Of a stretch of 35,266 nucleotides of DNA, positions 1-35,266 are shown piece after piece. Each line of letters starts with the position of its first letter. The stretch's first letter is position 1. The notes under the pieces were generated by a model, which did no database searches, was not told the DNA's origin, and saw only the letters and a list, made by a program, of their open reading frames with translations. Position numbers and translations under genes: made by a program. Origin of the DNA: Candidatus Giovannonibacteria bacterium RIFCSPLOWO2_02_FULL_45_28 (lineage in GTDB: Bacteria > Patescibacteriota > Minisyncoccia > UBA11713 > 2-01-FULL-45-33); the NCBI GenBank assembly GCA_001780725.1, contig MFIM01000029.1, positions 1-35,266 on the forward strand, given 5' to 3'.

Positions 1-1
1 A

Positions 2-76
2 CGGGACGATGAATTTCAACAACAACAACTACAGCATGAATTGGATTACCAAGAAAAGCTAAGGAATAGCCAATAA
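2..76 (+). CDS. C-terminal end of an upstream gene (partial)
   Basis: Frame 2 is open from the window edge and ends in TAA at 74-76, giving a 24-residue hydrophilic tail rich in Gln (a QQQQ run) and charged residues. It is followed by about 200 bases without a gene, which fits the end of a coding region. Nothing identifies the product. It could also be a chance open stretch, because only 24 codons are visible. Confidence 0.35.
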   Translation, partial: RDDEFQQQQLQHELDYQEKLRNSQ

Positions 77-278
77 TGTATCTCTCTTTCTGAATATTTA
101 TTCAGATTGATGGTGTGTAGTTTAAAGAACTTCGAATCTGTATGCCGCCAAAGAAAAACTTGAAATTGTCAGCGGTGCGGCTCCGCCGCCTTTCCGAATT
201 TTCGCGGGGGGACTTCCTCGCCCCGAGCTTGTCGAGGGGCGAAAGCGGTTCGGACTAATTCAAGAATACTGCACACTT
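77..278. other. Intergenic region with two GC-rich hairpins
   Basis: No convincing ORF is present. Two palindromic segments are visible: around 172-189 (GCGG-T-GCGG-CT-CCGC-CGC, with a bulged T) and 218-242 (arms TCGCCCC and GGGGCGA). Neither is followed by a T-run, so they do not look like simple terminators. They resemble the other short dispersed palindromes in this window. The uvrC promoter lies at the right end. Confidence 0.4.
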
Positions 279-284
279 TAGAAA
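279..284 (+). promoter_or_regulatory. Putative -10 box of uvrC (leaderless)
   Basis: TAGAAA lies exactly 6 nt before the uvrC ATG at 291, the same spacing seen at trpS, recA, hicB and others in this window. No good -35 hexamer is visible and there is no Shine-Dalgarno before the ATG. A start site about 7 nt after the box would put the mRNA 5' end at the ATG. Confidence 0.4.
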
Positions 285-290
285 AGCGCT

Positions 291-1664
291 ATGGATATTA
301 AATTGCATAATGCCCGAATCGCGGGAGCAAGGATTAGAATCCCGCAAAATCCCGGGGTATATTTTTTCAGATCCGCCAGCCAGCGGAGCGCGGGCAAAAT
401 TTTGTACATAGGAAAAGCGGCAAATTTGCGCGCAAGGCTTAATTTTTATTTGCGCTTGCAAAAAGAAGCGCCTCCCAAATTAACCGCCCTGCTTAAAGAA
501 GCAAGTGAGATCAATTGGGAAATTTTGGGATCAGAAGCCGAAGCCTTAATCCGCGAAGCCGAGTTAATAAAAAAATACCGCCCAAAATATAACGTGCTGA
601 TGCGCGACGACAAGCAATATTTTTATGTCGGGTTTTCCAAAGAGAAATTCCCAAAAATATTCGTAACGCATCAACCACAACAAACTAAAAACTATAAACT
701 ATCAACCACAAACTACGTCGGTCCGTTCACCGAAGGCGGCGCACTGCGGTCTGTGCTTAAAACATTGCGGCACGCGTTTCCGTATTGCACATGCAAGAAA
801 CCGCACAAAAGATTGTGCTTCAACGCGCGCATTGGGAGATGTTTGGGGTTTTGCTGCATTGCCGTACCCAGGAAGAAGTCGCCCTCCTCGAAGTCCGACT
901 TCAAATCTCCAAAGAAGTCGGACTTCTTCCCGAGCGACTTCGAGGATGGCGCGGCGAACTATCGCAAAAACATCTCCGCAATTAAACAAATTCTCTCCGG
1001 AAAAAATCAGTCGCTTCTTCGCGAACTCAAAAAAGAAATGCATAAATTATCTGATTCCAGAAAATACGAAGAGGCCGGCAAAATTCGCGACCAAATCATG
1101 GCGCTTGAGAAAATTTTCGCGCACCGCGGAGTCATTAAGCAGGACCTGCCCACTGAATTCGGCAAGGCCGTGCGCGCATTGGAATCAATTTTGGGTGTAT
1201 CCGGCATCAACAGAATAGAATCCTACGACATCGCAAATATACATGGCCGATTCGCATACGGGTCTATGGCCGTTTTCGCTGACGGAAAAATTCAAAAAAG
1301 TGAATATCGGCTTTTTAAAATCAAAAGCATACGCAGCTCAAACGACCCGGCAATGCTCCGCGAAGTTATTTTCCGGCGCTTAAGGCGCCGTGAATGGCCT
1401 TATCCGCAAGTGATTATTGTTGATGGCGGACGAGCCCAGCTCGGCGCCGCCTTGGCGGTTAAACCGCCAAGTAAAATTATCGCCTTAACCAAAAATCGCA
1501 AGCATGTCGGCGATCATATTTTTATCCAAAATCGCCGCGAACCGATCCCTTTAGGCAACATCCCGGAACCGCTAAAAAATCTGATTTTAATGCTTGATTC
1601 CGAAGCCCACCGCTTCGCGATTTCTCACTACCGAAAACTGCACAGAAAACGCCTGTTGACATAA
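291..1664 (+). CDS. uvrC: Excinuclease ABC subunit C, lacking HhH domain
   Basis: UvrC makes the two incisions around bulky DNA lesions after UvrA/UvrB damage recognition. In order there is an N-terminal GIY-YIG nuclease domain (GVYFF about residue 22, LYIGKA about 38), a cysteine cluster of the kind linked to an Fe-S site (CTCKK...CFNARIGRCLGFC), a UVR helical segment (EAGKIRDQI) and the RNase H-like endonuclease (YDIANIHG, VDGGRAQL, EAHRFAISH, carrying the Asp/Asp/His set). The protein stops right after the EAHRFA motif at 457 residues; typical UvrC is about 600 and ends in tandem helix-hairpin-helix motifs, which are absent. Three repeat insertions lie in variable regions: a heptamer array, a 60-bp palindromic block and a 21-bp palindrome. 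No SD precedes the ATG. The family call is secure. The short C-terminus looks native, since the stop falls cleanly after a domain. Confidence 0.93.
   Translation: MDIKLHNARIAGARIRIPQNPGVYFFRSASQRSAGKILYIGKAANLRARLNFYLRLQKEAPPKLTALLKEASEINWEILGSEAEALIREAELIKKYRPKYNVLMRDDKQYFYVGFSKEKFPKIFVTHQPQQTKNYKLSTTNYVGPFTEGGALRSVLKTLRHAFPYCTCKKPHKRLCFNARIGRCLGFCCIAVPRKKSPSSKSDFKSPKKSDFFPSDFEDGAANYRKNISAIKQILSGKNQSLLRELKKEMHKLSDSRKYEEAGKIRDQIMALEKIFAHRGVIKQDLPTEFGKAVRALESILGVSGINRIESYDIANIHGRFAYGSMAVFADGKIQKSEYRLFKIKSIRSSNDPAMLREVIFRRLRRREWPYPQVIIVDGGRAQLGAALAVKPPSKIIALTKNRKHVGDHIFIQNRREPIPLGNIPEPLKNLILMLDSEAHRFAISHYRKLHRKRLLT
682..716 (+). repeat. Heptanucleotide array inside uvrC
   Basis: Five consecutive 7-mers of the pattern AAACTAN / CAACCAC are visible. 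They encode a polar stretch (TKNYKLSTTN) just before the conserved YVGPF motif, where other UvrC proteins have a short linker. The period of 7 shifts the codon frame at each unit, yet the stretch stays open. Similar 7-mer arrays occur in the hexomutase and ychF genes. Confidence 0.7.
886..945. repeat. 60-bp nested palindromic insertion in uvrC
   Basis: The outer arms CCTCGAAGTC (886-895) and GACTTCGAGG (936-945) are perfect inverted repeats. Inside lie GAAGTCCGACTTC (890-902) and its exact reverse complement GAAGTCGGACTTC (914-926), each also self-palindromic. The block is in frame and encodes a Ser/Lys/Asp/Phe-rich segment (repeated SDF) between the Cys cluster and the UVR region. The base pattern suggests a mobile or expandable palindrome rather than selection on the protein. 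Confidence 0.75.
1451..1471. repeat. REP-A palindrome variant in uvrC
   Basis: CTTGGCGGT-TAA-ACCGCCAAG has perfect 9-bp arms. It differs from the five other copies in this window only in its centre (TAA instead of GGC/GCC). It is read in frame as LAVKPPS within the RNase H-like domain, between the VDGG motif and the following strand, where UvrC proteins vary in length. Confidence 0.8.
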
Positions 1665-1684
1665 CTTTTGCTACATGCTAACCT
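1656..1684 (+). promoter_or_regulatory. secG promoter
   Basis: TTGACA (1656-1661), a 17-nt spacer and TAACCT (1679-1684), preceded by TGC as an extended -10. It overlaps the last codons of uvrC. The -10 ends 9 nt before the secG ATG, so the predicted leader is only a few bases. Confidence 0.7.
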
Positions 1685-1693
1685 TAAGTAATA

Positions 1694-1912
1694 ATGCGTA
1701 ATTTACTCCTGTGGGTACAAATTGCGGTTTCCGTACTTTTGGTTGCGGCTATTTTGCTTCAGCAAAAAGGCGTCGGTTTAGGCTCGGCTTTCGGAGGAAG
1801 CGGCCAAATCTACAGATCCAAGCGCGGCCTTGAAAAAACCTTATTTATTTCCACCATTGTTCTTGCTGTCTTATTTACATTGGTTGCAATCCTTATACTC
1901 ATTATTAAATAA
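1694..1912 (+). CDS. secG: Preprotein translocase subunit SecG
   Basis: SecG is the small accessory subunit of the SecYEG channel in the cytoplasmic membrane. The 72-residue protein has the family layout: a first transmembrane helix (about 5-22), the conserved LLQQKGVGLGSAFGGSG loop, and a second helix (about 48-70). It starts directly behind a strong promoter with almost no leader. Six bases separate it from the peptide-binding protein gene, so the two are probably co-transcribed and both concern the membrane or export. Length and motif fit the family. Confidence 0.95.
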   Translation: MRNLLLWVQIAVSVLLVAAILLQQKGVGLGSAFGGSGQIYRSKRGLEKTLFISTIVLAVLFTLVAILILIIK

Positions 1913-1918
1913 AATTTC

Positions 1919-3499
1919 ATGCGAGCCAAAATTCTAGCGCTTATAATATTGGTGCTTATCGCATTGGTGTCGTTTTTGGGCATCTTGTCGGAACTCAACA
2001 AAAAATACGGCGTAGAAATGCCGACGTTTGGTGGAACTTTGCGCGAAGGTATAATCGGCAATCCGCGGTTCATGAATCCGCTCTTGGCCCAAACTGACGC
2101 CGATCGCGACGTGGTATCTTTGATTTATACCGGCCTTATGCGCTACGACAAAGCAGGCGAGCCGAAACCGGCTTTGGCCGAAAACTACGAAGTGTCTCCT
2201 GACGGCCTAATATATACCGTTACATTAAAAAATAAGCTTTATTGGCCGGACGGCGAAAAACTGACAGCCAATGATGTTATATTTACCGTATCGCTGGCCA
2301 AAAACCCCTTGGCCCAAAGCCCGCGCAGGGCTAATTGGGAGGGAGTGGACGCGGAAAAGGTTGACGACAAAACAGTCCGCTTTCGCCTCAAAAAAGCATA
2401 CGCGCCATTTTTGGAAAACTTAACGCTCGGCATCCTGCCGCAACATCTCTGGGAAAAAATTCCTCCGTCTCAGATAGCCTTGGCAGAACTAAACATAAAT
2501 CCGGTAGGCGCCGGACCTTATAAATTAAAATCCACAGAACACGACTCTTTTGGATCCATAACAGCCATAAATTTAACAGCAAACAAATATTTCGTTTTGG
2601 GCAAACCGCACCTAAAAACACTGTCATTGCGTTTCTATTCAGGCGAGGAAGACGTCTTAAAAGATCTGCAAGGAAATATTCTGGATGCTTACGGCGCCAT
2701 TTCCTCACAAAATATAAATAAAATCAGCGACGCAGCAATTCAAAAAATATCCTTGGGACGCATCATCGCCGTATTTTTAAATCAAAACGCGCAAAAAATG
2801 TTCGCATCTTATGAAATACGCCGCGCGCTTAATTTGGCCACAGATAAAAAACGGCTTGTAGAAAAAATATTGGGCAAGTACGGGAAAATTATTGACGGGC
2901 CGTTTCCAAGACTGGCGGAAAGCGTGCCATACGACCCGGATTCGGCGAAAACCACACTTTCCAAATCCAAAACGGAAGTTAAATTTACGCTGACTACGGC
3001 TCAAACTCCAGAACTGGCGGAGGCTGCAGAAATTTTAAAAAACATGTGGAACGATGCAGGTTTTAAGGTGGATGTAAAAACGTTTCCCGTAAGCGACTTG
3101 GAGCAAAGCGTCATCGGCCCACGCAGATACGATGCTTTTCTTTACGGAGAAGAATTAATCGGCAGCGTGCCGGATCCGTTTGCCTTCTGGCATTCCAGCC
3201 AAAGAAACTATCCAGGATACAACATTGCGCTTTACACAAACTCCAAAGTTGACAAATTGCTAGAACAAGCCAGGGCGGAGCAGGATAGAGAAAAGCGCGG
3301 AGAGCTTTACGATAATATCCAAAACGAAATCAAAAAAGATCTGCCGGCGATCTTTTTGTTCACACCATATTATTTGTACGCATTGCCAAAAGATCTCGGC
3401 GGAGCCGACATTGCCAATATCAACACCGGCTCGGAAAGGTTCGCGACAGTCCATGAGTGGTACTTAGAAAAAAACTATGTTTGGAAAATATTTTACTAA
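1919..3499 (+). CDS. Peptide ABC transporter substrate-binding protein (SBP family 5)
   Basis: This is an extracytoplasmic binding protein of the OppA/DppA type that would capture peptides for an ABC importer. One N-terminal hydrophobic helix (about residues 5-24) is followed by the family 5 fold, recognised from GTLREGIIGNPRFMNPL, LIYTGLMRYD, the YTVTLKNKLYWPDGEKLTANDV segment and NPVGAGPYKL. No lipobox cysteine follows the helix, so it is probably held by an uncleaved anchor rather than lipid. At 526 residues it is a normal family length. Its 3' end overlaps the next gene by 23 nt. No permease or ATPase gene lies nearby, so the partner transporter must be encoded elsewhere, or the protein may act as a stand-alone peptide binder. 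Confidence 0.88.
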   Translation: MRAKILALIILVLIALVSFLGILSELNKKYGVEMPTFGGTLREGIIGNPRFMNPLLAQTDADRDVVSLIYTGLMRYDKAGEPKPALAENYEVSPDGLIYTVTLKNKLYWPDGEKLTANDVIFTVSLAKNPLAQSPRRANWEGVDAEKVDDKTVRFRLKKAYAPFLENLTLGILPQHLWEKIPPSQIALAELNINPVGAGPYKLKSTEHDSFGSITAINLTANKYFVLGKPHLKTLSLRFYSGEEDVLKDLQGNILDAYGAISSQNINKISDAAIQKISLGRIIAVFLNQNAQKMFASYEIRRALNLATDKKRLVEKILGKYGKIIDGPFPRLAESVPYDPDSAKTTLSKSKTEVKFTLTTAQTPELAEAAEILKNMWNDAGFKVDVKTFPVSDLEQSVIGPRRYDAFLYGEELIGSVPDPFAFWHSSQRNYPGYNIALYTNSKVDKLLEQARAEQDREKRGELYDNIQNEIKKDLPAIFLFTPYYLYALPKDLGGADIANINTGSERFATVHEWYLEKNYVWKIFY

Positions 3500-4256
3500 C
3501 AAACCGGATATTTCGCAGAGAACGGTTCTTGACATGAAACCGGTACTTTACCAACCAAACGAAGTAAAAACGGACGATATTTTTTACACGGTTTATAGAA
3601 ACCTTGAAGTAATCGGCGGAAAATTGCGGTATGATATTACAGAAATCCCGCCGCAAAAAATGGTTCCGCCGGCTGGGAGAGAGTTTCCCAAAACATTCGG
3701 GCATTATCACAAAGCGCGCAATCCCGAGCTTTACGAAGTTTTGGACGGGCGCGCGTATTTTCTCCTGCAAAAATATGCCGGAGATCCTGCGGAAATCGAA
3801 GAGGCTTACATCGTAGAAGCCGGCGCAGGAGAAAAAGCAATAATACCGCCCGGATTCGGGCATCTATCAATAAACATCGGAAGCGAGAAGTTGGTGTTGG
3901 GAAATTGGATTGGGCTGGTAGAATACGATTACGAAACTATCAAAAAATTCCACGGCGGATGTTATTATGTTTTACTTGCCCGCCGACTCGGCCTTCGAAG
4001 CTTCGGCGAAGGAGGCAACTTTAACGAAGGCGAGGATAAGAGAGATAGTATTGAATTTGAAAAAAATTCTAATTACAAATCAGTTCCGGAGCTGAAAAAA
4101 TTAAAACTGCGAGACCTGCCGGAGCTGGGAATTAAAAATGGCGCCGCGCATCCGATTTTGGATTTAAAAAATTCTCCGGAAAAACTGGACTGGCTCGTAA
4201 ATTCGGAAAAATATATGGATTTATTAACAATAAAAAAACTTTATAAAGAAATTTAA
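3477..4256 (+). CDS. pgi: Glucose-6-phosphate isomerase, cupin (archaeal) type
   Basis: It interconverts glucose-6-phosphate and fructose-6-phosphate in glycolysis/gluconeogenesis. The cupin metal motif is intact: GHYH (His76, His78), Glu84 or Glu87 in the NPELYEV segment, and His129 in PPGFGHLSINIG, matching the metal-binding residues of the archaeal enzyme family. It is unrelated to the larger bacterial Pgi fold. The N-terminus (RTVLDMKPVL) and the TFGHYHK block fit the family, which makes the call firm. The ATG at 3477 lies inside the preceding gene (23-nt overlap, another frame); a later ATG at residue 20 is possible. After the cupin the sequence ARRLGLRSFGEGG looks inserted and coincides with a palindromic DNA repeat. 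tRNA-Leu starts 4 nt after the stop. Confidence 0.9.
   Translation: MFGKYFTNKPDISQRTVLDMKPVLYQPNEVKTDDIFYTVYRNLEVIGGKLRYDITEIPPQKMVPPAGREFPKTFGHYHKARNPELYEVLDGRAYFLLQKYAGDPAEIEEAYIVEAGAGEKAIIPPGFGHLSINIGSEKLVLGNWIGLVEYDYETIKKFHGGCYYVLLARRLGLRSFGEGGNFNEGEDKRDSIEFEKNSNYKSVPELKKLKLRDLPELGIKNGAAHPILDLKNSPEKLDWLVNSEKYMDLLTIKKLYKEI
3984..4016. repeat. Palindromic repeat in pgi
   Basis: CCGACTCGG is followed by CCTTCG...CGAAGG arms (3992-3997 and 4007-4012) around AAGCTTCGG. It is read in frame as RLGLRSFGEGG. The core AGCTTCGGCGAA also occurs in the RNase J N-terminal extension, where it encodes RSFGETG, so two unrelated proteins carry the same RSFGE-like peptide. Confidence 0.5.
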
Positions 4257-4260
4257 ACAG

Positions 4261-4342
4261 GCCCCAGTGGCGGAACTGGAATACGCGTACGGCTCAGAAC
4301 CGTATCCCGCAAGGGTTAGAGGTTCAAATCCTCTCTGGGGCA
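4261..4342 (+). tRNA. tRNA-Leu (anticodon CAG)
   Basis: The acceptor stem is GCCCCAG paired with CTGGGGC, followed by discriminator A. The anticodon arm is TACGG-CTCAGAA-CCGTA, giving anticodon CAG, which reads CUG. The variable arm is long (class II), as expected for Leu, and the T arm is AGAGG-TTCAAAT-CCTCT. CCA is not encoded. It lies 4 nt after pgi and may be co-transcribed with it. Confidence 0.95.
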
Positions 4343-4370
4343 AAAATAAACATGGAAAATAAATCAAAAA

Positions 4371-4837
4371 ATGATTAAGCAATTTGTAAAAGGCAGAGTT
4401 TATGTATTTATTGATGCGGAAAACTTATTTTACTCACAGCGCACTTTAGGTTGGCGTATTTCGTATGAAAAGCTTATCCATTATTTCAAGCACGAATGTG
4501 GGAAAGAAACCAAATGTTTTGTATATACCGGTAGAGACGAAAGCAATTCCGGTCAAACTAAATTTTTGGATATGCTTGAAATTAATGGTTATATTGTGAG
4601 AACAAGAGTAGTCAAGAAAATAAAAGACCACAAAGGCGGTTACAAATGGAAAAATAATCTTGACATGGAATTGGCGTTTGAAATGGATGATGTCAAAGAC
4701 AAATATGATACCGCAGTGTTAATGTCTGGAGACAACGTATTATCGTAATGTCTACAAGAGGTCATATATCCAAAGAGCTATTGGAGCGAGCTAAATTTAT
4801 AGATTTGCGCAAGCTGAAAGATGCAATCAGTCAATAA
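4371..4837 (+). pseudogene. NYN-domain (LabA/PIN-like) nuclease with internal deletion
   Basis: The first 120 codons encode a NYN-type domain: YVFIDAENLFYSQ (first acidic motif), a central NLDMELAFEMDDV, and VLMSGD, where the family normally continues SDF plus a further helix. Instead the frame shifts and stops at 4748. From about 4735 another frame continues with RIIVMSTRGHISKELLERAKFIDLRKL to TAA at 4835-4837, which is exactly the expected C-terminal part of such proteins (STRGHIS motif, FIDL end). A deletion of roughly 15 codons including the last acidic motif, with loss of frame, explains both halves. NYN proteins are metal-dependent RNases, so this copy is probably inactive. The downstream Nudix gene is also broken. 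Confidence 0.75.
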
Positions 4838-4917
4838 AAAATCTGGAGCTACCAAAAGGCACTCCAGAGTGTTATCACCTTACCAGTATAGCAACCCAAT
4901 TATTATTGTCAATAGCC

Positions 4918-4926
4918 TTATCCACA
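4918..4926 (+). promoter_or_regulatory. DnaA-box match TTATCCACA
   Basis: A perfect match to the 9-mer DnaA box lies 10 nt before the Nudix ATG. A second perfect match lies in the rpoB leader. No cluster, AT-rich unwinding element or dnaA/dnaN neighbour is present, so this is not an origin. It may be a chance match or a single regulatory site. Confidence 0.3.
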
Positions 4927-4936
4927 ATCTAAAAAT

Positions 4937-5402
4937 ATGAGTAACGTTATTTGGGTAGATGAAAAAGATAATATACTTGGCGAGATTCCGCGAGAAAAAG
5001 CTCATCGAGAAGGATTGTTGCATAGAATTTCTGTTATATATCTTATCAATGAAAAAGGCGAGATTTTAGTAAATTTGCGAGCTAAAGATGGGCATCTTGA
5101 TCATTCTTCCGCTGGGCATGTCGATGTTGGCGAGACATATCTAGAAGCCGCCAAACGAGAACTAAATGAAGAGCTAGGAGTATCTGGCACTGAATTATTA
5201 GATATTGGGGGGGTCTGCTGCGGCCACCGATATTGACGGTGATTTGAAAAGCAACCACATGATGCAAATCTATGCAACAACAGCAAAACCAATAAATATA
5301 AATCACGAAGAAGTAAAAATGATCTTTTGGCAAAACCCCAAAGAAGCATTAAAAGATATGTCAATAAACCCAAAAAAATATACAAATGGCTTCAAGAGCT
5401 AA
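4937..5402 (+). pseudogene. Nudix hydrolase split by +1 frameshift at a G7 run
   Basis: The first frame (99 aa, 4937-5236) contains a full Nudix box, GHVDVGETYLEAAKRELNEELG (pattern G-x5-E-x7-RE-x2-EE-x-G), after an N-terminus like YfcD/isopentenyl-diphosphate isomerase-type Nudix proteins (VIWVDEKDNILGEIPREKAHREGLLHR). Just after the box a run of seven G (5207-5213) moves the frame. With six G the reading continues as GGSAAATDIDGDLKSNHMMQIY and on to TAA at 5402, a normal Nudix C-terminus. The downstream frame is otherwise undamaged, so this is a recent indel, a slippage-prone phase-variable site, or a sequencing/assembly error. If read through it would be a ~155-aa diphosphate hydrolase of unknown substrate. 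Confidence 0.8.
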
Positions 5403-5489
5403 ATAAAAATTATTTTAGATTATTTAAACAAGTCGAAAAAATAAAAAATAATCTTTATCAGCTAACATTATAAAAAAATAAATCAAACT

Positions 5490-7433
5490 ATGCCACCGAG
5501 ACAAGAACATCATCAAAGACCGAGAATCAGGACATTAAATGACCCGCCTAGACTCGGCGAGGCTGGCCCGCCTAGACTCGGCGAGGCTGGCCCGCCGAGC
5601 CGGGGCCATTCGGACCGCCACCCGCCTCGCCGGAGCTTCGGCGAAACTGGCGCATTTCGCCAAAACACGCACCAAGCCCCGCGCCACAGCGCGGCCTCCG
5701 ACCGCAAATTTCGCAAAGAAGGATCGCTAACAGGCCACGAACCGCGCGGCCACGCAAAAGCCCTTAAACGCGACACGCTTTACTACGTCCCTCTTGGCGG
5801 ACTGGAGGAAGTCGGCCGCAACTGCTCGTTTTTTGAATACAATGATGAAATTGTAATCATTGATATGGGCATACAATTCCCGGAAGAAGAAACCCCGGGC
5901 GTGGATTGGATTATCCCCAATACAAGCTATCTTGAGAAAAAAAAGAAAAATATCAGGGCGCTTCTCATAACCCACGGACATTATGACCACTTCGGCGCCA
6001 TCCCCTATGTGCTAGAGCGGCTCGGAAATCCGCCGATCTACGGCACGCGGCTGATCAGAGAAATAATTAAAAAACGCTTGAGTGAGATGCCGAATGTCCC
6101 GAAAATGCGCTTTATAGAAATAAAAAGCCGCGACAAAGTTAAGCTCTCCGAGAATTTTACAGCCGAGTTTTTTGGCGTAAGCCATACCGTGCCGGACACA
6201 ACTGGAGTAGCGCTTCACACCCCCGCGGGCATTATGGTACACTTTGCCGATTTTCGGCTTGACTACGACCAGGAAGACACTGTTCAAAACCTTCAGGAGT
6301 TTGAACGGCTCTCCAATCTTGGCGTGCACACATTGTTTTTAGACAGCACCAACGCGGATTTTAGCGGCCATTCGGTTTCAGAGAGAATAGTTGAAGCCAA
6401 TCTTGAAGCAAGCTTCCGCGAAGCCAAAGGGCGGATTATTCTTTCAACATTCTCATCAATGATTACCCGCATGGCCGAAATCGTGAAAATTGCCGAAAAA
6501 CTGGGTCGCAAAGTCGTAATCAACGGCAGAAGCATGAAAGATAATCTTGAAATCGCCAGGAACCTCGGCTACATCAAATACAAACCGGGAACGCTGATTC
6601 AGGTTGAAGAAATAAATAAATACAAAGACGATAAAATACTCATCTTATCAACCGGCGCCCAAGGGCAGGAAAACTCCGGGTTGATGCGCATAGCGAACAG
6701 CGAACACAAGCACATTCATATAAAGCTCGGCGACACAGTTATGTTTTCTTCTTCGGTAATTCCGGGTAACGAGCGCGGCGTGCAAACTCTCAAAGACAAT
6801 TTCACGCGCCAAGGCGCGATTGTCATTACGAATAACGATCTGGACATTCATTCATCCGGCCACGCTCCCGGAGACGATTTGGCGATGGTCGCAAAAATTT
6901 GCAAGCCGAAATTTATTATTCCCATCCATGGCTTCTATTTCAAGCGCGCCGCCAATATTCAAAATATGAAGCAAATAGGCATCGGCAAAGAACGCATTGT
7001 TTTGATGGATAACGGCCAAGTCGCAGAACTCGGCAAAAACAGTGTGGCCATAACCGACAAAACCGTTGACGCTTTTTACGTTATGGTAGACGGCCTCGGC
7101 ATCGGGGATGTGCAGGAAGTTGTTCTGCGCGACCGGCGGATGCTCTCGCAAGACGGAATTTTCGTGGTAATAGCGGCGGTTGATTCAAAAACCGGGCAGG
7201 TGAAAGGTTCACCAGACATAATTTCGCGCGGATTTATTTATCTCAAAGAATCCCACGAGTTGCTTGCGCACACGCGGCATCTCGTAAAGCGCGTAGTGGA
7301 AGAATCCACAAATAAAATGCATCCCATAAATTATACCCATGTCCGCGACAACGTCCGCGAACGCCTCGGTTCCTTCCTCTTCCAAAAAACCAACCGCCGC
7401 CCAATGGTGCTTCCGGTGATAATTGAGGTATAA
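5490..7433 (+). CDS. rnj: Ribonuclease J
   Basis: RNase J is a metallo-beta-lactamase/beta-CASP enzyme with 5'-exo- and endonuclease activity in mRNA decay and rRNA maturation. The core begins near residue 96 (YYVPLGGLEEVGRNCSFFEY). It shows the zinc motif THGHYDHFGAIPY, LHTPAGIMVHFADFRLD, IILSTFSS, VIPGNERG, SSGHAPGDDLAM and KPKFIIPIHG, followed by the C-terminal domain. The first ~95 residues are a basic, Pro/Arg/His-rich and probably disordered extension. It contains a perfect 24-bp tandem duplication (PPRLGEAG twice) and a palindrome-derived RSFGETG segment. No SD is evident before the ATG. Upstream, 5403-5489 is AT-rich with no gene. A bidirectional terminator follows the stop directly. 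The family call is firm; single-copy status cannot be seen from here. Confidence 0.95.
   Translation: MPPRQEHHQRPRIRTLNDPPRLGEAGPPRLGEAGPPSRGHSDRHPPRRSFGETGAFRQNTHQAPRHSAASDRKFRKEGSLTGHEPRGHAKALKRDTLYYVPLGGLEEVGRNCSFFEYNDEIVIIDMGIQFPEEETPGVDWIIPNTSYLEKKKKNIRALLITHGHYDHFGAIPYVLERLGNPPIYGTRLIREIIKKRLSEMPNVPKMRFIEIKSRDKVKLSENFTAEFFGVSHTVPDTTGVALHTPAGIMVHFADFRLDYDQEDTVQNLQEFERLSNLGVHTLFLDSTNADFSGHSVSERIVEANLEASFREAKGRIILSTFSSMITRMAEIVKIAEKLGRKVVINGRSMKDNLEIARNLGYIKYKPGTLIQVEEINKYKDDKILILSTGAQGQENSGLMRIANSEHKHIHIKLGDTVMFSSSVIPGNERGVQTLKDNFTRQGAIVITNNDLDIHSSGHAPGDDLAMVAKICKPKFIIPIHGFYFKRAANIQNMKQIGIGKERIVLMDNGQVAELGKNSVAITDKTVDAFYVMVDGLGIGDVQEVVLRDRRMLSQDGIFVVIAAVDSKTGQVKGSPDIISRGFIYLKESHELLAHTRHLVKRVVEESTNKMHPINYTHVRDNVRERLGSFLFQKTNRRPMVLPVIIEV
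5543..5590 (+). repeat. 24-bp tandem duplication in RNase J N-terminal extension
   Basis: Two identical 24-bp units (5543-5566 and 5567-5590) contain GACTCGGCGAGGC and encode PPRLGEAG twice. The same 13-mer recurs in rpoC at 25550-25562, where it is read on the opposite strand. CTCG-G-CGAG is self-palindromic, linking it to the other short palindromes embedded in genes here. Confidence 0.8.
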
Positions 7434-7434
7434 A

Positions 7435-7457
7435 AAAAGCCGAGACGGCTCGGCTTT
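7435..7457. terminator. Bidirectional terminator between RNase J and the unknown gene
   Basis: The stem AAGCCGAG / CTCGGCTT closes a 4-nt loop (ACGG). An A-run lies on the left and TTTA on the right, so it can act on both strands. It starts right after the RNase J stop and overlaps the stop of the convergent gene. Confidence 0.8.
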
Positions 7458-7947
7458 AGATATCAGTTTCAAAAAGAGACAAAAGTTTTTGCTGCAAGAC
7501 GGTTTCCGCTTCGGCAACAATCTCGGCTACAGCCCCTTCTTGTTGCACCGCTTTAATGTCTATTATAAAAAATGCGCGGTTTTCCCTTGGCGAAACCCAC
7601 AAAGTTCCGCGGTCAGTTAATTCGTCATCAATCGGCCTAAAATCAATTATTAAAACTTTAACCGGAACTCTGTCGCCTATTGGCTGACATTGGGCACCAA
7701 ATGGACCGCCTTGATCCACAGTTTTTCGCGCAACCTCAACCTCATCATTGCTTGTTCGCACAATAATAGATTCTAGTTGACCCGAACACCGGGTCACTTC
7801 TGCTGAAATCGCGAATGGCAATTGCCAGGAAATGAAAAATCGTTCACTGAAATCTTTTACCTCCTCTATGCACCTCATGATTCCGTCAACATTCTCCGCG
7901 AACCTCATAACCGTCCCATTCATGCTAATAATCTCGTATTTGCTCAC
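7456..7947 (-). CDS. Conserved-looking protein of unknown function
   Basis: I do not recognise this 163-residue protein. It has no signal peptide or transmembrane helix. The middle (VRTSNDEVEVARKTVDQGG) and the C-terminal half (VLIIDFRPIDDELTDRGTLWVSPRENRAFFIIDIKAVQQEG) look like a mixed alpha/beta soluble fold ending in a helix. I chose the GTG at 7947 because AGGAGG lies 6 nt upstream; the ORF track starts at 7974, upstream of that SD. It is transcribed divergently from trpS and shares a bidirectional terminator with RNase J. Its base composition resembles that of its neighbours. Confidence 0.7.
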   Translation of the reverse strand: MSKYEIISMNGTVMRFAENVDGIMRCIEEVKDFSERFFISWQLPFAISAEVTRCSGQLESIIVRTSNDEVEVARKTVDQGGPFGAQCQPIGDRVPVKVLIIDFRPIDDELTDRGTLWVSPRENRAFFIIDIKAVQQEGAVAEIVAEAETVLQQKLLSLFETDI

Positions 7948-7978
7948 CACGCACCTCCTTTTTTGTTTTCTCAAACCG

Positions 7979-7987
7979 TGCTAGCAT
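7979..7987 (+). promoter_or_regulatory. Extended -10 of trpS (leaderless)
   Basis: TG-C-TAGCAT ends 6 nt before the ATG at 7994. The -35 region is only a T-rich stretch. No SD precedes the ATG. An alternative ATG at 8000 would leave the leader still only about 6 nt. Confidence 0.5.
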
Positions 7988-7993
7988 AAGTAA

Positions 7994-9016
7994 ATGGGGA
8001 TGTCAACTAAAAATAAACAGGTGGCGGTAAGCGGGGTGCGGCCGACCGGGGATCTGCATATCGGAAATTATCTTGGGGCGATTAAGCAGTTTGTTGAACT
8101 GCAGGAAAAATATAAAACTTATTTTTTCATCGCCGATTTACACGCAATCACAGAGCCGCAAGATCCTGAAAAATTAGCAAACCAAACGCTGGACATCGCA
8201 GCGCTTTATTTGGCATGCGGACTGGACCCGCAAAAAACCACGCTTTTCGTGCAATCGCATATGCCGGAACATTTAGAGCTTGCGCACATTTTAGGAACAC
8301 TGACGCCGATGGGAGAGCTTTCGCGTATGACGCAATACAAAGAAAAGGTTGAGGAAGGCAAGCCGTCTAATTTCGGGCTTTTTGCCTATCCGGTGCTTAT
8401 GGCGGCTGATATTTTAATATACCGGGCTGACGCCGTGCCTGTCGGCGAAGACCAGCTTCAGCACGTTGAACTTGCCAGAACTCTGGTACGAAAATTCAAT
8501 TCGCGTTTTGGAGAAACTTTCAAAGAACCGAAGACATTACTTCAAAAAGAAGGGGCGAGAATTATGGGTCTAGACGACCCGTCCAAAAAGATGTCCAAAT
8601 CTGCAGCGAGCGCAAATAATTATATCGGAATTATTGACAGCGAAGAAGAAATTCGGAGAAAAATAAAAATCGCCGTGACGGATTCCGGCAAGGAAATTAA
8701 ATTTGATCCAAAGACAAAACCGGCAATTTCCAATTTGCTTACTATTTATAGCCGGATGGCGGACATATCCGTTCAAGAGCTTGAAAAAAAATACGCGGAC
8801 AAAAATTACGCGGAGTTTAAATCTGATTTAGCGGACGCGCTGGTTGCAGCCCTCTCCCCTATTCAGAAAAAATACAAAGAGCTTGCGCAAAATCATGAAA
8901 ATGTGCTAAGAATTCTAAAAGAGTGCTCCGTTCGCGCCCGTGAAGTTGCTGAAGCAACAATGAAAGACGTGCGCGCAAAAATCGGACTATTGGAGAACGC
9001 CCAACGTTTCGCGTAA
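7994..9016 (+). CDS. trpS: Tryptophanyl-tRNA synthetase
   Basis: A class I aminoacyl-tRNA synthetase that charges tRNA-Trp in the cytoplasm. It has the signature HIGN in GVRPTGDLHIGNYLGAIKQ near the N-terminus and KMSKS in DDPSKKMSKSAAS around residue 200. The TPMGELSRMTQYKEK and YPVLMAADILIYRADAVPVGEDQLQHVELAR blocks are typical of TrpS. At 340 residues it is normal for bacterial TrpS. The start is either the ATG at 7994 or the one two codons later. A histidine-phosphatase gene follows after 23 nt on the same strand. Confidence 0.97.
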   Translation: MGMSTKNKQVAVSGVRPTGDLHIGNYLGAIKQFVELQEKYKTYFFIADLHAITEPQDPEKLANQTLDIAALYLACGLDPQKTTLFVQSHMPEHLELAHILGTLTPMGELSRMTQYKEKVEEGKPSNFGLFAYPVLMAADILIYRADAVPVGEDQLQHVELARTLVRKFNSRFGETFKEPKTLLQKEGARIMGLDDPSKKMSKSAASANNYIGIIDSEEEIRRKIKIAVTDSGKEIKFDPKTKPAISNLLTIYSRMADISVQELEKKYADKNYAEFKSDLADALVAALSPIQKKYKELAQNHENVLRILKECSVRAREVAEATMKDVRAKIGLLENAQRFA

Positions 9017-9039
9017 CGTTTGACGTTCAGGAGGTTTAG

Positions 9040-9726
9040 TTGGAAACACAGCTTATTTATTTAGCGCGGCACGGAGAAACCCCCTCCAACAAAAGAGGTG
9101 TGTACCAAGGATACAAGATTAACGAATCACTGAATGAAACAGGCATAGAGCAAGCGGGACTTTTGGGCAAATCCCTTAAAAAATATTTTCCAATGCCATC
9201 CATAATTTATTCATCTCCGGCTTTAAGAGCTCTTGAAACAGCATGCATAATCAAAAACGAACTTGTTGGCACGAGGAAATATCCGGAAATTCATCAAATT
9301 CACGATTTGCATGAAATAAATCACGGTGACTGGGAGGGAAGAACAGACCAAGAAATAAAAAACGAATATCCGGAACTTTTAGAATTGTGGCTGAAAGATC
9401 CAATGCGGATTGCTTTTCCGGGAGAGGGCGGCGAGGTAATGGAAGAAGCCCAAATAAGAATATTGAATGCTTTTCATTATATTCTCAAGCAAAGCCGTCG
9501 GCGAAAAGCGATATTGATTGTGGCTCATGGCGGCACCAATCTGCAAATATTGTCCGAGATAATCGGAACGAAATATATTAGAAGTTTTGCACAAGGCCAA
9601 ACTTGCCTCAATATAATTGCGCGGTCAGGAAAAACTTACCAAATTCTGCTCCTAAACAGCCTCATACATCTTGCCGAAACCGCACAAGGCATGCCCCTAA
9701 AATCTTATAAAGGCCGCCTTCTCTAA
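9040..9726 (+). CDS. Histidine phosphatase / phosphoglycerate mutase family protein
   Basis: This family transfers or hydrolyses phosphate through a phospho-histidine. LARHGETPSNKRGVYQG carries the RHG motif with the catalytic His near residue 10. HEINHGDWEGRTDQEI carries the acidic partner region, and IVAHGGTNLQIL the second catalytic His. At 228 residues it fits cofactor-dependent phosphoglycerate mutases, alpha-ribazole phosphatase-like (CobC) and broad-specificity phosphatases; the motifs do not separate them. It starts at TTG 9040, supported by AGGAGG five nt upstream. It lies 23 nt after trpS and is probably co-transcribed. Its terminator lies inside the convergent hexomutase gene. Confidence 0.88.
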   Translation: METQLIYLARHGETPSNKRGVYQGYKINESLNETGIEQAGLLGKSLKKYFPMPSIIYSSPALRALETACIIKNELVGTRKYPEIHQIHDLHEINHGDWEGRTDQEIKNEYPELLELWLKDPMRIAFPGEGGEVMEEAQIRILNAFHYILKQSRRRKAILIVAHGGTNLQILSEIIGTKYIRSFAQGQTCLNIIARSGKTYQILLLNSLIHLAETAQGMPLKSYKGRLL

Positions 9727-9729
9727 AAA

Positions 9730-11151
9730 TTATTCTGCAAGAAGCTCTTCCAAGAGCTTCTTTTTTTCGGCTAAAAGTTTCGGAGCAGAAGCCTCCAAAT
9801 TGAGGCGCACAAAATCTTCTGTGTTGGAGAGGCGCAAACTAAACCACCAATCAGAATACTCAACTTTTATGCCGTCCAAATAGGAAATCTTGCCATCCGA
9901 AAAATACGCCGCAATTTTATCCAAAAATTCACCAGCCCTAGGCTGGTCGGCCTTTGGCCGAAAATTGATCTCTTCTGACTTTGCATAACGAAGCAGCGGT
10001 TTGACTAATTCGCTTAATTTCTTATTTTCCAAACGTAGCAAATCCAATAAATCCAGCGCTGCAAAAACCGCCGAATCCGCGTAGAAAAAATCTCTAAAAT
10101 AATAGTGGCCGGAAAGTTCTCCGCCGAAGACAGCATTTTCTTTCCTCATCAAAGCCTTAATAAACGCGTGCCCCACACGGCTTTCCAGCGCTTTCGCGCC
10201 CCCGGCTTCAATCTCCTCTTTAACCGTGCGGCTGGATCTCAAATCATAAACAATTTTTTCGCCACTCTTTGCGTATTTTTTTGCCAAAAGCGCCGTAATA
10301 ATGTCCCCACTAACCACATTCCCATTCTCATCCACAAACCCCACCCTGTCCCCGTCTCCATCAAACGAAATCCCCAAATCCGCTTTTTTGTCTAAAACCG
10401 AGCTTTGGACATCTTGTAAATTTTGGGTTTTTAGCGGATCGGCTTCGTGATTTGGAAAAGTCATATCTAGATCATCGTGCAAAAATTCAATCTTCATTTT
10501 AGGGAATTTTAAAAAAAGCTTCCCGAGCAAAATTGAAGTCATTCCGTTACCGGAACATGCCACAATATTTATGGCGTGAGAGGTTAGAAGTTGGAAGTGA
10601 GAGGTTAGAAAATTAATGTAGTCTTCAATAAAATCCTTGCGGCGGACGCTCGCCTTGCGAACCGCTTCGCTTTGCGAAGCTGCCGCAAAAATTCCCCTTG
10701 TCGCCTCTCCTTTTATCTCCCCCAATCCGCTTCCATCGCCTATCGGCACGGCGCCTTTTTTTGTCAGCTTAATTCCGTTAAATTCCGCGGGATTATGAGA
10801 GGCCGTTATCATTGCCCCGCCGTCGGCTTCGGTTTTGTTTACAATAAAGTAATGCATCGGCGTTGTGGTTAAACCCGCGTCAATAATTTCCACGCCCTCG
10901 TCCAAAAGCCCGTCCAAAAACGCCTCTTTAAGCGCGGGCGAAGATGTTCTTGCATCAGAACTTACAACAATCTTTAGCTTTCCTTTTTCAACTTCCAACT
11001 TCCAACTTCTAACTTCTAACTTCAAATATCTGGCAAATGCCCGCGCGATTTTATACGCCGCGTCTTCATTAATTTCCTCCGGATATCTCCCCCTTATGTC
11101 ATATGCCTTAAAAATCCCCTCGCTCCAACTCTTTTGCGCAATCTTATGCAT
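9730..11151 (-). CDS. Phosphomannomutase / phosphoglucomutase
   Basis: An alpha-D-phosphohexomutase that moves phosphate between C6 and C1 of mannose or glucose, feeding nucleotide-sugar synthesis. All four signature sites are present: ITASHNP (active-site serine), SFDGDGDRVGF (Mg2+), FGGELSGHYYF (sugar specificity) and SNTEDFVRL (phosphate loop). At 473 residues it is the usual length. Three repeat-derived stretches lie at variable loops: KLEVRSWKLEVE and LTSHFQLLTSH come from 7-bp arrays, and AAASQSEAV spans a 17-bp palindrome. The start is ATG 11151, which has a TAGAAT box 6 nt upstream and no SD. It is divergent from a membrane-protein gene. Substrate preference (mannose versus glucose) cannot be settled by eye. 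Confidence 0.92.
   Translation of the reverse strand: MHKIAQKSWSEGIFKAYDIRGRYPEEINEDAAYKIARAFARYLKLEVRSWKLEVEKGKLKIVVSSDARTSSPALKEAFLDGLLDEGVEIIDAGLTTTPMHYFIVNKTEADGGAMITASHNPAEFNGIKLTKKGAVPIGDGSGLGEIKGEATRGIFAAASQSEAVRKASVRRKDFIEDYINFLTSHFQLLTSHAINIVACSGNGMTSILLGKLFLKFPKMKIEFLHDDLDMTFPNHEADPLKTQNLQDVQSSVLDKKADLGISFDGDGDRVGFVDENGNVVSGDIITALLAKKYAKSGEKIVYDLRSSRTVKEEIEAGGAKALESRVGHAFIKALMRKENAVFGGELSGHYYFRDFFYADSAVFAALDLLDLLRLENKKLSELVKPLLRYAKSEEINFRPKADQPRAGEFLDKIAAYFSDGKISYLDGIKVEYSDWWFSLRLSNTEDFVRLNLEASAPKLLAEKKKLLEELLAE
9741..9767 (+). terminator. Terminator of the trpS-phosphatase unit, inside the opposing gene
   Basis: GAAGCTCTT-CC-AAGAGCTTC is followed by seven T. It is a textbook intrinsic terminator on the + strand, yet all of it is coding sequence (KKLLEEL) of the convergent hexomutase. 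The two genes' stop codons are only a few bases apart. Confidence 0.85.
10576..10610. repeat. Heptanucleotide array 1 in the hexomutase gene
   Basis: Five 7-mers read on the + strand: GTGAGAG, GTTAGAA, GTTGGAA, GTGAGAG, GTTAGAA. They encode FLTSHFQLLTSH on the minus strand, between two domains. The array is the inverse-strand counterpart of the one at 10990-11023. Confidence 0.75.
10664..10680. repeat. 17-bp palindrome in the hexomutase gene
   Basis: GCTTCGC-TTT-GCGAAGC has perfect 7-bp arms and a 3-nt loop. It encodes part of AAASQSEAV in a loop ahead of the conserved VRRKDFIEDY segment, a site of length variation in this family. Confidence 0.6.
10990..11023. repeat. Heptanucleotide array 2 in the hexomutase gene
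   Basis: AACTTCC twice, AACTTCT twice, then AACTTC: five units of 7 bp. It encodes KLEVRSWKLEVE on the minus strand, immediately before the KIVVSSDART strand of domain 1. A period of 7 in coding DNA cannot be explained by codon repetition. Confidence 0.8.
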
Positions 11152-11157
11152 TCTCTT

Positions 11158-11163
11158 ATTCTA
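11158..11163 (-). promoter_or_regulatory. -10 box of the hexomutase gene (leaderless)
   Basis: TAGAAT on the minus strand ends 6 nt before the ATG. The same hexamer and spacing occur at recA and at the gene starting at 15700. No clear -35 and no SD are visible. Confidence 0.5.
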
Positions 11164-11181
11164 CCCCAAACCCAAAATTTG

Positions 11182-11190
11182 TGGTATTAT
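11182..11190 (+). promoter_or_regulatory. Extended -10 of the membrane protein-ychF unit (leaderless)
   Basis: TG-G-TATTAT ends 6 nt before the ATG at 11197. This supports ATG 11197 over the upstream start in the ORF track, which would begin before the promoter. The identical TGGTATTAT plus 6 nt occurs at the TPR gene. Confidence 0.6.
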
Positions 11191-11196
11191 CGCAAA

Positions 11197-11853
11197 ATGA
11201 ATATAGATGTAGTGTGGCCAAATGTATTATTTCTTATACTCGGATGGTTACTCGCCTTGCTTTCTCCGGGTATAACCGATTATTTTCATAAAAAGCGAGA
11301 AATAAAATCTCTAAGAGTAGCTATATTAACCGAACTGCGGGAGATGCAATTAAAGCTTCTCATGATGGTTTTCCGTATCAGGAGTAAATATAGTATATTA
11401 GACCGAGAATTTTTCGATTGGGCAAAATCTATCCTTGAGAAATACGATGGAATTAATTCAGGTGAATCTTTATTAAGAACAATGGAACCGTTGCTAAAAA
11501 TAGACAAAAAAGAACTATCTGAATTATTGCAATATTACGCACAACAAAATTCACGTCCAGAATCAGGTTTATCGCTAAAAAAGTTTTCTTTGGCTTTTCT
11601 AGAGGCGAATATAGCGGCGTTGGCTATGTTCGACAAAGACCTCCTTGGTTACCTTCTCGAAATAAAAATGCGCATTGGATTTATGAATGAAATGGTAGAC
11701 GAATCTCGTTACTATTTTCAACTTTCATTTCAGAGTGGTATTACTCACGAAAATTACATAAATGCTAATGTGAATATGGTTGGTACGTATAAGAGTTATG
11801 CAGACCAAGCTCATGACGTCGCCGATATTATTCATAAATTGCGAAATTTATGA
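11197..11853 (+). CDS. Single-pass membrane protein of unknown function
   Basis: I do not recognise the family. The 218-residue protein begins with a hydrophobic helix (VLFLILGWLLALLSPGI, residues 10-26) followed by a basic HKKREIKSLR segment and a long, mostly helical cytoplasmic-looking part. The layout suggests an N-terminal anchor with a helical bundle or coiled coil. The start at ATG 11197 is chosen from the promoter position; the ORF track's 239-aa version starts inside the divergent gene. The stop overlaps the ychF start (ATGA), so the two are translationally coupled, though ychF is usually not paired with such a protein. A broad HAMP- or sensor-like role would be speculation. Confidence 0.65.
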   Translation: MNIDVVWPNVLFLILGWLLALLSPGITDYFHKKREIKSLRVAILTELREMQLKLLMMVFRIRSKYSILDREFFDWAKSILEKYDGINSGESLLRTMEPLLKIDKKELSELLQYYAQQNSRPESGLSLKKFSLAFLEANIAALAMFDKDLLGYLLEIKMRIGFMNEMVDESRYYFQLSFQSGITHENYINANVNMVGTYKSYADQAHDVADIIHKLRNL

Positions 11854-12848
11854 AAATAGGGATTGTCGGCTTGCCGAATGTCGGGAAATCAACACTTTTT
11901 CAGGCGCTGACAAAAAAACAGGTGGACACATCAAACTACCCTTTTGCCACAATTGATCCGAATGTTGGGGTAGTGCAAGTGCCGGACGAGCGGCTGGAAA
12001 AACTTGCGGCGATTTCGCATTCAAAAAAAATCATTCCGGCGATTGTGGAGTTCGTTGATATTGCGGGACTTGTAAAAGGCGCGGCCGAAGGCGAGGGACT
12101 GGGAAACAAATTTTTATCGCACATCCGCGAGGTGAATGCCATCTGCCACATTGTACGTGCGTTTGAAAACGAAAATATTGTCCATATTTCCGGCAAACCC
12201 AATCCTCTTTCAGACATTGAGACAATTAAAACCGAGTTGGCTTTGAAAGATTTGGAGACCGTTGCAAAAATAAAAGCCAACGCGCAAAAAGAGGCAAAAA
12301 GCGGCAAAAAGGAGGCCGCAGAACTTGTCAGCGCGCTGGAGAATTTTGAAAAAATACCGCAAAACACAGCAGATCAGTATCAGCTTTTGTCTTTCAAACC
12401 AACACTCTATGTCTTTAACGTATCATCTAAAAACAATTTGGATCTTTCTAATCTCAAACTTCCGACTTCTCACTTCTTACCTTTAGATATCGGCCAAGAA
12501 AATGATATTTCTGCTATGCCCGAAGAAGAAAGAAAAGAATTGGGCATTCAATCGCAACTTCCGAAACTCATAAAAGCGGCGTACGAACTTTTGGGACTCA
12601 TTACATTTTTCACCACCGGAGAAGACGAGTCGCGCGCGTGGACAATTCCGGCTGGTTCAACCGCAAAGCACGCCGGGCGCGCGATCCATTCGGATTTTGA
12701 AGAAAAATTCATCCGCGCCGACGTTATTTTTTGGGAAAAGCTAATTGAGGCTAACTCTTGGAGCAAGGCTCGCGAACTCGGCTGGCTCCGAAGCGAGGGC
12801 AAAGAATACATTGTCCGAGACGGAGACGTTATTGAATTTAAAATCTAG
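11850..12848 (+). CDS. ychF: Ribosome-associated GTPase/ATPase YchF (OLA1 family)
   Basis: YchF is a universally conserved P-loop NTPase that binds ribosomes and prefers ATP. It has GLPNVGKSTLF (Walker A/G1), NYPFATIDPNVGVV (switch region), DIAGLVKGAAEGEGLGNKFL (G3 and following), and the C-terminal TGS-like part with TGEDESRAWTIPAGSTAKHAGRAIHSDFEEKFIRADV. At 332 residues it is somewhat shorter than the usual ~363. NVSSKNNLDL followed by LKLPTSHFLPL occupies the G4 surroundings, and that stretch is derived from a heptamer array. The ATG overlaps the upstream stop. An rpsF promoter lies within its last codons. Confidence 0.95.
   Translation: MKIGIVGLPNVGKSTLFQALTKKQVDTSNYPFATIDPNVGVVQVPDERLEKLAAISHSKKIIPAIVEFVDIAGLVKGAAEGEGLGNKFLSHIREVNAICHIVRAFENENIVHISGKPNPLSDIETIKTELALKDLETVAKIKANAQKEAKSGKKEAAELVSALENFEKIPQNTADQYQLLSFKPTLYVFNVSSKNNLDLSNLKLPTSHFLPLDIGQENDISAMPEEERKELGIQSQLPKLIKAAYELLGLITFFTTGEDESRAWTIPAGSTAKHAGRAIHSDFEEKFIRADVIFWEKLIEANSWSKARELGWLRSEGKEYIVRDGDVIEFKI
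12447..12483 (+). repeat. Heptanucleotide array in ychF
   Basis: Five 7-mers are visible (TCTAATC, TCAAACT, TCCGACT, TCTCACT, TCTTACC), encoding LSNLKLPTSHFLP after the NVSSKNN segment. It is more degenerate than the arrays in the hexomutase gene but keeps the same period and T/C-A-C pattern. Confidence 0.5.
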
Positions 12849-12860
12849 CCATGCTACCAT
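12832..12860 (+). promoter_or_regulatory. Promoter of the rpsF-ssb-rpsR operon
   Basis: TTGAAT (12832-12837), a 17-nt spacer, then TACCAT (12855-12860) preceded by TGC. The -10 ends 7 nt before the rpsF ATG at 12868, predicting an almost leaderless message. It overlaps the 3' end of ychF. Confidence 0.65.
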
Positions 12861-12867
12861 AAGCCCA

Positions 12868-13356
12868 ATGGATAAGGATAATAAATTATACGAGGTGGCG
12901 TATTTAATAAGCCCGGCTTATTCGGAGGAAGAAGCGCAGAATTTTCAGCAATCCTTAAAAAGTCACGTTCAGAGCTTGGGCGGGGTGATTGATAACGATG
13001 GCGAAGTAATAAAACGCCGGCTTTTTTATCCCATCGGCAAAATGACGGAGGCGCATCTCGCCAGTTTTCGTTTTTTGCTTTCGCCGGAAAAAATTAGCGA
13101 ACTAAAAATGAAATTAAATGCAAAAGAGGTTTTAAGGTTTTTGTTCGTCCTAACTAAGCGGCAGCCTGCAAGAACTTATCGGCAGCGGATAGCGCGCCCC
13201 ATGGACGGGCAAGAAAAAATTGCCGGATTAGAAAAAATCGCCGCTCCAGTGGAAAGAAAAATTAAACAAACAGAAACTGCGGCGCCGAGAGTTGAGGAAA
13301 AGGCTGCGCATATAGAGGAAATAGATAAAAAATTAGAAGAAATATTGGGAAAATAA
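12868..13356 (+). CDS. rpsF: 30S ribosomal protein bS6
   Basis: bS6 binds 16S rRNA as a dimer with bS18 in the platform of the small subunit. KLYEVAYLISPAYSEEEAQN, GGVIDNDGEVIKRRLFYPIGK and AHLASFRFLL are the ferredoxin-like bS6 core. After about residue 100 there is a charged Glu/Lys/Ala-rich tail (EKIAGLEKIAAPVERK...), longer than in most bS6 (162 residues in total against about 100-135). The ATG at 12868 is chosen because it follows the promoter; the ORF track's 203-aa form starts inside ychF. It is followed by ssb after 2 nt and then rpsR, the classic rpsF-ssb-rpsR order. Confidence 0.95.
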   Translation: MDKDNKLYEVAYLISPAYSEEEAQNFQQSLKSHVQSLGGVIDNDGEVIKRRLFYPIGKMTEAHLASFRFLLSPEKISELKMKLNAKEVLRFLFVLTKRQPARTYRQRIARPMDGQEKIAGLEKIAAPVERKIKQTETAAPRVEEKAAHIEEIDKKLEEILGK

Positions 13357-13358
13357 AT

Positions 13359-13805
13359 ATGAATCTAAACAAAGTATTTTTAATAGGAAACTTAACGCGC
13401 GATCCGGAACTGCGGACAATGCCGAACGGCAACGTTGTTGCCAACTTTGGGCTCGCCACTAATAGGGCTTGGAAAGACAAAACCGGAGCTCAACAAAAAC
13501 AAGCTGAATTTCATAATATTGTAATGTTTGGAAGGCTCGCTGAAATCGCAAAACAATACTTGCAAAAAGGATCCATGGTAATGGTGGAAGGCAGATTGCA
13601 AACAAGATCTTGGGAAGGGCAGGACGGACAAAAAAGAAACCGCACGGAAATCGTTGCGGAAGGAATGCAATTGGGACCTAGAACCAGCGGTGGCGGAAAC
13701 CGCACGCCCGGCACTGCAAACCCAAAACAGGAAGAGCCACCCGAACAATTAGCAACAGTTGAGTATCCGGAAGATGAAATCAAACCAGATGAAATCCCCT
13801 TCTAA
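13359..13805 (+). CDS. ssb: Single-stranded DNA-binding protein
   Basis: SSB coats single-stranded DNA in replication and repair and recruits partners through its acidic tip. The OB-fold is recognisable from MNLNKVFLIGNLTRDPELR, VANFGLATNRAW, EFHNIVMFGRLAEIAKQYLQKGSMVMVEGRLQTRSW. A Gly/Thr/Pro-rich linker follows, and the C-terminus ends in PDEIPF, the canonical acidic interaction tip. At 148 residues it is normal. It starts 2 nt after the rpsF stop, and its last codons overlap the rpsR start. Confidence 0.97.
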   Translation: MNLNKVFLIGNLTRDPELRTMPNGNVVANFGLATNRAWKDKTGAQQKQAEFHNIVMFGRLAEIAKQYLQKGSMVMVEGRLQTRSWEGQDGQKRNRTEIVAEGMQLGPRTSGGGNRTPGTANPKQEEPPEQLATVEYPEDEIKPDEIPF

Positions 13806-14001
13806 GCAATGCTACTTTTGCGCCGCAAATATTAAAGTTGTGGATTTTAAAGATTCGCAAATGCTTCGCAAATTTATGACCCCGCAAGCGCAAATCACCC
13901 GCAGGCGCAAAACCGGCACATGCGCGCTACATCAAAGGAAACTTGGCGAGGCAATAAAAAGGGCAAGATTTTTGGGATTGGCGCCTTATGTCAGCAGATA
14001 G
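13774..14001 (+). CDS. rpsR: 30S ribosomal protein bS18
   Basis: bS18 pairs with bS6 on the 30S platform. [62 protein letters not shown] covers the family end to end, including the zinc-type CxxC...C-x2-H residues. I chose ATG 13774 (75 aa, the usual length); ATG 13789 or TTG 13759 are alternatives and none has a clear SD. It overlaps the ssb 3' end, so translation is probably coupled. It overlaps the phosphoribosyltransferase gene by 14 nt. Confidence 0.93.
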   Translation: MKSNQMKSPSKQCYFCAANIKVVDFKDSQMLRKFMTPQAQITRRRKTGTCALHQRKLGEAIKRARFLGLAPYVSR

Positions 14002-14353
14002 CAAAAAACAGCGCTATTCTTGGGATGATTTTGAAAAAGATGTTCCGAAGCTTATCCGGAAAATAAAAAAACTGCGAAAGCGTTTTGACGGCATCTACGG
14101 CATCCCTCGCGGAGGGTTGTCCATCGCCGTTAAATTGTCGCACGAATTAAATCTGCCGATTCTCGTTGGCGGCGTGACGGCAAAAACCTTGCTGGTTGAC
14201 GATGTGGCCGACTCCGGAAGCACCTTGCTTCCTTATACAAACCGCAAAGCAACAATTGTCACAATTTTTTATAAACCTTGGAGCAAAGTAAAACCGGATA
14301 TTTGGCTGAGAGAAACCAAAAAACATGTAATCTTCCCGTGGGAAAAGAATTAG
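13988..14353 (+). CDS. Phosphoribosyltransferase-fold protein
   Basis: This family transfers a phosphoribosyl group from PRPP to a base. The PRPP loop is clear in [18 protein letters not shown]. The upstream part has [25 protein letters not shown], typical of compact type I PRTases of the xanthine/hypoxanthine type. At 121 residues it is short; the hood region that gives base specificity is minimal, so the substrate is uncertain. It starts inside the 3' end of rpsR (14-nt overlap) as the last gene of the ribosomal-protein operon. Its stop overlaps that of recA by 4 nt in convergent orientation. No terminator is visible between them. Confidence 0.85.
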
Positions 14354-15366
14354 ATCCCCCCTTTTGCTTTCTCTTTGATCGCTTTTACTAAATCGCTGGC
14401 GATTTTTTTGTTTTCTTTCAAAAACTGGCGGGCGGCGTCGTAGCCGCGGCCCAAAGAGGTGTCGCCGAAACTGTAGGACGCGCCAGATTTTGTCACAACG
14501 CCGTATTTTTCACCCAGGCCCAAAAGATCTCCTTCATAAGAAATGCCTTCGTTGTATAAAATATCAAATTCCGCAATGCGAAACGGCGGCGCGACTTTAT
14601 TTTTTACAATTTTTGCCTTTACGCGGTTTCCGATTATATCTTCGCCTTTTTTAATTTGTGCGAGTCTTCGCAGGTCAATCCGCACCGAACAGTAAAATTT
14701 GAGCGCGTTGCCTCCCGGCGTTGTCTCCGGATTGCCGAACATAATCCCGATTTTCATTCTGATTTGGTTTAAGAAAATTACAATAGTGTTGGATTTAGCA
14801 ACTATCGCTGTGAGCTTCCTCAAGGCTTGAGACATAAGCCGTGCCTGAAGCCCCATGTGTTGTTGGCCCATATCACCTTCTATTTCCGCTTTCGGCGTAA
14901 GCGCGGCAACCGAATCCACAACCACCACATCCACCTTGCCGGAGCGCACAAGTGATTCAATAATTTCAAGCGCCTGTTCTCCGGTATCCGGCTGTGAAAT
15001 TAAAAGGTCATCAACATTAACACCGATTTTTTTAGCATAATCAGGATCCAGCGCATGCTCTGCATCCACAAACGCGCAAATGCCGTCTTTTTTTTGGGCT
15101 TCGGAGACAACATGGAGCGCAAGGGTGGTTTTTCCAGAAGATTCCGGTCCAAAAATCTCAATAATCCTGCCTCTTGGCACCCCCCCGACCCCCAAAGCCA
15201 TATCAAGACTCAAAGAGCCAGTCGGTATCACATCCACGTCTACCTTGGCCATCTCCCCCATCCTCATCAAAATCCCCTCCCCGTAGCGGCTCTGCAAATC
15301 CTTCACCGCCACCTCAACATCATGCCATTTGTCATCTTTTTTTGTTTTTTCGTCTTTTTTAGTCAT
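14350..15366 (-). CDS. recA: Recombinase RecA
   Basis: RecA forms the filament on single-stranded DNA for strand exchange and SOS signalling. It has Walker [50 protein letters not shown] (Walker B and neighbouring loop), the [26 protein letters not shown] segment and [17 protein letters not shown]. At 338 residues it is normal. The C-terminus is basic and lacks the acidic tail of E. coli RecA. A TGG-TAGAAT box lies 6 nt upstream of the ATG with no SD. No obvious LexA-type operator is visible, so SOS control is not evident. Confidence 0.98.
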
Positions 15367-15370
15367 AAGA

Positions 15371-15700
15371 TTATTCTACCACCACCCTCAAAATTTTGCG
15401 AGTTTCGTTGCCGAATTTGTCGCGGACGGAAATGCCGATTTGATTGTAGCCGGGCCAGACGGGAATGTTATCCTCAAAAATCCCGCTCTCGTCGGCCTGC
15501 GCTTCGCGGCCGGATATCCAAACTTTAAACAGAGGCTCCGTGCGCCCAGCAATGTGCAACCGCGATGAATTTATCACGGCGCCGTCGCGCGGCTCAAAAA
15601 TCTCCAATCCGGGATTAAAAATCACCCCCCTCGCCCCATAAAAAAAATATCCAACCGCCACCGCCACCATCCCCAAAAATATCCAACGCCGAATGTGCAT
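15371..15700 (-). CDS. Membrane-anchored protein with Ig-like domain
   Basis: The 109-residue protein has one N-terminal helix ([17 protein letters not shown], about 7-23). A single beta-rich domain follows: [77 protein letters not shown]. This pattern (G-x-TEP...V-x-I-x-G...D-x-x-G-x-F...PG-x-N-x-I-x-V-x-A-x-D-x-x-G-N) is that of small bacterial Ig-like / glucodextranase-B-like domains. It is probably displayed outside the membrane. The specific role is unknown. It lies directly upstream of recA and may be co-transcribed, although recA appears to have its own promoter inside it. Confidence 0.75.
15373..15381 (-). promoter_or_regulatory. Extended -10 of recA (leaderless)
   Basis: TGG-TAGAAT on the minus strand, with the hexamer at 15373-15378, ends 6 nt before the ATG at 15366. 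It overlaps the last codons of the upstream gene (15371-15700). Confidence 0.55.
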
Positions 15701-15706
15701 TGATTT

Positions 15707-15712
15707 ATTCTA
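15707..15712 (-). promoter_or_regulatory. -10 box of the Ig-like protein gene (leaderless)
   Basis: TAGAAT (or the overlapping TATAGA) on the minus strand, 6 nt before the ATG at 15700. No SD is present. Confidence 0.45.
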
Positions 15713-15736
15713 TAACCAACCAAACCTCAATGATAC

Positions 15737-15766
15737 TTGACAATAAAAGAGCTATTATGTTAACAT
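15737..15766 (+). promoter_or_regulatory. Promoter of the 44-aa membrane microprotein
   Basis: TTGACA (15737-15742), an 18-nt spacer and TAACAT (15761-15766) preceded by TGT. Unlike most units here it leaves a ~26-nt leader carrying a strong SD. Confidence 0.7.
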
Positions 15767-15798
15767 ACGAGTAGAGTAAAAAACTGACGGAGGTGCAT

Positions 15799-15933
15799 AT
15801 GTTAATTGGTTTGATACTGGTGGTTTTTGGTGTATTATTCAGCCCATTTTTCTACGGGCACGGCTTTCTAGCAATCCTTGGAGGGCTATGCGCCGGGTTC
15901 GGTGTGTCGTATTTATTATGGCGCACTCGCTGA
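15799..15933 (+). CDS. Two-helix membrane microprotein (44 aa)
   Basis: This ORF is too short for the ORF track but has every signal of a gene: a consensus promoter, GGAGGT four nt before the ATG, an open frame to TGA at 15931-15933, and an intrinsic terminator ~30 nt later. The product is almost entirely hydrophobic: MLIGLILVVFGVLFSPFF (helix 1), a short polar YGHG turn, then FLAILGGLCAGFGVSYLLW (helix 2), with a basic WRTR end. It is likely a small integral membrane protein. The function is unknown. Candidates by analogy are a type I toxin-like peptide or a regulator of a membrane enzyme, but nothing here proves either. It is surrounded by palindromes on its 3' side. Confidence 0.75.
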   Translation: MLIGLILVVFGVLFSPFFYGHGFLAILGGLCAGFGVSYLLWRTR

Positions 15934-15958
15934 TCGAATAATAAGGTGGCATCACAAT

Positions 15959-15990
15959 CGCCGCTTGGCTAATCTAGCCGGCGGTTTTTT
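15959..15990 (+). terminator. Terminator of the microprotein gene
   Basis: CCGC-tt-GGCT-aatct-AGCC-g-GCGG followed by six T. The hairpin has a small internal loop, but the T-run placement is typical. Confidence 0.7.
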
Positions 15991-15994
15991 GTTT

Positions 15995-16059
15995 ACTAAA
16001 GTTATCCGAGCGATCGGTTTTATAACTTTAGTGAACCGCTATGATATATCATAGCGGTT
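15995..16059. repeat. Nested inverted repeats next to the ftsK 3' end
   Basis: ACTAAAGTTAT (15995-16005) and its exact complement ATAACTTTAGT (16022-16032) enclose a smaller palindrome CCGA-GCGA-TCGG. Two nt later comes a perfect 26-bp palindrome (16034-16059) with arms AACCGCTATGATA / TATCATAGCGGTT. The block separates the convergent microprotein and ftsK genes. It may help end ftsK transcription, bind a dimeric protein, or mark a recombination site. Confidence 0.7.
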
Positions 16060-16068
16060 AGTTAGTAG

Positions 16069-18339
16069 TTAAAAATCAAAATTGGTGTAAGGAGTATCGT
16101 CATCGGCCCGCTCGGCGGGCTTTTTTTCTTTCTTATTTTTGTCTTCTTCCTCCTCTTCATAAACAGCACTTTCTTCCGGCTTGGCGGTGGCACCGCCAAG
16201 TTGTCCGGCGGGACGCTTAATCAAAACCTCGCGCGGCTTGGCGCCCTCCCCTGGGCCGATGATGCCGCGGTCTTCCAACATATCAAGAATGCTCGCCGCG
16301 CGCGCATAGCCGATCCTCAAACGGCGCTGAAGATACGACGCGGATGCCTTTTGCGCTTCCGCTACCAGCTTTTTTGCTTCCTCATAAAGCTCGTCATCAA
16401 TTTCTTCATCATCCTCTATGTTTCTGCCGGAAACGCCCTCAACGGTGGGAAATTTCAAATCCAAATCAATCGGTTCTGCCTCAAACTCCGATGCAGACTC
16501 CGCAACATATCCCGCCACCTTCTTTACCTCCTTCTCGGAAATAAAAGCCCCCTGAATGCGCTTGGGCTTTGAAGTGTCCCCCGCCAAATAAAGCATGTCT
16601 CCATTTCCCAAAAGTTTTTCCGCGCCAGACATATCCAAAATAGTGCGCGAATCCACGCCGGAAGCCACCTGTAGCGCGACTCTCGCCGTAATATTCGCCT
16701 TAATAAGACCCGTTATAACCTCAACCGAAGGGCGCTGTGTTGATATAATCAAATGAATTCCCACCGCACGCGACATCTGCGCCAAGCGCACAATTGACGC
16801 TTCCATCTCCCGCGGATACGCCGCCATAAGATCTGCCAACTCGTCTATAATTATCAATATGTTCGGCAAAATTTCGTCGTAAGATTTTTCTTTTATCATC
16901 TCCGTGTTGTATGAAACGATGTCCCGCACGCCCGCTTCTTCCAGCTTTTCATACCGCCGCTCCATTTCGCGCACAGCCCACCTTAAAGCAATAATGGACT
17001 TTTTAGCATCGGTAATCACGGGTGTGAGTAAATGCGGAAGTGAATTATAAATCGTTAGCTCAACCCTTTTTGGATCAATCATCAAAAACCGCAGAAACTC
17101 CGGTGAGTTTTTATAAAGCAAACTCACTACCAAAGTGTGAATGGCAATGGATTTCCCTGAACCAGTTGCGCCAGCAATCAAAAGGTGCGGCATTTTTGCG
17201 ACATCCGCAAAAATCGCGCGCCCGGAAACATCGCGCCCCAAAACAAAACTAAGCGGCTGCGCGCTTTTAAACTCCTCCGTGCCCAAAAGGCTGCGCAGGC
17301 CGACTAAAGCAATTGACCGATTGGGAACCTCAATCCCCACCAAAGACCTTCCAGGAATCGGCGCTTCAATCCTCAAGGGGTGCGCCGCCAAAGCCAAAGC
17401 CAAATCGTTTTGAAGCGCCGTAATGCGCGCCAGCTTCACTCCTTCGGCGGGTTTTAGGGTATATTGCGTAACAGAAGGCCCAACGTTTACCTCGGACATT
17501 TCCACATCAATCCCAAAATTCTGAAGTGTTCTTTTTATAATGTTGGCGTTGGCTTTTATGTCGCCGGACGAAGGCGTTCCTTTGTCGTCCTCCAAAAGAT
17601 CCGGCGGTGGTGGTTCGTATTTAAATTCGGAGGCGCGCTCGGTTTTGGAAGGTTTTTTTGGGGGGGTAAAAAAGGTTCTTTGCAAAAAAGATTGCGGCGG
17701 TTCTTCTGCTTTCTCTTCGCCGCTTTCCGGCCCGCCTGCCAGCGAGGCAGGGAAAACACTCGGTGTTTTTTGGGCCTCAACACCGAGTGTTGGGGAGGAA
17801 AGCGGCTCAACCATAGGCAGTTTTTCCTCGCGTTTTGCTAATTCTCCACCAGCTCTCCGAAATCTCAACGGGATGTTGAGCATAACAAGAAGCGATGCGG
17901 CAACCAAAGCGGAAAAAATCACGAGTGCCGCCCAAAAATCAAATAATTTCAAAAGCGGGTAAGAAACCAAAAAACCAGCGTATCCGCCGGTATATTCTCC
18001 GAACAAAACGTCCGAAATTCCAAGAGAACTTATTAAAAACAAAACGCCGCCTACTAAAGTTGTTTTAAAAATCCGGCTTCCCAGTGAGAAAAGAAACGAA
18101 AGTCCCGCCAAAAAAAATGCCAGAGAGGCAAGCCAAAAACCCTTGCCGAAAAGGAAAATGAGAGACCGCTGGGTAACGCTTCCTATCAGTCCGGCCTCGT
18201 CAAAATAAGCCAGCGCCAAAACCAAAGACACCGCGAAAGCCAAAATCGCCCAAATGGAGTTTTTCGTCTCCGGCCGCAAACTCTCATGCCACCCCGCCCT
18301 TTTTTGCGCGCCCTTCTCCTTATTTTTCTTCTTCGCCAT
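16069..18339 (-). CDS. ftsK: DNA translocase FtsK/SpoIIIE
   Basis: FtsK is anchored at the division septum and pumps DNA to finish chromosome segregation. There are four N-terminal transmembrane helices (about 28-160), a low-complexity linker (about 165-260), then the motor with LLIAGATGSGKSIAIH (Walker A, residues 390-397), MIDPKRVEL, ILIIIDELADLM (Walker B, about 499), STQRPSVEVITGLIKANI, and a C-terminal winged-helix gamma domain (SYLQRRLRIGYARAASILDMLEDRGIIGP). At 756 residues it matches compact FtsK proteins. The linker holds two palindrome-derived stretches (LGVEAQKTPSV, PASLAGG). A third (QLGGATAKP) follows the gamma domain, after which comes an acidic tail. The promoter has TTAAAA-17-TATAAT with an extended -10, 8 nt before the ATG. 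Confidence 0.96.
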   Translation of the reverse strand: MAKKKNKEKGAQKRAGWHESLRPETKNSIWAILAFAVSLVLALAYFDEAGLIGSVTQRSLIFLFGKGFWLASLAFFLAGLSFLFSLGSRIFKTTLVGGVLFLISSLGISDVLFGEYTGGYAGFLVSYPLLKLFDFWAALVIFSALVAASLLVMLNIPLRFRRAGGELAKREEKLPMVEPLSSPTLGVEAQKTPSVFPASLAGGPESGEEKAEEPPQSFLQRTFFTPPKKPSKTERASEFKYEPPPPDLLEDDKGTPSSGDIKANANIIKRTLQNFGIDVEMSEVNVGPSVTQYTLKPAEGVKLARITALQNDLALALAAHPLRIEAPIPGRSLVGIEVPNRSIALVGLRSLLGTEEFKSAQPLSFVLGRDVSGRAIFADVAKMPHLLIAGATGSGKSIAIHTLVVSLLYKNSPEFLRFLMIDPKRVELTIYNSLPHLLTPVITDAKKSIIALRWAVREMERRYEKLEEAGVRDIVSYNTEMIKEKSYDEILPNILIIIDELADLMAAYPREMEASIVRLAQMSRAVGIHLIISTQRPSVEVITGLIKANITARVALQVASGVDSRTILDMSGAEKLLGNGDMLYLAGDTSKPKRIQGAFISEKEVKKVAGYVAESASEFEAEPIDLDLKFPTVEGVSGRNIEDDEEIDDELYEEAKKLVAEAQKASASYLQRRLRIGYARAASILDMLEDRGIIGPGEGAKPREVLIKRPAGQLGGATAKPEESAVYEEEEEDKNKKEKKPAERADDDTPYTNFDF
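16180..16200. repeat. REP-A palindrome in ftsK
   Basis: CTTGGCGGTG-G-CACCGCCAAG has perfect 10-bp arms. It is read as LGGATAK after the gamma domain, in a dispensable-looking tail. It uses the same frame as the copy inside the RAYT gene. Confidence 0.9.
17735..17751. repeat. REP-C palindrome in ftsK linker
   Basis: CCTGCC-AGCGA-GGCAGG. The same arms and spacing (CCTGCC-N5-GGCAGG) recur in the TPR gene at 32895-32911. It is read as PASLAGG. Confidence 0.6.
17755..17791. repeat. REP-B palindrome in ftsK linker
   Basis: AACACTCGGTGTT (17755-17767) and AACACCGAGTGTT (17779-17791) form a perfect 13-bp inverted repeat with an 11-nt loop. It is read as TLGVEAQKTPSV. The TPR gene has the same left arm, the same 11-nt gap and a shortened right arm, read as VGVDGPQTPSV. 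Confidence 0.8.
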
Positions 18340-18347
18340 TGGACTTA

Positions 18348-18376
18348 ATTATAGCAAAAATAAAGAGGAGTTTTAA
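18348..18376 (-). promoter_or_regulatory. ftsK promoter, overlapping an upstream terminator
   Basis: On the minus strand: TTAAAA (18371-18376), a 17-nt spacer, then TGC-TATAAT (18348-18353), 8 nt before the ATG. The -35 lies in the loop of the upstream gene's terminator hairpin, and the -10 lies within its T-tract. Confidence 0.65.
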
Positions 18377-18385
18377 GCTCCTCTT
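18356..18385 (-). terminator. Terminator of the 68-aa zinc-ribbon gene
   Basis: On the minus strand AAGAGGAG-loop-CTCCTCTT is followed by TATTTTT. The hairpin begins inside the last codons of the 68-aa gene and runs into the ftsK promoter. Confidence 0.6.
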
Positions 18386-18579
18386 GTGCTCTTCTTTGTA
18401 ACACAGCTTTCACAATGATAAAACAATTTATCAAAGGTTTTTTGTTTTTTGTGCCAAAAACGTATAGGCTTATGGCACCACACGCAGGTTTGCGGATTTT
18501 TAACGCTGTTTATTAAAAGATATAGCATCCAACCACCAATTAAAAGTCCTGTGCCAGCCCAAACTACCAAAACAAGCAT
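18373..18579 (-). CDS. Small membrane protein with a CxxC zinc ribbon
   Basis: The 68-residue protein starts with a hydrophobic helix (LVLVVWAGTGLLIGGWMLYLLI, 2-23). It then carries two CxxC pairs, CVWCHKP and HCESC, about 22 residues apart with basic residues between, which look like a single zinc ribbon on the cytoplasmic side. GAGAGG lies about 7 nt before the ATG, so unlike many neighbours it has an SD. TGG-TAGATT about 23 nt upstream is a possible -10. The family is unknown to me. It sits between ftsK and the secreted-protease genes on the same strand. Confidence 0.65.
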   Translation of the reverse strand: MLVLVVWAGTGLLIGGWMLYLLINSVKNPQTCVWCHKPIRFWHKKQKTFDKLFYHCESCVTKKSTRGA

Positions 18580-18629
18580 ATTTGACCTCTCGGGAATCTA
18601 CCAAAAGTAAAACACGACAGAAGGAAAAT

Positions 18630-18668
18630 AGCAAACAATAAAACCGCGCCTATTTCACGGGCGCGGTT
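18630..18668 (-). terminator. Terminator of the trypsin-like protease gene
   Basis: On the minus strand AACCGCGCC-loop-GGCGCGGTT is followed by TTATTGTTT. The 9-bp GC-rich stem includes the last codons and the stop of the protease gene. Confidence 0.8.
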
Positions 18669-19381
18669 GCGGGATCCATATTCAAAAATTCTTTGTAAAT
18701 GCGCGTGGCCCAAGAAATTCTGGTCTTACTGCAGTCAGCAGTATCCGCATATCTATCCTTGATCAAGCCGATGGCGTAATAGTTGTTCTCGTGCCAAAAA
18801 AGCACAGAGCCGCCGGACATACCTGCGCATGCGGCAAAATTTAATTTAAGTTCATTTTTTCCTTTGGCTGCAATTACAGCAGTGTCCAGCATAAATTGTG
18901 CGCCGAAATAAGATCCTTCTTCATTAGAGTCAAACTCATTTAGCAATATCGTATAAATTACAACCGGGCTTAAATCATCATAGATACCGCTATTTTCCAA
19001 AACCGGAATGCCGTATGGTCTTATTTCTTTTGGCAAGTCAACAGCAAGAACTGCGTAATCAAGCGTTTCATCCAGTTTTAAAATTTTTGCGTCATAAAAC
19101 CGGCCTTCATATAAAACAGATACCTTCGGCTCACCACCGGACGGATCTCCGGGTTCACATAAAACATCATGTCCAGCCGTCAAAACTAGACGCCGATTCG
19201 GATCGCTCTCAACAAAAAATCCATTACCCCAATAAAATAACCCCCGGCAGTTTGTGCTCACAACAAGCATAGCTTTTTTGACAAGTCTTATGGCGTCTCC
19301 TTGAGGAGTGGCGTTGGCTGTGCCGCCAAGAATCGCCGCGCCAAATAATAATAAAAGAACTTTGATAGCTAGTCTTTTCAT
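18650..19381 (-). CDS. Secreted trypsin-like serine protease
   Basis: This is a trypsin/S1-fold endopeptidase predicted to be exported. A signal peptide (MKRLAIKVLLLLFGAAILGGTANA) precedes a 220-residue domain with a readable catalytic triad: His71 in LVLTAGHDVLC, Asp108 in DETLDYAVLAVD, and Ser189 in CAGMSGGSVLF (GxSGG). The cysteines at 45, 75 and 185 could form disulfides. It has no PDZ domain, so it is unlike HtrA/DegP and closer to stand-alone S1 proteases. The start is ATG 19381, which has AAAGG 8 nt upstream and begins the signal peptide; the ORF track adds 20 residues upstream. It lies downstream of two other exported-protein genes but behind a terminator, so it is probably its own unit. 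Confidence 0.85.
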   Translation of the reverse strand: MKRLAIKVLLLLFGAAILGGTANATPQGDAIRLVKKAMLVVSTNCRGLFYWGNGFFVESDPNRRLVLTAGHDVLCEPGDPSGGEPKVSVLYEGRFYDAKILKLDETLDYAVLAVDLPKEIRPYGIPVLENSGIYDDLSPVVIYTILLNEFDSNEEGSYFGAQFMLDTAVIAAKGKNELKLNFAACAGMSGGSVLFWHENNYYAIGLIKDRYADTADCSKTRISWATRIYKEFLNMDPATAPVK

Positions 19382-19424
19382 AGCCCAACCTTTCAAAAGT
19401 CTCTCTATACATAACTTAATCCGA

Positions 19425-19455
19425 CAAAAGAAAAAAGGCAACTAGTTAGTTGCCT
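19425..19455 (-). terminator. Terminator after the metalloprotein-lipoprotein operon
   Basis: On the minus strand AGGCAACTA-AC-TAGTTGCCT is followed by TTTTTCTTTT. It is a perfect 9-bp stem and lies 7 nt past the lipoprotein stop. Confidence 0.9.
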
Positions 19456-19461
19456 CTTTAG

Positions 19462-21021
19462 TTATTCGCCCAGAGCATAATTCCCCCAGTTCACACTAGA
19501 TTCGCCGGAGGTGGGATCGGCAATCATTCTGCGCTTCTCAAACACACCATCGCCATCCTCGTCCTCTAGCCTAAACCATTTTCCTCCGTAACGATAATCA
19601 ATATTCTTTATATATCTGCCGAAGCGCATTACATCCGCCTCTTCGGCAACAAGACCTCTTCTCCTAATTCTTAAAGTATTGGACAACGCGAACGAATCAA
19701 CAATATCTCTATTCATATATTCTGCCTTAGGAACCCAGTACTCAATAACGGCAGTTTGGTTGTTCTCTTTAAATTCTCTTATCAGCACAAGCAGTTTCTT
19801 AAGCTTTTCCTTGTTCTCCAGTTCTTGATCCTGCGGAGTTTTCGGTTTATCGTAAACTATCTTTAAATTCTGCGCAAGAGTGCGGTAACTGTATCCAAAA
19901 GGCAATTTCCAATCGCCGCGCTCCCATATCTCAACGTCTATTTTTTTGCCCATCGGAGCAATGGCGATATAGACGGGCACATCGAGTGGGCGGTGGCGTT
20001 TTGGGTTTTGTTCATTGTTTTGCGGTTTTTCGTACAAAGGCTCAAGAACTCTCCGCCTGTATGACTCGTCGGCATAAAGCTCCCTGCCAGTCACCAGCGG
20101 CAAAAAAATTCTTTCTACCGTGTCCGGGCTCCCAAAGCCGCTCTCACCTTCTTTGTCGTAGTCCATAACCAATACGCTTACGCTATTTCCTCCGGTAGCC
20201 ACAAAACCGCGTATCGCCGGCTTGGATTCTTTGCGCGCATTGCCGTCAATTCTATATACTTCTATGTATTGCGCAATATTATCAGCGGGTTTGTCCAAAT
20301 CGGGAGTGATCTTATAAGAATCAATCCGCCAGCCTCTTTGAATCTGCTCCCAACTGAATTCGTTGGGATCGCGCAAATCAGTAATTTTTTTGCCGTAACT
20401 TTGCTTATCAAAGACGGTAAAGGTATCCACCAAAACAAGAATTTCTCGTTCCTTTGCCGCCTCAAGATAAGAAGCAGAGAAAGGAATTTTGAACACATCT
20501 CTTAATGGATAAAGCATCCTCATGGAGTACGCTTGGCGGCCGTATTCAAAAAAATATTCCGCCTCTTTGCCCAAAAACTCTTTTGGAAGTTCGCCCACCA
20601 AATCCGTAAACTTGTTGTACGAATCCATGTAGAGCATTCGGTTGATGAGCCATAGCGTGATTTTTTCTTCTTTGGTTATGCCTTTCCGCAAACCAGGGAA
20701 CCAATCAATAAATCTAGCGAGCTCCGGGTCGTCGTAACTCAAAAACTTGTTAAGCGCGTCCGCGCGGTCTTTAAGCACAGCCATCTGGTCGCTCACACTA
20801 ATCACCTTGCGATTAAGTTCCCACTTGCCGATTTTTTCGTTGTAATTTGCTACCTTTTTGAGAACAGCTCGTTCGCATCCTATCGCGGCCTGCTTGTCGG
20901 TGTATTTATATTCCTTGGTGGAATCTTTGGCAATTTGCCTGCATGCATACCAAGTTGGAGCTACGCAAGCCTGCACAAACATCAATCCGGCGCCAACAAC
21001 AAACCATTTAACGCGCTTCAT
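19462..21021 (-). CDS. Lipoprotein of unknown function (519 aa)
   Basis: I do not recognise the family. The N-terminus MKRVKWFVVGAGLMFVQAC is a lipoprotein signal with lipobox VQAC and Cys19 as the acylation site. The mature part is mixed, with a helical first third (DRADALNKFLSYDDPELARFIDW...) and a beta-rich remainder. A late DEDGDGVFEKRR resembles a single EF-hand-like calcium loop, and an Asn/Asp/Arg-rich segment DYRYGGKWFRLEDEDGDG precedes it. No enzyme motif stands out. Its ATG overlaps the stop of the HExxH gene (ATGA), so the two are translationally coupled and probably act together on the cell surface. It could be a chaperone, inhibitor or substrate-binding partner of that protein. 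Confidence 0.8.
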   Translation of the reverse strand: MKRVKWFVVGAGLMFVQACVAPTWYACRQIAKDSTKEYKYTDKQAAIGCERAVLKKVANYNEKIGKWELNRKVISVSDQMAVLKDRADALNKFLSYDDPELARFIDWFPGLRKGITKEEKITLWLINRMLYMDSYNKFTDLVGELPKEFLGKEAEYFFEYGRQAYSMRMLYPLRDVFKIPFSASYLEAAKEREILVLVDTFTVFDKQSYGKKITDLRDPNEFSWEQIQRGWRIDSYKITPDLDKPADNIAQYIEVYRIDGNARKESKPAIRGFVATGGNSVSVLVMDYDKEGESGFGSPDTVERIFLPLVTGRELYADESYRRRVLEPLYEKPQNNEQNPKRHRPLDVPVYIAIAPMGKKIDVEIWERGDWKLPFGYSYRTLAQNLKIVYDKPKTPQDQELENKEKLKKLLVLIREFKENNQTAVIEYWVPKAEYMNRDIVDSFALSNTLRIRRRGLVAEEADVMRFGRYIKNIDYRYGGKWFRLEDEDGDGVFEKRRMIADPTSGESSVNWGNYALGE

Positions 21022-22688
21022 CGCGGTAATCCTCCGTTTCCGGTAGCGCGCCTTAAAAACAAACGCGCCACGAAATCACCCTGTTTTGCGTCTTCCCAAA
21101 GCTTTTCCAGCATCTTTTTGGCTTCTGCCTGTTCTTTTTTTGGAAGTAAAAGCAACTTGCTGTCAGCGGGGCATTTAGCGTCTTGCGCGGAAAAAAGTTT
21201 GGGCATATCGTTTTCAAGTTTTACCTTGCTGCCAGTCTGCTTCATTGCTTCTTCCGCCAAACGATCAATACGTCCAGCTTCTTCTTCTCTCATCAGCCAC
21301 TCTCGCGTTTGAACTTCCGGCGGTATAACTTTGCCGTCTTTGTCTTTTTTATCAGGATCAAAAAGCCCGGCTGGCTCGTAGTTGAGCGCAAAATTAATCC
21401 GCAACGCGGCGGCGTTGTCGCAAAATTTTACGTTTACCGCTGACCAGAAAAATTGCTCCGTGTAAAACTCCACAAGAAATTTTTCCACGAAACCCTTGAG
21501 TTCCTTTGTGATCTTCTCAACGCGCTCCGCATTTTTCTCAAATCCTTCCCTATTGACATCAGTTAATCCGACGCTGTCCAATGTCATTGGGTAAAGTCGG
21601 CGCAACACCTCATCTGTATCATAGCCGAAATAAATTTTTACCAAGTCCCTCCAGTGTACAAAATAGGGTTGGAGTAAAAACTCGCTTATGGTAGCTGGAT
21701 AAAGCCCTGTTGCCATGTCATCCCACACTTCAAGATCAAAATAAGCACCGAGTATGCTGTTTTGCAAATACGGATTGGCATGGGTAAATTCATGCATTGT
21801 AATACGACTTCTGCCAACAACATATTCGTACATCAACGAATCCAAGCTGACATAAACCACCCCTTCCGTCTCAGGCAACCTAAAATACGCAAGCCCGCCT
21901 TGAAACTGCCCGGGCCCAATAATGAAGAGATCTGGAACAAAATCCTGCGGGCGGACATATGGAACAGGAAGTATATCGCTTAATTTCAGGTTGTTTTGAA
22001 AATCAACAACTTCGTCAAGACGGGTCGGGTAAGCAGGATCATCTAAAATTTTTGCGCGGTTATCCAGTACCTTTTTTAGAAACCCGAAGTCCTCGTAATA
22101 CTTAACATTGGCCTCAACAGATCGGCGCGCCACCGTATTTTGAATATATTCCTTAACTTTTTCAAATTGCGCCCACCCCAAAATTTGCCGCACGGCACTC
22201 CACTCGGCATCCGAAATCGCACCATTTACCCAGCGAACTTTATATTGTTCGTAAAGCGAGGAAAATTCTGCCAGATTTTTTTCTCCCTCTTTCACCCAAA
22301 GCGCGTACATTCCGTCTCGGGTAAAATGGTGGCCCAAATATACTATGTGCACATCGCGGCCAAACATTGAAACGTCGCCTTGGAGCGTGGAATCTGCGCG
22401 GTAACCTGGAGCGGATCTGTCTATAAGCGTCCCGCCTACAGGCTCATAGCGCAAAACTTTGGTGCGCCACATTCTCCTCAATTCCTGATATTGATCCCAC
22501 TGCGTCTTCTGCGGCTCTAAGCTCAAAAGAAAATATGGCTTTTCTGGAATGCTCGCCATCATCTCAATTTCTTTTTTGGAAAACTTGTCCAATACTTTTT
22601 CGGCTTTCGCGAGATCAAGTTCCGCATAAACGTTGTCCGTAAAAATGATAAAAACCGCAATCAAGCCAAGCAGTAAAATACGCTTCAT
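21018..22688 (-). CDS. Secreted HExxH metalloprotein, putative peptidase
   Basis: The 556-residue protein begins with a signal peptide (MKRILLLGLIAVFIIFTDNVYA, cleavage after VYA). Near residue 299 it has ITMHEFTHANPYLQN, a perfect HExxH zinc-site pattern in a helical setting, preceded by a beta stretch (GVVYVSLDSLMYEYVVG) as in many zincin peptidases. A third ligand may be one of the acidic residues in FDLEVWDDMATGLYPATISEF shortly after. It resembles no family I can name, so peptidase activity is inferred from the motif alone. The start is supported by AAGGAG 7 nt upstream. It is the first gene of a two-gene operon with the lipoprotein. A TGT-TAGATT box with a TTTACT -35 is a plausible promoter. 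Confidence 0.75.
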   Translation of the reverse strand: MKRILLLGLIAVFIIFTDNVYAELDLAKAEKVLDKFSKKEIEMMASIPEKPYFLLSLEPQKTQWDQYQELRRMWRTKVLRYEPVGGTLIDRSAPGYRADSTLQGDVSMFGRDVHIVYLGHHFTRDGMYALWVKEGEKNLAEFSSLYEQYKVRWVNGAISDAEWSAVRQILGWAQFEKVKEYIQNTVARRSVEANVKYYEDFGFLKKVLDNRAKILDDPAYPTRLDEVVDFQNNLKLSDILPVPYVRPQDFVPDLFIIGPGQFQGGLAYFRLPETEGVVYVSLDSLMYEYVVGRSRITMHEFTHANPYLQNSILGAYFDLEVWDDMATGLYPATISEFLLQPYFVHWRDLVKIYFGYDTDEVLRRLYPMTLDSVGLTDVNREGFEKNAERVEKITKELKGFVEKFLVEFYTEQFFWSAVNVKFCDNAAALRINFALNYEPAGLFDPDKKDKDGKVIPPEVQTREWLMREEEAGRIDRLAEEAMKQTGSKVKLENDMPKLFSAQDAKCPADSKLLLLPKKEQAEAKKMLEKLWEDAKQGDFVARLFLRRATGNGGLPR

Positions 22689-22755
22689 GGCTATTCTCCT
22701 TTGTCAAAACCCATGCTCAATCTAACAAAAAGCCCAGAAAAGTAAAGTGCGCGAA

Positions 22756-22814
22756 ATTCTATCCTTAGGGATAGAATGACCCGGCTCGATATATCAAAAT
22801 TTTGATATTTCGAG
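22756..22814. repeat. Two adjacent palindromes upstream of the HExxH gene
   Basis: ATTCTATCC-TTAG-GGATAGAAT (22756-22777) has perfect 9-bp arms. A 30-bp AT-rich palindrome (22785-22814) with arms CTCGATATATCAAAA and TTTTGATATTTCGAG has one mismatch. They lie between RAYT and the HExxH operon. They lack a T-run and differ in sequence from the REP-A family. They may be remnants of another palindromic element or protein-binding sites. Confidence 0.65.
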
Positions 22815-22921
22815 AAGGCTGCCCTTTCCTTTCTGGGATTTTGCCAGATAAGCCAGATTGTTTACATCTATCTATAGGCTACCATGCCAAGCAAAAAGCT
22901 GTCAAACGCCAAGCAACAGCC

Positions 22922-22963
22922 TTATTCTTCCTTCGCCGCCTCCAGTTTTTGAGATATTCTTAT
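22922..22963 (-). repeat. Decayed duplicate of the rpoC 3' end
   Basis: On the minus strand this stretch reads KLEAAKEE-stop and aligns with the true rpoC end at 23703-23745 ([10 protein letters not shown]-stop). There are about three mismatches, one missing triplet and one missing A over ~42 columns. The copy lies on the far side of the RAYT/REP block from rpoC, in the same orientation. Confidence 0.8.
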
Positions 22964-22978
22964 TCTTTGAGCCCACCA

Positions 22979-22999
22979 CTTGGCGGTGCCACCGCCAAG
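22979..22999. repeat. REP-A palindrome abutting the RAYT stop
   Basis: CTTGGCGGTG-C-CACCGCCAAG ends at the base next to the RAYT stop codon (TAA, 23000-23002). Its centre base is C on the + strand, so it is inverted relative to the other exact copies. Confidence 0.9.
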
Positions 23000-23653
23000 T
23001 TATTCAAAAAGCAAGCTACCCAGTTCTTTATCGCGTTGTTTTCTCTCCAAAGTATCCGCTAATGAATTCTCTGCAAATTCTTTATACTCCAGCTTGTTTT
23101 TAAACTGCTCCGATATGATTTTCTTTTCACAAAAATTGTCTAAATGTTTATACACATATTCATCTAGGCTCGATTTACTTAACTTGGCGGTGGCACCGCC
23201 AAGTTTGTGAACACGATAATTTAGATTTACATAAGCGCTTAGACTTAAGAGGTAGTTATTTGAATTAATATGCTTGGCTTTAAAAACACTTTGAAACAAA
23301 TATCCACTTCTCTGATAACGATTATTGAAATACCAAGTATAACCACCGCCCAAACGTTTCATGAATTCGCTTATTCCTTCATTTGCAATTTGTTGTAAAA
23401 TAAAATGATAATGATTGGGATTTAAGCAATATGCAATAAATTTCACTAAACGCCTTGACTTTCGTTTTGATCTAATATGCGGATCTAAGAATGAGTTTTC
23501 ATAAATACTCCCGATTGGATTTACTGTATTAAATTCATCCATGCTTTGAAAAAACCTTTGCAAATCATAAAGATCTGAAAATATTTTTCTACGATCCGTG
23601 CCTCTATTATAGATGTGGTAAAATTCGCCATTAACGAATGGTGGATTTTTCAT
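23000..23653 (-). CDS. REP-associated tyrosine transposase (RAYT, Y1_Tnp/IS200-like)
   Basis: Y1 HUH transposases nick and join single-stranded DNA; RAYTs are domesticated relatives that act on REP palindromes. NGEFYHIYNRGTDRRKIF opens the family fold. The HUH motif is HYH (81-83) in YCLNPNHYHFILQQ, and a likely nucleophile is Tyr105 in LGGGYTWYFNNRYQRSGYLFQSVFKAKHI. The start is ATG 23653 (217 aa); the ORF track's longer form runs into rpoC in another frame. The gene is flanked by two REP-A palindromes and contains a third, in frame, as KLGGATAKL near residue 150. Everything needed for activity looks intact. TGT-TATATT ends 6 nt before the ATG. Confidence 0.92.
   Translation of the reverse strand: MKNPPFVNGEFYHIYNRGTDRRKIFSDLYDLQRFFQSMDEFNTVNPIGSIYENSFLDPHIRSKRKSRRLVKFIAYCLNPNHYHFILQQIANEGISEFMKRLGGGYTWYFNNRYQRSGYLFQSVFKAKHINSNNYLLSLSAYVNLNYRVHKLGGATAKLSKSSLDEYVYKHLDNFCEKKIISEQFKNKLEYKEFAENSLADTLERKQRDKELGSLLFE
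23183..23203. repeat. REP-A palindrome inside the RAYT gene
   Basis: CTTGGCGGTG-G-CACCGCCAAG, read as LGGATAK between NYRVH and SKSSLDEYVYK, a loop region of the transposase. It is the same sequence and frame as in ftsK. Confidence 0.9.
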
Positions 23654-23659
23654 ACATTT

Positions 23660-23688
23660 AATATAACACTTGGCGGTGGCACCGCCAA
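23660..23688 (-). promoter_or_regulatory. RAYT promoter borrowing its -35 from a REP-A copy
   Basis: On the minus strand TTGGCG (23683-23688, from the REP-A arm), a 17-nt spacer, then TGT-TATATT (23660-23665), 6 nt before the ATG. The -35 matches TTGACA only at TTG and one further position, so the extended -10 probably carries most of the activity. Confidence 0.45.
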
Positions 23689-23689
23689 G
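23669..23689. repeat. REP-A palindrome between RAYT and rpoC
   Basis: CTTGGCGGTG-G-CACCGCCAAG. It lies between the rpoC stop (23703) and the RAYT start, in inverted orientation to the copy at 22979-22999, so the RAYT gene is bracketed by the pair. Confidence 0.9.
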
Positions 23690-23702
23690 TGAGTATTGAG
23701 TA

Positions 23703-26700
23703 TTATTCCTCCTCCTTTGCCGCTTCCAGTTTTTTGAGATATTCCTTTCGATAGCCAGTGCCAGCGGGGATAAGACGGCCGATGATAACATTTTCTTTGA
23801 GGCCACGCAACCGGTCTTCTTTGCCTTCAATTGACGCGTTTGTAAGAACGCGCATCGTTTGCATAAAGGAAGCCGCTGAAAGGAAACTCTCCGTAGTCAG
23901 CGCAACATTGGTAATGCCCATCATAAGCTGTGCCGCTTTCGCCGGTTGGCCGCCTTCTTTTCTTGCACGCAAATTTTCTTCGCGTAATTTGGATTTTTCA
24001 ATTATTTCGCCCAAAGAAAGTTTTGTTGATCCGGAATCTTTTACCCGCACTCTGGAGAACATCTGCCTGACTATGGTTTCTATGTGCTTATCGTTGATCG
24101 ACGCGCCCTGGAAAGTATAAAGCTGCTGGACTTCCGAAATAATATAATTTTGAGCCACCTGTATTCCGGCGACAGATAAAAGCTCTTTGATGTCTGCGGC
24201 GCCTTCCGTTATTCTTGTGCCAGGCCGGACTGTTTCGCCGGCCGAAACCAAAATCGTTCTGCCGAAAGGAACTTTAAATTCGTTCTCTCCTGCCGGAGAG
24301 ATAATTTTGACAATTTTGTCTCGTCCGCCAGCTGTGCCCGCAGCATCCGGTGCGTCGGCAATCACCGAAACAGCGCCCGAAACGTTTGAAAGAATCGCCG
24401 AATTTTTCGGCATGCGCAACTCAAAAATTTCTTCAACCCGCGGGAGCCCCATTGTAATGTCCGCCGCTCCGGCGATCCCGCCGACGTGGAAAGTGCGCAT
24501 GGTTAGCTGTGTACCCGGCTCTCCAATTGCCTGCGCAGCCACAATGCCAACGGCTTCGCCGAGCTTTACCGGAGTGTTAGATCCGAGATCGTAGCCGTAG
24601 CAAAGCTGGCAAATTCCCCTTCTGGAGCGGCAGGTAATCGGCGAACGAATAATCACGCTCTCCGCGCCAGAGGAGGCGATTTTTTCCGCATCAGCAAGGG
24701 ATACCAAGTGGCCCTTTTTAAACAAAATTTTTCCGGCAAATTGCAAATCAACCGCCAAAACCCGCCCGAATACGCGGCCTGCAAAATTTTTCCCCAATCT
24801 TTCAAAATCTATTCTCCTGACCTCAAACCCCAGCTCATCTTTGCAATCCGGCTCAGAAATGATAATATCCTGCGAAACATCAACTAAGCGGCGGGTCAAA
24901 TATCCTGCAGCGGCGGTCTTAAGCGCCGTGTCGGCAGTTCCTTTCCTTGCAGCGTGGGTTGATATAAAGTATTCCAAAACTCCAAGGCCTTCTTTGTAGC
25001 TTGCGAGAATCGGCAATTCAATAATACGCCCGGCGGGATTTACCACCAAGCCTTTCATGGAAGCCAACTGGTTAATCTGCGCCCAATTGCCGCGCGCGCC
25101 GGATGAAACCATATAATGAATCGGTCCGAAAGGATTAAGAGTTGCGGGAGCCAATTCATCAACTTTTGTTTTAACATTAGTCCAAACTTCTATAATTTTT
25201 TCATAACGTTCCTTGTCGGTAAGTAGGCCCTGTTCATATTGGCTTTCAATAGTGCGGGCGCCCTCTTTGGCTTCTTTTATAAAAGCTTGTTTTTGTAACG
25301 GCACCTGAATATCATCCATCCCCCACGAAATTCCTGATTCGGTGGAATGTTTAAAACCGAGGCTTTTAATGCGGTCAAGAATTATTGGCGTTTCATCAGT
25401 GCCGTACCGCTGAATCATATTTGAAACGGCCTTTACTAAATCTTTCTTTTGTATTTCCTGATTTAAAAATGCGTAATCCCTCGGCAAAACGCTGTTAAAA
25501 ATAAGCCTGCCAACGGAAGTTTCCAGAATATCACCCGTACCCACGCCCCGACTCGGCGAGGCAGGTTGGTATTTGGGGGTTTTGGTTGTTTTAACAAAAA
25601 TTTTTGCGTGTATGTCAACAAAACCGTAATCGTAAGCTAAAATGGCTTCGTTTGGGCTGGAAAAATGCTTACCTTCGCCTTTGGCGCCGGGGCGGATGCG
25701 CGTAAGGTACGCAATGCCCATAACAATATCTTGAGTGGGAGTGACAACAGGCTCGGCGTTTCCCGGCTTTAAAAGATTTTTGACCGAAGCCATAATATCC
25801 CTCGCTTCCTTTTGAGCCTCATCGGTCAACGGCACGTGCACAGCCATCTGGTCTCCGTCAAAATCCGCGTTAAAAGCGACGCAAACCAGAGGATGAAGCT
25901 GGATGGCATTGCCCTCTATAAGAATCGGCTGGAAAGCCTGAATGCCGAGGCGGTGCAATGTCGGTGCGCGGTTTAAAAGAACATATTTATCTTTAATCAC
26001 TTCTTCCAAACTTTCCCAAACTTCCTGCTTCAGATCGTCAATAAGGCGCCCGGCGCCCTTAATAGTATGCGCGAGGTCGCGCGCCATTAAATCGCGTATG
26101 ACAAACGGACGGAAAAGTTCCAACGCCATATGCTTCGGCAACCCGCATTGGTGAAGCTTTAATTCCGGACCGACAACAATCACGGAACGCCCGGAATAAT
26201 CCACGCGCTTACCCAAAAGATTTTGCCTAAAACGGCCCTGCTTGCCTTTAAGCATATCGGCCAACGATCTTAAGGGGCGCTTTTGCGCCTGCGAAGTCGC
26301 TGCTGGGCCTTGAGTCCTCTTAATTGAATTGTCTAGTAGGGCGTCTATGGATTCCTGCAGCATTCTTTTTTCGTTGCGCACAATAACCTCCGGAGCCTTA
26401 ATCTCCAGAAGTTTTTTTAAGCGGTTATTTCTGTTGATTACGCGCCTGTACAAGTCGTTGATGTCAGAGGTTGCATGTCGCCCGCCTTCCAGCTGCACCA
26501 TCGGGCGCAAAGCCGGAGGTATTACAGGGATTGATGAAAGGAACATCCATTCCGGCCGCACTCCGGATCTGACCATAGACTCAATCAAGCGAAGCCTTCT
26601 CAAAATTCTTTTTTTCTGCAAAGGCGTTGCGGCTTCCAAATCGTTTTTCAGGCGCGAGACCGTTGTATTCAAATTTATTTCCGAACAAATTTTACGCAAA

Positions 26701-27350
26701 GCCTCGGCGCCTATTCCGGCTTCAAACATATGCGCGTACTTAAGGCTGAAACGGTGATATTCCACTTCCGCCAATACTTTGTGCTCCTCTATACCTTTAA
26801 TTTCAGAGACTGCGGTATCGTACGCCGCCTTCAACGCTTCCTTATCCGCCGTACTCGCGGTCTTGGTTTTTGATTTAAACTCTTTACCTACGGCATCCAA
26901 AAGTTCGCGCCTCGCTTTTTCATCAACGCGAGTAATTACGTAGCCGCCGAAATAAATCACCCGTTCCAAATCCGGCACCGACATGTCCAAAATAAGGCCT
27001 ACGCGCGAAGGTACGCCTCTTAAAAACCAAATATGCGAAACCGGAGAGGCAAGCTCAATATGCCCCATGCGCTCTCTCCGGACAATGGAACGCGTAACCT
27101 CCACTCCACATTTGTCGCAAATGATGCCTTTGTATCTGACGCGCTTGTATTTTCCGCAATAACATTCAAAATCTTTTTCCGGTCCGAAAATGCGCTCATC
27201 AAAAAGGCCGTCTTTTTCAGGGCGCTGCGTGCGATAATTGATAGTTTCCGGCTTGGTGACTTCTCCCCTTGACCAGCTCAAAATCTTCTCCGGCGAAGCG
27301 AGGCGTATAGCCAACGATTTAAAATCTGTTATTTTTTGCGTTGTTTCCAT
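23703..27350 (-). CDS. rpoC: RNA polymerase subunit beta'
   Basis: The beta' subunit holds the catalytic Mg2+ of RNA polymerase. [15 protein letters not shown] is the invariant active-site motif. [23 protein letters not shown] is the N-terminal zinc site, [13 protein letters not shown] the second, and [19 protein letters not shown] belongs to the C-terminal clamp/trigger region. At 1215 residues it is typical of compact bacterial beta' subunits without large insertions. Around 25550 a palindrome-derived stretch ([13 protein letters not shown]) sits before [12 protein letters not shown]. It starts 12 nt after the rpoB stop, in operon. The stop is intact even though a RAYT/REP block and a second copy of the 3' end lie just beyond it. 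Confidence 0.99.
25546..25569. repeat. Palindromic repeat in rpoC shared with RNase J
   Basis: It contains GACTCGGCGAGGC (25550-25562), identical to the core of the RNase J 24-bp repeat. It is read on the opposite strand here as QPASPSRG, in a variable spot ahead of the conserved VGRLIFN. Confidence 0.65.
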
Positions 27351-27362
27351 AAATGTTAAATA

Positions 27363-30300
27363 TTATTCTGCCTCAATAAATTCTTCAAAGCGTTCTTTTT
27401 TAATCTTGCCTCTTTCTTTCTCTTTTTCTTCTTCAAGATCCTCTTCTGCGCTCACAACGCCTCGGAGATCAACGTCAAGGGCCAAACCCTTCAGTTCATT
27501 AACCAAAACATGGAACGATGCTGGAATATTCGGGGTCTTAAAAGGCTCGCCGCGCACAATCGCATCGTACGCAGCCGCGCGGCCCAAAACGTCGTCTGAT
27601 TTGATTGTAAGCATCTCCTGCAAAGTGTGCGCGGCGCCGTATCCTTCCAAAGCCCAAACTTCCATTTCTCCGAAACGCTGTCCGCCGCCCTGCGCTTTTC
27701 CTCCGAGAGGCTGTTGAGTAATCAAAGAATAGGGGCCGATTGAGCGCATGTGAATTTTATCTTCAACCATGTGCGAAAGCTTCATCATATAAACCATTCC
27801 GACGGTAACTTTCTGGTCAAACCCCTTTCCTGTGCGTCCATCAAAAAGCTGAACCTTGCCGTCTTCGGGAAGCCCGGCCCTTCTTAATTCTTCTTTAATT
27901 TCTGTTTCTGTAGCCCCTAAAAGCGCCGGTGTTACAGCCATGTATCCAAGTTTAGACGCGGCCCAGCCGAGATGCGTTTCCAAAATCTGGCCGATGTTCA
28001 TTCTTGAAGCGACGCCGAGAGGATTTAAAATGATATCCACCGGAGTTCCGTCGTCAAGGTATGGCATATCTTCTTCCGGCAAAATGCGCGAAACAACTCC
28101 CTTGTTGCCGTGCCTGCCTGCCAATTTGTCGCCGGAAGAAATTTTCCGCATCTCGGCAACCTCAACGCGAATTTGCTTTATAACCCCGGTTTCCAATTTG
28201 TCCCCTTTCTCGCGAGAAAAAATCTTTATGCCAACAACGCGCCCATGCCGCCCGTGCGGCATTCTAAAAGATGTGTCTTTCACATCTCTAGCCTTCTCTC
28301 CAAAAATCGCGCGGAGCAATCTTTCCTCCGGAGTCAAGTCTGATTCGCCTTTTGGCGATATTTTACCAACTAAAATATCGCCCGCCCTTACCTCCGCGCC
28401 TACGCGCACAATGCCGTCTTCATCTAAATCTTTCAGCTTCTCCTCTCCTACATTTGGGATGTCATGAGTAGTAATCTCCGGCCCCAATTTGGTATCCCGC
28501 ACGTCAACAGAATAATCTTCCATAAGTATGGATGTAAAAGCGTCGTTTTGAACCAAACGCTTGGAAAGAATAATGGCGTCTTCAAAATTGGCTCCGCCCC
28601 ACGAAAGAAACGCGCACAACAAATTTTGCCCCAAAGCTAGATGTCCTTTTTGGGTAAGCGATGTATCCGCCAATAAATCTCCTTTTTTCACGCGGTCGCC
28701 GACATTCACCGACGGACGCTGATGAATCAGGGTGGATTGGTTAGAGCGGACAAAATTCACAAGTTCGTATTTTTTCTCGCCTTTGCCGGATTTTACAGTA
28801 ATAGATCCCGCGTCTACCTTAGAGACCGCGCCATCAATGTCGGACAACACAAGCCTGCCGGAATCGTGAGCCGCTTTTTCTTCCACGCCGGTAGCAACAA
28901 GCGGGGCCTGCGGTTTTATGCAAGGCACGGCCTGCCTCTGCATATTTGACCCCATCATTGCGCGACTGGAATCATCATGTTCCAAAAACGGAATAAGAGA
29001 CGTAGCAATAGAAAAAGCTTGCTGCGGAGAAACATCAATATAGTCTATTTCGGAACGTGGAATCAGTGTTGGCTGGCCCTCCGCGCGGCCCTCAACCTCC
29101 TCCACCAAAATATTGCCCGCACTGTCAAGAGCCACTCCCGCTTGCGCGATTTTGTGGCGGACCTCTTCAAACGCGGTCATATAATGAACCTCCTTTGTAG
29201 CCCTGCCTTTTTCCACTTTTCTGTAAGGAGTTTCCAAAATGCCGTATTCGTTTACGCGCGCGTATCCTGCCAAATAATTTATCAGGCCGATGTTCGGACC
29301 TTCCGGCGTCATAATCGGGCAAAGCCTGCCGTAATAAGAAGGGTGGACGTCTCTGACCTCAAAGCCGGACCTCTCTCTTGTAAGGCCCCCAGGCCCCAAA
29401 GCGGAAACACGCCGTTTGTGTTCAAGCTCGCCCAAAATGTTCGTTTGATCCATAAATTGGGAAAGCTGGTTGGTCATGAAAAATTCGGAAATTACTGCGG
29501 AAAACGGGCGCGCGTTCAAAAGCTGCGCCGGGGTCACGGTAGCCAAATCGGAAGTGGACATTCTGTCTTTAATCGTGCGCTCCATGCGCGCGAGTCCGAT
29601 GCGCAAGCGCTGCTGCAACATCTCGCCTATTGAGCGCACCCTTCTGTTGCCGAGGTTATCAATATCGTCCGGCTGCGCCTGCGGATTGTTGTTTAGAGAA
29701 ATTATTTCCGAAATGATGGCGATCAAATCTTCCTTGCTTAAAATACGAGGGGCTTTTTGTTTTATATTCGCGAGTGCTGGAAGGCGCTGGGCCAATTTAT
29801 ATCTTCCAACCTCTGATATGTCGTATCTTTCGGGTCCGAACATAAGCCGCACCAGCTCTCTGGCGTTTTCGGGAGTAGCCAGTTCTCCTTGCCGGATGCG
29901 CTTAAATATTTCTACGTAAGCGTCATCGGCTGTTTTTGTGGAATCTTTCTCCATGGTTTTTTTGATAAAAGAAATTTCTCCGTTATCAATTTTTTCAAAT
30001 GCGGATTTTATATCTTCGGCGTTTTCCAAGCCGAAAACCTTAAGAAGCGCGGTTGCCGCGATTTTTCTCTTGCGGTCAACTTTTACGTAGATCGCCCCAT
30101 CGGCTTCCGTTTCAAATTCCAGCCACGCGCCGCGCGAAGGAATAACTTTTGCGCCGAAGAGTTTCCTGCCGCGAAACATATTGGCGTTGAAATAAGCCCC
30201 CATGGAGCGCGCGAGCTGCGACACAATTACCCGCTCAACGCCGTTTATAAGAAACGTCCCGCGCGGAGTCATAAGCGGAATATCTGCAAGAAACACCTCC

Positions 30301-30602
30301 TGTTCTTTTTTCTCGCCAGTGCGCTTGTTTAAAAGCCTTAAGCGAATCCGCAACGAGGCATCGTAGGAAAGATTATTAATTCTTGCGCGCGTCTCATCAA
30401 ATTTCGGCTCGTCCAAAGAATAATCCAGAAACTCTAAAGCAAGCTCTTCACCTGTGTAATCCAAAACGGGCGAAAATTCGTCCAAAATCTCCTTAAGGCC
30501 GCGTTTTAAAAGCCAATCATAAGATTTGAGTTGCATTTCTGCCAGATCAGGCAAGTCTGTGAAAGCTTCTCTATATCGGGAGAAATATTTTTTGTTTATC
30601 AT
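27363..30602 (-). CDS. rpoB: RNA polymerase subunit beta
   Basis: The beta subunit forms half of the RNA polymerase active centre and the rifampicin pocket. FFMTNQLSQFMDQTNILGELEHKRRVSALGPGGLTRERSGFEVRDVHPSYYGRLCPIMTPEGPNIGLI is the rif/fork region. GDKLAGRHGNKGVVSRILPEEDMPYLDDGTPVDIILNPLGVASRMNIGQILE and GGKAQGGGQRFGEMEVWALEGYGAAHTLQEML are the invariant C-terminal blocks. The start is ATG 30602 (MINKKYFSRYREAF, 1079 aa); the ORF track's TTG at 30623 lacks support. No rplJ/rplL genes precede it; secF lies upstream on the same strand. Two promoter-like sites and a hairpin leader precede it. It is followed by rpoC. Confidence 0.99.
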   Translation of the reverse strand: MINKKYFSRYREAFTDLPDLAEMQLKSYDWLLKRGLKEILDEFSPVLDYTGEELALEFLDYSLDEPKFDETRARINNLSYDASLRIRLRLLNKRTGEKKEQEVFLADIPLMTPRGTFLINGVERVIVSQLARSMGAYFNANMFRGRKLFGAKVIPSRGAWLEFETEADGAIYVKVDRKRKIAATALLKVFGLENAEDIKSAFEKIDNGEISFIKKTMEKDSTKTADDAYVEIFKRIRQGELATPENARELVRLMFGPERYDISEVGRYKLAQRLPALANIKQKAPRILSKEDLIAIISEIISLNNNPQAQPDDIDNLGNRRVRSIGEMLQQRLRIGLARMERTIKDRMSTSDLATVTPAQLLNARPFSAVISEFFMTNQLSQFMDQTNILGELEHKRRVSALGPGGLTRERSGFEVRDVHPSYYGRLCPIMTPEGPNIGLINYLAGYARVNEYGILETPYRKVEKGRATKEVHYMTAFEEVRHKIAQAGVALDSAGNILVEEVEGRAEGQPTLIPRSEIDYIDVSPQQAFSIATSLIPFLEHDDSSRAMMGSNMQRQAVPCIKPQAPLVATGVEEKAAHDSGRLVLSDIDGAVSKVDAGSITVKSGKGEKKYELVNFVRSNQSTLIHQRPSVNVGDRVKKGDLLADTSLTQKGHLALGQNLLCAFLSWGGANFEDAIILSKRLVQNDAFTSILMEDYSVDVRDTKLGPEITTHDIPNVGEEKLKDLDEDGIVRVGAEVRAGDILVGKISPKGESDLTPEERLLRAIFGEKARDVKDTSFRMPHGRHGRVVGIKIFSREKGDKLETGVIKQIRVEVAEMRKISSGDKLAGRHGNKGVVSRILPEEDMPYLDDGTPVDIILNPLGVASRMNIGQILETHLGWAASKLGYMAVTPALLGATETEIKEELRRAGLPEDGKVQLFDGRTGKGFDQKVTVGMVYMMKLSHMVEDKIHMRSIGPYSLITQQPLGGKAQGGGQRFGEMEVWALEGYGAAHTLQEMLTIKSDDVLGRAAAYDAIVRGEPFKTPNIPASFHVLVNELKGLALDVDLRGVVSAEEDLEEEKEKERGKIKKERFEEFIEAE

Positions 30603-30705
30603 AATTTCGTAAACCGAACGCAAAATAGCCCTTTTTCTAGCCTAAAATAAGGGCCTTTTTAAAAATATCTAGGTGCCGACTTTATTATGCAAAGCAATAG
30701 GGCTA
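30603..30705 (-). promoter_or_regulatory. rpoB leader with an attenuator-like hairpin
   Basis: Within the predicted 5' leader, on the minus strand, GCCCTT...AAGGGC pairs (about 30629-30655) and is followed by TATTTTG. It could act as a weak attenuator or, read on the + strand with its CTTTTT tail, as an antisense terminator. No gene lies in this stretch. Confidence 0.35.
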
Positions 30706-30734
30706 ATTTTACCTGCCTATTAAAATACCGTCAA
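30706..30734 (-). promoter_or_regulatory. rpoB promoter P1
   Basis: On the minus strand TTGACG (30729-30734), a 17-nt spacer and TAAAAT (30706-30711). It predicts a leader of about 95 nt before the rpoB ATG. Confidence 0.7.
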
Positions 30735-30743
30735 TAGATCCCC

Positions 30744-30752
30744 TGTGGATAA
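30744..30752 (-). promoter_or_regulatory. DnaA-box match TTATCCACA upstream of rpoB
   Basis: A perfect DnaA 9-mer on the minus strand lies just upstream of P1, between P1 and P2. It adjoins a GC hairpin (CCCCGC...GCGGGG, 30753-30769). Role uncertain; a single box does not make an origin. Confidence 0.3.
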
Positions 30753-30794
30753 CCCCGCCGCTAGCGGGGCAGGCTCCTATTGACACGTTTTTGT

Positions 30795-30823
30795 ATGTTA
30801 GCAAATAAACAAAAGGGTGTCAA
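30795..30823 (-). promoter_or_regulatory. rpoB promoter P2, overlapping the secF end
   Basis: On the minus strand TTGACA (30818-30823), a 17-nt spacer and TGC-TAACAT (30795-30800). It is the strongest consensus match in the window and has the same extended -10 as secG. It lies about 190 nt from the rpoB ATG. Confidence 0.75.
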
Positions 30824-31746
30824 GTCCGCCGCAAACTCCATTTATTCCAGCTCACCAAAAGGGCGCTAGCGATGAATATTGAAGAATATGTGCCGAAGAA
30901 AACGCCGATTAAAATGGCGAGAGCAAAAAGTTTGGTGGAGGCGCCGCCGAAAAAATAAAGCGCGAGCATAACAAGCATAACGGTTAAAGATGTGTTGATA
31001 GAGCGGCCAATGGTTTGCCGAAGGCTTGTCTCAACAACATTTTCCCAGCCCAAGGCCTGGCTAGAGCCAGCGCCTTTGGCGGAAAACTTCTTATTATTTT
31101 CCCTAATGCGGTCAAAAACCACGATCGTATCGTGCACCGAGAAACCTAAAATTGTAAGCAGCGCCGTTACAAAAAGCGTATCCACCGTTACCCCATAAAA
31201 ATGCCCGAGCGCCGCAAAAACTCCTGCCGGAATTGAAACGTCGTGAATCAAAGCCACAAGAGCAGCTGCGCCATACTTCCAAGACTGGACCGGCTTGGAC
31301 ACCTGTCTGAACGCAAAAGCGATGTAAAAAACAATCATAACCATAACCAATCCTATTGCGTAAATAGAATTGCGCTTAAGCTCCGCGCCTATGGTCGGCC
31401 CGATGGATGTAAATTGCTTTTCTTCAAGTTTGCCAAATTTACTAAGCTCGCCAAGCAAAGCCTGGTGCCGCGCCTCGTCTATGGAAGGAAGCCTCAAAAT
31501 CGCCCCACGCTCTCCAACCGGCTGAACAACAGCGTCCGGCAAACCAATGGACGCCAGCGTTTTAGCAATAGCATCAGATGAAGGCCGCTCTCCGCCAGCT
31601 GACGGAGCATACTCAACCTCCAGCAAAGATCCTCCGGTAAAATCAATCCCCAATCTCAATCCCCAAAGCGCCAGCGCCAAAAAACTGGCCGTCACCAGCG
31701 CCCCCGACACCCAATAACTAATTTTCCTCGCTCCGATTATGGTCAT
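30820..31746 (-). CDS. secF: Protein export membrane protein SecF
   Basis: SecF works with SecD beside SecYEG, using the proton motive force to complete protein export. There is an N-terminal transmembrane helix, GLRLGIDFTGGSLLEVEY, a periplasmic-type domain, FTSIGPTIGAELKRNS, then five further helices including the family signature ILGFSVHDTIVVFDRIRENNKK. At 308 residues it is normal. SecD is not next to it, which is unusual; instead its ATG overlaps the stop of the hicA toxin gene (ATGA). No promoter of its own is visible, so it may depend on hicBA transcription or on one further upstream. The secD gene is probably outside the window. Confidence 0.96.
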   Translation of the reverse strand: MTIIGARKISYWVSGALVTASFLALALWGLRLGIDFTGGSLLEVEYAPSAGGERPSSDAIAKTLASIGLPDAVVQPVGERGAILRLPSIDEARHQALLGELSKFGKLEEKQFTSIGPTIGAELKRNSIYAIGLVMVMIVFYIAFAFRQVSKPVQSWKYGAAALVALIHDVSIPAGVFAALGHFYGVTVDTLFVTALLTILGFSVHDTIVVFDRIRENNKKFSAKGAGSSQALGWENVVETSLRQTIGRSINTSLTVMLVMLALYFFGGASTKLFALAILIGVFFGTYSSIFIASALLVSWNKWSLRRT

Positions 31747-31991
31747 GATGAGTTTGAATAAAAATGTTCTTTTAATTCCGCTTCGGAAACGTAGCGCAAG
31801 ACTTGGCCATAAATTGCTCTTAAAGTGCCCCTATCCAATTCCTTGTGATTTGCAATAGTGAGCGTTTGTTTAAAGCCATCCAAAATCCTTTGGAGTTTTA
31901 CATGACTGCCGGTTTGCTTAACGACAGAAAAACCAAAATGTTGCAAAATTTTAATAACGTCCTCTCCAGAAAGGACTTTTAATTTAGGCAT
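31743..31991 (-). CDS. hicA: HicA-type toxin (mRNA interferase)
   Basis: HicA toxins bind double-stranded RNA through a small fold and cleave mRNA. KLKVLSGEDVIKILQHFGFSVVKQTGSHVKLQRILDG...LTIANHKELDRGTLRAIYGQVLR has the complete signature, including the catalytic His in GSHVKL. At 82 residues it is typical. It overlaps hicB by 8 nt upstream and secF by 4 nt downstream. The gene order hicB-hicA is the reverse of the classical one but is common. It looks intact and is probably held inactive by HicB. Confidence 0.93.
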   Translation of the reverse strand: MPKLKVLSGEDVIKILQHFGFSVVKQTGSHVKLQRILDGFKQTLTIANHKELDRGTLRAIYGQVLRYVSEAELKEHFYSNSS

Positions 31992-32208
31992 GAACTTCGG
32001 CCAATTCTAAATTGGCTAAAATGGAAGGCTTGGGAGCTAAATCATATGCTGATAAATCTTCGCCTTCCAAATGAAGTCCAACCGCCTCTTCTATATTTTT
32101 AGCTAGCTCATCTAAAGTTTTCCCTTGCGTGACAACTGGCAAATCAACACCCTGCGCTACGTAATATTTATCGCCTTTATAAATATGAAACTGTATAATC
32201 TTTTTCAT
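31984..32208 (-). CDS. hicB: HicB-type antitoxin
   Basis: HicB neutralises HicA through a partial RNase H-like fold. FHIYKGDKYYVAQGVDLPVVTQGKTLDELAKNIEEAVGLHLEGED is the family core. At 74 residues it lacks a visible C-terminal DNA-binding domain, so autoregulation, if any, may need another factor. A TGC-TAAAAT box with a TTGCGT -35 lies 6 nt before the ATG and there is no SD, predicting a leaderless hicBA(-secF) message. Confidence 0.9.
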   Translation of the reverse strand: MKKIIQFHIYKGDKYYVAQGVDLPVVTQGKTLDELAKNIEEAVGLHLEGEDLSAYDLAPKPSILANLELAEVHA

Positions 32209-32214
32209 GTTGCC

Positions 32215-32242
32215 ATTTTAGCATAATAACATAAAAACGCAA
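32215..32242 (-). promoter_or_regulatory. hicB promoter (leaderless)
   Basis: On the minus strand TTGCGT (32237-32242), a 16-nt spacer and TGC-TAAAAT (32215-32220), 6 nt before the ATG at 32208. Confidence 0.6.
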
Positions 32243-32244
32243 CT

Positions 32245-32997
32245 TTAAATGTTGTTTAATTCTTCTTCTATTGCCGCTTTATTCGGCGGATTTAACTTCA
32301 AGGCCTCTTCGTAGTATTTGCGGGCGTTGGGCTTGTCTCCCTGATCTTTATAATAGGAAGCCAAAACGACTTTCAGATAATAATCGCTCTGATTTTTTTG
32401 GATTCCTTCCAGCAAAATAGGCACGGCTTGGCTTGATTTCTCCGTGTAAGAAAGCGCGTAAAGATCAAAAAGGTTTTTGTATCCGGGAATAAAATCAGGT
32501 TTTACTGAAATTGCCTGCTTAATATATTTTTCGGCTTTGGCAAAATCTTTTAAGTAAAAATGGTAAAGGTCGCCGAGATTGTTAAAAGCGACGTAATCCG
32601 CAGGACGGATAGCGGACGCATACTGCCAAGCCAAAGACGCGCCTTCGTAATCCTCCAAAAACTTTCTCAAAATTCCCAACTGCAGCCATCCCTGCAGATA
32701 ATTCGGCTCGCTTTTCAACTGGAGAGACAAATCTTTTAATTCTTTTGTTTTCGCGGCATCTCCTGCGGGTATTTTTCGGTCTAAAGCTTGATTGGCTAAT
32801 ATTTCGAGCTCACCTCCGCCCTCTTCAACACTCGGTGTTTGTGGCCCATCAACACCGACCTCCGCACTTGGCGGTGGCACCGCCAAGTTGCTTGCCTGCC
32901 GGACAGGCAGGTTCCGCCAAATGAAAAACCCAGCTGCGCCTGCCGCGATTAAAATTAAAATCAAAATTACCAAAGCAATTAAGTAAGTTTTTGGCAT
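32245..32997 (-). CDS. Membrane-anchored TPR protein
   Basis: TPR domains are helical protein-protein scaffolds. One N-terminal helix (LIALVILILILIAAGAAGFFIW, about 5-26) is followed by a ~60-residue Pro-rich linker and then about four TPR-like units from residue ~95. Recognisable stretches include NYLQGWLQLGILRKFLEDYEGASLAWQYA, DYVAFNNLGDLYHFYLKDFAKAEKYIKQAI and YLKVVLASYYKDQGDKPNARKYYEEALKLNP. The linker is built almost entirely from three palindromic repeats (REP-B, REP-A, REP-C) in frame. At 250 residues it is a typical anchored TPR scaffold, and the partner is unknown. TGG-TATTAT lies 6 nt before the ATG. Directly upstream is the terminator of the S-layer-like gene. Confidence 0.85.
   Translation of the reverse strand: MPKTYLIALVILILILIAAGAAGFFIWRNLPVRQASNLAVPPPSAEVGVDGPQTPSVEEGGGELEILANQALDRKIPAGDAAKTKELKDLSLQLKSEPNYLQGWLQLGILRKFLEDYEGASLAWQYASAIRPADYVAFNNLGDLYHFYLKDFAKAEKYIKQAISVKPDFIPGYKNLFDLYALSYTEKSSQAVPILLEGIQKNQSDYYLKVVLASYYKDQGDKPNARKYYEEALKLNPPNKAAIEEELNNI
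32827..32858. repeat. REP-B repeat in the TPR gene
   Basis: AACACTCGGTGTT, an 11-nt gap, then AACACCGA. This is the same left arm and gap as the ftsK copy, with the right arm cut short. It is read as VGVDGPQTPSV. Confidence 0.75.
32867..32887. repeat. REP-A palindrome in the TPR gene
   Basis: CTTGGCGGTG-G-CACCGCCAAG, read in a different frame from the ftsK copy, as LAVPPPS (compare LAVKPPS in uvrC). Confidence 0.9.
32895..32911. repeat. REP-C palindrome in the TPR gene
   Basis: CCTGCC-GGACA-GGCAGG, with the same arms and spacing as the ftsK linker copy. Together with the two preceding repeats it fills the linker after the membrane helix. Confidence 0.6.
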
Positions 32998-33003
32998 AAC
33001 GAC

Positions 33004-33012
33004 ATAATACCA
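33004..33012 (-). promoter_or_regulatory. Extended -10 of the TPR gene (leaderless)
   Basis: On the minus strand TGG-TATTAT ends 6 nt before the ATG at 32997, identical to the box at 11182-11190. It lies just behind the second of two terminator hairpins. Confidence 0.55.
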
Positions 33013-33014
33013 AA

Positions 33015-33077
33015 CCCCGCACCTTTTGCAACAAAAGGTGCGGGGTAAACCAAAAACCCCCGCAAGGGGGTTTTTGG
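33015..33077 (-). terminator. Double hairpin terminator after the S-layer-like gene
   Basis: A 12-bp perfect stem with a GCAA-type loop (arms CCAAAAACCCCC / GGGGGTTTTTGG, 33050-33077) is followed on the minus strand by a second, 14-bp perfect stem (CCCCGCACCTTTTG / CAAAAGGTGCGGGG, 33015-33045). Two strong stems in tandem suit a highly expressed gene. Confidence 0.85.
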
Positions 33078-33106
33078 AATAACCTGCTAATTCACAAGCT
33101 TAGCGA

Positions 33107-35266
33107 TTATTGAGACTGGAAGGTGTTCTGCGACATTCCTGATGCCGGCAGACCTGAAACCTGATAGCCGTTGGTGTAGTCAAAGTCTCTAACAGTTACC
33201 TGGGTCGTGGTAGATATCGGAGACCAGATAAAGTTATTGTCTGCGGCGCTATCTACGCCAACTGCCGCACTAACTCCTGCTGCGCCCATGTCGCCAAGGG
33301 GAGTCAAGACGGTAGCAGCCTGGTGGTCGGTCGGGAAAGCCGCGTCGCCGTCCAGTTGCACAGTGATTGTGTCTTTGCTGGTGGTAACCGTAGAAAGGCC
33401 TGCCGCAGTCGCGCGCAACTCAAAGTATCTTGTCACGCCGCTTGACACGGTATAGGTCGTTGTAGCTACTTCCCAGCCGGTCTTATCAGGATAAATACTT
33501 ACAGCCGTCTTACCGGGCGGAAGATTTGCAACATAAGCAGCTCCATTGTTTATAGCTCCACTGGAAGTAAAGTTTGAATCAATTGTGGTAAAAAGTAAAT
33601 CGGTGTAGACATACAACTTGTAGGAGTGAAGCTTAGCTGCAGAATCCGACAACGTTGACGATCCAACGGTGAACGAGAACTTGAACAAAGCCACATCACC
33701 GTTATTTGCCGTTACGCTGAAACGATAAATTTTCTGGTTAGCCGCGTTATTCAGAGAGGTAGTCGGAACAGTGTAGTAAGCAAACGAAGGATAAGCCTTC
33801 ATAATCCGGACACCCTGCGAAGCGGTAACTGTGGTAGCTCCATTTATGGTGTTTCCGGAAGATGCTCCTGTGCCATAGTTGCCGTTCAATCCGGCATTCG
33901 CGCCATCGTAGTTAACTTTGAGCAAATCACCAGATCTTACCATAGGACCATCCACACTGACTCCAGCGATATCGCCTTTGATAGTAAGAACTTTCGCTCC
34001 GTTGCGCGGAATTCTGAAAGATCCAATCGCAATAGCGGAAGAAGTGGCGCCATAGCTTGTCGGAAAGACAGCCGTCCCAACTTGAGTAGAGCCCTCCCAC
34101 AGAGTTACTTGCCTGCCGACTAAGTCAACGGGCGTGTTGGAAGCAGCGCCGGAGATAATCAAAGCAACCTGCTTAAGATCAATGTCTTCGTTGGTCGCGC
34201 TGAACCTGATTTTGGCAAGTTCAACTCCGGTCTGGCCAGCCGCTACAATTTTGTAGGAAGGACTGCCGGAGTCAAGCACAACATTAATGGTTCCTCCGGA
34301 AGCAGCGCTCATGAGCTGACCAGATGATTCAGTTATGGTTTGCGCAATTGTCTGGCCGGAAGTAAGTCCGGAAACGCCAGTCCAGTCCGCGGAATTAGCG
34401 CCGTTTTCATTGTCATCTCCTTCAATGCCCCATCCATAACTACCGGTAGATCCGCCGATCACATCACATTTCAATCCCAAAGTCTTGGAAGTCCCTTTTG
34501 GTAAAGTGAGTCCGTTGCTTAGGAAAGTAAAGTTCGTTGAAGAACCGGATGCGGATGGATTAACCGCGACAGACACAACCGTTGAGCCGTCGTAAAGCTT
34601 ACAGTTGGTATTATCGGTCGCTGATCCGCCGCTTGCCGCATGGTAAACCACTGGAATGCTGGTTAGCCTCAAATCTTCACCTGAACCTGTGCCATCCAAA
34701 ACATAGTTGGCAAAGAGGAATTGAGAAGATCCTGCAATAACCGTCTGCGCGATAGGCACGGACGAAACGCTAACTGCAAGCGCTCCGGCTTTTATCGTCA
34801 TCTGATTTGCGGTAATCACGGATGTCGGGGAAGGAGTAATAGAATTGCCCGTAGTCAAACCTCTAACTGTAGCCCAATCAGCACTGGGCGTAGTGGAAGC
34901 TTGGAAGACGTTGTTGGTGGTAAATGTTGTGGAGAATTTACCTTTCAGAGTGTAAATGCCTGTACCAACCGGGAAAGTAACGGTGTCGGTAAATCTTACT
35001 TTACCGTGTCCGTTTTTGACGACTGCTCCGTCCGCAGGGCCAGCAATGATTGCCCCATTCGGATCAACCAAAGTAATGTTGGTTACATTGGTTCCCGCTA
35101 CGCCGGCATTGCTTGTGTAGGTGGAGGAAGTAGCAGCCATAAAGAAGAAGTCAATTCTGCCGACAGAAATTTGTTCTCCTTTTACCTCAACGGTAAATCC
35201 GCCCAATGTCTGATTCGCCAAATTGATAGCGACATTTTGCGCTGGGATAGAGTTGGCCACAGATAC
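33107..35266 (-). CDS. S-layer-like surface protein, 3' part (runs off window)
   Basis: The frame is open to the right edge, so the 5' part is missing; about 718 residues are visible. The composition is that of an exported surface protein: rich in Ser/Thr/Gly/Ala/Asn, very poor in Cys and Lys, with no internal transmembrane helices. It appears to consist of repeated beta-sandwich-like modules, recognisable from stretches such as VSSVPIAQTVIAGSSQFLFANYVLDGTGSGEDLRL, VAAGQTGVELAKIRFSATNEDIDLKQV and VPTTSLNNAANQKIYRFSVTANNGDVALFKFSF, each followed by a (K)LYDGSTVV / LWEGSTQVG / LYVYTDLLF strand. It ends in a Gln/Ser-rich tail (SGMSQNTFQSQ). This fits the large S-layer or surface-array proteins of Patescibacteria. 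It may start far outside the window. Neighbour: anchored TPR gene. Confidence 0.75.
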   Translation of the reverse strand, partial: VSVANSIPAQNVAINLANQTLGGFTVEVKGEQISVGRIDFFFMAATSSTYTSNAGVAGTNVTNITLVDPNGAIIAGPADGAVVKNGHGKVRFTDTVTFPVGTGIYTLKGKFSTTFTTNNVFQASTTPSADWATVRGLTTGNSITPSPTSVITANQMTIKAGALAVSVSSVPIAQTVIAGSSQFLFANYVLDGTGSGEDLRLTSIPVVYHAASGGSATDNTNCKLYDGSTVVSVAVNPSASGSSTNFTFLSNGLTLPKGTSKTLGLKCDVIGGSTGSYGWGIEGDDNENGANSADWTGVSGLTSGQTIAQTITESSGQLMSAASGGTINVVLDSGSPSYKIVAAGQTGVELAKIRFSATNEDIDLKQVALIISGAASNTPVDLVGRQVTLWEGSTQVGTAVFPTSYGATSSAIAIGSFRIPRNGAKVLTIKGDIAGVSVDGPMVRSGDLLKVNYDGANAGLNGNYGTGASSGNTINGATTVTASQGVRIMKAYPSFAYYTVPTTSLNNAANQKIYRFSVTANNGDVALFKFSFTVGSSTLSDSAAKLHSYKLYVYTDLLFTTIDSNFTSSGAINNGAAYVANLPPGKTAVSIYPDKTGWEVATTTYTVSSGVTRYFELRATAAGLSTVTTSKDTITVQLDGDAAFPTDHQAATVLTPLGDMGAAGVSAAVGVDSAADNNFIWSPISTTTQVTVRDFDYTNGYQVSGLPASGMSQNTFQSQ

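Follow-up and report, generated by a model that had tools for sequence, protein, structure and literature searches.

The window, a 35,266-nucleotide stretch, is contig C29 of a Candidatus Giovannonibacteria genome (Parcubacteria/Paceibacteria of the Patescibacteria) with a size of 886 kb and 98% completeness. It carries two adjacent genes, A and B, that almost certainly form a genuine two-gene module. A encodes an exported HExxH protein and B a predicted lipoprotein; the same pair is found in other Patescibacteria and in two phage lineages, and it has moved laterally. Judging from the sequences, there is about an even chance that this module acts at the cell envelope as a metallopeptidase with its lipoprotein partner, a functional unit inherited, lost and transferred as a whole. 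The serine protease gene that follows in the window, C, lies outside the module.

All three genes are on the minus strand between ftsK (16069–18339) and rpoC (23703–27350), with positions and export signals as described in the initial annotation (Table 1). The signal peptide of A is of the Sec type (MKRILLLGLIAVFIIFTDNVYA), and its HEFTH motif spans residues 299–303. A Pfam search matched C to Trypsin_2 (PF13365; E = 9.5e-9, 36.6 bits against a cut-off of 27.6), and the catalytic His, Asp and Ser are all in place, in agreement with its earlier description as a trypsin-like protease with an intact triad; its start, however, had to be moved. Since the listed TTG start (ORF 18650–19441) falls inside a terminator-like hairpin, the true start is most likely the inner ATG at 19381, giving a protein of 243 aa. 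The hairpin comes directly after the B stop codon and its stem comprises 12 bp, which suggests that C is probably transcribed separately from B. We also considered C as the defence protein LmuA (PADLOC, 5.4e-6) and rejected this assignment, since only the trypsin-like stretch aligns.

Table 1. Features of the A–B locus and REP-like repeats in the window.
Feature	Position	Strand	Basis
Gene A, exported HExxH protein, 556 aa	21018–22688	−	Open reading frame; homologues in bacteria and phages
Signal peptide of A, residues 1–22	22623–22688	−	N-terminal basic residues, a hydrophobic core and the cleavage motif VYA in the sequence
HEFTH-x16-E, putative zinc site (H299, E300, H303 and E320 of A)	21729–21794	−	None of the four residues varies across 18 aligned homologues
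Stop codon of A overlapping the B start codon by ATGA (translational coupling)	21018–21021	−	Sequence
Gene B, lipoprotein partner, 519 aa	19462–21021	−	Open reading frame; profile matches; phage homologues
Lipoprotein signal of B, lipobox FVQAC, Cys19	20965–21021	−	Sequence; Cys19 invariant in 18/18 homologues
DEDGDGVFEKR acidic loop near B C-terminus, possibly Ca2+-binding	19531–19563	−	Sequence
Terminator-like hairpin between B and C	19432–19459	−	12-pair stem, 4-nt loop, T run
Gene C, exported Trypsin_2 serine protease, 243 aa	18650–19381	−	Pfam; judged a slot neighbour, outside the module
REP-like palindrome copies	16180–16203, 22979–23002, 23183–23206, 23669–23692, 32867–32890; weak copy 1451–1474		

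The strongest evidence for the module is its distribution. A single-protein query with A had matches in 10 of the 384 class genomes, and an independent query with a B profile matched the same ten and no others; were the two sets independent, they would coincide with a probability of 1/C(384,10) = 6e-20. A search of 380 genomes of the phylum returned only the window's own genome, and these two sets, both within the phylum, are what the bacterial searches covered. A is directly followed by B in all ten genomes, in at least three kinds of genomic place: rpoC-A-B-C-ftsK in the window and G004 (L011), rpoC-A-B-MFS-S41-ftsK in G003, A-B-ftsK in G100, topA/dprA...A-B...pth in G042 and G201, uvrC...A-B...groES/groEL side in G373, G353 and G343, and another place in G179. 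Together with the phage copies described below (YS40_Isch and nine huge-phage contigs) the genes are adjacent in 20 of 20 cases; the 4-nt overlap in the window has counterparts of 4–14 nt in most other copies, with short gaps in two.

The distribution of C is different. A relative of C sits beside the pair in G004, there is none in the other eight A/B-containing genomes, and none accompanies the pair in phages. Conversely, G001, G007 and G009 carry C relatives at the same position between rpoC and ftsK, all without A or B, while in G002 and G006 rpoC and ftsK are nearly adjacent. Since the content of the interval differs among relatives and is nearly nil in these two, the rpoC–ftsK interval is a variable slot in this Giovannonibacteria family. 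The initial annotation had proposed a three-gene set, and the adjacency of A, B and the trypsin-like gene in the window and G004 speaks for it; the distribution of C, the nearly empty slots, the phage pairs that lack C and the terminator after B speak against a single system, and we strongly disfavour it. Co-occurrence elsewhere, the absence of which had been named beforehand as refuting, was found for A and B in ten of ten genomes but not for C, which is missing from eight. The idea of an undescribed system survives for the exported pair, without the protease.

Across G000–G009 the slot (window 18340–23702; L010, L011, L035–L037, L040–L043) holds exported and transport genes, namely A/B, trypsins, an S41 protease, MFS, SbmA/BacA and ChaN. 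In three relatives without A/B, a gene close to that for the trypsin encodes a small exported protein of ~140 aa with a C-terminal [IV]xWFxSxE motif (L035 137–553, L036 9781–10215, L037 6363–6773). A REP-like palindrome, ACTTGGCGGTGGCACCGCCAAGT, is present in five to six copies in the window. Three of them surround a Y1_Tnp (IS200-like/REP-associated) transposase gene in the rpoC–A interval (23000–23692; Pfam E = 1e-7), and in-frame copies encode LGGATAK within FtsK and the transposase ORF. The transposase gene has a GC3 of 0.30 versus ~0.5 in core genes and is therefore a recent arrival. The GC3 of A and B (0.47–0.50) equals that of the core genes of the genome and gives no support for recent foreign DNA at this site; acquisition of the pair by the window's genome, if any, is old.

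Patescibacteria are generally regarded as living on other cells, and A could digest surface proteins of the host bacterium while B keeps A on the surface, a role in attachment or nutrition that would suit the trypsin, S41 protease, SbmA/BacA and ChaN genes occupying the same slot in relatives. However, presence in 10 of 384 genomes means that the pair is dispensable for this lifestyle, and the phage copies would go unexplained, so we consider this reading quite unlikely.

Conservation within A is concentrated on the candidate active site. Only nine columns are invariant across the 18 homologues, which diverge down to ~20% identity, and these include H299, E300, H303 and E320, as well as Y342 and Y409; Y289 and A323 are nearly invariant. 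Since the HExxH residues are among so few invariant columns, the motif is far from a chance match. E320 lies 17 residues beyond the second His of HExxH in an E-x-x-A-like context. Gluzincins (MEROPS clan MA(E)) combine HExxH with a downstream Glu, a pattern that HExxH-x16-E fits, and the natural reading is therefore that A would be a gluzincin-like zinc peptidase. Neither A nor B matched a Pfam, NCBIfam, PHROGs, PADLOC or PDB sequence family, whether searched as single sequences or as profiles, which bears out the earlier statements that the 556-aa exported HExxH protein (Pfam, NCBIfam, PHROGs, PDB sequences) and the 519-aa lipoprotein coupled to it by ATGA belong to no known family. A match of one member to Peptidase_M30 (E = 0.29) was taken as chance, and no known peptidase family was matched by A. 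AlphaFold2 models built on five sequences had mean pLDDT values of 44.8 (A) and 45.8 (B), too low to place the HExxH; the HExxH and Glu320 regions are predicted to be helical in this low-confidence A model, and Foldseek matches of such models were discarded as noise.

B is conserved along its length (445–562 aa). Besides the lipobox Cys19, its invariant residues include D287, D289, E367 and others, Trp and Pro positions among them. Most bacterial copies and YS40_Isch retain the DxDGDG loop, which is degenerate in huge phages, and for this reason we rejected it as a defining feature of B. The lipobox exposes a puzzle: it is kept in all bacterial copies although no LspA (PF01252) scored above the cut-off in the 17 genomes searched, among them the ten that carry B. 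Lgt was not found in the window's genome (G000) either, in an imperfect search whose control also missed B. subtilis Lgt. Either these bacteria possess a diverged, unrecognised lipidation pathway, or the invariant Cys has another role. LspA-negative genomes encode other proteins with a clear lipobox, for example at L021 3658–4164 and 7814–8590 and L023 13867–14232.

The strict one-to-one pairing, the coupled translation and the full-length conservation of B, with its invariant D287/D289 and Trp/Pro positions, would also be expected if A were a dedicated processing protease that cleaves B, and B a surface effector or receptor matured in this way. We recognised no conserved cleavage site, and maturation alone does not explain carriage by phages; this alternative is rather unlikely.

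The phage copies give the pair its wider context. A tblastn search of 50,697 phage records yielded an A relative from Thermus phage YS40_Isch (E = 2e-12 and 9e-18) and from no other phage of this set, and a search of plasmids with A gave no match. Direct comparison identified a B relative next to it (E = 2e-10), with a 7-nt overlap and the lipobox LTGC. In YS40 and TMA, which are 87–88% identical around the site, the dNMP kinase gene leads straight to the tRNA-Thr region with no A or B; with the site empty in these relatives, the YS40_Isch pair is an insertion of accessory genes.

A pattern scan of IMG/VR recovered seven contigs with B, and a scan with their A raised the total to nine. The count is a lower bound, as the scans relied on degenerate peptide patterns and are incomplete; scans with single proteins and with A5, A10 and A11 gave no match, and A4 and A13 did match. 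The nine contigs represent one huge-phage group, with sizes including 170, 224, 456 and 463 kb; they are taken to be viral from the collection that they belong to and from the neighbouring genes, and they carry no host label. A and B are adjacent in all nine, mostly with a 4-nt overlap, at a fixed place between a DNA polymerase exonuclease-like gene on one side and RuvC-like and UvsX-like genes on the other, with Rad50/SbcC-like and phosphoesterase-like genes downstream. As in bacteria, the phage copies have signal-like N-termini in A and a lipobox in B. With dN/dS values of 0.07–0.22 for A and B, the pair is a settled part of these genomes, maintained under purifying selection. The huge phages also encode a secreted protein of ~220 aa about 3 kb upstream of A, possibly an outer-membrane barrel, with no significant Pfam match (L061 2193–2843, L065 3093–3752, L066 2717–3454).

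Export signals and a lipoprotein in phages could point to a lysis pair, in which A opens the cell wall and B disrupts the outer membrane in the manner of an o-spanin. Stable residence in bacterial chromosomes, the size of B and the location of the huge-phage pair beside replication and recombination genes, outside a lysis cassette, all argue against this, making it very unlikely.

In maximum-likelihood analysis the main branches of the A tree match those of the B tree (path-distance r = 0.87), and in both the phage copies occupy two distinct positions amid the bacterial ones. YS40_Isch is placed beside the Giovannonibacteria-type group (support 96/92 for A and 80/91 for B), and the huge phages group with G179, G373, G353 and G343. 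The long branches of G100, YS40_Isch and G201 leave the deep order of the trees uncertain, and the trees do not show the direction of transfer. Families f1, f7 and f27 are split, and the window pair is 49–50% identical to that of G042, from another family, versus 41–45% to those of its own-family members G003 and G004.

Such obligate pairing of genes of similar size with agreeing trees and a patchy, laterally moved distribution is also compatible with antagonism, A being an exported enzyme that damages competitors and B the membrane-anchored lipoprotein that makes the producer immune; some bacteriocins do have lipoproteins as immunity factors. However, B is as large as A and equally strongly conserved, toxin–immunity pairs usually diverge fast, yet dN/dS is low here, and a fixed position amid the replication and recombination genes of huge phages would be odd for a bacteriocin. 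We regard antagonism as improbable.

The initial annotation had suggested that the proteins act on the surfaces of host or neighbouring cells or help surface proteins to mature, which is possible; with the pair carried by two unrelated phage lineages, a mobile module of phages and bacteria that acts on the envelope becomes the likelier role. In the mechanism that we propose for this module, A would be exported through Sec and bind Zn2+, with His299, His303 and Glu320 as ligands and Glu300 as the catalyst. B would be tethered by its N-terminal Cys to the membrane, on its outer face, as the dedicated partner of A, either holding A at the surface or presenting or limiting its substrate, and together they would cleave or remodel a protein in the envelope of the producing cell. 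In an infected cell, the most plausible outcome would be that competing phages are shut out (superinfection exclusion), and a patescibacterium would use the pair to protect its own surface or give it another shape.

We favour exclusion or envelope remodelling because huge phages, the Thermus myovirus and Patescibacteria all face other phages, and because phage lipoproteins have been proven or proposed to be exclusion factors. Superinfection exclusion calls for a phage-borne, envelope-located product, and the phage copies have predicted export signals. Exclusion is less usual in strictly lytic phages, and the phages concerned may be strictly lytic, which would count against it. Superinfection exclusion proper is, by analogy, perhaps the function, a suggestion that we hold to be less likely true than not. 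Equally tentative is the full proposal of an undescribed two-component envelope system that closes cells to competing phages and travels in one piece between viruses and bacteria. If true, it would imply exchange of envelope-related genes between huge or Thermus phages and reduced Patescibacteria, and an envelope module of this kind would bear on patescibacterial exported proteins, the functions of most of which are unknown. YS40_Isch, a cultivable phage with a genetically tractable host and the natural pair-less relatives YS40 and TMA, makes a gene pair from uncultivable organisms directly testable.

Among known systems, A resembles gluzincins of clan MA(E) in its HExxH, with an invariant Glu downstream at a distance that would fit a third zinc ligand, and is exported besides; it differs from them in having no sequence-family membership and in being strictly paired with B. 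The lipoprotein Ltp of phage TP-J34 is a proven superinfection-exclusion factor and, like B, a phage-borne surface lipoprotein (PMC3952083). Unlike B, Ltp acts alone and belongs to temperate Streptococcus phages, and we found no sequence relation between the two; B is a lipoprotein of ~500 aa that accompanies a putative metalloenzyme and is encoded by a Thermus myovirus, by huge phages and by bacteria, and exclusion is suggested for it by analogy. Genes for lipoproteins and exported proteins in variable regions of IN93-like Thermus phages have likewise been proposed to act in superinfection exclusion (PMC11437467). These are accessory genes for lipoproteins or exported proteins, as are A and B in YS40_Isch, although the phage type is different and the genes are other than A and B.
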